Source: Beduinella massiliensis (lineage in GTDB: Bacteria; Bacillota; Clostridia; Christensenellales; Aristaeellaceae). Taken from it: a stretch of DNA of 64,000 nucleotides. The stretch covers positions 2,077,605-2,141,604 of the forward strand of contig NZ_LT963430.1 of NCBI RefSeq assembly GCF_900199405.1, read 5' to 3'. The notes under the pieces are model-generated. The model had not been told where the DNA came from. It was given only the letters and a program-made list of their open reading frames with translations, and made no database searches. The position numbers and the translations under genes were made by a program. Shown one piece after another: positions 1 through 64,000 of this stretch. The first letter of the stretch is position 1, and each line of letters opens with the position of its first letter.

Positions 1-73
1 TCGTTTCGCCCGTGATTTTCCGCTCGCGTATTGTTTCAATAAGGCCTTGTACCTTCGTGTATTTTTGCCTCAT
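1..73 (-). CDS. IS3-type OrfA-like protein, N-terminal fragment
   Basis: Only 24 residues are visible, starting MRQKYTKVQG and running off the left edge. The start (ATG at 73) has a GGAGGT ribosome binding site at 81-86. A small basic N-terminus followed by a predicted helix resembles the helix-turn-helix OrfA proteins of IS3-type elements. The ribosome binding site lies in one arm of a stem (81-94 with 110-123), so translation could be blocked on transcripts reading in from outside. The assignment is tentative because of the short length. Confidence 0.4.
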   Translation of the reverse strand, partial: MRQKYTKVQGLIETIRERKITGET

Positions 74-80
74 ACAATAA

Positions 81-123
81 ACCTCCTGTCGTAGTTTGCT
101 TCTTACATTCTACAACAGGAGGT
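81..123 (-). promoter_or_regulatory. Inverted repeat covering the IS ORF ribosome binding site
   Basis: ACCTCCTGT at 81-89 is an exact inverse of ACAGGAGGT at 115-123. After one mismatch the stem continues with GTAG (91-94) and CTAC (110-113). In minus-strand RNA the GGAGGT of the small ORF is fully paired. Similar stems near IS ends are known to stop read-through transcripts from being translated. That role is inferred here. Confidence 0.5.
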
Positions 124-255
124 CTCTTATTTCATTGTCCGTTTATCGGGATACAGTCCATTTTTTCATTTTCTTGTTACGGTCTTTTTGTGCAACGGCC
201 CCTTTGTCTATGTTCGCTTTACAGAGAGGATGGGCTTTGCGTCAATCCCTCTGAT

Positions 256-723
256 TCATACGTCGAGGTATTGAACCATGAGCAGGCAAGGGGACTGCTC
301 GCCCCAAAGCGCAGAGAGGCATTCCAGCGGCTGAAATCCCATGGCGGCGTAGAAACACCGGGTGTGCCGATAGTGGGGATCGGGATGGGAGCCGTCCAGC
401 GTCTTGACCTGCAGGTAAGAAAATCCCTGCGATCTGCACCATTGCTTGCAGGCCGCCATGAGCAGCCGTCCGCCGCCACAACGGTGATGAGCCGGGTCGA
501 TGCCCATGGCGTAGATTTCGGCAGCGGCAGGGCTGGTGCGCTTGATGGACAGGAATCCGATGGGCGTGTTTGCTTCCATCAGGGCGATAAACGGCATGTA
601 CGCGCTTTCGCGAATGTATTCAGCCGTAGATTCTGAGATGCCGAACCACTCAGGCAGGAGAGAAAGGATGTGTGCTGCGATTTCGCGTTTTATGTCTGCA
701 TCCTGTATCCACTTGATTTCCAT
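256..723 (-). CDS. GNAT family N-acetyltransferase
   Basis: This 155-residue protein has the GNAT fold pattern: a central strand (AEIYAMGIDPAHHRCGGG) containing the acetyl-CoA pyrophosphate loop, a following helix, and a C-terminal FYAAMGF segment. It would transfer an acetyl group from acetyl-CoA to an unknown amine. The start was placed at 723 because GAGGAG lies just upstream and the family begins there; an upstream in-frame extension to 771 overlaps the MFS gene. It is the second gene after the MFS transporter, 10 bases downstream, so the two are probably co-transcribed. The substrate cannot be read from sequence. Confidence 0.85.
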   Translation of the reverse strand: MEIKWIQDADIKREIAAHILSLLPEWFGISESTAEYIRESAYMPFIALMEANTPIGFLSIKRTSPAAAEIYAMGIDPAHHRCGGGRLLMAACKQWCRSQGFSYLQVKTLDGSHPDPHYRHTRCFYAAMGFQPLECLSALWGEQSPCLLMVQYLDV

Positions 724-733
724 ATGTTTCTCC

Positions 734-1972
734 TCAGATCGGCCGGTTGTAAATCGGTTCGACGTCCGCACGGTTTCTGACGATAAGCGCTTGAATCATG
801 AGGAACGAAAAGCCCGCAAACACCAACGAGACATAGCGATAGGGAAGCACCTCTCCGAGCGCGCCTGCGCAAAGCTGGGCGAGCATCATCGCTCCGCTGA
901 TGAGCACGCTGAAAAGTGCGTTGACGCGGGCTCGCATATCGGGCGGCAGATAATTTTGCACGGCAGCGGTTCGCAGCGTCGCCGTGTTGACGCCCATAAA
1001 ACCGCACAGGAAGCGGGCGGCAAGCATCAGCGGATACCATAGGAACAGGAGCGCGCCATCACATATTTCGTAGAAGCGGTACACCCAAACCGTCAGGGTA
1101 TAGCGGCGTTCCTGCGGAATTTTAAAGACGTAATGCACGAGGCCGCCCAGCATGCGACCCACGGTTTCAGCCGATATGAGCAGGGCGTACATCGCGGTCG
1201 TGAGGGTGGTGCTGCTTTGAAAATGGGCCATAGCCATGAGATTGACGTTTTGACTGCACGCATTCGTGGTGGTCATGTACAGATAAATGCTGCGGATGCC
1301 TCGATCCTTACGCACATATCGAATGCCGCCGCTGATCTCGCGGCCGTAGGCGCAAAGCCGCTCCTTCCAGGGCGTGGATTCTCGCCGTTTTACCGCAAAA
1401 TCTATGCGGATGCGGCTTTCAAATATCGCGGCAATCAGCAGCAGCACCCCCTCGGTCAGGACGATGGGAATGATGCCGTATGCGCCGTACAGAACGGAGG
1501 CTGCGGGGGTGACGACGGCCGTTACGGTCGGGTAAATCATGGAAGAAACCGCGTAGCCCTTTTGCGCAAACCCCTTGGGAATCAGATCGGGATAAAGCGC
1601 GTCGTAGGCCAGGTTGTACGTCGAACCGATACATCCGGTGACGAGGCTGAACGTGAGGTAAGCGGCGTAGGAAAAAGGGTGGCGGATCAGATAAAAGCCA
1701 AAGAGAAGGTAGAGCACGCCGCTGAGCGTATCCATGCGCACGATCAGACGCCTTCTGTCGCAATGATCCACGTACGGCGCGATCAGAATGGGGAGGACCG
1801 TTCCGGGAAAGAGCGAGGCCGCCGCAAAAATCCCTGAAAGCCATGTAGACGCAGTCTGATCGAATACGATAAGGCTGAGCGCCAACCCCATAGCGGTTCC
1901 CCCGATGGCGCTGATGACCGTTCCAAGCGTGATGGTGGTAAAGTTGCGCGTCCAAAGCGTAGAAGTTTTCAA
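734..1972 (-). CDS. MFS transporter, macrolide-efflux (MFS_3) type
   Basis: The product is a 412-residue integral membrane protein with about 12 hydrophobic segments and the MFS signature region between TM2 and TM3 (APYVDHCDRRRLIV, about residues 65-80). It resembles drug exporters of the MefA/MFS_3 group; the actual substrate is unknown. The start is TTG at 1972. A long inverted repeat (1979-2029) with a trailing T-rich run ends right before this start, so expression may be controlled by attenuation. It is followed by the GNAT gene and preceded by an XRE/TPR regulator on the same strand, which suggests a small regulated resistance or export locus. Confidence 0.8.
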   Translation of the reverse strand: MKTSTLWTRNFTTITLGTVISAIGGTAMGLALSLIVFDQTASTWLSGIFAAASLFPGTVLPILIAPYVDHCDRRRLIVRMDTLSGVLYLLFGFYLIRHPFSYAAYLTFSLVTGCIGSTYNLAYDALYPDLIPKGFAQKGYAVSSMIYPTVTAVVTPAASVLYGAYGIIPIVLTEGVLLLIAAIFESRIRIDFAVKRRESTPWKERLCAYGREISGGIRYVRKDRGIRSIYLYMTTTNACSQNVNLMAMAHFQSSTTLTTAMYALLISAETVGRMLGGLVHYVFKIPQERRYTLTVWVYRFYEICDGALLFLWYPLMLAARFLCGFMGVNTATLRTAAVQNYLPPDMRARVNALFSVLISGAMMLAQLCAGALGEVLPYRYVSLVFAGFSFLMIQALIVRNRADVEPIYNRPI

Positions 1973-1978
1973 AAAGAC

Positions 1979-2029
1979 ACCGCCTTTCTTTTTTATTGTA
2001 CAACCAATTTAAACGAAAAGAAAGGCGGT
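1979..2029 (-). terminator. 14-bp inverted repeat: terminator or attenuator before the MFS gene
   Basis: The arms at 1979-1992 and 2016-2029 are exact inverse copies (core CCGCCTTTC / GAAAGGCGG). On the minus strand the hairpin lies between the regulator stop and the MFS start and is followed by TGTCTTTTTG, as in an intrinsic terminator. The 3' arm also carries the AAGGCGG that would serve as the MFS ribosome binding site. A TACAAT that could act as a -10 element lies in the loop, so an operator role is another reading. Confidence 0.55.
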
Positions 2030-2058
2030 TGTTTTGGGAAAACGGACATGAAAACAGC

Positions 2059-3297
2059 CTATTCATCTATGCTAATAGGCGAATTGAAAGAAAATTCGGA
2101 TATCTCACGTGACACGGTCAACGCGTCCTTATACCGGCGCTGGTGTACATAGGCTTCGATTAAAAAAGAACCGTGGAACTGCTTGAAGCCAAAGTGCAGC
2201 GCTTCCTCGGATTCGTCGTATATCCCACGCAGTAGCGCGGTGTATTCGGGGTTGGAGAGATAATCGGTCGTCAGGCGCATCTTTGCCACGCACAGGATGC
2301 GTCGGTAAATGTCGGGCGTCTCAGGGGTGCACAGGGCCTCCGCCTTGGAAAGATATTGACATGCCTCCTCTACATTGCCTAGCTGAGTATGGACGATGGC
2401 GAGCTTATGATAGGTGAGCAGCGCGGAGGCGTCTTTCTCGAAGGGGTATTCAAGGGAGGCGTTGAGCGCTGTCAGCGCCTCGTCGTACCGGTTCAGCTCC
2501 AAACAGGTAGCCCCGATGTTGTACAATACCTGTCCGGCGAAGTCAGGCGCAAGGCTTTGCGATAGCGCAAGCGCCCGGCGAAAATAGCGCATCATGAACG
2601 GATAATGGTGCTGGTTGGCATAGCTCATCCCGAGAAGAGCGCTTGCGTAAAGCATGATATAGCCGTTGCCTTCTTCTGAGGCAAGCTGGTAGGCCTGCTC
2701 CGCTTCCTGCGCGGCCTGCACATACCGGCCGCGCAGGAAGTCAAAGTCCGCGCGGTGATATTGGACACAGGAGCAGGGGCGCAGACGCTGCGCGCCAAGA
2801 AAGGCATTTTCCCGCGCTTCGTCGTCGCCCCGAAGCAGCGCCCGCCCAAAGTGGTAGAGGAAGAGCTGGTCGTCGTTCAGGTAGGAGAGAAACGGGTTTA
2901 ATGCTTCGATTTCAGCCTCCATAGCCATCTGATCGTCTGCATAAGCGGCGCGGTAGAGATGAAACAGGCGCAGCGGAAGATCCAGTGCAGACTCGGCAAG
3001 CGCTGGCTGATGTTCGTCCAGCCAAGCGCCGTCCTCCTCCTTTAAAACGTAGAGAAAAAAACGCTCAAAAAACGTGCGCAGCTCGGATTTTGCGCGCTTA
3101 AAGAGGATGGGATCCTCCATATATCGGATGCCGAGCGCACGAAAAAGCTGTTCGATAATCTCCGCGCCCGGCGTGACGAGCCCCTGCTCGATCTTGCTGA
3201 GATAGGAAACCGCGCAAATCCCCCGGCAAAGGCCTTCCTGGGAAAGATTCTGCCGCAGCCGCTCGCGCCGGATGAGAAACCCTGTGTAGTTTTTCAT
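2059..3297 (-). CDS. XRE-family regulator with C-terminal TPR repeats
   Basis: The protein is 412 residues long. Residues about 5-60 form an XRE helix-turn-helix (IRRERLRQNLSQEGLC then YLSKIEQG). The rest is a series of helical TPR-like repeats. The layout matches RNPP/Rgg-like regulators, which often sense peptides through the repeats; no cognate peptide gene is visible. The ATG at 3297 was chosen because GAGGTG sits six bases upstream, rather than the GTG at 3306. A -35/-10 pair (TTGTTT, 17 bases, TATAGT) lies just upstream. It probably controls the MFS/GNAT pair downstream. Confidence 0.8.
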   Translation of the reverse strand: MKNYTGFLIRRERLRQNLSQEGLCRGICAVSYLSKIEQGLVTPGAEIIEQLFRALGIRYMEDPILFKRAKSELRTFFERFFLYVLKEEDGAWLDEHQPALAESALDLPLRLFHLYRAAYADDQMAMEAEIEALNPFLSYLNDDQLFLYHFGRALLRGDDEARENAFLGAQRLRPCSCVQYHRADFDFLRGRYVQAAQEAEQAYQLASEEGNGYIMLYASALLGMSYANQHHYPFMMRYFRRALALSQSLAPDFAGQVLYNIGATCLELNRYDEALTALNASLEYPFEKDASALLTYHKLAIVHTQLGNVEEACQYLSKAEALCTPETPDIYRRILCVAKMRLTTDYLSNPEYTALLRGIYDESEEALHFGFKQFHGSFLIEAYVHQRRYKDALTVSREISEFSFNSPISIDE

Positions 3298-3315
3298 TTC
3301 GTCCACCTCGCAAGC

Positions 3316-3344
3316 ACTATAGCATGAGGCAGGAAAAAAAACAA
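3316..3344 (-). promoter_or_regulatory. Promoter of the XRE/TPR regulator
   Basis: On the minus strand TTGTTT (3344-3339) is separated by 17 bases from TATAGT (3321-3316), with a TG in the extended -10 position. The -35 overlaps the T-run of the antiporter terminator. Confidence 0.5.
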
Positions 3345-3364
3345 GGCCCCGCGAATGCGGAGCC
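3333..3364 (-). terminator. Intrinsic terminator of the antiporter operon
   Basis: On the minus strand GGCTCCGC, loop ATTC and GCGGGGCC form an 8-bp stem with one G-U pair, followed by TTGTTTTTTTT. It lies 27 bases downstream of the antiporter stop codon. Confidence 0.8.
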
Positions 3365-3390
3365 AGGCGGATGCCTGAACTGTCCTTTCG

Positions 3391-4584
3391 TCAGGCACTA
3401 GCCTTCTGTACCTTGGGAGCGGAGGCGATCTCTCCCGCCTTCGTCAGCGCGACCTTCGTAATGACCGGCCCCACGAGTTCATAGACGAGCGTTCCTGCGA
3501 GAATGACCGCACGCACCGTGGGGCCATATTCGGGGATGACCTTCATCGCGAGCTGCGTCATGCCGATCGCAACGCCCGCCTGCGGCAGCAGGGTGTAGCC
3601 CAAATACTTGCGCACGTTCGGCTCGGCCTTTACGAGCGAGGAACCGATGAACGCGCCCAGCCATTTGCCCGCGCTGCGGAAGATCAGGTAACTGATACCC
3701 AGCAGACCGACGGTCGGCAATACGGAGAGGTCGAGATCCGCGCCGGAAAGAACGAAGAAGAGCATGAACAGCGGCGGGGTGAAGCGGTCGCACTGTTCGA
3801 TGATCTTGCTGGACGCAGGGCTGACGTTGATCATCACCGCACCGATCATCATGCAGACCAAAAGAGAGGATAGATTCCACATTTCGCACAGAGCGAGGCC
3901 CGCGAGCACGGAAGAGATGGCCAACGCCAGCATGTTGCCGCGCGAGTGAAAGAAGCGGGCGGCGAGGGTCTGCGCAAAGCCGATTGCCGCGCCCAGAAGC
4001 AGGGAACCCACGATTTGAACGAGCGGGGAAACGAGCATGCTCTGCAGCGTGAGCGCGTTTCCGCTGTGCAGGGCGGCGGCAATGGCGCTGGAAATACTGA
4101 AGGCCATTAGGCACAGCGCGTCGTCCATCGCGACGACGGGCAACAGCATGCTGCACACGGGGCCGCGCGCCTTGTATTGACGCACCACCATCAGCGTGGC
4201 GGCGGGGGCCGTCGCGGCGGCGATGGCGCCGAGCATCAAGCACAGCGGAAGGGGGAAGCCCATCAAAATCAGGGCGACGTCGACGAACGCGACGGCGCAG
4301 AGGCCTTCAAAGAGCGTGATGATGATGGGTTTTGAACCGATCTGCTTCAGATAGCTGAGCTTGAATTCCGCGCCGATGGAATAGGCGATAAAGCCGAGCG
4401 CCACGTCTGTCAGGATCGAAAGAGCCTGCGCGGCCTCCTTGGGGATGATGCCAAGCACAGAGGGGCCGACGAGCAGGCCGCCGACCAGATAAGCGGTCAC
4501 ATTGGGAAGATGAATCAGCCGAATGATGCGGCTGAATAGAAGGCCTACGATGAGTGCAAGGGATACGGCGAGCAGGATGTTCAT
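3391..4584 (-). CDS. Cation/proton antiporter, CPA2 (KefB/Na+:H+) family
   Basis: The 397-residue protein is almost entirely hydrophobic, with 10-12 membrane segments and no soluble C-terminal TrkA domain. The N-terminus (RLIHLPNVTAYLVGGLLVGP) is the typical start of the Na+/H+ exchanger domain, and the core carries the helix-breaking stretches expected of CPA2 transporters. It would exchange Na+ or K+ for protons across the cell membrane; the ion is not decidable. Its start overlaps the stop of the PII-like gene by four bases, so the two are translationally coupled, and the PII-like protein is its likely regulator. Confidence 0.85.
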   Translation of the reverse strand: MNILLAVSLALIVGLLFSRIIRLIHLPNVTAYLVGGLLVGPSVLGIIPKEAAQALSILTDVALGFIAYSIGAEFKLSYLKQIGSKPIIITLFEGLCAVAFVDVALILMGFPLPLCLMLGAIAAATAPAATLMVVRQYKARGPVCSMLLPVVAMDDALCLMAFSISSAIAAALHSGNALTLQSMLVSPLVQIVGSLLLGAAIGFAQTLAARFFHSRGNMLALAISSVLAGLALCEMWNLSSLLVCMMIGAVMINVSPASSKIIEQCDRFTPPLFMLFFVLSGADLDLSVLPTVGLLGISYLIFRSAGKWLGAFIGSSLVKAEPNVRKYLGYTLLPQAGVAIGMTQLAMKVIPEYGPTVRAVILAGTLVYELVGPVITKVALTKAGEIASAPKVQKASA

Positions 4585-4928
4585 TTCGTCGCGCCTCCCA
4601 AGCCGTCGACGAAGAGCGTCGGGATGGAGAAGAGGATGCCCGTATCGGGGCGGTCAAGACCGCCGGTGACACGGTTTACGATCTTTCGCACCGTATCTAC
4701 CTGTTCGTCTCTCAGAACCATAAAAACCGTCTTGCTGCTCTTGCGCTCTGGATCGAGCAGCGCGCGCATCATGCCGAACATGGGCATGTCGTCCGCGCGC
4801 GCGTCCAGCGCGCGCATCATGCCGGTGCTGTCCAGCACGGTCGCACCGCTGATTTTATTTTCTATGAGCGCTTCGAGCAGTTCTTCCAGGCATTCGGTTT
4901 TGTTGAGTACAAGCGTTACCACTTGCAT
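4581..4928 (-). CDS. PII-like regulatory protein
   Basis: This 115-residue protein has the PII-like ferredoxin fold order: strand (MQVVTLVLNK), helix (CLEELLEALIENK), strand (GATVLDSTGM), then a variable T-loop-like stretch with many Met and Asp residues, a second strand (TVFMVLRDEQ), helix and a C-terminal Gly-rich tail. PII-like proteins bind nucleotides and gate partner transporters. It is the first gene of an operon with the antiporter, overlapping it by four bases. The ligand is unknown. A TTGCAT/TACAAT promoter lies upstream. Confidence 0.7.
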   Translation of the reverse strand: MQVVTLVLNKTECLEELLEALIENKISGATVLDSTGMMRALDARADDMPMFGMMRALLDPERKSSKTVFMVLRDEQVDTVRKIVNRVTGGLDRPDTGILFSIPTLFVDGLGGATK

Positions 4929-4962
4929 GAATGCTCACCTTCCATTCGTTTATTCGGTGAAC

Positions 4963-4991
4963 ATTGTACGCTTGGCGCCCGATAAATGCAA
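4963..4991 (-). promoter_or_regulatory. Promoter of the PII-like/antiporter operon
   Basis: On the minus strand TTGCAT (4991-4986) and TACAAT (4968-4963) are separated by exactly 17 bases. The predicted start of transcription lies about 30 bases before the ATG. Confidence 0.6.
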
Positions 4992-5126
4992 GCGCAGCAG
5001 CGTTTTTTTTTCATGAGAAAGCTCAAAAAGATTCGTATTTTGCAGCGTTTAAGGGGAACAAAAAGAGGCATGATCGTGATAAGGGCCGATTCTGCTTCAT
5101 TTTATGATGCAAAACCGCAGAGGCTG

Positions 5127-5135
5127 TGATATAAT
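5127..5135 (+). promoter_or_regulatory. Extended -10 promoter of the maf-mre operon
   Basis: TGATATAAT is a full match to the extended -10 consensus TGnTATAAT. No good -35 is visible. Transcription would begin near 5142, which excludes the upstream in-frame TTG at 5139 as the maf start. Confidence 0.6.
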
Positions 5136-5171
5136 AACTTGAATGTACGCATGTTATCAGGAGGGATCGCT

Positions 5172-5750
5172 TTGTCAGGCGAAAGCCGGATCATCCTCGC
5201 TTCCCAATCCCCGCGGCGCAGAGAGCTGCTCGCTGCGATGGGAATTTCGTTTACGATAGACGTGCCGGACATCGTGGAGCGCGACGCGGCCACCCCGGCT
5301 GAAACCGTGTGCGGACTGGCGCTTCAAAAGGCGCAGGCTGTTGCACTGCGCCATCCGGGTGAACAGGCGCTCATCCTCGCGGCCGACACGGTCGTATACT
5401 GCGGGCAAATTCTCGGAAAGCCGAAGGATCGAGAGGATGCCCGGCGCATGCTTTCGCTGCTTTCCGGCCGCTGGCATGAGGTGTACACGGGCGTTTGCGC
5501 GATGGATGCTGCAAGCGGTTTACAGGAGGTGCGCGCAGAGTGCACGCGCGTGCATTTCGTTCCCCTGTCGGAGCCGGAGATTGGCCGCTACGTCGACACG
5601 GGTGAACCGATAGATAAGGCGGGCGCTTACGCCATTCAGGGACGTGCGGGCATGTTCATCGACCGTGTCGAGGGTTCGGCCTCGAACGTCATCGGGCTGC
5701 CGATGGCGACGGTTCGCGAACTGCTCACGCGCCTTGGCGTCACGCTTTGA
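5172..5750 (+). CDS. maf: Maf family nucleotide pyrophosphatase
   Basis: The 192-residue protein begins with the Maf signature (ILASQSPRRRELL) and has the catalytic-region motif AADTVVYCGQILGKP and the later GEPIDKAGAYAIQGRAG. Maf proteins hydrolyse dTTP, UTP or modified nucleotides and are linked to septum formation. The start was set at TTG 5172 because AGGAGGG lies seven bases upstream. It is the first gene of the mre operon, as in many Bacillota. Confidence 0.92.
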   Translation: MSGESRIILASQSPRRRELLAAMGISFTIDVPDIVERDAATPAETVCGLALQKAQAVALRHPGEQALILAADTVVYCGQILGKPKDREDARRMLSLLSGRWHEVYTGVCAMDAASGLQEVRAECTRVHFVPLSEPEIGRYVDTGEPIDKAGAYAIQGRAGMFIDRVEGSASNVIGLPMATVRELLTRLGVTL

Positions 5751-5768
5751 TATAGACGGAGGGTTTCT

Positions 5769-6806
5769 ATGCGCTTTTTTGGCATTCACGCGCCGGATAT
5801 CGGCATTGACCTGGGCACGTCCAACGTGCGCATCTATGTAAAAGGGAAGGGGATCGTACTCAGCGAGCCCTCGCTGCTCGTCGTGCGGGAGGACGCCTCG
5901 CGCGAGGTGCTCGCGGTGGGCGAGGACGCGCGGCTTCTGCTGGGCCGGACGCCCGGGGATATTCAGACCATTCGCCCGGTGCGCGACGGCGTCATCGTGG
6001 ATTTTGAAATGGCGGAGATCATGCTCCATTACTTTATCCGCAAGGCGGTCGGCACACATTACATGATCAAGCCGCGCGTGGTCATCAGCGTGCCCAGCGT
6101 CATCAGCACGGTGGAGCGCCGGGCGGTAGGTGAGGCGGTGCGCATGGCGGGCGCGCGTTCCATCCAGGTGGTGGAGCATCCGCTCTCCGCGGCGCTCGGA
6201 ACAGGCCTTCCGGTTTACGAGCCGGAGGGCAGTCTTGTCGTGGATATCGGCGGCGGCACGAGTGAAATCGCTGTGATTTCGCTGGGCGGACTGGTCGTCT
6301 CGCGCTCGCTTCGCGTGGCGGGCGACAAGATGGACGAGGCGATTGCCGCCATGTTCAAGAAGGAAAACAACATGTTGATCGGCGACCGGGCGGCGGAGGA
6401 CCTCAAGCTCGACCTTGGCGGGGCGATCGTCCGCCAGGACGACGCGCGCCGCGCGCTGGTGCGCGGACGCGACATGGTGACGAGCCTGCCGATGACGGTG
6501 GAGGTGAGCGCGATAAAGATCGGCGAGGCCCTGCAGGGGCCGATCGCGGAGATCGTCGCATCCATCAAATGGGTGCTGGAACGCACGCCGCCGGAGCTCG
6601 CGGGCGACGTCATGCGCAGCGGCATCTATTTGACGGGCGGCATCGCGCAACTTCCGGATTTGGATCACCTGATCGCATCCGAGCTGGGCATTGCGGTATC
6701 CGTAGCGCGCAATCCGTCGGAGAGCGTCATCCTCGGCGCCGGGCATCTGGCAGACAACATCGAGCTGCTGGACAGCATCGGCAAGGGCGACGCGATGCGC
6801 GATTAA
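5769..6806 (+). CDS. mreB: Rod shape-determining protein MreB
   Basis: The 345-residue product is an actin-like ATPase that forms membrane-bound filaments and positions the elongation machinery. The phosphate-1 motif (DIGIDLGTSNVRIY, residues about 10-23), the phosphate-2 motif (LVVDIGGGTSEIAV, about 155-168) and the adenosine motif (YLTGGIAQLP, about 285-294) are all present. Length is normal for the family. It lies 18 bases after maf and is followed directly by mreC and mreD. Confidence 0.95.
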   Translation: MRFFGIHAPDIGIDLGTSNVRIYVKGKGIVLSEPSLLVVREDASREVLAVGEDARLLLGRTPGDIQTIRPVRDGVIVDFEMAEIMLHYFIRKAVGTHYMIKPRVVISVPSVISTVERRAVGEAVRMAGARSIQVVEHPLSAALGTGLPVYEPEGSLVVDIGGGTSEIAVISLGGLVVSRSLRVAGDKMDEAIAAMFKKENNMLIGDRAAEDLKLDLGGAIVRQDDARRALVRGRDMVTSLPMTVEVSAIKIGEALQGPIAEIVASIKWVLERTPPELAGDVMRSGIYLTGGIAQLPDLDHLIASELGIAVSVARNPSESVILGAGHLADNIELLDSIGKGDAMRD

Positions 6807-6830
6807 GGACATCAGGCAAAGGAGTTTTTT

Positions 6831-7931
6831 ATGGCGAAGTCAAAAAAAGAACGCCCAGGCTTGATCAAATTCCTGCGCGTCGTATTTGTCATCCTGCTGG
6901 TGCTGGTGATGGCATTCGGCATCTTTACGCAATACGTGGGCAGGGAAAACCCGGCGGAAAACGTCCTCTCGTCGATTATCACGCCGATTCAGAGCCTGGT
7001 ATCCCGTTCTCTTTCCGCCGTGAGCGACTATATGGCGAAGCTGAAGCTGCGCAGCAACATCGAATACGAGTACAACAGGTTAAAGGCTCAAAACGACGAG
7101 CTTATCCTCAAGTCGCTACTGTACGACGAGGAGGTCAACAAGAACGAACGCCTCAGCAACATGATGGGCGCTTACAACGCCAACACGGATATGAACCCCG
7201 TGCTCGCGCACGTCGTGGCGAGCGAAACGGGCAACTGGTTTTCAACCTTCACCATCGACGTTGGATCGCGCGACGGCGTGAAGACCGAGATGGCCGTCAT
7301 TACGGCTGAGGGCCTGATCGGTCACGTATACGAGGTCTTCGACACCACGTCGAAGGTCATCACCATCATCGACACCAACTCCTCCATCGCGGCGCTGATC
7401 GAATCCAGCCGCGACCAGGGCATCGTCAAGGGGACGCTCGGCGTCAACGGGGAGCCGATGTGCCGCATGTATTATCTGCCGCTGGACAACGTGCCGCGCC
7501 CCGGCGACTCGGTCATCACCTCCGGCGTCGGCCTGCCCTTTCCCAAGGGCCTGCTGATCGGCTACGTGCGCGAAAGCACGCGCTCCATGGAGGAGAACAA
7601 GCATTACATCGTCGTGGAACCTGCGGCGGATTTTCAGCACATCGAGGAAGTGCTGGTGCTTCGCTATGAACCGACGGTCGAATTGATGCCGGAAGGTTAC
7701 AACGAGGACGAAACGATCATCGTTTCGCCGCCGACCCCGCGTCCGCAGGTGACCATCGACTCCTCCAACATCGTATCCACGCCGGTGCCGCTGCCGGATG
7801 CTCCCGGCCGGCCCACGGCTACGCCCGATCCCTCCGTTACGCCGACGCCCGCGCCGGACGATATGCCGGACGAACTGGACGAGGGCGCGCAGGTGACCGA
7901 CGAGGCCGACGAGATGTTCCCCGAATTTTAA
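6831..7931 (+). CDS. mreC: Rod shape-determining protein MreC
   Basis: The 366-residue protein has a short basic N-terminus, one membrane segment (about residues 15-38), a coiled-coil region (about 65-110) and the beta-rich MreC domain (about 115-285, with SRDGVKTEMAVITAEGLIG). The tail after about residue 290 is rich in Pro, Thr, Asp and Glu and is longer than in many homologues. MreC scaffolds MreB, MreD and PBP2 on the outer side of the membrane. Confidence 0.93.
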   Translation: MAKSKKERPGLIKFLRVVFVILLVLVMAFGIFTQYVGRENPAENVLSSIITPIQSLVSRSLSAVSDYMAKLKLRSNIEYEYNRLKAQNDELILKSLLYDEEVNKNERLSNMMGAYNANTDMNPVLAHVVASETGNWFSTFTIDVGSRDGVKTEMAVITAEGLIGHVYEVFDTTSKVITIIDTNSSIAALIESSRDQGIVKGTLGVNGEPMCRMYYLPLDNVPRPGDSVITSGVGLPFPKGLLIGYVRESTRSMEENKHYIVVEPAADFQHIEEVLVLRYEPTVELMPEGYNEDETIIVSPPTPRPQVTIDSSNIVSTPVPLPDAPGRPTATPDPSVTPTPAPDDMPDELDEGAQVTDEADEMFPEF

Positions 7932-7950
7932 GTCCTAAGGGAGGAAGCGC

Positions 7951-8508
7951 ATGTCAAAATTTCTTAGGATGACGGCGGTCGTATATCTTTCCTACATCAT
8001 ACAGACGAGCGTGTTCAGGTATCTCGCCATTGCGAACGTGCAGCCCGACATCCTGGCCTGTGCGCTCGCAGCGCTCGTCTTCTACGGCGGCACCTACGAG
8101 GGATTCTGTGCCGGAGCGGCGTTCGGCCTGCTGATGGATACCGCGGTCGGGCAGGTGGCGGGCCTTTACATGATCCTGTATCCGCTGATGGGCTACGTCG
8201 CCGCGCGCATGCGCATGGGGTTTGAGCCAATGCTCGTAGAAAAAGCGGCGCCTAAGCGCCGCGCGGGAAGAAAACTACTGCTTTCAATCGTTATTTGTAT
8301 GGCGATTACGTTGATGCGCGAGAGCGTGTTCATGATCTACACGTATCTTAACGGCGTAGACCTTACGATGCGGCATGCCGGGCGCGTGCTGCTGTGCACG
8401 GTGTATTCAGGCGTCGTCTGCGTCCTGATCATCAAGATGACGAACGCCGTCATGCACTATCAACGGCCCAGATTTCGCAAGGGCAAAGAAGCAGATACGG
8501 ACGTATGA
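7951..8508 (+). CDS. mreD: Rod shape-determining protein MreD
   Basis: This is a small 185-residue polytopic membrane protein with five or six hydrophobic segments and the MreD-like motif around QPDILACALAALVFYGG. It follows mreC with a 19-base gap containing a GGGAGG ribosome binding site and is followed by the PBP2 gene. The position in the operon is as informative as the sequence, because MreD is poorly conserved. Confidence 0.88.
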   Translation: MSKFLRMTAVVYLSYIIQTSVFRYLAIANVQPDILACALAALVFYGGTYEGFCAGAAFGLLMDTAVGQVAGLYMILYPLMGYVAARMRMGFEPMLVEKAAPKRRAGRKLLLSIVICMAITLMRESVFMIYTYLNGVDLTMRHAGRVLLCTVYSGVVCVLIIKMTNAVMHYQRPRFRKGKEADTDV

Positions 8509-8535
8509 CGTGCAAAATGGGGGCATGACACAGGC

Positions 8536-11034
8536 ATGAACAAATACAGAGGACGTTATATCTTCCTGGGCGCGATCACGGCGATTCTGTTCACCATTTT
8601 GATCGTACAGCTTGCCAACCTGCAGATCCGCAACGCAGACATCTACGCGGAAAAGGCGCAGGGCAAAAAGACGAAGACGATCACCAGCCGCGGCGATCGC
8701 GGCACCATCACGGACGCGAACTCCATGACGCTGGCGTACGATAAAAAGGTCTACAACGTTCAGTTCTACCGCGACCCGACCTGGAAACCGGGCAAGGACG
8801 CGGACGGAAACGACATCAGCGCCTATGGCCAATACACGCAGGCGATCATCGACACGATCGAAATCGTGGAGCGCTACGGCGGCACCATCGAATCCAGCTT
8901 TTCCCTCGTACTCGACGAAGCGACGGGGCTGTGGGACTTTGACTGGGGCGACGTCAAGGAATCGGTCAAGGAAAAGCGCGAAAGCATGTGGCGAAGCAAT
9001 TTTTACATGACCAAGACGGGCAAGCAGGAGCTCTTTACGAAGCTCTGCGAGCGATATAAGATTCCGGAGAGCCTATCGCTGGAGCGGAAGATTCAAATTC
9101 TCGGCATCTGGGAAACGATGCAGATGAACGCGTTCCTCACCTCGCCGATCACCATTGCTTCGGACGTGAGCTGGGAAACGGTCATTGAAATCGAGACGCG
9201 CGCGCTCACGCTGGACGGCATCTCCGTCGGCGTGACCACCAAGCGCGTGTATCCGAACAATACGCTGGCCTGCCATGTGCTGGGGTACGTCGGCAAGATT
9301 CAAAATGCCGACACGTATAACAATACCCTGAAGGACAAGGGCTACAGCCTCAGCGACCTCATCGGCTTGGACGGCGTAGAAAAGACGATGGAGGACTGGC
9401 TGACCCCGAACACGACCGAGCGTCAGGGAAAGCGCATCGTGGAAATCGACCGTTACGGCACGGTCAGCCGCGAACTTTCCTCGTCCGAGCCGAAAAACGG
9501 CAATAACGTCAAGCTGACGATCGATTCGGGCCTGCAGCGCGTCGCGGAAACGGCGTTGGAGAGCACGATCAACGAGATTCGCGCGAAGCAGGAAGAGCAG
9601 ATGCTCAATCCTTCCTGGCTGGAGGAAAACAAGAAGGACCTTCAGGGCACGGACCGCGACTTTGAGGCCAACCCGATCAAGCTTGCGGAAAAGGGCGCCG
9701 CGGTGGTCGTGGACATGCAAGGGCGCGTGCTCGCGCTGGCGAGCTACCCGCCCTACGATCCGAACGCCTTCATCGTCGGCGGCGAGGCGGCGGCGGACAT
9801 CCTGCTGGACACGCGGAACCCTCTGCTGAACTATGCCATCGGCTCGCGCGACACGCCAGGCTCCATCTTCAAGATGGTTACCGGCACAGCAGCGCTCGCG
9901 ACGGGGCTGCTGGGGCCGTACGAACAGATCAGCGACGACGGATACTATACAAAGTACGATAAGACCAACCCGCCAAAGTGCTGGATCAACATCAACCAGA
10001 AGTGGCAGCACGCAAATCAGACGATAAAGGAAGGCCTGAACCACTCGTGCAACTACTTCTTTTACGAGCTGGCTTCCCGTCTCTATGAGGCGGGCAACAA
10101 CGACCTGTACAAGTACGCCGCGCTTTACGGCCTGACGACGCTGACGGGCATCGATCTGCCCGGCGAGCTTCGCAGTTACGTCGGCAGCCAAGCTACGCTG
10201 TACGACCCGCAGAAGGCCATCAACGCCTCCGAGCAGGCGACGTGGAGGCCGTATCTGGTTTCCAATCAGATCAAGAACCACCTGAAAAGCATCGGCAAGG
10301 AACGCGGCATGACGTTCGACGAGGCGAAGCTGGACACGGCGGTCAAGAGCCTGATGGACATGGCAGTCGCGACCAACCAAACGGACTGGGTGCGCAACAT
10401 CCGTACCATCCTGATGGAAGAGCTGGATATGTCGCAAAGCCTTGTCTATCTACAGGCGGTCGTCGGAGACATCTACCTGGCGCTGAACGAGATCAAATGG
10501 GGCGGCAGCGAGGCGATCATGGTCGGCGTCGGCCAGTCGATCACCTCGGTCACCCCGGTCGCGCTCGCGCGTTACGTAGCGGCCGTGGCCAACAACGGCA
10601 CGGTATACGACCTGTCCCTGATCGATTCGATCACTTCGCCGGAGGGCGAAGTGATCAGCCGGGGTCAGCCCGTCGTCGCGGCGGAGCTGACGGAAGCCAA
10701 GCCCTATCTGACGCTGCTGCGCCAGGGCATGAAGGGCGTGGTCGACGACGGCGGTACCGCAGCGAAATACTTCAAAAATTTCAAGTATGAAAGCGATATA
10801 GCCGTCAAGACCGGTACGGCTGAAAAGACGAAGATCGACCTGGAAAACAACGCGTGGATGGTGGGCTTCGCGCCCTACGAAAATCCGGAAATCGCCGTGG
10901 TCGTCTACGTCCCGAACGGATACGGCGGAGCGCGCGTATCCCCGGCCATGAAGAGCATCATCGAGTACTACATGGACCAGCGGACGATTACCGTGAACGA
11001 GACGATGCCGGCCTCGAACTGGCTGGCTTATTAA
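8536..11034 (+). CDS. mrdA: Elongation-specific class B penicillin-binding protein 2
   Basis: The 832-residue protein has one N-terminal membrane anchor (about residues 8-28), a dimerisation domain and a transpeptidase domain. The active-site motifs are visible: SxxK as SIFK near residue 442, SxN as SCN near 502, and KTG within VKTGTAEKT near 757. It crosslinks peptidoglycan during side-wall growth with RodA and MreBCD. It is longer than typical PBP2 (about 600-700 residues) because of insertions in the N-terminal half and between the SxN and KTG motifs. Confidence 0.93.
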   Translation: MNKYRGRYIFLGAITAILFTILIVQLANLQIRNADIYAEKAQGKKTKTITSRGDRGTITDANSMTLAYDKKVYNVQFYRDPTWKPGKDADGNDISAYGQYTQAIIDTIEIVERYGGTIESSFSLVLDEATGLWDFDWGDVKESVKEKRESMWRSNFYMTKTGKQELFTKLCERYKIPESLSLERKIQILGIWETMQMNAFLTSPITIASDVSWETVIEIETRALTLDGISVGVTTKRVYPNNTLACHVLGYVGKIQNADTYNNTLKDKGYSLSDLIGLDGVEKTMEDWLTPNTTERQGKRIVEIDRYGTVSRELSSSEPKNGNNVKLTIDSGLQRVAETALESTINEIRAKQEEQMLNPSWLEENKKDLQGTDRDFEANPIKLAEKGAAVVVDMQGRVLALASYPPYDPNAFIVGGEAAADILLDTRNPLLNYAIGSRDTPGSIFKMVTGTAALATGLLGPYEQISDDGYYTKYDKTNPPKCWININQKWQHANQTIKEGLNHSCNYFFYELASRLYEAGNNDLYKYAALYGLTTLTGIDLPGELRSYVGSQATLYDPQKAINASEQATWRPYLVSNQIKNHLKSIGKERGMTFDEAKLDTAVKSLMDMAVATNQTDWVRNIRTILMEELDMSQSLVYLQAVVGDIYLALNEIKWGGSEAIMVGVGQSITSVTPVALARYVAAVANNGTVYDLSLIDSITSPEGEVISRGQPVVAAELTEAKPYLTLLRQGMKGVVDDGGTAAKYFKNFKYESDIAVKTGTAEKTKIDLENNAWMVGFAPYENPEIAVVVYVPNGYGGARVSPAMKSIIEYYMDQRTITVNETMPASNWLAY

Positions 11035-11055
11035 ACAAAGGATGGAGGCGGCGCG

Positions 11056-11826
11056 ATGGCGTGTGTCTGGGCATTTTTGTCCGGCAAGGGAGGGACGGGC
11101 AAGTCGACGGTCGCATTGTGCGCGGCCGCGGGACTAGCTCTTGCAGGGCAGCGCGCCGTGCTGGTGGACGCGGACGCGGGCGTGCGCAACCTGGACATGA
11201 TGCTCGGCATGGAGAACAAGATTGTCTTCGACATGCTGGATGTCATCGAGGAGGAAGCGACGCTCGGCCAGGCGCTGACGGCCGTGAAGGACGTGCCAGG
11301 GCTCACGCTGCTGTGCGCGTCGCAGACGCGCGATCCTGGGGCCATGACGGGCGACGCCTTTCACAGGCTATTGCAGATGCTTTCTCGCCGCTTTGAACAC
11401 GTGGTGGTCGATTGCCCGACCGGCATCGGCCCCATCGCGCAGGAGGCTATGGCTTCGTCGGATGAGGCGGTCATCGTGACCACGCCCGACGACATCGCCA
11501 TGCGGGACGCGGACCGAACCGCGGGGCTCATCTCACAGCGCGGCGGGGCGCGCACGCGCGTCGTGGTTAACCGTGTGCGCGGGGACTACGTAAAGCGGGG
11601 GCTTCAATACCCGCCCGCGACCGTGGCAGCTTCGCTGGACGCGAAGTTGCTTTGCGCGGTGCCGGAGGACGAGGAAATCCTGCAGTGCACGCTGCAGCGC
11701 GTCCTGCCGCTTCGGGGCTCCGGCGAGGGAGCGAAGGCGCTCTCGCGCATCGCCGCCCAAATGCTGGGCGAAGCGGAATCAGCGCCGGAAAAGAAGGGCC
11801 TATTCGCGCGCCTGACTCGATCGTAG
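11056..11826 (+). CDS. minD: Septum site-determining ATPase MinD
   Basis: The 256-residue protein has the deviant Walker A motif of MinD/ParA ATPases (SGKGGTGKST, residues about 9-18), the switch region (DADAGVRNLDMMLG) and a C-terminal amphipathic tail (KKGLFARLTRS) like the membrane-targeting sequence of MinD. It would recruit MinC or another partner to the membrane. Neither minC nor minE is next to it, which is unusual because these genes often lie together in this operon. It sits between PBP2 and rodA. Confidence 0.87.
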   Translation: MACVWAFLSGKGGTGKSTVALCAAAGLALAGQRAVLVDADAGVRNLDMMLGMENKIVFDMLDVIEEEATLGQALTAVKDVPGLTLLCASQTRDPGAMTGDAFHRLLQMLSRRFEHVVVDCPTGIGPIAQEAMASSDEAVIVTTPDDIAMRDADRTAGLISQRGGARTRVVVNRVRGDYVKRGLQYPPATVAASLDAKLLCAVPEDEEILQCTLQRVLPLRGSGEGAKALSRIAAQMLGEAESAPEKKGLFARLTRS

Positions 11827-11840
11827 AGGAGTGATGCCTT

Positions 11841-13004
11841 TTGCATTTTGCCAATGATCGGCTGTCCAAGCCGCATTTCGACTGGCAGCTGTTCGTCGCG
11901 GCCTACGCGCTGGCGATTTTCGGCGTGCTGGCCGTTACGATTACCAACTACGACCCCTCCCTGGGAGCGGACCGCTCGATCATCGAGCTGGTCATGGATT
12001 CCTACAACGGCCGATGGCAGGCGGCTTTCGTGCTCGTCAGCTTTGTGGCCGTCGGCGGCATGATGTCCATCAACTATCAGTTCCTCGGCCGCGTCTGGCC
12101 CTTCCTGTACGTGGCCAACGTCGCCCTGCTTACGCTGGTGCTTGCGTCCGAGGCGATCACGGGCATGAAGGGCTGGTTCTCCATCATCTGGGATCGAACC
12201 ATTCAGCCCTCCGAGCTGGCGAAGGTCGCAATCATCATCTCCCTGTCCAAGGAGCTTTCGCGCCATGAAAAGCCGGTGCCTACGCTGCGCTATTTCATGC
12301 GGCTGTGCATCCATATCGGTATTCCGTTGATGCTTATCATCGCACAGCCGGACATCGGCACGATGCTGGTGTTCGTCGTCATCTTCTTTTCGCTGCTTCT
12401 GGTTTCGGGCTTCCCGATGAAGTATTGGCTGGCGCTTGTGGGCGCGGGCGTCGTCGTCTGCATCGCGGCGGGTTTTATGCTGCAATCCACGGGCAACTGG
12501 CGCTGGCTGCGGCTGACGGCCTTCGTCAACCCGGAGGCGGATCCGACCGGTTCGGGCTTTCAGACGCTGCAGGCGATGACCGCGGTTGGCGCGGGCGGAA
12601 TGACCGGCGTGGGCATGTTTAAGGAAGGTACGCTGACGCAGCTCAACTTCGTGCCCGAAAACCATACGGACTTCATCTTTTCTTCCGTCGCGGAGACGAT
12701 GGGCTTTGTGGGGTGTATCATCCTGCTGGTACTCTACGCCTTCGTGATATACCGGATGCTCCGCCTTTCCTACCATACGTCGGATCGCTTCGGACGGCTG
12801 GTTATTGTGGGCGTGGCGAGCATGCTGATCTTTCATATGTTTGAAAACATCGGCATGAACATCGGCGTCATGCCCATTACGGGCATCCCGCTGCCGTTTA
12901 TCAGTTATGGCGGCTCCAACCTCATCGCGAACATGGCGGGCATCGGCCTGGTGCTCAACGTGACGAGGCGCAAGCCGATCACGCGCGTCATGGACGCAAC
13001 CTGA
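11841..13004 (+). CDS. rodA: SEDS peptidoglycan polymerase RodA
   Basis: The 387-residue protein has about ten membrane segments and SEDS signatures: KGWFSIIWDRTIQPSELAK in the central loop, ENHTDFIFSSVAE and the C-terminal PLPFISYGGSNLIANMAGIG. It polymerises glycan strands from lipid II with PBP2. The start is TTG at 11841, with AGAGGAG nine bases upstream; the ATG at 11834 is out of frame. RodA and the related FtsW are distinguished here by the operon, which is a cell-elongation cluster. Confidence 0.92.
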   Translation: MHFANDRLSKPHFDWQLFVAAYALAIFGVLAVTITNYDPSLGADRSIIELVMDSYNGRWQAAFVLVSFVAVGGMMSINYQFLGRVWPFLYVANVALLTLVLASEAITGMKGWFSIIWDRTIQPSELAKVAIIISLSKELSRHEKPVPTLRYFMRLCIHIGIPLMLIIAQPDIGTMLVFVVIFFSLLLVSGFPMKYWLALVGAGVVVCIAAGFMLQSTGNWRWLRLTAFVNPEADPTGSGFQTLQAMTAVGAGGMTGVGMFKEGTLTQLNFVPENHTDFIFSSVAETMGFVGCIILLVLYAFVIYRMLRLSYHTSDRFGRLVIVGVASMLIFHMFENIGMNIGVMPITGIPLPFISYGGSNLIANMAGIGLVLNVTRRKPITRVMDAT

Positions 13005-13019
13005 TTGCTTCGACCTCCT

Positions 13020-13046
13020 GCTGTCCCGGCGAATGCCGAGGGCGGC
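13020..13046 (+). repeat. Terminator-like stem, copy 1 (no T-run)
   Basis: The stem is GCTGTCC-CGGC, loop GAAT, GCCG-A-GGGCGGC. It differs from copy 2 at 13258 by one base (T for C) in the arm, but is followed by TCTGG, so it should not terminate by itself. It begins 16 bases after the rodA stop. Confidence 0.6.
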
Positions 13047-13257
13047 TCTGGTCATCGACAAAGTCGATGGCCTCGTGCAAAATGAATCTTCATTTAGCAC
13101 GAAGAATAGGGGAGATGTTTTCCTCCGCAAATGCTGTGTGTTTGACTACGGAAAACGCCCCGCCCGCCCGGCAAAGCCGGTCGATACGATTTCACATGCA
13201 GGGGAAGTCTCCCCTGTATGCATCCCCTCTTACGACGTTACTTTGTCGATGATCTAT

Positions 13258-13289
13258 GCTGCCCCGGCGAATGCCGAGGGCGGCTTTTT
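13258..13289 (+). terminator. Intrinsic terminator of the mre-rodA operon
   Basis: GCTGCCC-CGGC, loop GAAT, GCCG-A-GGGCGGC gives an 11-bp stem with one G-U pair and one bulged A, followed by TTTTT. It is the only good terminator downstream of rodA before dpaA. Confidence 0.85.
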
Positions 13290-13388
13290 GACTTTTCTGG
13301 AGGGGCCGTTCGGTGAGGGCGGCGGGCACCGCCCGCTTGCACCTTTTTCGCGCTGGTGCGTAGGATGGAGAAGAAGCGAGGAGGAGGG

Positions 13389-14219
13389 ATGCGCTTGAAA
13401 ATGCTGGTGGTTGGAGGGGATCGCCGCAGCGGCTGGCTCGTGCTCAGGGCGAGGACTGCGGGCTTTCAGGCCGACGGTGTCTGGCTTGACCTATTTGATC
13501 CTGCCTTTGCATGCGCCTGGCCAGAAGTGATGGATTACGACTTTTACATATTGCCTTACCCGGTAGCGGAAAAAGAGGGGATGGTAGCGACGCCGCTCGC
13601 GACGCAGCCGCTTTTGATGGCGCAAACGCGGGACAGAATCCCGAAAGGCGCAAACGTTCTCGCGGGAAAGTGCGAAGCGCAAGGGGTTTGGCGCCTGTTT
13701 TCGCCCGCCTCCCTGGAAAGCTTCGCCGTCGGCAACGCGGTTCCAAGCGCTGAGGGGGCAATCTTCGAGGCGATGCGCGAAAGTGAAAGCTGCGTCGCGG
13801 GCAGCCATTGCCTCGTCGTCGGATACGGGCGAATCGGCAGACTGCTTTCGAGAAAGCTCTGCGCGCTCGGCGCGGAGGTGACGGTCGCCGCGCGCAAAGA
13901 GAAGGATCGCGTCTTTGCGCGGGCGGAGGGCTGCGCAGCCTGCGATACAAAGGATATCGCCACATGTATTGGGCGCATGCAGTTCATCTTCAATACCGCT
14001 CCCGCGCCGGTCATCGGTGAAACGGAGCTCACGGCGATGGATCAGAAAGCGCTTGCGCTGGAACTGGCCAGCGCGCCTTATGGAATCGACATGCAGACAG
14101 CCGCGCGTCTGGGACGACGCTTCGTGCTCGCAGGCGGAATCCCAGGAAAATACGCGCCCGCTTATGCGGCGGACGTGCTGCTCGATGCAATCAGGACATT
14201 TATTGCGCAGGAGGGCTGA
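13389..14219 (+). CDS. dpaA: Dipicolinate synthase subunit A
   Basis: The 276-residue protein has the DpaA start (LVVGGDRRSG), a central hydrophobic-acidic domain, and a Rossmann segment (CLVVGYGRIGRLLSRKL, about residues 143-159) for NAD(P)H. With DpaB it makes dipicolinic acid from a lysine-pathway intermediate in the mother cell during sporulation. ATG 13389 was chosen; TTG 13395 and ATG 13401 are also possible because the GAGGAGG ribosome binding site is very close. The dpaB gene starts three bases after its stop. In related species the operon is under SigK control; I see no clear SigK promoter. Confidence 0.92.
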   Translation: MRLKMLVVGGDRRSGWLVLRARTAGFQADGVWLDLFDPAFACAWPEVMDYDFYILPYPVAEKEGMVATPLATQPLLMAQTRDRIPKGANVLAGKCEAQGVWRLFSPASLESFAVGNAVPSAEGAIFEAMRESESCVAGSHCLVVGYGRIGRLLSRKLCALGAEVTVAARKEKDRVFARAEGCAACDTKDIATCIGRMQFIFNTAPAPVIGETELTAMDQKALALELASAPYGIDMQTAARLGRRFVLAGGIPGKYAPAYAADVLLDAIRTFIAQEG

Positions 14220-14222
14220 AAA

Positions 14223-14795
14223 ATGCAAGGCAAGCGAATTGGTTTCGCCCTGACGGGCTCGTTTTGTACTTTCAAGAAGGTGCTGCCGCAGGTCGAGGCG
14301 CTGGTTTCAGCCGGCGCGGAGGTGACGCCCATCGTCTCGCCCAGCGTCGCAGCGACGGATTCCCGCTTCGGCAAGGCGGAATACTTCTGGAATGAGCTTG
14401 CACGGATGACTGGTAGGGAACCGCTCGCTACGATCGCACAGGTAGAGCCCATTGGGCCGAAAAAGCTGCTCGATTTGATGATCGTCGCCCCCTGCACGGG
14501 AAACACGCTCGCCAAGCTCGCGCTGGGCATCGCCGATACGCCCGTGACGCTGGCCTGCAAGTCGCACCTGCGCAACGGCAGACCGCTGCTGCTCGCGCCC
14601 TCCACGAACGACGGGCTCGGCAACGCAGCGAAGAATATCGGCATGCTGCTCAACGCCAAGCACGTATTTTTCGTCCCCTTCGGACAGGACGATCCCATGG
14701 AAAAACCCAACTCGCTGGTCGCGCACATGGACAGGATTCCGGAAGCGGCCAGACTGGCGCTTTTGGAATCGCAAATGCAGCCCATTCTTTTGTGA
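14223..14795 (+). CDS. dpaB: Dipicolinate synthase subunit B (flavoprotein)
   Basis: This 190-residue protein has the flavoprotein fold of DpaB: FALTGSFCTF at the N-terminus, the MIVAPCTGNTLAKLALGIAD segment near residues 89-108 and PLLLAPSTNDG. It is the second subunit of dipicolinate synthase. It lies three bases downstream of dpaA and the pair is followed by a weak terminator. Length is normal for the family. Confidence 0.93.
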   Translation: MQGKRIGFALTGSFCTFKKVLPQVEALVSAGAEVTPIVSPSVAATDSRFGKAEYFWNELARMTGREPLATIAQVEPIGPKKLLDLMIVAPCTGNTLAKLALGIADTPVTLACKSHLRNGRPLLLAPSTNDGLGNAAKNIGMLLNAKHVFFVPFGQDDPMEKPNSLVAHMDRIPEAARLALLESQMQPILL

Positions 14796-14816
14796 GCGGG
14801 AAAAGAGGAAAATCAG

Positions 14817-14850
14817 GGGACGCCGTGGAAAGAAAAGGCGTCCCTGTTTC
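14817..14850 (+). terminator. Terminator of dpaAB
   Basis: GGGACGCC (14817-14824) pairs with GGCGTCCC (14837-14844), followed by TGTTTCGTTT. The T-run is interrupted, so the strength is uncertain. Confidence 0.6.
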
Positions 14851-14989
14851 GTTTATATGGAACAGAGGACGTAAAAGGGAGCTATGTCTTTAGAGTGAGC
14901 ACGGCCAAACATCAAGCAACGGTACCGGATGGACGCGCCGGCCAGAAGGCGAGATAAAGGTACAGCAGCGCCGCGCCAAAAGCGGCGGT

Positions 14990-15015
14990 GCCCGGCATGT
15001 TCTGTTATGCCGGGC
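14990..15015 (+). other. 9-bp hairpin upstream of the secreted RsiV-like gene
   Basis: GCCCGGCAT (14990-14998) and ATGCCGGGC (15007-15015) are exact inverse copies with an 8-base loop, 49 bases before the start codon. No T-run follows. It could be a leader structure; the role is unknown. Confidence 0.4.
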
Positions 15016-15064
15016 TTAAACGCGGATTGCCGGGATTGCTCTGGGCTCCAAAGGAGGTTGACGT

Positions 15065-16249
15065 ATGGAACAAAAGTACACACGGCTGCTGACGATGCTG
15101 CTGCTGGCGCTGGCGCTGAGCCTCGCGAGTCTTTCGGCTCTGGCGGAAATACGGGTGGACGTGAAGGAAGAGACGGCAGGAAACAGCCGTATGAGCTATC
15201 CCGTGGTGAGCGGCATTGAGGACGAAATCGTTCAAGGCAAGATCAACACGGCGATCGAGACCGGTCTCTCTCTGGAAAGCACCCGGCTGACGATGAAGCG
15301 CATCGTGGAACGCGGCGGTGAAGCGGAGGGCGAAGCCACGCTTTTGATGGACACGGCGGTCTATCAAAAGGGGGATGTGCTCTCCGTCGCGGTGTCGCGC
15401 CGCGGCGAACAGGCGGATGGAAGCTTGGGCGACAGCGTGACCGCAATGGTGTTCGACCTGAAGACGGGGGATCGCATTCCGCTGGAGGCACTTTTTGCGG
15501 ATCCGCAAGCCTCCTTGGGCGCGATGGAGGGCATTATCGAGACGGAAATCGGGGGAAGTCTCAACGCCTACATGGAGAATGCGAAGATTACGCCCATGCC
15601 GCGGGATAACTATTCCATCGATGCGCGGGGCGTCACGGTGTATTACCCTGCCAGCCAGTATTCCATGGTTTCCGGTAGTGCAGGCGCATGCCAGTTTTAC
15701 TTCTACGAGCTCGAGGACGGCCTCTCCGAGCTGGGCAAGACGCTGTCCGCTGCGGAAGAGACGGCGGACGCAGCCAAGGGCATTCGGGACGCCGTTTCGG
15801 CGGGTGCGTTTCCGAATTGGGTCGCGGACGTGAAGCTCGGCGAGCCCATCGGCACGTACATGAAGGAATTCACCCAGCTCACCGACCCGGACTACACGCT
15901 GGAAAGCCGCGTATACCTGTTCGAGGAACCGCAGCTTCGCGGTATGTCCCTGGAAACCTGGCTGTACGCGGAGTGCGAGGAGGAAGAAGCGCCGCTCACG
16001 GCCATTCGGGCCGCGCGCATCGACCTTTTCGGTATCCGCCCGGGCATTTCGACGCTCGCGGAGTGCGAGAAGCTGCTCGGCGCGCCGGACGGTCGCGCGA
16101 CGTTGGATGAGAACGACGCCGTAGACCTGATGCTGGAGCCCGGAGACAGCCTCTTCTACGTTTCCGGCGAGAATACCCTGGAAATCCATGCGGATCAGCA
16201 GGGTGTCGTCTCCTGCCTCATCCTGTACGCCGGAAAGCGTGTGGGTTGA
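15065..16249 (+). CDS. Secreted protein with RsiV/DUF3298-like domain
   Basis: This 394-residue protein has a clear signal peptide (residues 1-27, hydrophobic LLTMLLLALALSLASLSALA). Residues about 30-220 look like the DUF4163/DUF3298 region of RsiV: a segment with FDLKTGDRIPLEALF, and later GVTVYYPASQYS before a beta-rich end. The C-terminal third (about 250-394) is not recognised and is acidic. A GGAGG ribosome binding site precedes the ATG. It sits alone between dpaAB and ftsK. Function is unknown; RsiV proteins bind lysozyme, but that cannot be assumed here. Confidence 0.6.
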   Translation: MEQKYTRLLTMLLLALALSLASLSALAEIRVDVKEETAGNSRMSYPVVSGIEDEIVQGKINTAIETGLSLESTRLTMKRIVERGGEAEGEATLLMDTAVYQKGDVLSVAVSRRGEQADGSLGDSVTAMVFDLKTGDRIPLEALFADPQASLGAMEGIIETEIGGSLNAYMENAKITPMPRDNYSIDARGVTVYYPASQYSMVSGSAGACQFYFYELEDGLSELGKTLSAAEETADAAKGIRDAVSAGAFPNWVADVKLGEPIGTYMKEFTQLTDPDYTLESRVYLFEEPQLRGMSLETWLYAECEEEEAPLTAIRAARIDLFGIRPGISTLAECEKLLGAPDGRATLDENDAVDLMLEPGDSLFYVSGENTLEIHADQQGVVSCLILYAGKRVG

Positions 16250-16273
16250 GGGTTTACCGAAAAGCTTTTGTGT

Positions 16274-16282
16274 GATATAATA
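16274..16282 (+). promoter_or_regulatory. Extended -10 promoter of ftsK/spoIIIE
   Basis: TGATATAAT matches TGnTATAAT exactly and lies 25 bases after the preceding stop codon. The predicted transcription start falls inside a 10-bp hairpin (16284-16293 with 16307-16316). Confidence 0.55.
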
Positions 16283-16283
16283 A

Positions 16284-16316
16284 TCTGCCCGGCTTTTGTA
16301 AAGGCCCGGGCAGATT
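16284..16316 (+). other. 10-bp hairpin at the 5' end of the ftsK transcript
   Basis: ATCTGCCCGG and CCGGGCAGAT are exact inverse copies. It directly follows the -10 element and is followed by TTGCTATTTG, so it may be a weak terminator for the upstream gene or a structured leader of ftsK. Confidence 0.5.
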
Positions 16317-16342
16317 TGCTATTTGCATTGGGAGGACAGAGG

Positions 16343-19300
16343 ATGGCCAAGGCCGTAAAGAATCGAAAAAAACGTAAGACGAGCACAGGCGACCGGATCA
16401 CCCGCGGAGCCTGTGGAATTATGATTCTCTGCCTGGGCATTTTGATGTTCGTGTGCCTGTTCGTGACCTCGGAGGCCGCGGTGATCGTTCAGCTCCGCGC
16501 CGTCATGCAGGGGCTTGCGGGGGCAATCTGTCCGCTGATTCCGATCATCGTCTGTTGGGCGGGAATTTTGCTGACATTTTCCGCGCAGGCGCAGGTCAAC
16601 GTGCGCAAGATCGTCTGTTTCGTCGTGCTGTTCATCTGCGTTTCGTCGATCTTTCAGCTCTATCAGATCAACGACGTGCGCAGGTACATGGAGTACCAGC
16701 ACCTCTCGGAAGATTACATCACCTTTATCCGCCTTTCCTACATCCGCTCCAGCGCGATCAAGACGGGCGGCGGAGTACTCGGCGCGCTGCTCGCCTGGCC
16801 GATGTGGCGCGCGCTGGATCTGTGGGGCAGCATGCTGCTGTTCATCTTCGTGATTATCGCGGATCTGATGCTCATCACCAACGTAACGCTCTATCAGGTG
16901 GGCGATTACATCTCCGTCCTGTTCGGAGACATGCGCCAGAATCTGAGCGAGCGCAGGGAAGAGCGCCGCGCCGCCCGCGAGGCGGTGCAGGAGGAAGAAG
17001 CGCCTACGCCGTCCGCGCTCAAGACGCCTAAAGGAAAGAACGTAAAGCCCGCGCCCGAACCTGTTGAGTCTGAAGCGCAAGAACCGCCGGCGCCTGCTCC
17101 CTCCCGTGTAATTCGTGCGGAGGCGGAACTCGAAAAACCGCGTAAGCGCCGCGCACGCCGCAAGGTGGAAGAAGATCCGTTCGTTGCGGAGGAGCCCGTC
17201 TACGATCCCTATGTCGCTCCGGCGTATGGGATGGGAGAGGCGCCCTACGGCACGCGCGATGTTCAGCCCGAAGTGTATGAAGCGCAGGGCTATAGCGACG
17301 TCGGTTACAGCGATTACGACGATGCGCCGTCCCAGGGGGAGACGGGGTATTATTCTGCCTACTCGCAGGAAGAGATGCCTCCGTTTCAATACGACGACCG
17401 CAGCGCCTATGGCGACGTCACCGTTCACCAGACCGCTTATGAAGAGGTGCCTCAGCTCTACATCGAAAATATCGAAACCACGTCGGCCCCTGCGCCCGTC
17501 GCAGATTCGAAGGTACTCGACCTGCCGGATTTCATGCTAAGACGGCGCGAGGAAGCCGCAAGGGAGGCCGAAGCCGCCGCACAGATGCAGCCCGGGACGG
17601 AGGAATGGCCGCCTCCGGAAGAGCCGTGGGATGTGCCGGAGGAAGAAGTACCGGCGCCGCCTGCTTCAGACGATTCGGTGGAAGCGCCTCTTGCGGATGC
17701 GTCCTTTGACGAGGAACCCGCCGCGCCCGTTTCCGCGCCCCTGTCACCTTGGGCGGCGCAAAACCAGAACGCCGCAAGGCAGAGCGCTCCGGCCGTTATG
17801 AACGCTCCGGCGCGGGTAGACGCTGAAGAAACGCAGCCTTCTCCCCAAACGCGCAGGCTGGACGATACGCCCATCACGATTCCGAAGAAAGCGGAAAACC
17901 CACTGGCCAAGCCGGTGGAGCCGTACTTTTTTCCGCCGGTCGATCTGCTCAAGAACGGCAAGCCGCCGGTCAGCGGCGACACGCGTCAGCGGGACGAGGA
18001 AGGGGCGGCCAAGCTGGTCGGCACGCTGAAAAGCTTCGGCGTGCAGGCCAAGGTGCTCAACGTGACGCACGGTCCGGCGATCACCCGTTACGAGCTGCAG
18101 CCCGCGCCCGGCGTGAAGGTATCGCGCATCCTGGGCCTGGTGGACGACATTGCGCTCAACATGGCCTCTGCGGGCGTACGCATCGAGGCGCCGATTCCCG
18201 GCAAGCCCGCCGTAGGCATCGAGATTCCGAACGAGTCGATCTCCGCGGTCGCGCTGCGCGACGTGCTGGAAAGCGACGAAGCGCGAAGACATCCCTCGCC
18301 GCTCGCCTGTGCGCTGGGCAAGGATATCGCCGGGCGCAACATCATCGCGGATCTGGCAAAGATGCCGCACGTGCTGATCGCCGGCGCGACGGGCTCTGGT
18401 AAGTCGGTCTGCATCAACACGATTATCAATTCCATCATCTTCCGGGCGACGCCGGAACAGGTGCGCCTCATCCTGATCGATCCGAAGGTCGTGGAGCTTT
18501 CCGTGTATAACGGCATCCCGCATCTGCTGGTGCCGGTCGTGACCGACCCGAAAAAGGCCTCCGGTGCGCTGTCGTGGGCCGTCATGGAGATGGACCAGCG
18601 CTACAAGCGCTTTGCGGGGCAGGGGGTTCGCGACATCCGCGGTTACAACGCCTCGCTCCAGCCGGACGAGGAACGCATGCCCCAAATCGTCGTCATCATC
18701 GACGAGCTGGCCGACCTCATGATGGTCGCGCCCGGCGAGGTGGAGGAGTCGATCTGCCGCCTGGCCCAACTCGCGCGCGCGGCGGGCATCCATCTGGTGA
18801 TCGCGACGCAGCGCCCCTCGGTCAACGTCATCACGGGCGTCATCAAGGCCAACATCCCCTCGCGCATTGCCTTTGCGGTTTCCTCACAGGTGGACAGCCG
18901 CACGATTCTGGACAGTGCGGGCGCGGAGAAGCTGCTCGGCAAGGGCGACATGCTCTTCGCGCCGCAGGGCACCAACAAGCCGCTGCGCGTGCAGGGCTGC
19001 TTCGTGTCGGACGAGGAGGTTTCGCGCGTCGTCGGCTACGTGAAGCAACGCTTCGCGGCAGAGTACAACGAGGATGTAATCGAGCACCTGAACAACACGG
19101 ATTCCGAGCCGGAGGGCGAGGAAAAGAAGGATGGGGAAGAGGTCGTAGACGAGCTGCTGGAGCAGGCGATCGAGCTGGCGGTGGACGCCGGGCAGGCTTC
19201 GATCAGCATGCTGCAGCGGAGGCTCCGCGTGGGGTATGCGCGCGCCGGCCGCCTCATCGACGAGATGGCCCGGCGGGGTATCGTCGCCCAGGCGGAGGGG

Positions 19301-19357
19301 GCAAAGCCCCGCGCCGTGCTGATGACGCGTGAGGAATTTCGCAAGCTCAAGGAATGA
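16343..19357 (+). CDS. ftsK: DNA translocase FtsK/SpoIIIE
   Basis: The 1004-residue protein has four N-terminal membrane segments (about residues 25-190), a long acidic, Pro-rich linker (about 215-530), a RecA-like motor with Walker A GATGSGKS (about residue 681) and Walker B ([11 protein letters not shown]), and a C-terminal gamma winged helix (about 930-1004). It pumps DNA at the division or sporulation septum. FtsK and SpoIIIE cannot be told apart from one copy. The ATG at 16343 follows GGAGGA. Confidence 0.93.
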
Positions 19358-19409
19358 TTTGGGTTCCCATGGCAAACAATGCTTTTAAATACATAGGAGG
19401 GACTTTCCC

Positions 19410-21212
19410 ATGGCTGAATGGCTAAGCGGATGGAAGCGCACCTGCATGTGCGGCGACGTTTCCACGGACAGGATCGGACAGGACGTTACCCTGATGGGCT
19501 GGGTGCAGCGCTCACGCAACCTCGGCAGCCTGATTTTCACGGATCTGCGCGACCGCGCGGGCATCGTGCAGGTGGTCTTTGACGGCGAGGACGACGACGA
19601 GCGCACTTTTGCCATCGGTAAGTCGCTTTCGCGCGAATACGTTTTGGCCGTTCGCGGCACGGTGCGCGCACGCGGCGAAGGCGCCATCAACGATAAAATG
19701 AAAACCGGTCAGGTAGAGGTGCTCGTGCGAGAGGCCAAGCTGCTCAACAAGTCCGAGACGCCGCCGATTTACATCGAAGACGATGCTGGGGAAGCGGAAA
19801 ACGTCCGCCTGAAGTATCGTTATCTCGACCTGCGCCGTCCGGTGCTGCAAAACACGCTGGCCCTGCGCAGCAAGGTGCTTTCTGTCATTCGCCGCCACAT
19901 GGAGGGCGAGGGCTTTCTGGAGGTCGAAACGCCCATCCTCACCAAGTCCACGCCGGAGGGCGCGCGCGATTACCTGGTGCCCAGCCGCGTGCACCCGGGC
20001 GAGTTTTACGCGCTGCCGCAGTCTCCGCAGATTTACAAGCAGCTGCTGATGCTCGCAGGGTACGACCGTTATTTTCAGGTTGCGCGCTGCTTCCGCGACG
20101 AGGACCTTCGGGCCGACCGTCAGCCGGAGTTCACACAACTTGACCTTGAAATGTCCTTCGTAGAGCCGGAAGACATTCAGAACGTCGTCGAGGGCGCGTT
20201 CGCGGACGTGTTCCGCGAGGTCAAGGACATGGACATTACCCTGCCGCTTCCGCGCGTTACCTGGCGCGATGCGATGGACATGTACGGCTCCGACAAGCCG
20301 GACACGCGCTTTGAGATGAAGATACGGTGCGTGGATGAGCTGGTGAAGGATTGCGGCTTCAAGGTGTTCGAGGACGCCGTGGCCGAGGGACGCACCGTGC
20401 GCGCGATCCGCGCCGAGGGCGCGGCGAAGCTCTCGCGCAAGGAAATCGACGCCCTGGGCGAATTCGTGAAGACCTATCACGTGAAGGGACTGGCCTGGGC
20501 GACCGTTTCCCTAGACGGCGCGGTGCGCAGCTCCTTCGCCAAGTTCATGAAGCCGGAGGCCTTGCAGACTTTGATCGAGGCCATGGGGGTAAAGCCGGGC
20601 GACGCGCTGTTCCTGATCGCGGACAAGAAGTACGTCGCGCTTACGGCCATGGGCCAGCTGCGCCTGCGTCTGGGACATGAACTGGGCCTCATCGACAAGA
20701 GTCGCTATGACCTGCTGTGGATCACGGAGTTTCCGCTGCTCGAGTGGAGCGACGAGGAAAATCGCTTCGTGGCCCAGCATCATCCCTTTACATGCCCCAT
20801 GGACGAGGACTTTGAGCTCATGGAAAGCGACCCGGGCGCGGTTCGCGCGAAGGCCTACGACCTGGTGCTCAACGGAATCGAAATGGGTTCGGGCTCGATC
20901 CGCATACATGCCAGCGACCTGCAGGAGCGCATGTTCCGTCTGCTCGGCTTCACGCACGAGCAAGCGTGGGAGCGTTTCGGCTTCCTGCTCGAGGCGTTTA
21001 AGTACGGCACCCCGCCGCATGGCGGCTTCGCGTTCGGCGTGGATCGCCTCATCATGCAGATTACGGGACGCGAGAGCCTGCGCGACGTCATCGCGTTCCC
21101 GAAGGTGCAGAACGCTTCCTGCCTCATGATGCAGACCCCCTCGAACGTCGCGCAGGATCAACTCGACATGCTGCATATCAAGACCTGTGAGGAAGAAGAG
21201 ACGGAGGAATAA
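19410..21212 (+). CDS. aspS: Aspartyl-tRNA synthetase
   Basis: The 600-residue protein has an OB-fold anticodon-binding domain (residues about 1-105), class II motif 2 (FRDEDLRADRQPEFTQLDLE, about 230-249), a GAD insertion domain (about 300-420) and motif 3 (GGFAFGVDRLIM, about 536-547). This is the usual bacterial architecture and length. It charges tRNA-Asp (possibly also tRNA-Asn). The ATG follows AGGAGGG with a rather long spacing of ten bases. Confidence 0.96.
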   Translation: MAEWLSGWKRTCMCGDVSTDRIGQDVTLMGWVQRSRNLGSLIFTDLRDRAGIVQVVFDGEDDDERTFAIGKSLSREYVLAVRGTVRARGEGAINDKMKTGQVEVLVREAKLLNKSETPPIYIEDDAGEAENVRLKYRYLDLRRPVLQNTLALRSKVLSVIRRHMEGEGFLEVETPILTKSTPEGARDYLVPSRVHPGEFYALPQSPQIYKQLLMLAGYDRYFQVARCFRDEDLRADRQPEFTQLDLEMSFVEPEDIQNVVEGAFADVFREVKDMDITLPLPRVTWRDAMDMYGSDKPDTRFEMKIRCVDELVKDCGFKVFEDAVAEGRTVRAIRAEGAAKLSRKEIDALGEFVKTYHVKGLAWATVSLDGAVRSSFAKFMKPEALQTLIEAMGVKPGDALFLIADKKYVALTAMGQLRLRLGHELGLIDKSRYDLLWITEFPLLEWSDEENRFVAQHHPFTCPMDEDFELMESDPGAVRAKAYDLVLNGIEMGSGSIRIHASDLQERMFRLLGFTHEQAWERFGFLLEAFKYGTPPHGGFAFGVDRLIMQITGRESLRDVIAFPKVQNASCLMMQTPSNVAQDQLDMLHIKTCEEEETEE

Positions 21213-21215
21213 ACC

Positions 21216-21644
21216 TTGCGCAAGACGGGAACTGTGGTGAACGTAAACGCCGACGATACGATCGAGGTGCTCTTTGAGCGACCGGAGGCATGCGCCAAGT
21301 GCGGCGCGTGCAGCGAAGGGAAAACCCAATGCACGAGCCTTACGATTAAGGCGCGTGCTGGCCTCGGCGACGAGGTCGTGGTGGAGATTCCCGAGGGACG
21401 CGTGGCGCAGGCGTCCATGCTGGCCTATATCGTGCCGCTCGCGCTGTTCATCGCGGGTCTGCTCGTGGCGGGCCCCATCAGAACCGCGCTGAACCTATCG
21501 ATTCAGGCGGATCTGTTCACCGTTTTGTGCGGCCTGCTCGGGATCGGCGCGGCCCTGCTCGTATTGCGCGCGCTCGAGCCGCATATGAAAAAGAAGGGCA
21601 TGTGGCAGCCGCGCATTGTTTCGATCCGGCAGAAAAATGCTTGA
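21216..21644 (+). CDS. RseC/SoxR-reducing family membrane protein
   Basis: The 142-residue protein has an N-terminal soluble domain with a Cys motif (CAKCGAC, residues about 27-33, plus a fourth Cys in GKTQC) and two membrane helices (about 70-92 and 100-120). This is the RseC/MucC family, where the Cys cluster likely holds Fe-S or is redox active. In Clostridia such genes often lie by rnf genes, but here it stands between aspS (3 bases upstream) and trxA. The start is TTG at 21216. Confidence 0.82.
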   Translation: MRKTGTVVNVNADDTIEVLFERPEACAKCGACSEGKTQCTSLTIKARAGLGDEVVVEIPEGRVAQASMLAYIVPLALFIAGLLVAGPIRTALNLSIQADLFTVLCGLLGIGAALLVLRALEPHMKKKGMWQPRIVSIRQKNA

Positions 21645-21691
21645 CGGCGCGTCCGGGATAAAACGAACGCAGACCGAAAAGGAGGAAAAAT

Positions 21692-22021
21692 ATGAACGCA
21701 TTTGTTAAGGAATTTACGGAACAGAACTTTGAGACGGAGGCAATGGCCTCCGACCTGCCCGTGCTGGTGGACTTTTGGGCGCCCTGGTGCGGACCGTGCC
21801 GCATGGTCGCTCCGCACGTGGACGCCGTCGCTGAGCAGGCGCAGGGCAAAGCGATCGTCGGCAAGGTCAACGTGGACGAGAGCAGCGCGCTCGCGCAGCG
21901 CTTCGGCGTGATGAGCATTCCCACGCTTGTCGTGCTCAAGGGTGGACAGATGGTAGAGCGGGTCGTCGGCGCGCGCGGCCAGGCGGACATCCTCGCGCTG
22001 CTCACGCCGTACATGGACTGA
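21692..22021 (+). CDS. trxA: Thioredoxin
   Basis: This 109-residue protein carries the active site WCGPC in [16 protein letters not shown] (about residues 25-40) and the cis-Pro loop [15 protein letters not shown] (about 70-84). It reduces protein disulfides in the cytoplasm. A strong AGGAGG precedes the ATG and a 16-bp terminator hairpin follows. Its position after an RseC-like Cys protein fits a redox theme. Confidence 0.96.
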
Positions 22022-22038
22022 AAAAATCTGTAAACATT

Positions 22039-22098
22039 TACAAATCCAGGCATGCGCTTTGTCAAAAAAGCACATGCCTGGATTTGTATTTTCTTTTG
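22039..22098 (+). terminator. Strong terminator after trxA
   Basis: A 16-bp exact stem (22039-22054 with 22073-22088; core ATCCAGGCATG / CATGCCTGGAT) with an 18-base loop is followed by a T-rich stretch (TTTTCTTTTG). Confidence 0.85.
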
Positions 22099-22125
22099 TA
22101 CAGAAAGCGAAATGTGTGCTATAAT
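22097..22125 (+). promoter_or_regulatory. Promoter of rnjA
   Basis: TGCTATAAT (22117-22125) matches the extended -10 consensus. TGTACA lies 17 bases upstream as a weak -35. Transcription would begin near 22132 and give a leader of about 147 bases. Confidence 0.6.
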
Positions 22126-22177
22126 AACCATGACATACTATGGCAGGGTGGACGGATACCTGCATAAAACCATACAA

Positions 22178-22218
22178 AAAGCACATGCCGGCATTGAAAG
22201 ACATGCGGATTGTGCTTT
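22178..22218 (+). promoter_or_regulatory. Hairpin in the rnjA leader
   Basis: AAAGCACA (22178-22185) pairs with TGTGCTTT (22211-22218), enclosing 25 bases that can pair further (GCCGGC). It lies in the middle of the untranslated leader, 60 bases before the start codon. A regulatory role is inferred from position only. Confidence 0.4.
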
Positions 22219-22278
22219 AAGTAAATGTATACACATTCTAGTCGTGAGAGGAACAGGACGACTTGAAAGGAGGAAAAC

Positions 22279-23943
22279 GTGGCAGAATTTCCATCTAAAC
22301 TTCGTATCATACCGCTGGGCGGCGTGGACGAGATCGGCAAGAACATCACGGTTTTTGAGTATGGAGACGACATCATCGTGGTGGACTGCGGATCGATTTT
22401 CCCCAAGGAGGATATGCTGGGCATCGACCTGGTCATCCCGGACGTGACGTATCTGGTGCGAAACAGAGATCGCGTCCGCGGCTTGCTGCTCACGCATGGC
22501 CATGAGGATCACATCGGCGCCATCCCGTACGTGATGCGTCAGATTCCCATGCCCATTTACGGCACACGCCTGACGCTTGCGTTGGTCGAAAACAAGCTGC
22601 GCGAGCACAGGATCAGCGGAATCCCCATGCAGGTCATCCAGCCGAAGGATACCGTGCAGCTGGGGAGCTTTACCGTTCAGTTTATCAAAGTCAGCCATTC
22701 AATCGCCGGTGCGGTCGCGATGGCGATTACGACGCCCGCGGGCACGGTAATCGTAACGGGCGACTTCAAGGTTGACTACACGCCCATTGACGGCGTGGTA
22801 ACCGATCTCAATACGTTCGCCGCCTGGGGCAGCCGGGGCGTGCTGGCGATGCTGTGCGAATCCACAAACGTCGAACGTCCGGGCTATACGATGTCCGAGC
22901 GCAAGATCGGCGAGACGTTTAACTCGTATTTTCGCGACGCCGCGGGACGCATCATCATCGCCATGTTCGCCTCCAACATCCACCGCATCCAGCAAGTGGT
23001 AGATCTCTGCGTACAATATCACCGCCGGATCTGTTTTATCGGCCGCAGCATGGTGAATAATATGAAGGTCGCCATGACGCTGGGCGAGCTGAAAATTCCG
23101 GTCGGCTGTTACATCGAGGCGGACGATCTGGACGACTTTCCGGACAACGAAATCGTGGTGCTCACCACGGGCAGTCAGGGAGAGCCCATGTCGGGGCTTA
23201 CGCGCATGGCTTACAGCGAACACCGCAAATTGCAGATTCGCTCGACCGACCTGGTCATCCTTTCCGCCTCGCCGATTCCCGGCAACGAGGTGCTCGTCTC
23301 GCGCGTCATCAACCAACTATACCGCTGTGGGGCGCAGGTGGTCTACAAGGCGATCGCGGACGTGCATGTGTCAGGGCACGCCTGCCAGGAGGAGCTCAAG
23401 CTGATTCACACGCTCGTGCATCCCAAGGTTTTCATCCCGGTGCACGGCGAGTTCAGGATGCTCTGCCAGCACGCAAAGCTGGCCAAGTCCATGGGCATGG
23501 ATCCTGACAACATCATCATTCCGGAACTGGGGCAGATCATCGAGCTGGGCGGCAACGGCGTGCACATCGCAGGCGCGGTGCCGACGGGCGCGATCATGGT
23601 GGACGGACTTGGCATCGGAGACGTGGGAAACGTAGTGCTTCGCGACCGCAAGCACTTGGCGCAGGACGGGCTCATCATCGTTGTCATCGGCGTCAGCCGG
23701 GAAACGGGGCTCATCTCTTCCGGTCCGGAGATCATCTCCAGAGGCTTCGTGTACGTTCGCGAAAACGAGGAGTTGATCGAAGGCGTCAAGCAGGTGGTGC
23801 AAAACGTGCTGTCACAGTACAGCACGATCGAGACGTCCGACTGGACGCCGATTAAGAATCGCATCAAGGACGACCTGCACCGGTACCTGTTCGAGTGCAT
23901 TAAACGTAACCCGATGATTTTGCCGATCATCATGGAAACCTGA
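22279..23943 (+). CDS. rnjA: Ribonuclease J
   Basis: The 554-residue protein has the metallo-beta-lactamase motif (LTHGHEDHIGAIPY, about residues 74-87), a beta-CASP domain (about 200-370, with TTGSQGEP) and a C-terminal domain. The metal-binding His and Asp residues are in place. It degrades and matures RNA as a 5' exonuclease and endonuclease. The start is GTG at 22279 behind AAAGGAGG. It has a long leader with its own promoter. Confidence 0.95.
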   Translation: MAEFPSKLRIIPLGGVDEIGKNITVFEYGDDIIVVDCGSIFPKEDMLGIDLVIPDVTYLVRNRDRVRGLLLTHGHEDHIGAIPYVMRQIPMPIYGTRLTLALVENKLREHRISGIPMQVIQPKDTVQLGSFTVQFIKVSHSIAGAVAMAITTPAGTVIVTGDFKVDYTPIDGVVTDLNTFAAWGSRGVLAMLCESTNVERPGYTMSERKIGETFNSYFRDAAGRIIIAMFASNIHRIQQVVDLCVQYHRRICFIGRSMVNNMKVAMTLGELKIPVGCYIEADDLDDFPDNEIVVLTTGSQGEPMSGLTRMAYSEHRKLQIRSTDLVILSASPIPGNEVLVSRVINQLYRCGAQVVYKAIADVHVSGHACQEELKLIHTLVHPKVFIPVHGEFRMLCQHAKLAKSMGMDPDNIIIPELGQIIELGGNGVHIAGAVPTGAIMVDGLGIGDVGNVVLRDRKHLAQDGLIIVVIGVSRETGLISSGPEIISRGFVYVRENEELIEGVKQVVQNVLSQYSTIETSDWTPIKNRIKDDLHRYLFECIKRNPMILPIIMET

Positions 23944-23965
23944 GCGAAAAACAAATGTATGAAAG

Positions 23966-23992
23966 CGTGCAACGCAGGGGATGCGTTGCACG
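23966..23992 (+). terminator. 11-bp hairpin after rnjA
   Basis: CGTGCAACGCA and TGCGTTGCACG form an exact 11-bp stem with a 5-base loop. No T-run follows (TCTATATTG), so it may protect the 3' end or act as a weak terminator before the ylbF-like gene. Confidence 0.5.
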
Positions 23993-24017
23993 TCTATATT
24001 GAGGGAGCGGATCGGAC

Positions 24018-24371
24018 GTGAACATTTACGATACTGCGAACCGCCTGGCGGGCGAAATCAGAAACAGCGACGAGTGCAAGGAGCTTGCCCGTCTGCGCGA
24101 GGCCGCCTATGCGGACGAAACGAACCGCGCGCTGCTGAAGGAGTACAAAAAGTTGCAGCTACAGCTTCAGATGAGCATGACCGGCGCAGCTGGGAAGATG
24201 CCGGATGAAGAGATGAAGCGCTTTCAGCAGCTTGCCACGCTGCTATACATGAATCAGGACGTCCAAGCGTACCTGCTGGCGGAAATGCAGATGCAAAAGA
24301 CGCTGGCGGACGTATTCAAAATTTTGTCAGACGCCGCGGGGTTGTCCCTGGAGCTGCCGGACGGCGTCTGA
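24018..24371 (+). CDS. YlbF/YmcA family protein
   Basis: The 117-residue protein is all helical (NIYDTANRLAGEIRNSDECKEL and later DEEMKRFQQLATLLYMNQDVQAYLLAE), matching the YlbF/YmcA family. In Bacillus, YlbF, YmcA and YaaT form a complex that assists RNase Y in RNA maturation and affects sporulation and competence. Its position directly after RNase J supports an RNA-related role. The start is GTG at 24018 with a rather distant GGAG. Confidence 0.85.
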   Translation: MNIYDTANRLAGEIRNSDECKELARLREAAYADETNRALLKEYKKLQLQLQMSMTGAAGKMPDEEMKRFQQLATLLYMNQDVQAYLLAEMQMQKTLADVFKILSDAAGLSLELPDGV

Positions 24372-24392
24372 CAGACGGGAGGCTGAACCCAT

Positions 24393-25589
24393 TTGGGGAA
24401 AAAACAGAAAAAGGTGCCGCGCGATTACGACCACAAGACGCTGCATGAGGAGCGCTCCTACGGCTTCTTCTGGTACGACTGGCTGTGGGCTGTGCTGAGG
24501 CCGCTGGTCGTCTTCACTGCGTCGCTGGCAATCGTCTGCGGTCTTTTGATGACCGGCTGGAGCTTCGTGTCGGATCACTTCGTCGGTCCCGTGAACGCGG
24601 AAGATCAAACGCCTGTCACCTTTACGGTGTCCTCGGGCAGCTCGCTCTCGCGCGTTTCGCGCGAGTTGGAGGAGGCGGGTCTCATCCATAACCGCACGGT
24701 CTTTAAGTACGTGACGGACTTTATGGGCAAGGGACAACGCATTCAGTCCGGCGAATACATGCTGGCAAAGTCCATGGATATGATGGAGATCATGGATCAG
24801 CTGACCACGGGCGACGGCAAGCCGAACACCGCGCGCATCACGATCATCCCCGGGTGGACGGTGGAGGACATCGCCGCGCAGCTGTTCAAGGACGGCATTA
24901 TCAAGACCGAGGAAGAATTCCTGACGTTGTGCAAGACCGGGGAAAACTACAAGGATTACTACTACATCGCGGACGTGCTGGGTTCGCCCAACGTCAGCCA
25001 GCGGAAGTACGTGCTGGAGGGCTATCTGTCGCCCAATACGTACGAGGTGTACACCTCCGCGACGGCGGACGACATCATCAAGAAGCTGCTGGCGCAGACG
25101 GAGGCCGTGTATCCCGCGACCTATGACGAACGCGCCGAGGAGCTGGGCCTCACGATGGATCAGGTACTGACGCTGGCTTCGATGATCGAAAAGGAAGCCA
25201 AGACGGCAGACTTCGCCAAGGTGTCGGCGGTGTTCCACAACCGTTTGAAGCAGAACATGACGCTGGGGTCGGACGTCACGATTAAGTACTACCTGAACTC
25301 CAGAAAGATGGCGCTCAGCGACGAGGAGTTGGCAGTCAACACCGGCTATAATACCTACAAGAACAAGGGGCTGCCCACGGGCCCGATCTGTAATCCTTCG
25401 ACGGACGCCATCATCGCGGCGCTGTATCCGGACGAGCAGTACCGCCAGCAGGGGTATCTGTACTTCTGCAGCAAGGATCCAAACTCCGGCGAACTGCACT
25501 TCTCCAAGACGCTGGAAGAGCACGAAGCGGCGGTTTCCATGTACAGGCCGCTTTGGATCGAATACGACAAGAGCAGGGGCATTGAGTAA
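24393..25589 (+). CDS. mltG: Endolytic transglycosylase MltG
   Basis: The 398-residue protein has a cytoplasmic N-terminus (about 35 residues), one membrane helix (about 38-60), a LysM-like region and the YceG domain with the catalytic Glu in ASMIEKEA (about residue 268) and the later YNTYKNKGLPTGPICNP. It cuts nascent glycan strands at the outer face of the membrane. The start is TTG 24393. The next gene, a U32 peptidase family member, follows after three bases; the mltG-U32 neighbourhood is also seen in Bacillus (yrrL region). Confidence 0.93.
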   Translation: MGKKQKKVPRDYDHKTLHEERSYGFFWYDWLWAVLRPLVVFTASLAIVCGLLMTGWSFVSDHFVGPVNAEDQTPVTFTVSSGSSLSRVSRELEEAGLIHNRTVFKYVTDFMGKGQRIQSGEYMLAKSMDMMEIMDQLTTGDGKPNTARITIIPGWTVEDIAAQLFKDGIIKTEEEFLTLCKTGENYKDYYYIADVLGSPNVSQRKYVLEGYLSPNTYEVYTSATADDIIKKLLAQTEAVYPATYDERAEELGLTMDQVLTLASMIEKEAKTADFAKVSAVFHNRLKQNMTLGSDVTIKYYLNSRKMALSDEELAVNTGYNTYKNKGLPTGPICNPSTDAIIAALYPDEQYRQQGYLYFCSKDPNSGELHFSKTLEEHEAAVSMYRPLWIEYDKSRGIE

Positions 25590-25592
25590 GCC

Positions 25593-26831
25593 ATGAAAAT
25601 TCCAGAGCTACTGGCACCGGCGGGCGGTATGCGGCAATTGCGCGCAGCCGTCCGCTTCGGCGCGGATGCCGTCTACGTCGGCATGAAGAATTACGGCCTG
25701 CGAGCCTACGCAGGAAATTTTGACGACGCGCAGTTAAAAGAGGCGATAGCCATCGTACACGGCGCGGGCAAGCGCTTGTACGTGACGATGAACATCTTTG
25801 CGTACGACGAGGACATCCCGGGCATGTTAAACGCCGCGCAGCGCGCGCAGGCGCTCGGGGTGGATGCGGCTATCGTTTCGGATCTGGGCGTGATGACCCT
25901 CCTGCGGGAGCAGGTGCCCGCGCTACCGCTGCACGTGAGCACGCAGGCCAACACGGTTAACGCGCGTACCGCCTCGCTGTATCATGCGTTGGGCGCGCAG
26001 CGCGTCATCCTCGCGCGCGAGCTGTCGCTTTCGCAGATCCGCCAGATTCGCGAAAACACCCCCGGGGAGCTGGAGCTGGAAGCGTTCGTGCACGGGGCTG
26101 TGTGCATGAGCTACTCCGGACGCTGCGTGCTGAGCAATTACCTGACCGGGCGGGACGCCAATCAGGGAAGCTGCGCGCAGCCGTGCCGTTGGCGCTACGC
26201 ACTGGCCGAGCAGACGCGCCCCGGCGAATACATGCCCATCTCGGAGGACGCGCGCGGCACCTACATCCTCAGCGCGCATGACCTGTGCATGATCGAGCAC
26301 ATACCCGAACTCGTAGAGGCCGGCATCGCCAGCCTTAAAATCGAAGGACGCATGAAGACGGAATACTACGTGGCCACCGTGGTGGGGGCGTACCGCCGGG
26401 CGCTGGACGCGTATCAGCGCTCTTTGCCTGAATACGAGGGCCTGCGCGCGTCGCTTGTGCGGGAGCTGGAAAAGGCGAGCCACAGGCCGTCGGACACGGG
26501 CTTTTACTTCGGGCGGCCGGAGCAGTGCGCCGGTGCGGAGGGCTTCCGGCAGGACAGCGAGTTTACCGCCGCCGTGCTGGACCGGCTGCCGGGCGGTGAG
26601 ATTTTGTTGGAGGTAAAGAACCGCTTCTTTACCGGCGACGCGCTGGAAGCAATGACCCCGCAGGGCATCGTCCCGCTCACCGTGGGGGAGATCGTGATGG
26701 AGGAAACCGGCGAGCGGGTCAGCGTCGTCGGTCATCCCAAGGCGCGCGTTCGCATCGCCGCGCCGGAGGGAATCGGCGCGGGCGATTTGCTGCGCGGGCC
26801 GTGCCGCAATCACGCGCGGCAGGGCGGTTGA
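25593..26831 (+). CDS. Peptidase U32 family protein (RNA hydroxylation type)
   Basis: The 412-residue protein begins ELLAPAGGMRQLRAAVRFGADAVYVG and has the U32 Cys-rich signature spread over about residues 165-205 (FVHGAVCMSYSGRC, then ANQGSCAQPCRW), four Cys in total. Family members formerly called collagenases include TrhP and RlhA, which hydroxylate tRNA or 23S rRNA with prephenate as oxygen-related cofactor source. A tRNA uridine hydroxylation role is the most likely. It lies directly after mltG. Confidence 0.87.
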   Translation: MKIPELLAPAGGMRQLRAAVRFGADAVYVGMKNYGLRAYAGNFDDAQLKEAIAIVHGAGKRLYVTMNIFAYDEDIPGMLNAAQRAQALGVDAAIVSDLGVMTLLREQVPALPLHVSTQANTVNARTASLYHALGAQRVILARELSLSQIRQIRENTPGELELEAFVHGAVCMSYSGRCVLSNYLTGRDANQGSCAQPCRWRYALAEQTRPGEYMPISEDARGTYILSAHDLCMIEHIPELVEAGIASLKIEGRMKTEYYVATVVGAYRRALDAYQRSLPEYEGLRASLVRELEKASHRPSDTGFYFGRPEQCAGAEGFRQDSEFTAAVLDRLPGGEILLEVKNRFFTGDALEAMTPQGIVPLTVGEIVMEETGERVSVVGHPKARVRIAAPEGIGAGDLLRGPCRNHARQGG

Positions 26832-26874
26832 CGTTTTTCTCTGGCAAGGACAGACAGTTTTCGCGCAGATGCCG

Positions 26875-26882
26875 CATACGTT
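26875..26882 (+). promoter_or_regulatory. Possible SigE-type -10 element before sigK
   Basis: CATACGTT resembles the SigE -10 consensus CATACAnT. ACAGTTT lies 14 bases upstream but fits the -35 poorly. The implied leader is only about 13 bases, which is short. SigE control of sigK is known in Bacillus. Confidence 0.3.
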
Positions 26883-26901
26883 TCCCGCGGAGGGATGCGA
26901 A

Positions 26902-27645
26902 ATGCTGACATCTGCGCTTTTATGGCTCGTCAAGGACGCGCTCTTTTTTCTGGCTTACGTATCAGGCAGATCCGCCTTTGCAAAGCCGCTGAACGCGAAG
27001 GAAGAGGCGCACTGCATCGCGCGCATGCAGGCCGGGGATGCGCAGGCGAAGAACGAGCTCGTCGAGCACAACATGCGCCTCGTGGCGCACATCGCGCGTA
27101 AGTACACCGTGCCGGGCTACGATGCGGACGACCTGATCTCCATCGGGACGATCGGCCTCATTAAGGGCGTAAGTACATTCAAATCGGGCACAGGCACCCA
27201 GCTCTCGACCTACTGCGCGCGGTGTATCGAAAACGAAATACTGATGGTGCTGCGTGCGTCACAGAAGCGCAAGGGCGACGTCTCGCTATCGGAACCGATC
27301 GGCACGGACGGCGAAGGCAACGAGATTACGCTCACCGACATCCTGGGCACGGACGAAAACGCAGTGCCGGACGAGGTGGACCGCAGGCTTTCCATCGGCA
27401 AGGTGGCGCGGCTGATCCGCACCCAGCTGCCCGAGCGCGAGCGGGTCGTGCTGGAGCTGCGATACGGGCTTACGGATGGCGTGCCGCACTCGCAAAAGGA
27501 GGTCGCCCGCGTGCTGGGCATCTCGCGTTCCTATGTGAGCCGCATCGAAAAGCGGGCGCTCGAAACGCTGTGCGACAGCTTCAAAAAGCCCCTGCCGAGC
27601 GAAAAAAGCACAATCGTTCAAGACAAGGCAGCCAGAATGCGATAA
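26902..27645 (+). CDS. sigK: Sporulation sigma factor SigK (pro-form)
   Basis: The 247-residue protein begins with a hydrophobic pro-sequence (SALLWLVKDALFFLAYV) followed by AFAKPL, which aligns with the processed N-terminus of Bacillus SigK. Region 2 (IGTIGLIKGV, YCARCIENEILM) and region 4 (GISRSYVSRIEKRALE) are intact. It directs late mother-cell gene expression, including dpaAB. ATG 26902 was chosen since the pro-sequence begins there. The gene is not interrupted by a skin-type element. A CATACGTT at 26875-26882 resembles a SigE -10. Confidence 0.93.
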   Translation: MLTSALLWLVKDALFFLAYVSGRSAFAKPLNAKEEAHCIARMQAGDAQAKNELVEHNMRLVAHIARKYTVPGYDADDLISIGTIGLIKGVSTFKSGTGTQLSTYCARCIENEILMVLRASQKRKGDVSLSEPIGTDGEGNEITLTDILGTDENAVPDEVDRRLSIGKVARLIRTQLPERERVVLELRYGLTDGVPHSQKEVARVLGISRSYVSRIEKRALETLCDSFKKPLPSEKSTIVQDKAARMR

Positions 27646-27670
27646 AATACGAAGGAACGGAGGATGCGCT

Positions 27671-28414
27671 ATGTCTGGGTCTGGAATTGAGGCAGTGGAA
27701 ATCAGCGGACAGGTGGTGCCGCTCACACGGCATTTTCACAGCTATTACGTCGTGGGGTTAATCATCCGCGGCGCGCGGATCATGTCCGCCGAGGGCGGCC
27801 AGTATCCCGTGTGTACGGGCGATATGATGCTGCTGAATCCCTGTCAGGTTCACGCCTGCGTGGCCGCCTCCGACGCCCCCTTCGCCTACCGTGCGCTGCA
27901 CATCGCGCAGACGCAGATGGAGGCGATGACCGAATGCGCAGCGCCCCGGTTTACGGCGCCCGTCTTAAAGGACGCGGCGATTGCGGAAGATTTCCTGCGG
28001 GCCTATGAGCGCGATTCCTGCCGTCCTGCGTTTTTGCGACGCCTGAGCCGGGAACATATGCGCCGCGGGCCGCACGAGCCTGTGGACACGCGCTTTGAAG
28101 CGGCCTGCGCATACCTGCGCGAGCACTTTCGGCGCGGCGTTACGGTTTCTGAACTGAGCGGGTTTTGCGGATGCAGCCGCTCTTATCTTTTGCACTCGTT
28201 TACGCGCGAGCTCGGCATCCCGCCGGGAGCTTATCAAGAGGCGCTCAGGGTCGAATGTGCGCAGGAGGGGCTGCGGCGCGGGATGTCTCCCCTGGAGGCG
28301 GGCATGGAGGCCGGATTTTGCGATCAAAGCCATTTCACACGATTTTTTAAACGCTTTACCGGCATGACGCCGGCTTACTATCAGCGCATGATTGGAGAAC
28401 GCACACATGAATAA
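27671..28414 (+). CDS. AraC family transcriptional regulator
   Basis: The 247-residue protein has an N-terminal cupin-like sensing domain (HFHSYYVVGLIIRGAR, about residues 22-37; GDMMLLNPCQVHAC) and a C-terminal AraC double helix-turn-helix (about 150-245, ending GFCDQSHFTRFFKRFTGMTP). The effector is unknown. It overlaps the start of the downstream DMT transporter by eight bases, so it likely governs that gene. The ATG has CGGAGG seven bases upstream. Confidence 0.9.
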   Translation: MSGSGIEAVEISGQVVPLTRHFHSYYVVGLIIRGARIMSAEGGQYPVCTGDMMLLNPCQVHACVAASDAPFAYRALHIAQTQMEAMTECAAPRFTAPVLKDAAIAEDFLRAYERDSCRPAFLRRLSREHMRRGPHEPVDTRFEAACAYLREHFRRGVTVSELSGFCGCSRSYLLHSFTRELGIPPGAYQEALRVECAQEGLRRGMSPLEAGMEAGFCDQSHFTRFFKRFTGMTPAYYQRMIGERTHE

Positions 28415-29288
28415 GGATCCAAAAACGGGACATCTGCTGGCAGCGATGACGGTGATCGTCTGGGGCACGACGTTTATTTCCACGAAGGTTCTGCTCAGGA
28501 CGTTTGAGCCGATTGCCATCCTGTTTATCCGCTTTCTGCTGGGGTACGGGGCGCTGTGGCTGGCCGCGCCGCGTCCGCTCAAGACACGCGGTTTTCGGGA
28601 AGAGCTGCCGATGATAGCCGCCGGTCTTTGCGGCGTGACGCTTTACTTTTTGCTGGAAAACATCGCGCTGGAGTACACGTATGCCTCCAACGTGAGCGTG
28701 ATTCTTTCCGTCGCGCCCTTTTTTACGGCCATCCTGTCCTTCTTCTTTTTGAAGGGCGAACGGCCGGGTGGATTTTTTTTCGCAGGCTTTGCCGTCTCGC
28801 TTCTCGGCATCGCCTGTATTGGATTCGCGGGCAGCGCGCTCGCGCTCAATCCGCTAGGCGATGTGCTGGCGCTGCTCGCGGCCGTCGTCTGGGCGGCCTA
28901 CACGATCCTGACGCGGCGCATCGCCGGCTTCGGTCACAGCACGGTGCAGACGACGCGACGGATCTTCTTCTGGGGGCTCGTCTTCATGCTGCCGGTGGTT
29001 CCCCGGATGGTTCATTCGTTCCCCTCGCCCGGCGGGCTTAGCCTAACGGCGCTGCTCAATCTGCTGTACCTGGGCTTCGTCGCGTCCGCGCTCTGCTTCG
29101 TCACCTGGGGGCGCGCGGTGCAGTCGATCGGCGCGGCCAAGACGAGCGCGTACATATATCTGGTGCCCGTAGTGACGGTCGCCGCGTCTTCGCTGCTGCT
29201 CAAGGAGCGGGTGACGCCGCTATCATTCCTGGGCGTGCTCCTGACGCTGCTAGGCCTGATTCTATCTCAGCGCAAAAGCAAAATTTGA
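28407..29288 (+). CDS. EamA/DMT family transporter
   Basis: The 293-residue protein has ten membrane segments in two EamA repeats (repeat starts near WGTTFISTKVLL and LLAAVVWAAYTILTRR). Such carriers export or import small metabolites, for example amino acids. ATG 28407 was chosen; a TTG at 28392 is also in frame. The start overlaps the end of the AraC gene. A strong terminator follows. Confidence 0.88.
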   Translation: MNKDPKTGHLLAAMTVIVWGTTFISTKVLLRTFEPIAILFIRFLLGYGALWLAAPRPLKTRGFREELPMIAAGLCGVTLYFLLENIALEYTYASNVSVILSVAPFFTAILSFFFLKGERPGGFFFAGFAVSLLGIACIGFAGSALALNPLGDVLALLAAVVWAAYTILTRRIAGFGHSTVQTTRRIFFWGLVFMLPVVPRMVHSFPSPGGLSLTALLNLLYLGFVASALCFVTWGRAVQSIGAAKTSAYIYLVPVVTVAASSLLLKERVTPLSFLGVLLTLLGLILSQRKSKI

Positions 29289-29297
29289 TGCCGTTTG

Positions 29298-29325
29298 GCC
29301 GCCAAAGTGTATTGGCGGCTTTTTT
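29298..29325 (+). terminator. Terminator of the araC-type/DMT operon
   Basis: GCCGCCAA (29298-29305) and TTGGCGGC (29312-29319) form an exact 8-bp stem followed by TTTTTT. Confidence 0.9.
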
Positions 29326-29382
29326 CTGCGTAAAAAAGCGCAATATTTTGCACAATGAGAAGGGTGCGCTGCAACAAAGAAC

Positions 29383-29411
29383 TTGAATAATGGCGTTTTT
29401 TATGCTAAAAT
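29383..29411 (+). promoter_or_regulatory. Promoter of the M24 peptidase gene
   Basis: TTGAAT (29383-29388) and TAAAAT (29406-29411) are separated by 17 bases, and a TG sits in the extended -10 position. Confidence 0.7.
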
Positions 29412-29467
29412 ATTTTGCGCATATGGGCGCGGCGCATGCTGCGTTCTATTTTGAAGGAAGTGGAGAA

Positions 29468-30535
29468 ATGAACGCACGTTGCGAGGCGCTTTTGCGGCTG
29501 CTGCCCGACGGAGCACAGGCCGCGCTGATCAGCAGCGCCCCCAATATCCGCTATTTGAGCGGCTACACGGGCGAGGGCATCGCGGTCGTTGCCGGCGGCA
29601 GGGCGGCGATCGTCACGGACTTTCGCTACACCGAACAGGCGCAGCGGCAGGCCCCGTCGTTTGAAGTATACGAAATCGCGTCAGGTGAGGCCCACGAGAC
29701 GGTCGCTTTCCGCCTGCTTTCGGAAAAGGCGGTGCGGTGCCTGGCGGTGGAGGAGGACGTGCTGACGGTCGAGCAGTACAAAAAGCTGCAGGACGTCATG
29801 CCGGAAATGAACCTCGTATCCTTGGCAGGTATGACGCAGCGCCTGCGCCGGATCAAGGATTCGGGGGAGATCGAGGCGCTTTCCCGTGCCAACAAGCTGA
29901 CGAGCGATTGCTTTGAGCACATGTGCTCCTTCATTCGTGAAGGGATGACCGAGCGGGAAATCGCGCTGGAAATGGATTTCTGGATGCTGCGCAACGGCTC
30001 CGAGGGCGTATCATTTGATACGATTGTAGCGTCCGGGCCGAATGGCTCCCTCTGTCACGCGATTCCTTCCGACCGGAAGGTCTGCCGGGGCGACTTCATT
30101 ACCATGGATTTCGGCGCCGTGACCGGTGGATATCATGCTGACATGACGCGCACGGTTGCGGTCGGTTCGGTCTCGCCGGAGCTTCGTCGCATGTACGACA
30201 CCGTTCTGCGCGCGCAGCTCGCTTCGCTTGAGGCGATCCGCCCGGGCGTACGCTGCAGCGACGTGGATGCGGTCGCCCGGGCCATCATCGATGAGGCGGG
30301 CTATGCGGGCCGTTTCGGGCATGGCCTTGGACACAGCACGGGCCTTGAAATTCACGAGGAACCGCGCTTCAGCCGCCTTTGCGGCGACATCGTCGAGCCA
30401 GGCATGGTCATCACCGTGGAGCCCGGAATTTACGTGCCCGGCGTCGGCGGCGTCCGCATCGAGGACAGTGTCGCTGTCACGGAATCGGGCGTGCGCATCC
30501 TGACCCCTGCGACAAAGGAATTGGTCACGCTTTAA
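29468..30535 (+). CDS. Xaa-Pro aminopeptidase, M24 family
   Basis: The 355-residue protein has a creatinase-type N-terminal domain and an M24 pita-bread catalytic domain. The five metal ligands can be placed: Asp in [17 protein letters not shown] (two Asp), His in [16 protein letters not shown], and Glu in EEP and in GVGGVRIED. It removes N-terminal residues before proline. The ATG 29468 was chosen because of its ribosome binding site; the longer frame begins upstream of the predicted transcription start. efp follows, an arrangement common in Bacillota. Confidence 0.92.
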
Positions 30536-30599
30536 GCGGGCTATTCGCCTTTTTCATCCTTTAAACACCATACGAAAAAGAATACGGAGGGATTTTTAC

Positions 30600-31157
30600 A
30601 TGATTACGGCAGGAGATTTCCGCAAGGGTATTACGATTGAATGGGACGGCGGCGTCTGGAACATCGTCGACTTCCAGCACGTGAAGCCGGGCAAGGGCGC
30701 GGCGTTCGTCCGCACCAAGATCAAGAACATCATGACGGGCGCGGTGGTGGAGCGTTCCTTCAACCCGACCGACAAGATGCCGCGCGCGATCATCGAGACC
30801 AAGGAAATGAACTACGTCTATAACGACGGTGGGCTGTACTACTTCATGGACAACGAGACCTTTGAGCAGATCCCGCTGACGCAGGATCAGGTAGAGGACG
30901 CGGTTCGCTTCGTCAAGGAAGGCGAAAACGTCACGGTTCGCTTCTTCAAGGGCAAGGCGTTCTCCGTCGAAGCACCGAACTTCGTGACGCTTGAGGTCAC
31001 TCAGACCGAACCCGGATTCAAGGGCGATACCGCGTCCAACACCTACAAGCCCGCGACGTTGGAGACGGGCTATACGCTGCAGGTGCCGCTGTTCATCAAC
31101 ATCGGCGACAAGATCCGCGTGGATACCCGCGTGGGCGAGTATATGGAGCGCGCGTAA
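30600..31157 (+). CDS. efp: Elongation factor P
   Basis: The 185-residue protein has the EF-P KOW-like first domain with the loop [14 protein letters not shown] carrying the modifiable Lys (about residue 32) and two OB domains ending in [15 protein letters not shown]. It rescues ribosomes stalled at polyproline. It follows the Xaa-Pro peptidase gene, consistent with a proline-peptide theme. No EarP, EpmA or other modification enzyme is in the window. Confidence 0.96.
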
Positions 31158-31198
31158 TCGCGCGTGGTGCCGCCAAGTGCGGACAGGAGGAATGGACG

Positions 31199-31669
31199 AT
31201 GAGCCAGATCACGGATCGCGCGGCCTATTTGAGAGGCCTGGCGGAGGGAATGGGAATCAACGCCGACACGAAGGAGGGGAAGCTCCTTCTGGCGATGGTG
31301 GATGCATATGCGCTGGTAGCTGAAAAGATGGAGCAGGCAGAAGAAGCGCACAAGGAGCTCGAGGAGTACGTCGAGGATATCGACGAGGACCTGAGCGAGA
31401 TGGAAAACGCGCTCTTCGGCGACGAGGAAGACGAGGAGTGTTCCTGCGGTCATCACCATCATCTGGACGATGAAGAAGACGAAGAGGAAGACGACGAAGA
31501 GGACGATGACGACGGGCTGATTGAGTACGACTGCCCGAACTGCGGCACGAGCATCTACTTCGACGAGACGGCTTTTGACCTGGAGGAGGAGCATCTGTGC
31601 CCCAACTGCGGTAAGCCCGTCTTCGGGGAACTCCCGCCGGAGGATGGCGATCCAACCGACGAGGAATAA
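31199..31669 (+). CDS. CD1247-type protein with acidic linker and zinc ribbon
   Basis: The 156-residue protein starts with a helical domain (ITDRAAYLRGLAEGMGI, residues 4-20) typical of clostridial CD1247-like proteins, followed by a His cluster (CSCGHHHH), a very acidic stretch (about 92-110, nearly all Asp/Glu) and a zinc-ribbon (CPNCG ... CPNCG, about 118-142). Its function is unknown. It is 41 bases after efp and is closed by a strong terminator, so it may belong to the efp operon. Confidence 0.8.
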   Translation: MSQITDRAAYLRGLAEGMGINADTKEGKLLLAMVDAYALVAEKMEQAEEAHKELEEYVEDIDEDLSEMENALFGDEEDEECSCGHHHHLDDEEDEEEDDEEDDDDGLIEYDCPNCGTSIYFDETAFDLEEEHLCPNCGKPVFGELPPEDGDPTDEE

Positions 31670-31680
31670 ATTCAGCGTCC

Positions 31681-31717
31681 AGCCGGAAAATCACGGGATG
31701 ATTTTCCGGCTTTTTTT
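31681..31717 (+). terminator. Strong terminator of the efp operon
   Basis: AGCCGGAAAATCA (31681-31693) and TGATTTTCCGGCT (31699-31711) form an exact 13-bp stem followed by a run of seven T. Confidence 0.95.
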
Positions 31718-31766
31718 CGTCAGTTTTCGGGAGTATTCTTTGCGGTTGCGGGAACCCCGGTACACA

Positions 31767-31775
31767 TGTTATAAT
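31767..31775 (+). promoter_or_regulatory. Extended -10 promoter of the VanW gene pair
   Basis: TGTTATAAT matches TGnTATAAT. A weak TTGCGG lies 18 bases upstream. Transcription would begin near 31782. Confidence 0.6.
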
Positions 31776-31816
31776 GACTGCAAATGTCCATTGCGGGGAG
31801 GAGGAACTTCTTTATC

Positions 31817-33067
31817 ATGACCAAACGGCTGATTGCACTTTTTTTGCTTCTTCTTTTCGCATTTCCGCTCTGCTCTTTCGCGGAAGATGAGGAAATCGAT
31901 ATTCTTTACACCGGCGTCGTTACGAAGAACATGACCGTGCGCAAGACGAAATCCACGTCCGCCAAAAAGCTGGAAAGCGTAGAAAAGGACGAATCGGTCG
32001 ATATTCTGGAGCTGGGTGACCAGTGGTTCAAGGTCGTAAAAAACGGCGAGGTAGGCTATATCCTGGCGCGCAATGTCATCAAGATTCAGGCGGCCAGGGA
32101 AGGCGTCGAGGTGCCGATGAAGTATTTTTACGAGGAATTCATCGACGTCTACACCGCGAAGGCAAAAAAGGATCTATCTGTGCGTCAGGCGCCCTCCAAG
32201 GAAGCCAAGATGGTCGCGACCGTTTATGAGGACGAGGAAATCATCGTCAGCAGCGTAGGCGAGACCTGGGCGCACGTGAAAAAAGGCAACAAGACGGGCT
32301 ACGTGCTCAGCGAATTTCTGAATCGCTTCCGCGCTATCGATCCGTATCTGGGCCTGATTCCCGGAGCGGTCTGGTACCCCTACGCGGCGAAGGCCGTGGG
32401 CGATGTACAGATTTTAAACGCCGAAAACCCGGACGAAGTCTTCTTAACGATGCCGGAGGGATCGATCGTCTGCGTGAACGAGCCGGACGCCAGGGGGAAC
32501 ATGCTGCTTCCCTATCTCAGGACGACCGGCATGATCGCCGCGGGCTCGCGCATCACGCTGGAGCCGGTGAAGACCTGGGACGCCGCTCAACCCGGTGACC
32601 TGATCGGCGTCTTCGCGACTTTTTACGAAGCGGGCGACCGGAGCGAACTGGGCGTCGGACGCGTGCACAACATGCGCGAGGGCGTGCAGCGACTTCAGGA
32701 CGTCGTCATCAAGGAAGGCGAAAACTTCTCCTTCAACGATTACTGCGCGCCGTACAGCGCCAGAAACGGCTACGAGCTGGGGCCCATTATCAACTACGTG
32801 AGTTCAAAAAAGACGGGCTACGGCGGAGGCATCTGCCAGGTTTCCACGACGCTTTATAACGTCCTCCTGCAGATTCCGGCGAAGATCGTCAAGGAGCAGC
32901 CGCACAGCTCGTACGGGATCGATTACGCGCCCATCGATTTTGACGCGGCCGTCGGGCAGGGGAACATCGATCTGCGTTTTCAAAACATGCTGCCGTACGA
33001 CATTCGGATGGCGCTTCAGCTTACGGACGGCGTCGTGACGGTCATGATCTATCGGGCGGACGCATGA
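31817..33067 (+). CDS. Secreted SH3/VanW-domain protein 1
   Basis: The 416-residue protein has a signal peptide (KRLIALFLLLLFAFPLCSFA), two SH3-like repeats (about residues 28-85 with NMTVRKTKSTSAKKLESV, and about 105-165 with DLSVRQAPSKEAKMVATV) and a C-terminal VanW domain (about 270-410, with FSFNDYCAP and YGGGICQVSTTLYN). It would bind or modify the cell wall outside the membrane; the biochemical activity of VanW is unknown. ATG 31817 fits the signal peptide, though GGGGAGGAGG is 13 bases away. It overlaps the next paralogue by four bases. Confidence 0.87.
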   Translation: MTKRLIALFLLLLFAFPLCSFAEDEEIDILYTGVVTKNMTVRKTKSTSAKKLESVEKDESVDILELGDQWFKVVKNGEVGYILARNVIKIQAAREGVEVPMKYFYEEFIDVYTAKAKKDLSVRQAPSKEAKMVATVYEDEEIIVSSVGETWAHVKKGNKTGYVLSEFLNRFRAIDPYLGLIPGAVWYPYAAKAVGDVQILNAENPDEVFLTMPEGSIVCVNEPDARGNMLLPYLRTTGMIAAGSRITLEPVKTWDAAQPGDLIGVFATFYEAGDRSELGVGRVHNMREGVQRLQDVVIKEGENFSFNDYCAPYSARNGYELGPIINYVSSKKTGYGGGICQVSTTLYNVLLQIPAKIVKEQPHSSYGIDYAPIDFDAAVGQGNIDLRFQNMLPYDIRMALQLTDGVVTVMIYRADA

Positions 33068-34053
33068 TGAAAACCATGAAAAAATTATTCATTTTGCTTT
33101 GCATTGCGCTCATGCTGCTGCCCGCGACGGCGCTGGGCGAGGAAGAGGCCCTTTACACGGGCATCATCGGAAAGGACCTGAACGTATACGCGCGCGGCAG
33201 CGAGGAAGCGAATGTGTTGGGGCGCATCGAGGCCGGTACGATCGTGGACGTATATGAGAAGATGCGCACCTTTACGAAGATCGACTACGAGGGTCAGGTC
33301 GGTTACGTGCTCACCAAGTTCACCGAGCGGGTGCAGCGAAAGGACCCCTTTGTGGGCCCCATGCCCGGCACCTCCTCCTACGTCGCCGTCGGTCGCGTGA
33401 CGCGCGGCGTCAGCTTCAGGCCGGAGGAGTACCGGTATGCCGTCAACGTCAGCGAGGGCGCATACGTTGCGGTAAAGAAGATCGCCGACGGTCGCGCGTA
33501 CTTTGAATACCGCCGCGAGGAGGACGACCAGTCGGTGCGCGCGGACGCATTGGAATTGACCTACTTCGTCCCGTGGCAGGAGGCGCAGCCCGGCGACCTG
33601 CTTTACGCCTTTACGACCTACTATTCAACCGGGCGCTCTGAAAAGAACGTAGGGCGGATGTACAACATCGATCTGGCGGCGAAGCTGCTGACGCATATCG
33701 TGATCAGACCGGACGATGTCTTTTCCTTCAACGCCATCTGCGGCCCCTATGAAAAGGAAACGGGCTACAAGCTTGCCCCGATCCTTTCAGGCGACAGCAG
33801 CATGGGATACGGAGGAGGCACCTGTCAGGTCTGCACGACGGTGTACAACATCGTGCTGCGCATCCCTACATTCATCGAGGAAATGCACTGGCACGGCCAA
33901 GGCGGCGTCAAGTACATCCCAGCGGGCTTCGACGCGACCGTCGGCAGCCGCTCGGATATGAAGTTCAGAAACATCCTGCCGTATGCACTCCGGCTGGAAT
34001 TTGAAGCGAAAGACGGTGTCATGACGGCGTTCATGTACCGCAATGAGGAATAG
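33064..34053 (+). CDS. Secreted SH3/VanW-domain protein 2
   Basis: The 329-residue protein is a shorter paralogue of the upstream gene. It has a signal peptide (FILLCIALMLLPATALG), a single SH3-like domain (about residues 28-80) and a VanW domain (about 195-325; VFSFNAICGP, YGGGTCQVCTTVYN). Both VanW genes have a YGGGxCQV core. The start overlaps the previous stop as ATGA, so the two are translationally coupled. They probably act together on the wall. Confidence 0.87.
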   Translation: MMKTMKKLFILLCIALMLLPATALGEEEALYTGIIGKDLNVYARGSEEANVLGRIEAGTIVDVYEKMRTFTKIDYEGQVGYVLTKFTERVQRKDPFVGPMPGTSSYVAVGRVTRGVSFRPEEYRYAVNVSEGAYVAVKKIADGRAYFEYRREEDDQSVRADALELTYFVPWQEAQPGDLLYAFTTYYSTGRSEKNVGRMYNIDLAAKLLTHIVIRPDDVFSFNAICGPYEKETGYKLAPILSGDSSMGYGGGTCQVCTTVYNIVLRIPTFIEEMHWHGQGGVKYIPAGFDATVGSRSDMKFRNILPYALRLEFEAKDGVMTAFMYRNEE

Positions 34054-34054
34054 T

Positions 34055-34798
34055 ATGCACGTATTGATTGCAAACGACGATGGCATTGGCGCCTGCGGCA
34101 TCAAAGCCCTTGCACAGGCTTTCATCGACGCCGGACACCGCGTGACGGTCGCGGCCCCGGACACGCAGCGCAGCGCTGCCAGCCACAGCATCACGATGTT
34201 CCGCCCGCTGATGGCGCGTCCCGTGGAATGGCCCGGCGCCATGGCCTGGTCGATCGACGGTACCCCGGCGGACTGCGTAAAGCTCGCGCTGGACAAACTG
34301 ACCGGCCCGGTGGACGTCGTCGTTTCCGGCATCAACGACGGCTATAATATCGGCACGGACGTGCACTACAGTGGCACGGTCGCCGCCGCAATGGAGGGAG
34401 CTTTTGCGGGATTTCCTGCAATTGCCGTTTCCGTCCCGTTTGGCAGGCACGACCTGTGCGCTGCCGCGGCGCAGACTGCATTGAAGGCCGCGGACCGGCT
34501 TTATGCAAAGCAGCTTTTGCCGATGACGGTGCTGAACATCAACCTGCCGGACGTACAGTTGGGGGCGACCCGCGGCGAGCGCGCGGCGGAATTGTCCCGG
34601 CTTCGCTATGACGGCGCGTATCTGGAGCAGGAGAATCCGCGCGTCGGGAAATATTACTGGTTGGTTGGCGGGGCGGCGGACGAACAGGAAGCCGGAGAAA
34701 ACGACGTCACATTGCTGCGCAAGGGCTTCATCACCTACACCGTGCTGAATTTTGATTGGACGTCGCGCGGGGCGGCAGAGCGGTTTTTGCAGGAATAA
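34055..34798 (+). CDS. surE: 5'/3'-nucleotidase SurE
   Basis: The 247-residue protein begins HVLIANDDGIGACGIKAL, with the metal-binding NDDG motif at residues about 6-9, and has WSIDGTPADCVKLAL and SGINDGYNIG further on. SurE removes phosphate from nucleoside monophosphates and short polyphosphate. The ATG at 34055 lies one base after the VanW stop, with GAGGA in the end of that gene. Length is normal. Confidence 0.94.
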   Translation: MHVLIANDDGIGACGIKALAQAFIDAGHRVTVAAPDTQRSAASHSITMFRPLMARPVEWPGAMAWSIDGTPADCVKLALDKLTGPVDVVVSGINDGYNIGTDVHYSGTVAAAMEGAFAGFPAIAVSVPFGRHDLCAAAAQTALKAADRLYAKQLLPMTVLNINLPDVQLGATRGERAAELSRLRYDGAYLEQENPRVGKYYWLVGGAADEQEAGENDVTLLRKGFITYTVLNFDWTSRGAAERFLQE

Positions 34799-34809
34799 GC
34801 GGGTTATGC

Positions 34810-34838
34810 TTGCAAATCAGCGGTGAATTTGATAGAAT
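34810..34838 (+). promoter_or_regulatory. Promoter and possible operator of the RpiR gene
   Basis: TTGCAA (34810-34815) and TAGAAT (34833-34838) are 17 bases apart. AATTTGAT (34826-34833) and ATCAAATT (34849-34856) form an inverted repeat across the -10 region, inside a second one, TGCAAAT (34811-34817) and ATTTGCA (34854-34860). This looks like an operator, perhaps for autoregulation. Confidence 0.55.
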
Positions 34839-34876
34839 GTCAAAAGCGATCAAATTTGCAGCATGGAGTGAAGAAA

Positions 34877-35743
34877 ATGCAGGACATGCAGGATTTAATC
34901 CGCCGTCTCAATCAATCCGGCAAGCGTCTGAGCAAGGGCCATCGACGGATTGCGGAATATATTGTGGAGCATTACGACAAGGCCGTCTTCATGACCGCTT
35001 CCCGCCTGGGCGAGAAGGTCGGCGTCAGCGAATCGACGGTCGTGCGTTTTGCCTCGGCGCTGGGTTACGAAGGGTATCCGCAGCTTCAGCGGGCGCTTCA
35101 GGAACTGGTGCGCCATCGGCTGACAGCGGTACAGCGCTTTGAAATGGCCTCTGACATCGATCAGTCGGAGGTGTTGCGCACGGTGCTGCGCGCGGACATG
35201 CAAAACATCCGTACGACGATCGAGGACATCGACACCGTAGCCTTCGACGACGTGGTGGATCGTATCCTGAGCGCACGCAATATCTACGTGATGGGCGTGC
35301 GCGCGGCTGCGCCGCTCGCGCAGTTTCTGGGCTATTATCTGAACTTTATCTTCGACAACGTCCGCATCGTGGGCGAAAGTGCGATCGACGTATTCGAGCA
35401 GATTTCGCGCGTCAACGAAGAGGACATGCTGATCGGCATCAGCTTTCCGCGCTATTCGACGCGCACGCTCGAAGCGATGACGTTCGCCAAGGCGCGCGGC
35501 GCGCAGGTCGTCGCCCTCACGGACGGGCCGATGTCGCCGCTGCATTCCGCCTCGACGATTTGTCTGACCGCACGTACCGATATGGCCTCCTTCGTCGATT
35601 CGCTGGCCGCGCCGCTGTCGGTAATCAACGCGTTGGTGGTAGCGGTCGGCCTGAGAAGGCGCGACGACTTGTCGGAGCATTTCCGGCTGATGGAAGGAAT
35701 TTGGGATGAATATCGAGTCTACCTCGGCAAAGACCGTGCGTGA
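34877..35743 (+). CDS. RpiR/MurR family transcriptional regulator
   Basis: The 288-residue protein has an N-terminal helix-turn-helix (about residues 1-75; SKGHRRIAEYIVEHYD, GVSESTVVRFASALGY) and a C-terminal SIS sugar-phosphate-binding domain (about 120-260). Such regulators respond to phosphosugars. ATG 34877 was chosen because of GGAGTGAAG upstream. It overlaps the next flavoprotein gene by 38 bases and may control the glycerol-3-phosphate-like oxidoreductase genes that follow. Confidence 0.9.
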   Translation: MQDMQDLIRRLNQSGKRLSKGHRRIAEYIVEHYDKAVFMTASRLGEKVGVSESTVVRFASALGYEGYPQLQRALQELVRHRLTAVQRFEMASDIDQSEVLRTVLRADMQNIRTTIEDIDTVAFDDVVDRILSARNIYVMGVRAAAPLAQFLGYYLNFIFDNVRIVGESAIDVFEQISRVNEEDMLIGISFPRYSTRTLEAMTFAKARGAQVVALTDGPMSPLHSASTICLTARTDMASFVDSLAAPLSVINALVVAVGLRRRDDLSEHFRLMEGIWDEYRVYLGKDRA

Positions 35744-36977
35744 AGTCGCCGTCATCGGCGGCGGACCTGCGGGCATGATCGCGGCGCTCACGGCTGCGCG
35801 GGAGGGTGCGCAGGTCACGCTGCTTGAGTGCAACGAAAAGCTGGGCAAAAAGCTGTATATCACAGGAAAAGGACGTTGCAACGTCACGAATATCGCGGAT
35901 TTCGAGGAATTTTTTGCGCAGGTTCCTCGAAATCCACGTTTTTTGAACGCAGCGGTGCGCCGGTTCTCCGCACAGGATCTGGTCGCGCTGCTCGAGTCGC
36001 TGGGGGTTGCGACCGTGGTTCAGCGCGGCGGACGCGTATTTCCCGAGAGCGAAAAGGCGAGCGATGTCACACGCGCGCTGGAACGCGCGCTGCGCGCGGC
36101 GGGCGTTCGGGTGCGGCTCGGCTGCCGCGTGCAGACGATTTTGCAGGGGGATGGCATCGTCCACGGCGTGCTGCTCGAAGACGGAACGGAGCTTCCCGCG
36201 CAGAGCGTAGTCGTCGCGACGGGCGGCGTGTCGTATCCGTCCACCGGCTCCACCGGAGATGGGTACCGCTTTGCAGAGGATCTTGGACACCGTATCGTTC
36301 CGCCGCGGCCGTCCCTCGTAGGCATGGTGACAAAGGCGCAGTGGCCTCGCGAATTGCAGGGGCTTGCGCTTAAAAATGTGCGGCTCAGTGCGCGCCTTGG
36401 CAAAAAGAAGCTGTACGACGAATTGGGCGAGATGCTCTTTACGCACTTTGGCGTGTCCGGTCCGCTGGTAATCGAGCTCTCGAGCCACATGACCGATTTG
36501 GAGCCGGCCGGCGTAGAGGTGCGGATCGACTTGAAGCCGGGTCTTGCGCCCGAACAGCTCGACAAACGCATTCAGCGCGATTTTGAAAGCATGCAGCGCA
36601 AGCAGCTCGGAAGCGTCCTTTGCGGTCTGCTGCCGCAGCGTCTGGCCTTGATTTTTCCTTCTCTTGTGGGCATGTCTCTGGAAATGCCCGTGCATCAGGT
36701 AACGCGGCCTCAGCGCCAAACGCTCGTGGAGGCGCTCAAGGCGCTTCCGCTCGAAATCGAGCGCATGCGGCCGGTAGAGGAAGCGATTGTCACGCGCGGG
36801 GGCGTGGACGTAAAGGAAGTCGTCCCCGGCACGATGGCCTCCAAACGCATAAAAGGACTCTACTTTGCGGGCGAAGTGTTGGATGTGGACGCCCATACGG
36901 GCGGGTTTAACCTGCAAATCGCTTTTTCTACGGGCGTACTCGCAGGACAGGCTGCAGCGCAGTCGCAGGGATTGTAA
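35706..36977 (+). CDS. HI0933/BaiN-type FAD-dependent oxidoreductase
   Basis: The 423-residue protein has an FAD-binding Rossmann motif (VAVIGGGPAGMIAALTA, about residues 13-29), the GKGRCNVTN motif (about 54-62) typical of the HI0933 family, and a C-terminal GLYFAGEVLDVDAHTGGFNLQ. Family members include BaiN and RdsA; natural substrates are mostly unknown. The start overlaps the RpiR gene by 38 bases and has AAGGAA upstream. Confidence 0.87.
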   Translation: MNIESTSAKTVREVAVIGGGPAGMIAALTAAREGAQVTLLECNEKLGKKLYITGKGRCNVTNIADFEEFFAQVPRNPRFLNAAVRRFSAQDLVALLESLGVATVVQRGGRVFPESEKASDVTRALERALRAAGVRVRLGCRVQTILQGDGIVHGVLLEDGTELPAQSVVVATGGVSYPSTGSTGDGYRFAEDLGHRIVPPRPSLVGMVTKAQWPRELQGLALKNVRLSARLGKKKLYDELGEMLFTHFGVSGPLVIELSSHMTDLEPAGVEVRIDLKPGLAPEQLDKRIQRDFESMQRKQLGSVLCGLLPQRLALIFPSLVGMSLEMPVHQVTRPQRQTLVEALKALPLEIERMRPVEEAIVTRGGVDVKEVVPGTMASKRIKGLYFAGEVLDVDAHTGGFNLQIAFSTGVLAGQAAAQSQGL

Positions 36978-37024
36978 CGCCGGACGGCGTTATACATATG
37001 AAACCAGGAAAGCGGGGAAACGAC

Positions 37025-38467
37025 ATGCGGTACGATGTGGTCATCGTCGGCGGCGGTGTGACCGGCTGTGCGATCGCCAGGGAGCTTTCGCGCTACGCAG
37101 CACGGACGGTGCTCGTAGAGGCGGCGGAGGACGTCGCCATGGGCTCCTCCAAGGCAAACAGCGCGATCGTCCACGCAGGATATGACTGTGAGCCAGGCAG
37201 CGTCATGGCACGGGTGAACGTCCGCGGCAACGCGCTGTTTACGAAGTGGTGTGAGGAGTTGGACGTTCCCTTAGGGCGCTGCGGCTCGCTCGTCGTCGGC
37301 TTCGACGAGGCGGATCGCGCGCAAATCGAGCGGCTCTATGCTCAGGGCGTTCAAAACGGCGTGCCGGATATGGAAATCGTGGACGGCGGCAGGGCGCGTG
37401 AACTGGAGCCCTCGCTGTCTGAAGCAGTTACCTGCGCGCTCTACGCGCAGACAGGGGGAATCACCTGCCCTTACGAGCTGACCATCGCGTGCAGCGAAAA
37501 TGCGCGCGCAAACGGCGTCGAGTTTAAGCTGAACGCGCCCGTCACGGCCATCGAAAGGCTGGCGGACGGCGGATTTGCGTTGACCTGCGGGGACGAGCGG
37601 ATAGAAGCCAACTACGTCGTCAACGCGGCGGGACTTTTTGCCGACGACATCGCACGCATGGCGGGGGACGATTCCTTCTCCATATCGCCCAGGAAGGGCG
37701 AGTACCTGCTGATGGACAGAAACGCCTGCCGTACGTTCAAGGTCGTCTTTCAGACCCCTTCGAGGATGGGCAAGGGCGTGCTCGTGAGTCCGACGGTGGA
37801 CGGCAACATCTTCGCAGGTCCCACGGCGGTAGACCAGACGGACAAGCGCGACACAGAGGTGACGCAGGCGGGAATCGACGCCCTGCGCCGTCAGGCGATC
37901 CGGTCCGTGCCCGCGCTCGACTTTCGTTCGGTCATCACGTCGTTCGCCGGGCTTCGGGCCATTCCCTCTACGGGGGATTTCATCCTCCGGGCGAGCGAGC
38001 GAGCGCCGCATATGGTACACGCGGCTGGCATCTGCTCTCCGGGCCTTTCCAGCGCACCCGCTATCGCGGAGGAAATTACAGACCTGCTCCGGGCGCAGGG
38101 CCTGACGCTGAAAGAAAACCGCACGTTTGAGCCGAGGCGCAGCCACATCGCGGCTTTCCGCAGGATGACGCGCGAGCAGCAGGCGGCGGCCATCGCAGAA
38201 AACCCGCTGTACGGACGCATCATCTGCCGCTGCGAAACGGTGACCGAGGCCGAAATCGTCGAGGCGATCCGGCGCGGAGCGCGCTCCGTGGACGGCGTAA
38301 AGCGCCGCACGCGCGCAGGCATGGGGCGATGCCAGGGTGGCTTTTGCTCCCCGCGCGTGATGGACATCCTATCGCGCGAGTTGGGGCTTCCGATGGATGA
38401 AATCACAAAATTTGGCGGGAAATCCAACCTGGTCGTCGGCAAACTCAAGGAGGTGAAGCGCGCATGA
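37025..38467 (+). CDS. FAD-dependent glycerol-3-phosphate dehydrogenase-like protein with BFD domain
   Basis: The 480-residue protein has an N-terminal FAD motif (DVVIVGGGVTGCAIAREL), a DAO catalytic domain (to about 370) and a C-terminal BFD-like [2Fe-2S] domain (CRCETVTEAE and CQGGFCSPRV, four Cys, about 395-450). It matches COG0579, related to anaerobic GlpA. Start at ATG 37025 because of GGGGA seven bases upstream; the ATG at 36998 has no ribosome binding site. It overlaps the next gene by four bases. The substrate may be glycerol-3-phosphate or another hydroxy acid. Confidence 0.85.
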   Translation: MRYDVVIVGGGVTGCAIARELSRYAARTVLVEAAEDVAMGSSKANSAIVHAGYDCEPGSVMARVNVRGNALFTKWCEELDVPLGRCGSLVVGFDEADRAQIERLYAQGVQNGVPDMEIVDGGRARELEPSLSEAVTCALYAQTGGITCPYELTIACSENARANGVEFKLNAPVTAIERLADGGFALTCGDERIEANYVVNAAGLFADDIARMAGDDSFSISPRKGEYLLMDRNACRTFKVVFQTPSRMGKGVLVSPTVDGNIFAGPTAVDQTDKRDTEVTQAGIDALRRQAIRSVPALDFRSVITSFAGLRAIPSTGDFILRASERAPHMVHAAGICSPGLSSAPAIAEEITDLLRAQGLTLKENRTFEPRRSHIAAFRRMTREQQAAAIAENPLYGRIICRCETVTEAEIVEAIRRGARSVDGVKRRTRAGMGRCQGGFCSPRVMDILSRELGLPMDEITKFGGKSNLVVGKLKEVKRA

Positions 38468-39711
38468 ACCGCAAGGTAGACGTGGTCGTCATCGGCGGCG
38501 GACCCGCCGGGCTGGCGGCAGCGCTTCAGGCACACGAGGCGGGCGTCAGCGTGCTCGTGCTGGAGCGCGACAAGGAGCCTGGCGGCATTTTGCAGCAGTG
38601 CATCCACAACGGCTTTGGACTTCATTACTTTGGGGAGGAATTGACGGGGCCCGAATACGCGGGACGTTTTATCGATAAAGTAAAGGAAAGCGGCATCGAG
38701 GTTCTGACGGAGACGATGGTGCTCGAGTTTACAGAGGATCGCCGCGTCTATGCGGTGAGCGCGCAGCAGGGTCTGCTCGAAATCGAGGCTGAAGCGATCG
38801 TGCTGGCGATGGGTTGCCGTGAGCGCACGCGCGGGGCGCTGAGCATCCCCGGCGCACGTCCGGCAGGCGTGTTTACGGCGGGCTGCGCGCAGCGGCTCAC
38901 CAACATGGAAGGCTATATGCCCGGCAGGCAGGTCGTCATCCTGGGTTCGGGTGACATCGGGCTGATCATGGCGCGCCGCATGACGTGGGAAGGCGCGAAG
39001 GTGATGGCGGTCTGCGAGCTCATGCCGTATTCAAGCGGCCTGAACCGCAACATCGTGCAGTGCCTGGTGGATAACGACATCCCATTGAAGTTCAACCACA
39101 CCGTCGTGCGCGTCCACGGGCGCGAGCGCGTCGAGGCCGTGACCATCAGCGCTGTGGACGAAAAGACGAAGCGCCCGATTCCGGGCACGGAAGAGACCAT
39201 TCCCTGCGATACGCTGCTTCTCTCCGTAGGGCTTCTCCCGGAGAACGAGCTGACGCGCGAGGCGGGCGTGGAGATGGATCGCGTCACGTCGGGCGCAGTG
39301 GTCGACGAGGGCCGTCAGACGAGCCTCGCAGGCGTGTTTGCCTGCGGCAACGTGCTGCACGTGCACGACCTGGTGGACAACGTAAGCCACGAGGCGGAGT
39401 TGGCCGGCCGCAGTGCGGCAGCTTTCGTTCGGAATTCCCGCCCCGCGCAGCGTGCGCACCGCGTCGTCGCGGAGGGCGGCGTGCGCTACGCCGTGCCGCA
39501 GGTGCTGTCGAGCGAAGCCACCGGAAAGGTGGATCTGTATTTCCGCGTCGGCGAGGTATACCGGGGCGCCGCGCTCGTGATCAGGAGCGGAGACAGGGAA
39601 CTGCTGCGGCGCAAAAAGCCGATCATGACGCCGGGCGAAATGGAAAAGGTGACGATCGACGTAACCGATCTGGCGGACGACGTCCACCTGTCGATCGTGA
39701 CGGAGGGTTAA
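38464..39711 (+). CDS. NAD(P)/FAD-dependent oxidoreductase of the Glp-like set
   Basis: The 415-residue protein has a first dinucleotide motif for FAD (VVVIGGGPAGLAAALQA), a second for NAD(P) (VVILGSGDIGLIMARRMTW, about residues 158-176) and the FAD C-terminal motif AGVFACGNVLHVHD. It belongs to COG0446 and probably passes electrons between the upstream dehydrogenase and NAD(P) or another carrier. Its start overlaps the previous stop (ATGA) and the DUF1667 gene follows three bases downstream. Confidence 0.85.
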   Translation: MNRKVDVVVIGGGPAGLAAALQAHEAGVSVLVLERDKEPGGILQQCIHNGFGLHYFGEELTGPEYAGRFIDKVKESGIEVLTETMVLEFTEDRRVYAVSAQQGLLEIEAEAIVLAMGCRERTRGALSIPGARPAGVFTAGCAQRLTNMEGYMPGRQVVILGSGDIGLIMARRMTWEGAKVMAVCELMPYSSGLNRNIVQCLVDNDIPLKFNHTVVRVHGRERVEAVTISAVDEKTKRPIPGTEETIPCDTLLLSVGLLPENELTREAGVEMDRVTSGAVVDEGRQTSLAGVFACGNVLHVHDLVDNVSHEAELAGRSAAAFVRNSRPAQRAHRVVAEGGVRYAVPQVLSSEATGKVDLYFRVGEVYRGAALVIRSGDRELLRRKKPIMTPGEMEKVTIDVTDLADDVHLSIVTEG

Positions 39712-39714
39712 GCG

Positions 39715-40077
39715 ATGACGAAGGAAATGATCTGCATCTCATGCCCGATGGGCTGCCAGCTGAAGGTGACGCAAGACGCGGACGGTCAGGTGACGGTCGT
39801 GGGAAATACCTGCAGGCGCGGCGAAACCTACGGCCGTCAGGAGATGACCTGCCCGATGCGCGTGGTCACTTCGCTCGTCCGCCTGGAGGGCGGCGTGCGT
39901 CCGGTCTGCTCGTGCAAGACGCATGCGCCAATACCCAAGGCAAAAATTCCGCAGGTTTTGGAAGCGATCGCGGCTGTCCGCGCGAGGGCGCCACTTCACC
40001 GCGGGGACGTGCTCATTGAAGACGTCTGCGGTACGGGCGCAAACGTCGTGGCGACCTCGGATATCCCGGCTCGGTAA
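39715..40077 (+). CDS. DUF1667 protein of the Glp-like oxidoreductase set
   Basis: The 120-residue protein has seven Cys-rich positions: CISCPMGC (residues about 5-12), CRRG, CPM, and CSC. This pattern matches DUF1667 (COG3862), which sits with COG0579 and COG0446 in Bacillota. It probably holds a metal or Fe-S centre as the third subunit. The function is known only by association. Confidence 0.85.
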   Translation: MTKEMICISCPMGCQLKVTQDADGQVTVVGNTCRRGETYGRQEMTCPMRVVTSLVRLEGGVRPVCSCKTHAPIPKAKIPQVLEAIAAVRARAPLHRGDVLIEDVCGTGANVVATSDIPAR

Positions 40078-40087
40078 GGACAAGCTA

Positions 40088-40117
40088 AAAGGACGGACGC
40101 TGGTGCGCCCGCCCTTT
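40088..40117 (+). terminator. Probable terminator of the oxidoreductase operon
   Basis: AAAGGACGGACGC and GCGCCCGCCCTTT form a 13-position stem with two mismatches and a 4-base loop, followed by CTTCATTC. The T-run is poor, so termination may be weak. Confidence 0.5.
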
Positions 40118-40230
40118 CTTCATTCGTGGGCAAAATGAAGAAGGAAGCGCAAAACCGGCGCATTCTTCGGCAGGAAAATGTGAAAAAATACAGAAATAAT
40201 ATAAGAATCGCACAAAAAGGGGGAAGCAAA

Positions 40231-41889
40231 ATGGCGGAAAGGATTCGCCTTCATATAAATGGTCTGGCGGTCGAATGCGTGGTCGGCATGAGCATGCAGG
40301 AAATTCTCCATTTGTACATGCCGCAGGCGGAGGAAAAGACAATCGCCGTGCGTGTAGGCGGAACGGTAAAGGGCCTGCGCTGGCAGCCGCAAAAGGACTG
40401 CGACTGCGTGCTGGTCAACTACGAAGACGAAGAGGGCCGCCGCGTCTATGAGCGCTCCGCACGATTCATCTTCCTCATGGCGGTGAAGGACGTGATGCCA
40501 GGCGCGCACGTGCGGATCGAAAACAGCGCAGGCTACGGCGTATACGCGGTGGTCACGGGCGATGCCGCGCTGTCAGGCCTTCGCGTGCGACGCATCGAAC
40601 AGCGTATGCGTGAGATCGTCGCCGCAGATCTTCCATTTGTTCGCACGCGCGTCTCGCGCGAGGAAGCAATGGCTTACTTTGAGGAGGACGGCCAGAAGGA
40701 CAAGGTGCGTCTTCTGGCGTATCGTCCCTATACCTATTTTGACCTGTACGACTGCGGCGGCATGAAGGAATATTTTTATGGAGAAATGCTCCCTTCTACG
40801 GGGTATGTGCGCCACTTTTCCCTGCAATTCTACCTTCCCGGCGTCGTCATTCAGCTGCCCGCGCCCGCGCAGCCGACCCGGACCGCGCCCTTCGTGGAGC
40901 GTCCCAAGCTGCAGCGCGCGTTTGCCGAGGCTGCTCAATGGGGAAAAATCCTTTCCTGCAGCAACGCGGCGGATCTGAACGACCTGATCGAAAGCGGCAA
41001 AATCCGCGAATTTATTCGGGTGAACGAAGCGCTGCAGGAAAAGTGTATCGCCGACGCGGCCGATCGAATTGCGGAAAAGGGCGCGCGCCTCGTGCTGATC
41101 GCAGGCCCTTCTTCGTCGGGCAAGACGACGTTCGCGCGGCGCCTGATGATTCAGCTTCGACTGAGCGGCCTGCATCCCGTCTCCATCTCGCTGGACAATT
41201 ACTATCTGGATCGGGATAAGGTACCGCTGGACGAGGCGGGGAAGCCCGACCTGGAGTGTCTGGAATCGCTGGACGTACCGCTCTTTAACGACCAGCTGGT
41301 TCGCCTGCTTCAGGGAGAAGAGGTCGAGGTCCCGGAGTTTTCCTTTAAATCCAAACAGCGCAAGCCGCAGGGGAATCTGCTTTGCGTGCGCGAGGATCAG
41401 CCAATCATCGTGGAGGGTATCCATGGGCTGAACAGGCAGCTTACGGAGGACGTGCCCAGCAAGCTGAAGTACAAGATTTACATCAGCGCGTTGACCCAGC
41501 TCAACCTGGACGATCACAACCGCATCCGCACCACGGACGTCCGTCTGCTGCGCCGCCTGGTGCGCGATTACCAGTTCCGCCATTCGCCCGTGGAGCGCAC
41601 GATGGATATGTGGGATTCCGTACGCGCGGGAGAAGAGAAGCACATCTTTCCGTTTCAGGAAGAGGCGGATTTGATGTTTAACTCGTCGCTCTACTACGAG
41701 CTCGCCATCCTCAAAAAATATGCGTACCCGCTGCTCGAGGCCGTTACGGAGGACAGCCGCTGGTATACGCGCGTGGTGCGCATGATAAAATTCCTGAATT
41801 ACTTCAAGACTGCGGACGTCGAGGACGAAATACCGCCTACTTCAATTCTGCGCGAGTTCATCGGCGGGTGCACCTTCTACATGGAATGA
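40231..41889 (+). CDS. Nucleoside (uridine) kinase with TGS domain
   Basis: The 552-residue protein has an N-terminal TGS domain (about residues 1-60), a ThrRS editing-like second domain (about 60-280) and a C-terminal uridine kinase domain with Walker A GPSSSGKTTFARR (about 293-305). This fusion is seen across Bacillota and Thermotogota. It would phosphorylate a nucleoside. ATG 40231 was chosen because GGGGGAAG lies upstream; the track upstream of it is noncoding by composition. Confidence 0.87.
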   Translation: MAERIRLHINGLAVECVVGMSMQEILHLYMPQAEEKTIAVRVGGTVKGLRWQPQKDCDCVLVNYEDEEGRRVYERSARFIFLMAVKDVMPGAHVRIENSAGYGVYAVVTGDAALSGLRVRRIEQRMREIVAADLPFVRTRVSREEAMAYFEEDGQKDKVRLLAYRPYTYFDLYDCGGMKEYFYGEMLPSTGYVRHFSLQFYLPGVVIQLPAPAQPTRTAPFVERPKLQRAFAEAAQWGKILSCSNAADLNDLIESGKIREFIRVNEALQEKCIADAADRIAEKGARLVLIAGPSSSGKTTFARRLMIQLRLSGLHPVSISLDNYYLDRDKVPLDEAGKPDLECLESLDVPLFNDQLVRLLQGEEVEVPEFSFKSKQRKPQGNLLCVREDQPIIVEGIHGLNRQLTEDVPSKLKYKIYISALTQLNLDDHNRIRTTDVRLLRRLVRDYQFRHSPVERTMDMWDSVRAGEEKHIFPFQEEADLMFNSSLYYELAILKKYAYPLLEAVTEDSRWYTRVVRMIKFLNYFKTADVEDEIPPTSILREFIGGCTFYME

Positions 41890-41983
41890 CGCGCAATAAC
41901 AAAAAAAGCTACCTGTGTTTTTCGCTTTTTCGGTTTGCTTTTCGCCCGCCTGCGCACAATACCCGTGAGGAGGCGAATGAGCT

Positions 41984-42583
41984 TTGAAAAAGACAATCCT
42001 AGTACTCTTGAGCGCCTTGTTGGTTGTATCCCTGGCTGGCTGCGCGAGCAATACGACGCCGACGCCGTCTCCCTCGCCGATCACAACGACAGCGGCGCCG
42101 ACGCAAGAAGCGACGGTTGAACCCACGACCATGCCGACGGAAGCTCCGACGATTGCGCCTGACACGACGCTGCCCATGACGGACATGCCTGAGGCCGGCA
42201 CGAGCGCTGAACCGACCGCGCCTGCGGCCAGCGGCACGATGAGCGACGAGGACGCCATGACGGTGGCTAAGAAGGTCAGCGACGAGGTGCAGCGGCTCAG
42301 CGAAATCAAGAAGGCGACGACGCTGGTAGTCGGCGATACGGCCTTAATCGGCGTGGAGTTTGACGCCCAATATAAGGGCGAGATGACCACGCGGATTAAG
42401 GATATGGTCGCTAACCGCGCCAAGGCGGCGGACAAGCGCATCCAGAACGTATCCGTCACGGCGGATCCGGACCTGCTGACGCGCGTTCAAGACCTGGGCA
42501 AGAAACTGGACGGCGGCTCCGTCATTTCGGACATCACGACAGAATTTACGGAAATTGTCAACCGCATCGCGCCGGTGGGTTAA
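41984..42583 (+). CDS. YhcN/YlaJ-type sporulation lipoprotein
   Basis: The 199-residue protein has a lipoprotein signal with lipobox LAGC (Cys at about residue 20), then a low-complexity Thr/Pro/Ala linker (about 22-85) and a globular YhcN/YlaJ domain (about 88-199). In Bacillus such proteins lie in the spore membrane or coat. The start is TTG 41984 with GAGGAGG ten bases upstream; the ATG at 41977 is in another frame. A terminator follows. Confidence 0.8.
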   Translation: MKKTILVLLSALLVVSLAGCASNTTPTPSPSPITTTAAPTQEATVEPTTMPTEAPTIAPDTTLPMTDMPEAGTSAEPTAPAASGTMSDEDAMTVAKKVSDEVQRLSEIKKATTLVVGDTALIGVEFDAQYKGEMTTRIKDMVANRAKAADKRIQNVSVTADPDLLTRVQDLGKKLDGGSVISDITTEFTEIVNRIAPVG

Positions 42584-42595
42584 GCGCGGTATCGA

Positions 42596-42623
42596 AAAAG
42601 GACGGTTTGTACCGCCCTTTTTT
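42596..42623 (+). terminator. Terminator of the spore lipoprotein gene
   Basis: AAAAGGACGGT and ACCGCCCTTTT pair with one mismatch around the loop TTGT, and six T follow. Confidence 0.75.
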
Positions 42624-42684
42624 CTTTTGGTTTCGGTCATGCGCAAGCAGGGATGCAGCATACGCTCGGGGTACAAAGGAGCGG

Positions 42685-43269
42685 ATGCAAATGGATTTGA
42701 CGGGACGCGTACGCCGGTGGAACCGTGGCGGCTTCATCATTCTGTTCTTCGTGGGGACGCTTTGGCACTTTCTGTTTAACCTGTCGGGGCATTTTCCGCT
42801 CGTCGGCGCGTTTGCACCGGTAAACGAGAGCATTTGGGAGCACGGAAAAATTTTGCTATGGCCCATCACCCTCTGGTGGTTGTTGGGCATGGCGCTGATC
42901 CGGCCCATGCGCGCCGCCTGGCCCCAGGGTGATGTGGACGTGGAGCGGAGGCAGGCGCGCTGGCTGCTCGGAGCCTGCACGGCCGCATTGACAGCGCTCG
43001 CGGTGATGATCGCCGGGTATTATACGTATACCGGTGCGCTGGGGCTGCATGCGCTCTGGGCGGACATCCTTCTTTTCACGATCAGCCTCGGTGCGGGCCA
43101 GGCCGTGGGCCTGCGCGTCTTTGCGAGGGGGACGCGCAGGCGCTCCGTCCGGGTCTGGACGGCGACCTTGTTGGCGGTTCTGCTGATTTTGAGCGTCGTC
43201 TTCACGTTCTGCACGCCGCGTCTGCCGCTCTTTCAGTGCCCGGTGACGCTTACCTACGGGCTGTCATAA
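42685..43269 (+). CDS. Small polytopic membrane protein, DUF6512-like
   Basis: The 194-residue protein has five or six membrane segments. The first part contains GTLWHFLFNLSGHFP and FAPVNESIWEHGK (about residues 24-58), a pattern seen in DUF6512 proteins. No catalytic site is evident. ATG 42685 has AAAGGA five bases upstream. The 3' end overlaps the glucan synthase gene on the other strand by six bases. Confidence 0.65.
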   Translation: MQMDLTGRVRRWNRGGFIILFFVGTLWHFLFNLSGHFPLVGAFAPVNESIWEHGKILLWPITLWWLLGMALIRPMRAAWPQGDVDVERRQARWLLGACTAALTALAVMIAGYYTYTGALGLHALWADILLFTISLGAGQAVGLRVFARGTRRRSVRVWTATLLAVLLILSVVFTFCTPRLPLFQCPVTLTYGLS

Positions 43270-46200
43270 GCCCTCCACCGCGATAGGGAAGACCGCCTGA
43301 TGATCCTTACCGTCCGCCTCAAGCGTGATCCAGCCGTCAGGAAGGGGGGCTCCGTCCAGCCGCGCCTCTGCTGCGCTGCGCTCGGCGCGCAGCGTATAGG
43401 CGCTGCCCTCAAAACGATAGACGATTTCAAAGCTGTCCCAATCTGCGGGCAGCGTCGGATTCAGGCGAATCTGGCCCGCACGCTTTTCAAAGCCCAGCAG
43501 TACGTAGACGCCCGCGACGTAGATCCAGGCCGCGGAGCCCGTATACCACGTCCAGCCCCCACGTCCCATCTGTTGTTCGCTCGCATAGATGTCCGCCGCG
43601 CTGACGTAAGGCTCCACGCGATAGCGCGCGGCCTTCTCCGGCGTATCCGCGTGCGTGTAGGGCAGCAGCATGCGAAAAATTTCCCACGCCTCTTCCACGC
43701 GCCCCAGCTTACGCAGGGCAGGCACGGCCCATGCGGCGCCGTGCGTGTACTGGCCGCCGTTTTCCCGAACGCCGGGCAGATAACCCTTGATATATCCCGG
43801 CTCCAGGTCGGTATCGTCAAAGGCCGGTGCGAGCAGTCGGATGATGCCGTGTTCCCGGTCGACGAGCTGCGAGAGCACGGCGTCCATCGCCTGATTCGCG
43901 CGCTTCTCCGGCGCGCCCGCGATCACGGCCCAGCACTGGGCGATACAGTCAATGCGGCACGCATCGCTTCCGGCGCTGCCCAGCGCTGTCCCGTCGTCCA
44001 TATAGGCTCGCCGGTACCATGCGCCGTCCCAGCCCTGCTCGTCTGCGGCGCGCAGGGCATCGTCCGCGAGGCGGAGCAGCTCCTCCTGCACAGGCGGTTC
44101 GCACAGAGGCGCGAAGACGCGTGCGGTATAGCTGAAAAACCAACCGAGCCAGACGCTTTCTCCCTTTCCCTCGATGCCGACGCGATTCATGGCGTCGTTC
44201 CAGTCGCCGGTACCGATGAGCGGAATGCCGTGCGCGCCGAAGGATACGCGGCGAATGGCGCGCAAACAGTGATCGAGCAGCGGCGCGGCGTCCCGCGAGG
44301 GAACCGCCTCGCCGTAAAAGTCCTCGCTTCCGGCGGGGATTTCTACATTTTGAAGGTAAGCAATTCGCTCGTTTAGGACCGAGGTGTCGCCAGTTGCCGC
44401 GACGTAGGAGGCGGTGACGAAAGGCAAAAACAGCAGGTCGTCCGTCATATGTGTGCGCACACCGCGCGCGGGCGGGTGCCACCAGTGCTGCACGTCGCCG
44501 TCCTCGAACTGGTGCGCGGCGCAGAGCATCAGATGCGCTCGTACGCTCCCGGGATCCGTGTAGAGGAGCACCAGCATGTCCTGAAGTTGGTCGCGAAAAC
44601 CCGTCGCGCCGCCCGCTTGATAAAAACCAGCCTTCGCGTACAGGCGCGAAGCGATCGTCTGATAGGGAAGCCAGCGTCCCAGCGCGGCGTTCAAAACCGC
44701 ATCCGGCGTTCGCAGGCAAAGGACGCTTAAGCGCTCATTCCAGCGCTCCAGCGCTTGCCGCTCACGCACGGGTATTTCCGGTGCAGACAGTTCGCTTACC
44801 AACGCGGCAGCTTCCTCAGGTGTACCGGCATGGCCAATGCAGAACGTGACGTTCTGCCCGCCGCCGTTCGCGAGCTTCACGGAGCAGGCAAGCTGCGCCG
44901 TAGGTAAAAAGGGCAGCGGGCCGCCGGGCGCGGAAGAACTAAGCGTTCCATCCAGCCAGGGGGCGGACAGATGTGCGTCCTTGCCGCCCACGACCGCCGC
45001 AAACGTGACGCCCGGCATGCAGGGACTCTCCAGATAAAGCGCGTTTTCCTGCGTTCGCGCGCGGATCAGCGTCTTTCGATCGCCCGTCGTATCCAAAATA
45101 AAATCGACAGATAGCGAGACGGTCAGCTTTGCGGTTCGACCGGTCTGGTTTTGCAGCGATAGGGAAATAAACTGCACCGGTCGTTCGGCGTCCACAAACA
45201 GACTTACGGTTTGCACGGCATCAAGATAGACGCACTCCCATCGTGCACGGCCAGGGGTGTAGGTGACGCGCAGCGCGTCTTGCAGGGGCGACAGCTTATT
45301 TCCGCGCGCTTCGTCGACCAGGACAAGCCGCAGACCGGATCGATCGACGACCGGGTCATTGCTGAAAGGCGTCAGCCGTCCGTCATGGCTGCTCGAGGCG
45401 TAGGTGAGGTCGATTCCCCGCTCGGTGGCAATACACCCCATCTTCGGATTGGAAAGAAGGAGGCACCAGGGCGCGGGCGTGGGGCTTTGTCTGTCGATGA
45501 CGTACGCGCCGTACGGATCAAAGCCGCCAAACCCATTGTCGCAAAGAAGCGCCGCACGCGGCAGAGCTCCTTTCGGCGCGGGCGGAAGGGGACGCGCCGT
45601 CTCAGGCATCCCCCTGAGCGCCTTGAGCTGTGCGCCCAAGGTGTCCTGGCCGCCATAAAACGTCAGGCAGGACATCGATAGCAGCAACACCCGAAGCGAT
45701 TCTGAAACATTTCCCTCTTCGAGCACGTAGACGCCGCCCGGTTTATGGATCAGGTCGCGCGCATGGCCGCAGGCGATCATGCTGTTCAGCATGTCGCGTG
45801 CGGGTTCGCCGTAATCCCCCTTGCCAGGGCAGAGAAAGACAAGATCGGCCCAGATTCCCCATTGACGCCAAGCTTCGTGCAGTTTGAGCGCCATGCGGCA
45901 CAGCGCCTGATCTGCCGTGCCTGTTGCCTGAACAGTGACGATCGGCAGATCGCCGGAAATACCCAGCGCCCAGATTTCCTCGCGCGCAAGCGTGTTCTTC
46001 TGCGCAACGGTCAGCTGGTCGGGGTTTTGCCCGCCATAGATCGCATAGGTAGCCGCGCGCTGCACAATATTCTGTGCGCCAGGATCGAGCGCGAGGTAGT
46101 CTGCGCTCACCTGTGCCTGAATCCGGGCGAGCGCCTGTGCACGCAGGCAGGCCTCCACGCCGTCGTACTGAGCGGCGCGCGCAGCGGCAGCCCCGGCGTC

Positions 46201-49200
46201 CGGCTGCGCGCCTGTCGCGTAGGCGAGCGTGCAGCCTTCTCCCGGCTCGAGGAACAGGTCCGTCAGCAGCGCGACGCAGGGATCGACGACCGCCCCGACG
46301 CTCCGTTTCGGAGCACCAGACAGCATCGCCGGGCGCTCTAGTGCGTCATTTTCGCGTCCGAGAAATGCCCCTCGATCGCTGATTTCGATAAACGAGGCAT
46401 CCGGAATGCTGCATACGGCGGTGTGAAAGAGCGCAGGCGTGTCCTCGTCGCGGTTGCGGGCGCGGCGGGAGGCGACGAGCGTACCGGACATCGGGGTTGA
46501 CGTCTCGACGAACAGCTTTACGAATGCCGGGTGAGCCTCATCCGCACGCTGCGAGCACAGCGCGACCTCCATATAGCTGGATACACGTAGCTTACGCGCC
46601 GCTTTGCCTGTATTCCTGATTTCGAGCACGTGCACCGCCGTTCCGTCCAACGGGCCGACGCAGCAGGTAAGCGTGGTTTCCACCCCATTTTTCGCCTGGG
46701 TATAGACCGCGCTCCCTGTCTCAAAGCGAATTTCGCCTTCAGAGCCTACGCAGCCTGCCTGAAAAATCCGCTCTTCGTCGCGGACGTAAAACCGTATGCC
46801 GTAGCCTGGCGCAAAGGGATCCGAGCGAAAGCGGGAAAGCATGTAGCCGCCGCTCTTCAGCATGCCGCCGCCGCGCGCATCGCACACGAGCGTGGTGCCC
46901 TCGCCGTAGAGAACCTGGGCGTCGAGCGGAAGCGCGCTCGACGAGGCCTTGCGCGAGGCGAAGGAGGAGCGCGGCGTGGGCCTGTTTTCACCGCGGACGG
47001 CGCGCCTGTGAAAGCGGAGGGAACGGCGTTGGGGGATTCGCTCTTCCAGGAGCAGGGAATAGGCCGACACGTCCAGCCGCTCGCTGAAGAGCCGCACCAG
47101 CACGTCGTCCATGAGCGCGTTGCACATCGCGCACAGCGCCATGCCCTGATGATGCGCCATATGGCTCTGGACGAGGGCAAAGCCGCCGTCCTGCTCAACG
47201 GAGTAGTCCGCCGCTTCATAAAAGCCGAGCTCGCCAAGCCAGCCCAGTGCTTCCATCTGCATGAGGTTCTGCGCGGCGGCGTGCGGACGCACGCACAGCG
47301 CGAGCGCCGCGGCATAGGGCGCGATGACGTGACGGGCGGTTTCGCTTCGCAGTGCGAGCTGCGGCAGACCGAAGGCGTGGTATTGATAGTTCAGCGCGGG
47401 ATCGAACTGATAATGGCCCGACTCCGAAATCCCCCATGGCGTCCTGGGGCACGCGGCGATCTGCTCGGCCACCGCTTGCAGGCACGCCTCATGCAGAAGC
47501 GTTTCCGGCGTGAGGCGCATCAGCAGGGCGGGCATCAGATATTCAAACATTGTCCCGCTCCACGAGGCGAGCGTAACGCCCCCTCGCGTCTTCACGAGCG
47601 AGCGGCCCAGGCTCTTCCAATGGTGCATAGGTACCTGCGCGGTTGCGACCGACAAAAAGCTGAGCAGACGGGATTCAGAGGCCAACAGGTCGTAGTGCGT
47701 CGGCTTCGGGCCTTCTGCCGCGTCGGGTTGGATGCCGACGTAGAAGAGCTCACACCCGGAATCGTACAGAGCATTTAAATCCATCTCGTCAAACAGCGAT
47801 TCAAGCTCTTGTACGAGCGGCCGAAAGCCTGGGTCAAACCGCGAAAGGTCCGCACGCAGCGCCTGCGCGCAGCACAGCAGACAGGCGGCCAGGTTTCCGC
47901 TGTCCACACTGGAAACGTAAGCGGGATTTAGGACGTCGAGGGTCTTCGTGTCGTACCAGTTGTATAGGTGCCCGTTCCACTTTTTCAGCTGTCTGAGCGT
48001 TCCCACCGTCTTTTCCACGCGCGCGGCCATTTCGTCCGGCTCCAGAAAGCCAAGATACCGCGCGGCAACGCAGGAAAGCAGGTAGAGCCCGATGTTCGTC
48101 GGGGACGTCCTGTGCGCTTCCCCGCGTTCCGGGACAACTTGCAGGTTGTCGATGGGCAGGAAGTGCTCTTCCTCCGTCACCGTGCGCTCAAAAAAGGCCC
48201 AAGTCTTCTGCGCGTATAAAAGAAGCGATTCCTTTTCATCGGCGCCGAGCGGAATGCGCTCGTGCAGCGGAGAATTGAGCCATCGAGAAATCGCGGGCAG
48301 GCAAAGCCAGGACAGGCCAAGGGGCAGGGCGAGCCAGAAATAGACGACGTTTGCCGCGCCGAAGAAGAGCAGCAGGCCACCGCAGACCCTTGATAAGGCG
48401 TAATGCTCTGGCTTGTCCTTCGCCTTCTCCGCGTCGTGCGCCGTCACCCAGTCCAGCAATCCGCGATGCGACACGTATAGCCGATAGAGGCTCCGTATAG
48501 CCGCATCCGTCTGCACAAGCGCCTGGTGCGCGATAAGCGCCGTCTGCACGAACGCCGCGCGCAGCCCTTCACGAGAAGGGGAAAGCAGCAGGCCAAGGCT
48601 GGGGAGCAGCAGGGCGTAGGCGAGCGCTGCGCCGCTCGAGACGAGCATGCCCAGCAGCAGAAGCAATCCCTGCGCAGCCGGAATAAGGCTGCGGCGCAAA
48701 TTGTCGTATATTTTGAAACGCGAAAGGAGGTCGAGCGGATTCTTCTGCTTTCCGAGCGGCGTATGAATCTTCGGCATCAGGTAGCTTACGATCTGCCAGT
48801 CCCCGCGCGTCCACCTGTGCAGCCGCAGAAAGTAGGCGCGCAGGGTAGCGGGCTGTCCGTCATAGAAAACCTCGTTTTCTGCGAACGCCGCACGGGAAAA
48901 CTCGCCTTCCAGCAGGTCGTGCGAGAGCACGGTGCCCGGCTGGATGAAGGGCTCTGTCGCCTGCACAAAACGTTCGACGTCATAAATGCCCTTTCCGGCG
49001 AAGCTGCCTCGCCCGGCGATGTCCTGATATACGTCCGAGACGGCACTCACGTAGGGGTCCACTCCGCCGGGCCCGCCGAAGACGCGGCACAGATGGGTGG
49101 TTACGCGGTGCGCAGCCTGCTCCATCCGCGGCTGTATGAGCGCGCAGCCGCGCCTGCGTCCGTCGCGCTCGCAGGGCCGCATCAGCGGATGGGTAATCAT

Positions 49201-51036
49201 GCCGACGAGGCGCAGCGCGCTTCCGGGCGGCATGATCGTATCGCTGTCCAGCGTGATGACCTGACGAAAACGTCCCTTCAGCCAGGTCGGGTCAAACGAT
49301 GCGGCTGTAAAAGCGTCTCTCGTTTCACCCGTCAGGATCAGCCGGTTGAGCGTTTCCAGCGCGCCGCGCTTGCGTTCGCGCCCCATGAAGCGCTTCTGCG
49401 CGTCGTTCCATGTGCGGGCACGGTGTAAATATAGGAAGGTATCTCCCTGTCCGAGCGCGCGGATGCCCTCCATGCAGGCTTTCGTGATGTCCTCATCCTC
49501 GATTTCCTGCGCCGCGTCGCTGTCCCGAAAGTCCGCGAGCAGAAGGTAGGAGAGCCGCCTGTCGTCGTTGCCCTTTTGCAGGACGGCGAGGTGACGGATC
49601 ATGTAGAGCGCCTGCTCCCTGCTGGAAAGAAGCGTGGGGACGACGACGAGCGTACGCAGCGATTCCGGAAGCGTCTCGTATTCCATGCACGGAAGCGGCT
49701 TTGCGGGCACGTTGCGTCGAACCCAAAGGGAGATTATTTCCTGTGCGCCGGCGGTAGAAACGATCAGCGCGGGAAGCAGCAGCAATGGGGATGGACGGCT
49801 CAGGCAAAAGAGAGCAAAGAAAAGCAGCGAACACAGAACGTGGGCGAGCGGGTACAGGATGCCCGCGTGCCTGTGCAAGAACAGCCGCACGCGTACGCGC
49901 AGGGGCGCGCTGCCCAGCCGTTCCCACAGCTCATATTCGCCCGCGTCCAGCAGGTAAAAGCCCACGTGCTGAGAAAGGGAATCCGCACCTTCCGTTCCGT
50001 GCGCCTGTGCGCATTCGAGCGCGCAGCGCGCGATAAGCCCTTCGGAGTAGATGCTGGCCCTGGCAAAGCGGGACACCTGCGTGCGGTAAAGCGCGCGGGT
50101 AGCGGCGTCCATCCGTTCGTAGACCCCGGACGGGTCCTCCCGCAGCAGCATTTCGACGGGAGAGAGCGATTCCAACAGCGGATCCCAATCGATAAGCCCC
50201 ATCGCGCGAAGGCTCGTGATAGCGCTGGACAGGGCCTGCCGTTCCTGCGTCTGGCGCATATGCTCCGCCTCGACGATGCGTTGGGCGGTCTGATCGAGCG
50301 CGTCCAGCCGGCGGTCGATCATCTGCAGCGCCTCGGCGTTGCCCTGTTCGCGCAGGCATTTCAGCAGGTGCTCCCAAAACGTGCAGTCTTCCGGCGCGCG
50401 GCGCAGGGCACGGTTACTGAGCGTATGAGCGGCGTTTTCCGCCGCAAGGCGCTGTCTCTGGGCGGCCAGACATTCCTCCGCGAGACTTGATATGCGAAAA
50501 ATCAACGCGGCGCGCAGGGCGAGCGGGAGGGTAAAAAGCTCTGAGAGCCACAGAGGGCTTATCTCCTGCCAGGCGGACACAGCTTCCCTCAGCATGCCTG
50601 TATCCACGTGCGCGCCCGTATGGCTGAGATACTCGCGCGCGAAGTCCATAATCCGGGGACGCCGCCCCCAAAGCGGCAGGGACCGAACCCCTTTCAGATC
50701 ATACAGCAGGGCCAGAGATGCGTCCTCTAAAAGCCGCCCATTGTCTAAAAGCCACTGCGCGCCGGGGAGCAGGGCGTCTGAACCGCCCGCCGCGAGCGCG
50801 TCAAGCTCCTCGAGCGCCCGTCGAAGCGCGCGCACGCGCGGACGAAGGCCACGTATCCGGCCTAAACCGCGTACGTGTCCCGCAGCGGCGATACGCTTTA
50901 AGTGCGCGCAAAGCGAAGCAGGGCTGAGCTCCTCCTCGCAGTCCGGCTTATTGGGTTGGGCGTGCGCCACGGCTGCACAGAGGAACAGGAGGCTAAATAG
51001 CGCCGCGAAGGCGGCGATCAGGCTCAAGAACGTCAT
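43264..51036 (-). CDS. Cyclic beta-1,2-glucan synthase-like protein (GT84 + GH94)
   Basis: This 2590-residue protein has an N-terminal hydrophobic segment, membrane helices (about residues 390-440 and 780-930), a GT84 glycosyltransferase domain between them (about 455-760; LDSDT near 598, HRWTRGDWQ near 741), a glycoamylase-like domain (about 1000-1430, with NWYDTKTL and VSSVDSGNLA) and a GH94 domain (about 1480-2590) with YQAGGATGFRDQ near 2140 and catalytic Asp in GTGDWNDAM near 2280. The layout matches NdvB/Cgs, which makes beta-1,2-glucans from UDP-glucose. The ATG at 51036 has AAAGGAG upstream. Confidence 0.9.
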   Translation of the reverse strand: MTFLSLIAAFAALFSLLFLCAAVAHAQPNKPDCEEELSPASLCAHLKRIAAAGHVRGLGRIRGLRPRVRALRRALEELDALAAGGSDALLPGAQWLLDNGRLLEDASLALLYDLKGVRSLPLWGRRPRIMDFAREYLSHTGAHVDTGMLREAVSAWQEISPLWLSELFTLPLALRAALIFRISSLAEECLAAQRQRLAAENAAHTLSNRALRRAPEDCTFWEHLLKCLREQGNAEALQMIDRRLDALDQTAQRIVEAEHMRQTQERQALSSAITSLRAMGLIDWDPLLESLSPVEMLLREDPSGVYERMDAATRALYRTQVSRFARASIYSEGLIARCALECAQAHGTEGADSLSQHVGFYLLDAGEYELWERLGSAPLRVRVRLFLHRHAGILYPLAHVLCSLLFFALFCLSRPSPLLLLPALIVSTAGAQEIISLWVRRNVPAKPLPCMEYETLPESLRTLVVVPTLLSSREQALYMIRHLAVLQKGNDDRRLSYLLLADFRDSDAAQEIEDEDITKACMEGIRALGQGDTFLYLHRARTWNDAQKRFMGRERKRGALETLNRLILTGETRDAFTAASFDPTWLKGRFRQVITLDSDTIMPPGSALRLVGMITHPLMRPCERDGRRRGCALIQPRMEQAAHRVTTHLCRVFGGPGGVDPYVSAVSDVYQDIAGRGSFAGKGIYDVERFVQATEPFIQPGTVLSHDLLEGEFSRAAFAENEVFYDGQPATLRAYFLRLHRWTRGDWQIVSYLMPKIHTPLGKQKNPLDLLSRFKIYDNLRRSLIPAAQGLLLLLGMLVSSGAALAYALLLPSLGLLLSPSREGLRAAFVQTALIAHQALVQTDAAIRSLYRLYVSHRGLLDWVTAHDAEKAKDKPEHYALSRVCGGLLLFFGAANVVYFWLALPLGLSWLCLPAISRWLNSPLHERIPLGADEKESLLLYAQKTWAFFERTVTEEEHFLPIDNLQVVPERGEAHRTSPTNIGLYLLSCVAARYLGFLEPDEMAARVEKTVGTLRQLKKWNGHLYNWYDTKTLDVLNPAYVSSVDSGNLAACLLCCAQALRADLSRFDPGFRPLVQELESLFDEMDLNALYDSGCELFYVGIQPDAAEGPKPTHYDLLASESRLLSFLSVATAQVPMHHWKSLGRSLVKTRGGVTLASWSGTMFEYLMPALLMRLTPETLLHEACLQAVAEQIAACPRTPWGISESGHYQFDPALNYQYHAFGLPQLALRSETARHVIAPYAAALALCVRPHAAAQNLMQMEALGWLGELGFYEAADYSVEQDGGFALVQSHMAHHQGMALCAMCNALMDDVLVRLFSERLDVSAYSLLLEERIPQRRSLRFHRRAVRGENRPTPRSSFASRKASSSALPLDAQVLYGEGTTLVCDARGGGMLKSGGYMLSRFRSDPFAPGYGIRFYVRDEERIFQAGCVGSEGEIRFETGSAVYTQAKNGVETTLTCCVGPLDGTAVHVLEIRNTGKAARKLRVSSYMEVALCSQRADEAHPAFVKLFVETSTPMSGTLVASRRARNRDEDTPALFHTAVCSIPDASFIEISDRGAFLGRENDALERPAMLSGAPKRSVGAVVDPCVALLTDLFLEPGEGCTLAYATGAQPDAGAAAARAAQYDGVEACLRAQALARIQAQVSADYLALDPGAQNIVQRAATYAIYGGQNPDQLTVAQKNTLAREEIWALGISGDLPIVTVQATGTADQALCRMALKLHEAWRQWGIWADLVFLCPGKGDYGEPARDMLNSMIACGHARDLIHKPGGVYVLEEGNVSESLRVLLLSMSCLTFYGGQDTLGAQLKALRGMPETARPLPPAPKGALPRAALLCDNGFGGFDPYGAYVIDRQSPTPAPWCLLLSNPKMGCIATERGIDLTYASSSHDGRLTPFSNDPVVDRSGLRLVLVDEARGNKLSPLQDALRVTYTPGRARWECVYLDAVQTVSLFVDAERPVQFISLSLQNQTGRTAKLTVSLSVDFILDTTGDRKTLIRARTQENALYLESPCMPGVTFAAVVGGKDAHLSAPWLDGTLSSSAPGGPLPFLPTAQLACSVKLANGGGQNVTFCIGHAGTPEEAAALVSELSAPEIPVRERQALERWNERLSVLCLRTPDAVLNAALGRWLPYQTIASRLYAKAGFYQAGGATGFRDQLQDMLVLLYTDPGSVRAHLMLCAAHQFEDGDVQHWWHPPARGVRTHMTDDLLFLPFVTASYVAATGDTSVLNERIAYLQNVEIPAGSEDFYGEAVPSRDAAPLLDHCLRAIRRVSFGAHGIPLIGTGDWNDAMNRVGIEGKGESVWLGWFFSYTARVFAPLCEPPVQEELLRLADDALRAADEQGWDGAWYRRAYMDDGTALGSAGSDACRIDCIAQCWAVIAGAPEKRANQAMDAVLSQLVDREHGIIRLLAPAFDDTDLEPGYIKGYLPGVRENGGQYTHGAAWAVPALRKLGRVEEAWEIFRMLLPYTHADTPEKAARYRVEPYVSAADIYASEQQMGRGGWTWYTGSAAWIYVAGVYVLLGFEKRAGQIRLNPTLPADWDSFEIVYRFEGSAYTLRAERSAAEARLDGAPLPDGWITLEADGKDHQAVFPIAVEGL

Positions 51037-51227
51037 GACAGGCTCCTTTTCATTGGCTTTTCAGGATGATTGCTCCTATTTTGCGCAGGGGTATGGGCAC
51101 ATATACAGCGGAAACAGGAAAGGGCGCAAGTTTTAGCGCTGCCTCGCATAGAATAGAAAAGCGCCGTTTTGAGCGGCTACGCGAGGTGCAAAATCAGAAA
51201 AAACCGGTATACGCTTGGAATAAATGG

Positions 51228-51256
51228 TTGTAATTGATTTTTGTTTATGTTACAAT
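51228..51256 (+). promoter_or_regulatory. Promoter of tig-clpP-clpX
   Basis: TTGTAA (51228-51233), 17 bases, then TACAAT (51251-51256) with a TG in the extended position. Transcription would start near 51263. Confidence 0.65.
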
Positions 51257-51322
51257 GCAGGATAGTGCATTATCTCTATCATGAAATATGTACACCAAGA
51301 ACTACTGGGAGGAACCGTTAGC

Positions 51323-52609
51323 ATGACGATCTCTGTTGAAAAACTGAGCAGCAACAAAGTAAAGATTTCCTTTGACATCGAAGCGGAAAAGTTCGACGAG
51401 GCGATGCAGAAGGCATACCTGAAGAACCGCGGCCGCATCAACGTGCCGGGTTTCCGCAAGGGCAAGGCGCCCCGCAAGCTGATTGAAAATATGTATGGAG
51501 AGGGCGTCTTTTACGACGACGCCTTTGAAGTCATCTTCCCCGAAGCTTACGATCAGGCTGTGGCCGACAACAACCTGGAGCCGGTCGACCGCCCGAGCGT
51601 GGACATCGAAACCATCGAAAGCGGCAAGAACCTCGTGTTTACCGCGGAGGTCTTCGTGCGCCCCGAGGTGACCCTGGGCGAGTACAAGGGACTCAAGGTC
51701 GAAAAGCACGAGCATCCCGTGACCGACGAGGATGTCGACGCGAAGATGGAGCAGGATCGCCAGAAGAATGCGCGCGAGGTCACGGTTGAGGACCGCGCGG
51801 TGCAGGACGACGACATCGTGAATCTCGACTACGCGGGTTCGGTGGACGGCGTCGCTTTCGAAGGCGGCACGGCGCAGGGCCAAACCCTGACGATCGGTTC
51901 CGGCCAGTTTATCCCCGGCTTTGAAGAGCAGATGGTCGGCATGAACGTCGGCGAGGAAAAGGATCTTTCTGTGAAGTTCCCGGAGGAATATCACGCCAAG
52001 GAACTTGCCGGCAAAGACGCCGTATTCCACGTGAAGGTCAACTCCATCACGATGCGTGAGCTGCCGGAGCTGGACGACGACTTCGCCAAGGACGTGTCCG
52101 AGTTTGACACGCTTGATGCATACAAGCAGGACATTCGGGCAAAGCTGGAGGCGGACAACAAGGCGCACTGCGACGCGGCGTTTGAAAACGCAGTCGTGGA
52201 CGCGGCGGTTGCGAACGCGACGCTGGACGTGCCTGAAGCCATGATCGAGCGGCAGATTGACGGCATGATCCGTGACTTCCAGATGCGTTTGGCGTATCAG
52301 GGCCTTCGCATGGAGGATTTCATGACCTATACCGGCCAGACGATGGAAACCATGCGTGAGCAGTACCGCGAAGAGGCCGATAAGCGCGTGAAGGCCGAGC
52401 TGGTGCTCGAGGCCATCATGAAGGCGGAAGGTATCGAAGCTACCGAAGAAGAGGTAGAGGCGGAGATCGCCAAGTACGCCGAGGAGGGCAAGAAGACCGC
52501 CGAGGAATTCAAGGCGACGCTTCGCCCGGAGGATACCGCGTATCTGAAGGATTCCATCGGCATCCGCAAGACGGTGGAGCTGCTGAAGGACTCGGCCATC
52601 GCCGAGTAA
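51323..52609 (+). CDS. tig: Trigger factor
   Basis: The 428-residue protein has the ribosome-binding N-terminal domain with the signature [13 protein letters not shown] (about residues 43-55), a FKBP-type prolyl isomerase domain (about 150-240; [11 protein letters not shown]) and a helical C-terminal domain. It binds nascent chains at the ribosome exit. ATG 51323 was chosen because of GGGAGGA upstream. It is followed by clpP and clpX, the usual order. Confidence 0.95.
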
Positions 52610-52643
52610 TCCTGATTCCCCTGCTGTAAAGGAGGTATTTGCC

Positions 52644-53228
52644 ATGAGTCTCATTCCTATGGTCGTCGAACAGACGAACCGCGGTGAACGTTCCTACGAT
52701 ATCTACTCCCGCCTGCTGAAAGACCGCATCGTGTTTTTGAGCGGTGAGATCGGCGACGATATGGCCAATACCGTCGTCGCGCAGCTGCTCTTTTTGGAGA
52801 TGGAAAACCCCGACGCGGAAATTTCCATGTACATCAACAGCCCGGGCGGATCGGTGACGGCGGGCATGGCGATCTTCGACACCATGCACTACATCAAGTC
52901 TCCGGTGCGCACGGTATGCATCGGCATGGCTGCGTCGATGGCTGCCTTCCTGCTGATGGCGGGCGAGAAGGGCAAGCGTCTGGCGCTGCCCAACAGCGAA
53001 GTGATGATTCACCAGCCCTTGGGCGGAGCGCGCGGCCAGGCCACGGATGTGGCGATCCAGGCCGAGTGGCTCATGCGTACGAAAGTCAAGATGAACAAGC
53101 TGATGAGCGAAATGACGGGACAGCCGCTCGAAAAGATCGAGCGCGACGTCGAGCGCGATCACTTCCTTTCCGCGCAGGAAGCTCTGGAATACGGCATCAT
53201 CGACGAAATCTACAAGAATCGCGCGTAA
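52644..53228 (+). CDS. clpP: ATP-dependent Clp protease proteolytic subunit
   Basis: The 194-residue protein shows the catalytic triad: Ser in [11 protein letters not shown] (about residue 98), His in [10 protein letters not shown] (about 123) and Asp in [15 protein letters not shown] (about 172). No propeptide extension is apparent. It forms the 14-mer chamber that works with ClpX. It lies 34 bases after tig behind AAAGGAGG. Confidence 0.97.
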
Positions 53229-53261
53229 TCCTTCTCTTAAAACAACGCAATGAGGTGCAAA

Positions 53262-54575
<1,314 letters not shown>

Positions 54576-54587
54576 CAACTGAATTTC

Positions 54588-54615
54588 GAGACTGCCGCGC
54601 TGCGGCAGTCTCTTT
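54588..54615 (+). terminator. Terminator of tig-clpP-clpX
   Basis: GAGACTGCCGC (54588-54598) and GCGGCAGTCTC (54602-54612) form an exact 11-bp stem with a 3-base loop, followed by TTTGT. The T-run is short. Confidence 0.75.
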
Positions 54616-54630
54616 GTAGACGGAGGACGC

Positions 54631-55020
54631 ATGCAGCTTGCATTTTTAGAGGATGAATTTTCTGTTTTAAAACTGGATTCTTTTCCGTCCGACGTACTGG
54701 ACAAGCCGTTCGCCTTTGCTGCCCGAACGGACGGCGAGTGCTCGCTCGTCTGCCGGTCGCAGGATGCGCCCCGGGCGTTTGTCTCCTGTGAGCCTGGCTG
54801 GCGGGCCTTTCGGGTCACGGGCGTGCTCGATTTTTCCCTGATCGGCATTCTTTCCGCCATTACACAAGTGCTGTCTCAGGCGCGTATCGGCGTGTTCGTC
54901 ATATCCACATTCGATACGGACTACGTGCTCGTCAAGTCTGAAAACGAGGCGAATGCAAAAGAGGCGCTCGCGCACGCAGACTACGACATCCTGAAACCGG
55001 AAGGGAATCGTTCCCTGTAA
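54631..55020 (+). CDS. ACT-domain (CASTOR-type) protein
   Basis: The 129-residue protein looks like a pair of ACT folds of the CASTOR/ACT_7 type: strand LAFLEDEFSVLKLD, then a second half with FRVTGVLDFSLIGILSAITQ and IGVFVISTFDTDYVLVK. Such proteins bind amino acids. It lies between the clpX terminator and lonB; no amino acid pathway gene is near. The ATG has GGAGGA upstream. Confidence 0.75.
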   Translation: MQLAFLEDEFSVLKLDSFPSDVLDKPFAFAARTDGECSLVCRSQDAPRAFVSCEPGWRAFRVTGVLDFSLIGILSAITQVLSQARIGVFVISTFDTDYVLVKSENEANAKEALAHADYDILKPEGNRSL

Positions 55021-55094
55021 ACAAGCCCCTGCATGCCTCCTTTCCATGTCACGCAAGATATAAGCGACATGTGACAGGGAAAGAGGGATGAACT

Positions 55095-56771
55095 TTGCTC
55101 AGCTTCGTTTTGCTTGGTATACAGCTCGTCGTGACCGTCGTTATCGGCATTTACTTCTTCATTCAGCTCAGGCAGCAGCAAAAGCAACAGCCCGCCGCAC
55201 GCCGGGAGGGCGCGCAGGAGATGGATCGCCTGCAGCGTATGCGCGCGATTCGGCTTAGCGAGCCGCTCAGCGAGCGCGTACGCCCGAATAAATTTGAGGA
55301 CATTATCGGGCAGGAGGAGGGGATCCGTTCGCTCAAGGCCATCCTCTGCGGTCCGAACCCGCAGCACGTCATTATCTATGGGCCTCCGGGCATCGGCAAG
55401 ACCTGCGCGGCGCGCCTCGTGCTGGAAGCGGCGAAACAGACGGAGGGCACGCCCTTTGCGAAGAACGCCCCCTTTATCGAGATGGACGCGACCTGCGTGC
55501 GCTTCGATGAACGCGCAATCGCCGATCCGCTGATCGGCAGTGTACATGACCCGATATACCAGGGCGCGGGTCCTTTGGGCGTGCAGGGCGTGCCGCAGCC
55601 AAAGCCGGGCGCAGTCAGCAAGGCGCATGGCGGCGTGCTGTTCCTGGACGAAATAGGGGAACTGCATCCGACGCAGATGAACAAGCTGCTAAAGGTGCTT
55701 GAGGATCGCAAGGTGTTCTTTGAATCCGCGTACTACAGCCCGGAGGACATGTCCGTTCCGCGTTACATTCACGACATCTTCAAGAACGGCATGCCGGCGG
55801 ACTTCCGCCTGGTCGCGGCGACGACCCGCAGTGCAAACGACCTGCCGCCTGCGCTGCGTTCCCGCTGCATGGAGATCTACTTCCGAGCGCTGGAGCCGCA
55901 CGAGATCGCGACGATCGCCATGGGCGCGGCGGTACGGGCAGGCTTTGAGATGGATGAGGCGCAGGCGGAGCTGGTGGGCCGTTACGCGACCTGTGGGCGC
56001 GATGCCGTCAACATCGTGCAGATGGGCGCAGGCGTGGCACAGCTAGAAGATAGAAAGTGTATTACCCGCGCGGACATCGAATGGGTGGTGGACAGCGGTC
56101 ACTACCCCGTGCGTCCGGAGCAGCAGGCCTCGCTCGAATGCGGCGTCGGCACGGTCCACGGTCTTGCGGTCTACGGCTGCCATCAAGGGGCGGTGATGGA
56201 CATCGAGGCGGTCGCCGTCGCTGGCTCAGGCAGGATCGTCGTCACGGGCATCGCGGAGGAAGAGGAGATCGGAACGCCCGGCCACCTCATCCGCCGCAAG
56301 AGCACGGCACGCGGCTCGGCGGAAAACGTACAGACCCTGCTCCGCCGCATGCGCTACGACGTGGACAGCGTGGACCTGCACGTCAATTTTCCTGGCGGCG
56401 CGCCGGTCGACGGCCCCAGTGCAGGCGTAGCGATGGCCGTGGCGGCGGTATCCGCGCTGCTCGGCCGACCGGTGGACGGCGCGACAGCGGTGACCGGCGA
56501 AATCTCCGTGCGCGGCGACGTAAAGCCCGTCGGCGGCGTCCCCAGCAAGGTGGAGGCAGCCAAGCGCGCGGGGCTCAGGCGCGTTTTTGTCCCTGCGGAC
56601 AATTACCTGGAGCGCTTTTCCAAGATCGGCATCGAGGTCATCCCGATCAAGACGCTGGACGATGCCCTGAACGCGATGCTGGTGGACGTCCCGCAGACGC
56701 AGGACAGTCAGAGCGCCGCACACGGGGACAAGACGCTCGCGGCCCAAAGCGCGGCCACTCCAGCGCAATGA
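55095..56771 (+). CDS. lonB: Sporulation-type ATP-dependent protease LonB
   Basis: The 558-residue protein has one N-terminal membrane helix (about residues 2-24), an AAA+ domain with Walker A GPPGIGKT (about 96) and Walker B (GGVLFLDEIGEL), and a Lon protease domain with the Ser-Lys dyad (Ser in DGPSAGVAM near 440; Lys in VPSKVEAAK near 480). It lacks the LonA N-terminal substrate domain. In Bacillus LonB is made in the forespore. The start is TTG 55095. Confidence 0.92.
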   Translation: MLSFVLLGIQLVVTVVIGIYFFIQLRQQQKQQPAARREGAQEMDRLQRMRAIRLSEPLSERVRPNKFEDIIGQEEGIRSLKAILCGPNPQHVIIYGPPGIGKTCAARLVLEAAKQTEGTPFAKNAPFIEMDATCVRFDERAIADPLIGSVHDPIYQGAGPLGVQGVPQPKPGAVSKAHGGVLFLDEIGELHPTQMNKLLKVLEDRKVFFESAYYSPEDMSVPRYIHDIFKNGMPADFRLVAATTRSANDLPPALRSRCMEIYFRALEPHEIATIAMGAAVRAGFEMDEAQAELVGRYATCGRDAVNIVQMGAGVAQLEDRKCITRADIEWVVDSGHYPVRPEQQASLECGVGTVHGLAVYGCHQGAVMDIEAVAVAGSGRIVVTGIAEEEEIGTPGHLIRRKSTARGSAENVQTLLRRMRYDVDSVDLHVNFPGGAPVDGPSAGVAMAVAAVSALLGRPVDGATAVTGEISVRGDVKPVGGVPSKVEAAKRAGLRRVFVPADNYLERFSKIGIEVIPIKTLDDALNAMLVDVPQTQDSQSAAHGDKTLAAQSAATPAQ

Positions 56772-56772
56772 C

Positions 56773-56801
56773 TTGTCAAAACGCCGTGAGGTGGGTATAA
56801 T
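56773..56801 (+). promoter_or_regulatory. Promoter of lonA
   Basis: TTGTCA (56773-56778), 17 bases, then TATAAT (56796-56801). This is the best SigA-type promoter in the window, just behind the lonB stop. Confidence 0.8.
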
Positions 56802-56841
56802 AAAGGTTCATCCAAAGATTTAAAATAGAGGAGGGCTGACA

Positions 56842-59190
56842 TTGGCACAAACAAAGAAAAGTAGGCCACAGCCTGAGTTGTTGCCGATGCTGCCGCTTCG
56901 TGGTCTCATGGTGTTTCCGCACATGGTGCTCCACTTCGACGTGGGGCGCAAAAAGTCCGTGCAGGCGCTCGAACGGGCGATGGTGGAGGATCAGCGCATC
57001 TTTCTGGCCGCCCAGCACGACGCGGATGTGGACGATCCCGCGATGAAGGATATCTGCGGCGTGGGCACCATCGCGAACGTGAAGCAGGTGCTGAAACTGC
57101 CGGGGGATACGCTGCGGGTGCTGGTAGAGGGAATCGCGCGCGCGCGGCTGGAAGCGATTGTGGAGGAAGAACCCTGCTACATCGCTTCGGTGGTGCCGGA
57201 CGCGCAGAAGGCCGTGCGCAAGACGCTGGAAGTACAGGCACTCGTGCGCACTACGCATCAATTCGCCGAAGAATTCAGTAAAATCAGCGGCCGGCTTTCA
57301 ACCGATACGCTGCAATCGATCCTGTCCATCGACGAGCCCGCGCAGCTGGCGGACGTCATCGCAGCAAACGTGCTGACGAAGCTGGAAGAGCGCCAAAGCG
57401 TGCTGGAGCAGTTCGACGTTGTGGAGCGGCTGGAGACGGTCTGCACCATCTTGGCGCATGAAACGGAGCTCGCCGGGGTCGAGAAGCAGGTACAGGCGCG
57501 CGTCAAGAAGCAGATCGAAAAAAATCAGAAGGACTATTTCCTGCGCGAACAGATCAAGGCCATCCAGACCGAGCTGGGCGATAAGGACGCGGGAGACGTG
57601 GACGACCTTCGGGAACGGCTTTCCCGTATGAAGCTGCCGGATGAGGTGCGCGACAAGGCCGCCCGCGAACTGGAACGCTTATCCCGCATGGCTCCCGGGT
57701 CTCCCGAAATCGGCGTGACGCGCACCTACGTCGAGTGGATTCTCGACCTTCCGTGGGACGTGATGACGCCCGACAACCTCGATCTTCGCCGTGCGCGTCG
57801 CGTGCTGAGCGAAGATCACTACGGGCTGGAAAAGGTCAAGGAGCGGATCATCGAATATCTGGCCGTACGGCGGATCAAAAACGACATGAAGGGGCCGATT
57901 CTCTGCTTCGTGGGGCCGCCCGGCGTCGGCAAGACGTCGATCGCACGCTCCATCGCGCGGGCATTGGGACGTAAGTTCGTGCAGATGTCCCTCGGCGGAG
58001 TGCGCGACGAGGCGGAAATTCGCGGCCACCGACGCACGTACATCGGGGCGATACCGGGCCGTATCATTTCCTCCATCAAGCAGGCGGGCACGTCCAACCC
58101 GGTCTTCCTGTTCGATGAAATCGACAAGATGGCCTCTGACTTTCGCGGCGACCCCGCGAGCGCGATGCTCGAGGTGCTCGACGGCGCGCAGAATTTCGCG
58201 TTCCGAGACCACTATCTGGAATTGCCTTATGACCTGTCGCACGTCATGTTCCTGACGACCGCAAACACCACCGATACGATTCCGCGTCCGCTGCTCGATC
58301 GCATGGAGGTGATCGAGATTTCCGGCTACACGGAGGAAGAAAAGCTGAACATCGCCAAGCGCCATCTGCTGCCTAAACAGATCGCGGAGCACGGGCTGGA
58401 GCCCAAGAGCGTACGGATCAGCGATTCGGTGATGCAAAAGATCATCGAGGGCTACACGCGCGAGGCAGGCGTTCGAAGGCTCGAGCGCACCCTCGCCAAG
58501 ATCGTTCGCAAGGCCGCCGTGCGCATGCTGGACGACGGCACAAAGCTTGAATCCATCACCGTCCTGCGCCTTCAGGAGGACTTGGGCGCGCCGCGGTATC
58601 ACTACGAGCAGGCGGGCAAGCGCCCCGAGGTCGGGGTCGTTAACGGGCTCGCCTACACGGTGGTCGGCGGGGATACGCTGCAAATCGAAACTACGACCAT
58701 GCCCGGCACGGGCGCGATGGAACTGACGGGCTCTCTTGGCGATGTGATGAAGGAGAGCGCGCGGGCCGCGAAGTCCTATGTGCGCGCGCATGCGGCGGCG
58801 TTCGGAATCGATCCCGATTTTTATAAGAGCCTGGACATCCATATCCACGTACCGGAGGGCGCGGTACCCAAGGACGGGCCGAGCGCTGGCGTCACGATGA
58901 CCACGGCGCTGGTTTCCGCGCTGACCGGCATCGCCGTCAGACCGAACGTGGCCATGACGGGCGAGGTGACGCTACGCGGGCGCGTCCTGCCCATCGGCGG
59001 GCTCAAAGAAAAGCTGCTTGCCGCGTATCGCGCGGGTATCGATACCGTGCTCATCCCCAAGGAGAACCTGAAGGACCTGGAAGAGGTTCCGAAGGCCGTG
59101 CTGGAAAAGCTGAAGATCGTCCCGGTGGAGGACGTCAGCGAGGTGCTCAGCGCCGCGCTGGTCGAAAGGCCCCAACCGGCGGCGCAATAA
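56842..59190 (+). CDS. lon: ATP-dependent protease Lon (LonA)
   Basis: The 782-residue protein has the LonA N-terminal substrate domain (about residues 12-205), a coiled-coil region, an AAA+ domain with Walker A GPPGVGKTS (about 357) and Walker B (VFLFDEIDKM), and a protease domain with Ser in DGPSAGVTM (about 680) and Lys in GGLKEKLLAA (about 722). The start is TTG 56842 with GAGGAGGG upstream. lonB, lon and engB in a row is a known Bacillota arrangement. Confidence 0.97.
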   Translation: MAQTKKSRPQPELLPMLPLRGLMVFPHMVLHFDVGRKKSVQALERAMVEDQRIFLAAQHDADVDDPAMKDICGVGTIANVKQVLKLPGDTLRVLVEGIARARLEAIVEEEPCYIASVVPDAQKAVRKTLEVQALVRTTHQFAEEFSKISGRLSTDTLQSILSIDEPAQLADVIAANVLTKLEERQSVLEQFDVVERLETVCTILAHETELAGVEKQVQARVKKQIEKNQKDYFLREQIKAIQTELGDKDAGDVDDLRERLSRMKLPDEVRDKAARELERLSRMAPGSPEIGVTRTYVEWILDLPWDVMTPDNLDLRRARRVLSEDHYGLEKVKERIIEYLAVRRIKNDMKGPILCFVGPPGVGKTSIARSIARALGRKFVQMSLGGVRDEAEIRGHRRTYIGAIPGRIISSIKQAGTSNPVFLFDEIDKMASDFRGDPASAMLEVLDGAQNFAFRDHYLELPYDLSHVMFLTTANTTDTIPRPLLDRMEVIEISGYTEEEKLNIAKRHLLPKQIAEHGLEPKSVRISDSVMQKIIEGYTREAGVRRLERTLAKIVRKAAVRMLDDGTKLESITVLRLQEDLGAPRYHYEQAGKRPEVGVVNGLAYTVVGGDTLQIETTTMPGTGAMELTGSLGDVMKESARAAKSYVRAHAAAFGIDPDFYKSLDIHIHVPEGAVPKDGPSAGVTMTTALVSALTGIAVRPNVAMTGEVTLRGRVLPIGGLKEKLLAAYRAGIDTVLIPKENLKDLEEVPKAVLEKLKIVPVEDVSEVLSAALVERPQPAAQ

Positions 59191-59206
59191 ACGAAAGAGG
59201 TGTATC

Positions 59207-59851
59207 ATGGAAATCAAGCGGGCCTCCTTTATCACGTCCATGGCGGAATACCGCGATTACCCAGGCATTGGCCTGGTGGAGGTCGCGCTCGCGGGCAAGA
59301 GCAACGTGGGCAAGTCCTCGATGATTAACAAGCTTTGCCGCCAGAATAAGCTGGCGCGCACCAGCAGTACGCCGGGCAAGACGCGCCTGCTCAATGTCTA
59401 CACGATCAACGAAGCGCTACAGTTGATCGATTTGCCCGGCTACGGCTTCGCCAAGGTCGCTAAGGACGAAAAGATGCGCTGGATGGACATGATGGAGGGT
59501 TACTTCGCGGACTCCGCGACGCTGCGCCACGTGCTGCATCTCGTGGATATCCGGCACGACCCGACGGCTGACGATCGGGACATGAATGCCTTTCTGCGTT
59601 CGCACGACATTCCCTTCACCGTCATCGCGACGAAGGCCGACAAGATCAGCCGCGGAGCTCGCATGAAGTACATTGCGGCGATCTGCCGCGGGCTCGCGGT
59701 TCAGCCATGGGAGGTGATCGCATTTTCCTCCGAAGACGGAACGGGACGCGAGCAGGTGCTTTCGCTGCTCGAAAAGATCATGACCGAAGCGCAGGCGGAA
59801 GGGCTGAAAGCTGTCCGCCCGGAACAAATTCAGGACGAGCCTGAAGCCTGA
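59207..59851 (+). CDS. engB: Ribosome biogenesis GTPase EngB/YsxC
   Basis: The 214-residue protein has the G1 motif GKSNVGKSS (about residues 29-37), G2 with SSTPGKTR (about 52-59), G3 DLPGYG (about 73-78) and G4 TKAD (about 143-146). It assists 50S subunit assembly. It follows lon by 16 bases. Its terminator hairpin was separated into two arms by an insertion sequence (see 59867 and 61121). Confidence 0.96.
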   Translation: MEIKRASFITSMAEYRDYPGIGLVEVALAGKSNVGKSSMINKLCRQNKLARTSSTPGKTRLLNVYTINEALQLIDLPGYGFAKVAKDEKMRWMDMMEGYFADSATLRHVLHLVDIRHDPTADDRDMNAFLRSHDIPFTVIATKADKISRGARMKYIAAICRGLAVQPWEVIAFSSEDGTGREQVLSLLEKIMTEAQAEGLKAVRPEQIQDEPEA

Positions 59852-59866
59852 TTATAGAAATAGAAG

Positions 59867-59878
59867 GCCGCCCGGTGC
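59867..59878. terminator. 5' arm of the split engB/dacF bidirectional terminator
   Basis: GCCGCCCGGTGC is an exact inverse of GCACCGGGCGGC at 61121-61132, which is followed by TTTGT on the plus strand. On the minus strand the outer flank reads CCTTCTATTTCT. The two arms would form a terminator between the convergent engB and carboxypeptidase genes if brought together; an IS lies between them. Confidence 0.75.
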
Positions 59879-59903
59879 TGAACTGCCCCCCTAATGTTAG
59901 ACA
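59879..59903 (+). repeat. IS left inverted repeat
   Basis: The sequence starts TGAACTGCCCCCCTAATG and matches the inner right end inversely at 22 of 25 positions. Confidence 0.85.
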
Positions 59904-59937
59904 GTATGGTATACTGAAAACGTTGGGGGTGCTTTTT

Positions 59938-60288
59938 ATGCCAAAAGGGAAACCAAACAAGCGATACACGCCAGAGTTTAAGACGATAGTGGTAGAAACA
60001 ATGCAACAGGAAAGGTTGGGTTACAAGGAAGCAGTGCGGCAATTCGAGGTTGGAGACGACAAGCGGGTCGCGGCGTGGGAGCGTATTTACCTAACAGAAG
60101 GCCCGGAAGGCTTTTGCGTAGAGCGTCGTGGGCGCGGGAGCAAGGGACGCCCACCAAGGCTACCTGAAAAAACAGAAGAAGATTTGCTTGCAGAAGTGCA
60201 GCGGCTACGAGCGGAGAATGCGTACCTAAAAAACTTGCAAGCCTTGGTTTTGGAAGACGAGCGGCGCCAGCGCAAAAAACACTGGTGA
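59938..60288 (+). CDS. IS3-type transposase OrfA
   Basis: The 116-residue protein has a helix-turn-helix region (KRYTPEFKTIVVETMQQE, about residues 8-25) and a C-terminal leucine-rich helix (LLAEVQRLRAENAYLKNLQ, about 80-98), the usual OrfA layout. ATG 59938 follows TTGGGGG. A run of six A (60274-60279) near its end is the likely site of -1 frameshifting to make the OrfAB fusion. orfB starts at GTGA overlapping the orfA stop. Confidence 0.88.
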   Translation: MPKGKPNKRYTPEFKTIVVETMQQERLGYKEAVRQFEVGDDKRVAAWERIYLTEGPEGFCVERRGRGSKGRPPRLPEKTEEDLLAEVQRLRAENAYLKNLQALVLEDERRQRKKHW

Positions 60289-61028
60289 TTCAAAAACTGA
60301 GGCAAGATTTTCGGCTGGATCTGCTCCTTTCCATCGCTCAACTCCCGCGTGCCACTTACTATTACCACATAAAGCGACAGACCGCGCCAGACAAATACGA
60401 ATTGGAAAAAGAGTTGATATCGGCCATCTATCATGAGCACAGAGGTCGCTACGGCTGCCGCCGTATCACAGACGAATTGCGTGACAAAGGTTCTGTCCTC
60501 AACGACAAGACGGTACAGCGACTGATGCGTGACCTGAAACTCATTTGCCGCGTCCGGATGAAAAAATATCATTCCTACAAAGGAGAAATTGGCAAAATCG
60601 CTCCAAATCTGCTGGAGCGCAAATTTGAAGCAGAGAAGCCGAATCAAAAGTGGGTGACCGATGTCACAGAGTTCAGTCTCTTGGGGCAAAAACTCTACCT
60701 GTCGCCAATCCTCGACCTGTGCAGCCGGGATATCGTCAGCTACACCATTTCGGACAGGCCAGCGCTGTCTATGGTGACAACTATGCTGAACAATGCCTTT
60801 GCAAAAATTCCGGATGGAACAAATCTTATCCTACATTCCGACCAAGGCTGGCAGTATCAGCACAAGCAGTACCAGAGAATGCTGTATTTGCAGACGTTTC
60901 ATTCCATGGAACATTTTAAGAAAGAACTGACTGACTATCTTGATTACTACAACAACCGCCGCCGCAAGGCAAAGACAAAGGGCTTGCCACCTGCGATGTA
61001 CAGACAGCAAGCCCTTGCGGCTGCTTAA
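60285..61028 (+). pseudogene. IS3-type transposase OrfB lacking the catalytic Glu block
   Basis: The frame is open (247 residues), with the HTH_21 region (GRYGCRRITDEL) and an rve integrase core. The first two catalytic Asp are seen in WVTDVTEF and LHSDQGWQY. After QYQRML the protein jumps to YLQTFHSMEHFK, and the block normally containing a DNAxxExFF motif with the catalytic Glu, about 35 residues, is absent. The junction is near 60880-60885. The frame is kept, but the protein should have no DDE activity. The C-terminal YYNNRRRKAKTKGLPP is intact. Confidence 0.85.
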
Positions 61029-61038
61029 TTAAACTATT

Positions 61039-61063
61039 TGTCTAACTTTTGGGGGGCACTTCA
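61039..61063 (-). repeat. IS inner right inverted repeat
   Basis: Read on the minus strand it starts TGAAGTGCCCCCCAAAAG and matches the left end at 22 of 25 positions. Confidence 0.85.
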
Positions 61064-61091
61064 CTAGACGGCTTACTTTATATTTTTTCAC

Positions 61092-61116
61092 TGTCCTCTT
61101 GACGGGGGGCGGGTCA
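61092..61116 (-). repeat. Second IS-like right end (remnant)
   Basis: Read on the minus strand it starts TGACCCGCCCCCCGTCAAG. It shares the TGA start, the run of six C and the ACA end with the other two ends, and has the same length, but differs in the rest. Its other end is not seen. Confidence 0.5.
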
Positions 61117-61120
61117 GCTT

Positions 61121-61136
61121 GCACCGGGCGGCTTTG
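61121..61136. terminator. 3' arm of the split engB/dacF terminator
   Basis: GCACCGGGCGGC (61121-61132) followed by TTTG is the inverse of 59867-59878. It lies five bases from the stop codon of the carboxypeptidase gene on the minus strand. Confidence 0.75.
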
Positions 61137-62654
61137 TCATCTGTATGAGCGGGACTTGGGCTCCGGAACGCGCACATCGCGCGCTTTTTTCTTTTTGCGA
61201 AGCGAACGAAGCCTGCGGATGAACAGAATAAGGATGATCAGAAGGACGGCTGGAACCGTCACGTATTCCAAGGAAAAGCGGGGAAGAGGATTCTCGTCCT
61301 CCAGCGTGTAGCGCTCGATCTCCTCCAGCGTCGGCGGACCGTCCAGGCGGGCGGCGACGGACCGCGTCGCATAAAGTTCGTAATCGACCGGATCTCCGTC
61401 GCGCGGGTAGAACGTCAACACGCCCATCACGTCGCCCTCGTAAATCGGAGCGCGGAACTCACGCGTCCAGTTGACATGCGAGATGCTGGAGAAGTTGTTC
61501 TTCATCGTCTCGATTTCGTCCCGCGTGCCGACGACATGCACTTCGTTTTCCTCGTCCATCGGGCGGATGCCGAGCTTTACGGTACCGTACTTCTCCTCGT
61601 CGTTGTAGTAATCGTCCAGTGCAAAGCCGGCGATATCGATGTAGCGCGGATCCTCCTCGTAGATGCTGACGGGGTTGGTGCTGATGTACTGCGAAAAGCC
61701 GTAATCCATCAGCATACGGGTGTCGTTCCAGCGCCCACGTCGGGAGGTGTTGAAGACGACGCTGAGCAATTCCACACCGTCGCGATAGGCCGCGCCGACG
61801 TAGCAGTAGCCCGCCTTGCTGTGAAAGCCCGTCTTGACGCCGATGCCGCCGTTATAATAATAGGAATTCGGTTCCCCGTCGTTTTGGGTGGGGCTCATGA
61901 AATTCATGCTGTCCGACTGCAGGTTCCGGGCGGCCTGCAGGTTCGTCGCAGGGATCGTATACTTGTACGAGCTCGCAACGTCGCGGAACGTATCCACCTG
62001 CATCGCAGCGCGGGCGATGATCGCCATGTCGCGCACCGTCGTATAGTGGTTTTCGTCGTGATAGCCGTGCGAGTTGGCAAAGTGCGTGTTTTCGCTGCAT
62101 CCGAGCATGGAAGCCGTCTGGTTCATGAGGTTTACGAATTCTTCCTCGCTGCCGGAGATGTGTACGGCAATCGCCTTGGCACCGTCGTTGCCCGACTTGA
62201 CCATCGTGCCGTAGATCAGGTCCTTCAGCTTGATCATCTCGCCTGCGCGAAGGCCGATCTTCGACGAGTCCTCCGGGATGTCGAGCGCTTCCTCGGTGAT
62301 TTCCACCTCTTCTTCCAGGTCTCCGAACTGAATGCCAAGCAGCGCAGTCAGGATTTTCGTCGTACTGGCCGGGTATAAAATCCGATCCTCGTTCTTGGCG
62401 AAGATCACCGTCCCCGTATCCATCTCCACGAGGATGGCCGCTTCTGCGAGCACCATCTCCGGTTCCAGCAGGTCCGGATGGCTGGAATCCCACTTGGCGA
62501 CGTTGGGGGGATAGGTGGGATCTACAAATCTATCGGGGTCGGGGGTAGCCGTAGGTTTTGCAGCGGCAAGCGCCGAGGCTCCAGGCAAAATCGTATAAAC
62601 GAGCAGAAACAGCACGATCAACCTGCGCAAGATACCGGCATGCGCTTTGTTCAA
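61137..62654 (-). CDS. D-alanyl-D-alanine carboxypeptidase, DacF-type (S11)
   Basis: The 505-residue protein has a signal peptide (LRRLIVLFLLVYTILPGASA), the S11 peptidase domain with SxxK as STTK (about residue 97), SxN as SGN (about 155) and KTG in GVKTGFHSKAG (about 267), a PBP5-like C-terminal domain, and a C-terminal membrane helix (VPAVLLIILILFI) with a basic tail. It trims pentapeptides in peptidoglycan. The TTG at 62654 was chosen because AAGGAGGG lies nine bases upstream; a longer frame to 62750 overlaps the promoter. Confidence 0.88.
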   Translation of the reverse strand: MNKAHAGILRRLIVLFLLVYTILPGASALAAAKPTATPDPDRFVDPTYPPNVAKWDSSHPDLLEPEMVLAEAAILVEMDTGTVIFAKNEDRILYPASTTKILTALLGIQFGDLEEEVEITEEALDIPEDSSKIGLRAGEMIKLKDLIYGTMVKSGNDGAKAIAVHISGSEEEFVNLMNQTASMLGCSENTHFANSHGYHDENHYTTVRDMAIIARAAMQVDTFRDVASSYKYTIPATNLQAARNLQSDSMNFMSPTQNDGEPNSYYYNGGIGVKTGFHSKAGYCYVGAAYRDGVELLSVVFNTSRRGRWNDTRMLMDYGFSQYISTNPVSIYEEDPRYIDIAGFALDDYYNDEEKYGTVKLGIRPMDEENEVHVVGTRDEIETMKNNFSSISHVNWTREFRAPIYEGDVMGVLTFYPRDGDPVDYELYATRSVAARLDGPPTLEEIERYTLEDENPLPRFSLEYVTVPAVLLIILILFIRRLRSLRKKKKARDVRVPEPKSRSYR

Positions 62655-62703
62655 AGCAGCTGTCCCTCCTTTTTTGGATGCGTTTATAAATGAGCGTTTT
62701 ATT

Positions 62704-62732
62704 ACTATAACATGTTTTCCCCGGATTGTACA
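62704..62732 (-). promoter_or_regulatory. Promoter of the carboxypeptidase gene
   Basis: On the minus strand TGTACA and TATAGT are 17 bases apart, with an extended TG before the -10. It gives a leader of about 40 bases. Confidence 0.5.
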
Positions 62733-62828
62733 GATGCATTCCCTTTCCAAGCTTTCAATTATGACGATTCCAATCCCTATATATTACGAACTTGTGGTGA
62801 AAATATTGCATTTTTCTTGCGATTTGGG

Positions 62829-62858
62829 TTGATTTTGGACTGCGTGGGAGGGTACAAT
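62829..62858 (+). promoter_or_regulatory. Promoter of the response regulator gene
   Basis: TTGATT (62829-62834), 18 bases, then TACAAT (62853-62858). The divergent carboxypeptidase promoter is about 100 bases away. Confidence 0.55.
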
Positions 62859-62910
62859 AGTCTCATACAGCAAAACGCGCTCAGGTGAGAAGGAAAGGGT
62901 GGGACCTTCA

Positions 62911-63603
62911 ATGGCCAAACGGATATTGCTTGTCGACGACGAACCGCTCATCGTCAAGGGGCTTCGTTTCAGCTTGGAACAGGACGGATACGCCGTCGAC
63001 TCCGCCGCGGACGGGGAAGAGGCTGTCAATAAATTTTTTTCGGGTTCGTATGATCTCATATTGCTCGACGTCATGCTGCCGAAGATGAGCGGCATTGAGG
63101 TTTGTCAGCGCATTCGCGAGCGTTCCAACGTGCCGATCATCATGCTAACGGCGAAGGGGGAGGACATGGATAAGATCCTAGGCCTGGAATACGGCGCGGA
63201 CGACTACATGACCAAGCCCTTTAACATCTTGGAGGTCAAGGCGCGCATCAAGTCGATCTTCCGGCGCACAGCCCCGGCAGGTGAAGCGGAAGACAAGAAG
63301 GTCGTTCGCGTGCACGATCTGGAGGTCAACTTCGCGAACCGTTCCGTAACGTTGGGGGGCAAGGACGTCAAGCTCACGGCGAAGGAATTCGACCTGCTGC
63401 AGCTGTTCATCACCAATCGCGGAAAGGTATACAGCCGCGAAAACATGCTGGAAACGGTCTGGAAGTACGACTATCTCGGGGACATCCGCACGGTGGACGT
63501 TCATATCCGCCGCCTGCGCGAAAAGATCGAACGGGACCCGACCCAGCCGGAGTTCATCCTGACCAAATGGGGAGTGGGTTACTATTTCACGGACAAAGAT
63601 TAA
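62911..63603 (+). CDS. OmpR/PhoB-family response regulator
   Basis: The 230-residue protein has a receiver domain (residues 3-118) with acidic pocket DDE, the phosphorylated Asp in LILLDVMLPK (about 53) and conserved Lys in MTKPFNI, and a winged helix DNA-binding domain (about 135-228; LTAKEFDLLQLF, RTVDVHIRRLREKI). It resembles the WalR/PhoP group. ATG 62911 was chosen; GTG 62899 in frame is closer to AAGGA. It is followed by a sensor kinase gene. Confidence 0.93.
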   Translation: MAKRILLVDDEPLIVKGLRFSLEQDGYAVDSAADGEEAVNKFFSGSYDLILLDVMLPKMSGIEVCQRIRERSNVPIIMLTAKGEDMDKILGLEYGADDYMTKPFNILEVKARIKSIFRRTAPAGEAEDKKVVRVHDLEVNFANRSVTLGGKDVKLTAKEFDLLQLFITNRGKVYSRENMLETVWKYDYLGDIRTVDVHIRRLREKIERDPTQPEFILTKWGVGYYFTDKD

Positions 63604-64000
63604 CCCGTTTTCCAGCATCCGCACGAAGATCGTCATCGCATTCCTCATCGTCATCGGCGTCTCCTATTATGCGGTCGCGACCTCGCTGATCAAGATGGTC
63701 GGTGATTCGCTCTTTAACGAAAAGGTACGTGCGGAAAAGAGCACGGTTTCCGAACTGGCGGTGCAGTTCGCACCGCTTTGGGAGACGGAAACCACGGATT
63801 CGTTTTATAACGAGCTTCTCGAAGCCGGGCGCCAGACAGGCGGCCGGCTGCTCGTGCTCGACATGGACGGCAAGGTACAGTTGGACACGTTCAGCGAGTA
63901 CAACGGGACGCGCCTGGCGCTGGGCGAGGTGAGCACCGTGCTTGCGGGCGAGCAGAACGCGGATTATGGATTTCATCTGCTGCCCGGAAACGGAAGAAGG
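63599..64000 (+). CDS. Sensor histidine kinase, N-terminal part (truncated by window)
   Basis: The frame beginning INPFSSIRTKIVIAF is open to the window edge (134 residues). It has a membrane helix (about residues 10-32, IVIAFLIVIGVSYYAVATSL) and the start of an extracytoplasmic sensor domain. The order response regulator-kinase is typical. There is no ATG, GTG or TTG in this frame between the stop at 63560-63562 and the membrane helix; ATT at 63599 (overlapping the previous stop) or ATT at 63584 is the only near option. The kinase core lies outside the window. Confidence 0.75.
   Translation, partial: MNPFSSIRTKIVIAFLIVIGVSYYAVATSLIKMVGDSLFNEKVRAEKSTVSELAVQFAPLWETETTDSFYNELLEAGRQTGGRLLVLDMDGKVQLDTFSEYNGTRLALGEVSTVLAGEQNADYGFHLLPGNGRR

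Follow-up and report, generated by a model that had tools for sequence, protein, structure and literature searches.

The 209-nt block that lies between two copies of a hairpin downstream of rodA is, very probably, a non-autonomous MITE with ends of the IS1182-family type, which inserted at the rodA terminator hairpin and duplicated it. The block belongs to a repeat family with common ends whose copies lie between duplicated hairpins, and like ends, with the same kind of duplication, are found around the IS1182-family transposase genes of relatives.

The duplicated rodA hairpin and the block between its copies

The features of the locus are as follows (positions are those of the window, i.e., the whole stretch of 64,000 nucleotides that was analysed):

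11841-13004, + strand: rodA (RodA/FtsW family), the gene upstream of the hairpin, whose terminator is the proposed insertion target
13019-13047, + strand: terminator hairpin, copy 1; direct repeat, without T-run
13048-13256, + strand: MITE, 209 nt, with edges set by the duplicated flanks
13048-13064, + strand: left terminal inverted repeat CTGGTCATCGACAAAGT, mostly overlapping hairpin S1
13050-13072: hairpin S1, which contains most of the left terminal inverted repeat
13073-13102, + strand: hairpin S2 (TCGTGC..GCACGA)
13117-13156, + strand: hairpin H1, which encloses a further hairpin (from the fold)
13158-13189, + strand: conserved core, CCCCGCCCG + hairpin H3 + CGATACGA (from conservation among own copies)
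13195-13220, + strand: hairpin H4 (from the fold)
13240-13256, - strand: right terminal inverted repeat, reverse complement TAGATCATCGACAAAGT (from the repeat search)
13257-13285, + strand: terminator hairpin, copy 2; direct repeat, with T-run at 13285-13289

The rodA product scored 330.7 bits (E 1.1e-98) against NCBIfam TIGR02210 rodA_shape, slightly below the cut-off of 336.7, and 190.7 bits against NF037961 RodA_shape, which exceeds the cut-off of 150. Located 3' of the block are dpaA, whose best match, to NF006162 (E 7.9e-53), is below the cut-off of that profile, and dpaB, which has a match above its profile cut-off.

The sole direct-repeat family retrieved by a repeat search was the 29-nt hairpin, whose two copies share 28 of 29 letters (97%). 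The sequence-only reading had described these copies as duplicated stems of 27 bases at 13020-13046 and 13258-13284; the duplication is real, and those stems were one base short at each end. Its statement that only the second stem has a T-run was also correct, since copy 1 is followed by CTGGTCATCG and copy 2 by TTTT. Neither copy was listed by a scan for consensus terminators, and the identification of the hairpin as a terminator thus rests on its position, its stem and the T-run.

The block itself contains five hairpins between imperfect inverted-repeat ends, the terminal 17 nt at either end being part of inverted-repeat arms of 25 nt that are 80% complementary. Its predicted folding energy is -88.6 kcal/mol, compared with -55.7 +/- 4.5 kcal/mol for shuffled sequences (z -7.3), and none of 200 shuffles equalled it. 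The description of a hairpin-dense spacer of about 210 bases that includes the TCGTGC..GCACGA hairpin therefore holds; the inverted-repeat ends had not been mentioned there.

Copies of the element and the hairpins that flank them

Fifty-eight places in the own genome (4.18 Mb, three contigs, 97.85% complete) match the block. Thirteen of them are opposite-strand matches to the palindromic hairpin S2, 30 nt in length, and were left out of the locus count; the other 45 were merged, by hand count, into 40 loci, the window's own included. The 31 most complete copies, a few of which lack one end, were aligned, and nine one-ended fragments were dropped. In this alignment, similarity ends at the ends of the inverted repeats.

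Beyond these ends, the left and right flanks of the same copy align with each other at a score of at least 30 (over 16-39 nt) in 20 of the 31 copies; the same score was attained by one of 930 mismatched pairs of flanks. What is duplicated is a hairpin specific to each copy, which in clear cases is included from one foot to the other, as with AGGGCGGGG..CCCCGCCCT in L012. The sequence that follows the second hairpin is T-rich in 18 of the 20 copies and that following the first in one; in nine of the 20, the sequence before the first hairpin is also A-rich. The repeat family, its ends and the duplicated flanks support the earlier proposal that a mobile structured repeat was inserted in the rodA terminator, duplicating it. 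The small RNA with its own terminator that had been proposed alongside is not needed, as the second hairpin is a copy of the target; because this hairpin differs from copy to copy, it is not part of the element.

Duplication was below the threshold in 11 of the 31 copies, two of which (L029 and L040) have weak duplications. In some of the others the left hairpin differs from the right one, which would be the expected result of recombination between copies, and some have a clear hairpin on one side alone. There are also very short derivatives in the own genome (L079, L080, L081, L082 and L083), which consist of both ends only, the left-end hairpin only, or the right end; by eye, most of them are still located directly 3' of a hairpin.

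A hand-made consensus of the element matched 67 of 300 genomes of the taxonomic family (own genome included), belonging to 18 of 50 genera. Among the listed matches outside the own genome, many of them partial, all those with E <= 1.2e-10 span consensus positions 113-144, i.e., the core, which was also the segment matched most frequently in other genomes; in a few genomes the match is to the left 51 nt of the consensus only. A search of a collection of 84,980 species with the exact core pattern retrieved 66 stretches (67 matches), all of them from MAGs, with titles naming Clostridia, Clostridiales, Eubacteriales, Christensenellaceae, Candidatus Limiplasma, Bacillota, or simply "bacterium". Together with the 40 own loci, these matches show a block that is neither unique nor unconserved, two of the properties that the sequence-only reading had named as speaking against its proposal.

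We have searched the surroundings of 45 of the 67 core matches in MAGs (cores less than 300 nt from the end of a locus were dropped) for flanking direct repeats. Strong repeats were present at 15 of the 45 cores and at 1 of 76 control positions. Fourteen of the 15 are hairpins, two of which (L152 and L160) represent one site in two assemblies. The elements between the 14 hairpin pairs are 157-315 nt long, the longest being a tandem of two, and have, by eye, ends of the type CAGACTGTCRAAAAAGT. In L150, MITEs are arranged in tandem inside one pair of duplicated hairpins, and in L117 and L180 they are located side by side.

No MITE match was found in the two other genomes of the same genus (G065 and G025). 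In both of them (L232 and L233, respectively), an ORF different from dpaA is located, by eye, within about 30 bases of rodA, and gene order 3' of rodA thus seems to differ within the genus. It follows that these genomes provide no orthologous empty site.

IS1182-family elements with like ends and the proposed route of insertion

Ends of the kind seen in the MITE are located 3' of terminator-like hairpins in Candidatus Limiplasma pullicola and lead into an ORF starting MKMLKKEAEQRQAIEMLCTDMLVPKGHLLRKIDAAVNF, which we take to be IS1182-like. Of 200 genomes searched in the taxonomic family, 94 have matches to the IS1182 model NF033551, and 29 loci (L202-L230) were collected with it; two transposases checked against this model (cut-off 270) scored 415 bits (L210) and 433 bits (L270). 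A MITE-type end (the CAGACCGTTGACAAAGT type, described by a degenerate pattern) abuts a stem of at least six pairs at 13 of the 29 loci, the background being 411 random 44-nt windows out of 2900 that contain such a stem. At six loci (L204, L205, L207, L210, L211 and L230) the same hairpin is present at both ends of the IS. L203 has two different hairpins at its ends, and some other loci are cut by contig ends. In L204, the IS that follows the hairpin starts with CTCAGACCGTTGACAAAGTA, the letters of the right end of the MITE consensus (92% over 25 nt by BLAST). When loci L195-L230 were compared with the MITE consensus at E <= 0.1, the only matches were to its right end, in L204 and L223.

A search of the class (presumably Clostridia, as judged by Limiplasma) revealed IS1182-family matches in 95 of 245 genomes, and 20 multi-copy loci were taken from five of these. 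In G487, perfect hairpin duplications of 22-30 nt flank five of six copies, and the sixth copy is located between two different hairpins. Elements with CAGAC-type ends, which share the NF033551 transposase with the IS1182 family in general, show duplication here; the IS1182-family elements of G503, G524, G392 and G470 have ends of other types, and duplication was found at 0 of these 14 copies, whose borders are approximate. Among 29 further class loci (L240-L268), hairpin duplications and broadly fitting ends were found in L240, L241, L244, L245 and L252; L247, with two mutually inverted hairpins and unfitting ends, was left out of this count. Thus, full-size relatives that carry a transposase gene likewise duplicate hairpins, and the duplication seems to track the type of end rather than the whole IS1182 family. 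For the IS1182 family, ISfinder reportedly records direct repeats as long as about 60 nt, which suggests that its curators saw such cases.

The two hairpins of L024 differ by paired changes, from A-T to G-C on both arms, and those of L252 by a flipped centre. Such differences suggest either correction templated by the hairpin or selection acting on the stem.

The length of a target duplication is normally fixed by the transposase. In the elements described here it tracks the folding of the target site instead, and they thus provide good evidence from nature that transposition at the feet of stem-loops depends on structure. For the chemistry of the strands we infer the following route. The target palindrome would be extruded as a stem-loop or cruciform, and an IS1182-type transposase, presumably acting in trans on the MITE, would join the element at the 5' feet of the extruded stem-loop. 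Repair of the gaps would then copy the whole hairpin to both sides, and the length of the duplication would equal that of the hairpin (16-39 nt in the own genome). The first copy would be severed from the T-run, which the second would retain. Since the T-run is kept by the second copy only, mRNA of the upstream gene probably extends through the element as far as the restored terminator. Such read-through would make the insertion nearly harmless and the element a structured 3' UTR, and copying the terminator on which it lands suggests a way for an element to fill a genome at little cost.

This route agrees with one of two pathways of a model published in 2017 (PMC5678879), which has the element joined either at the 3' feet of a cruciform, so that the stem-loop is removed (pathway a, IS1272), or at the 5' feet, so that it is duplicated (pathway b, drawn as a possibility); the elements studied here fit pathway b. 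According to PMC4923244, IS1272/TnSha1 of Staphylococcus resembles the elements described here in having an IS1182-family transposase, in inserting into palindromes, including terminators (five of seven hairpin sites being confirmed ones), and in showing little sequence preference. It differs in that all or part of the stem-loop is deleted and target duplication is absent, whereas here the whole stem-loop is duplicated. One family with two outcomes, the stem duplicated or removed, offers a clean test system. That some IS1182 members target palindromes was noted by Siguier et al., as cited in both papers. Short, mostly non-coding, structured and repeated elements also include ERIC, RUP, BOX and SPRITE, as summarised in a review (PMC10969869); what sets the present family apart is the terminator-hairpin target, a duplication of hairpin length and a structured core that was not found in the IS copies compared. 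Among the titles and abstract openings listed by a literature search, with subscription papers mostly outside its reach, there was no report of terminator-duplicating MITEs, of the conserved core, or of an observed case of pathway b.

One can also suppose that the MITE is moved by another transposase, which shares its ends by chance, and that the link to IS1182 is coincidental. We consider this very unlikely. In its favour, a complete IS1182 gene with matching ends was not found in the own genome, and the partner is thus inferred from relatives; conversely, like ends and the unusual duplication of hairpins occur together in IS1182-family elements across several families of the class. The longest IS1182 matches of the own genome, L195-L197, have alignments that begin only at profile position 74 or 145, and they were rejected as the autonomous partner since their ends are of another type; a weak end-like stretch, with 4 mismatches out of 15, is located just outside L197. 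L079 was likewise rejected: it has two end-like stretches, and no transposase was noticed by eye among its ORFs.

A 2.6-kb repeat is represented by L195 (G000:C3:2075172-2076449), L196, L197 and L198, the copy in L198 being split or rearranged. The repeat has an IS1182-family transposase ORF, which matches part of the profile, and a second ORF that, by eye, resembles an IS3-type orfB. Its end, GGGGCCGTTGCACAAAAAGACCG, is of another type, and one of its copies is located about 1.2 kb ahead of the first position of the window. L199 (G000:C3:916022-916348 and its surroundings) is the remnant of a truncated IS1182 element; it has a CAGAC-like end beside a hairpin and adjoins a repeat array that by eye resembles a CRISPR array (GTTTTCCCCACCCGCGTGGGGGTGAACCG).

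The structured core and its orientation

Conservation of individual segments was calculated from 24 own copies, with seven of the 31 omitted. The core is the best-conserved segment (mean majority 0.956), followed by the other inner segments (0.744-0.925), the value for the flanking hairpins being 0.42. For a comparison across genomes, 42 of 63 non-redundant cores were aligned; 21 that were judged by eye to be poorly alignable were left out. The alignment has 29 invariant columns, most of them invariant by selection, since the sequences were chosen for the presence of the core motif; the two hairpins beside the motif are only partly constrained by this choice. A 19-pair structure, which was drawn with the sequences in view, fits 90.4% of cells, compared with 78.9% in shuffled alignments and 33-47% when slid by 1-3 columns, and cells changed on both sides number 104, against a shuffled mean of 43.8. 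By two other measures, namely pairs with double changes (11 versus 9.5 in shuffles) and further pair types (22 versus 21.6), the alignment did not exceed shuffles.

That the core hairpins covary by some measures, and that the block folds far better than shuffles, would also be expected if it were a conserved non-coding RNA unit that owns both flanking hairpins, as a double terminator or attenuator, and spreads as a whole. We regard such a unit as very unlikely: the flanking hairpins are unconserved between copies (0.42 versus 0.74-0.96 inside), yet match within a copy, and flanks of the same kind surround transposase genes. Group IIC introns select sites next to intrinsic terminators, and a retroelement or a group II-intron-like insertion after terminators would account for the targeting and for an RNA-like structured body; it is highly improbable given the inverted-repeat ends, which are common to IS1182-family elements, the target duplication, the lack of RVT_1 reverse transcriptase matches in the 97.85% complete own genome and of group II intron matches at E <= 1 in five element-bearing loci. 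No Rfam family matched anywhere in the window at gathering thresholds, and nothing relevant was found at E <= 1 on the five loci.

Under the reading preferred here, i.e., a MITE with IS1182-type ends, the inside of the element calls for a separate explanation. MITE mobility needs the ends alone, and conservation of the inside thus suggests that this part has a function, either in RNA or in single-stranded DNA; a structured core is in this way exposed inside a MITE family. It is possible, and we propose this tentatively, that the core (CCCCGCCCG-hairpin-CGATACGA) and its two neighbouring hairpins, with stems rewritten from genus to genus, form a functional module of structured RNA or single-stranded DNA that does not derive from an IS and was spread on IS1182-type ends. 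By landing in terminators and restoring them, it could have become a passenger of transcribed 3' UTRs, a bacterial counterpart of SINEs, with a preferred orientation along transcription.

Orientation was judged from T-runs in crude 10-nt windows, with L129, a direct repeat without a hairpin, left out. Among the duplicated copies of the own genome, T-runs were found on the core strand only in nine, on the other strand only in none, on both in nine and on neither in two. For all 40 duplicated cases, the core strand is favoured by 17 to 4, with 13 having T-runs on both strands and six on neither (binomial p 0.007, related copies not being independent). In L127, and probably in L110, the duplicated stretch contains the T-run, and these cases were possibly misread as antisense.

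Five MITE copies (L032, L033, L037, L041 and L045) contain additional GC-rich modules in two places, one in or beside hairpin H1 and the other beside hairpin H3, as if the loops take modular inserts.
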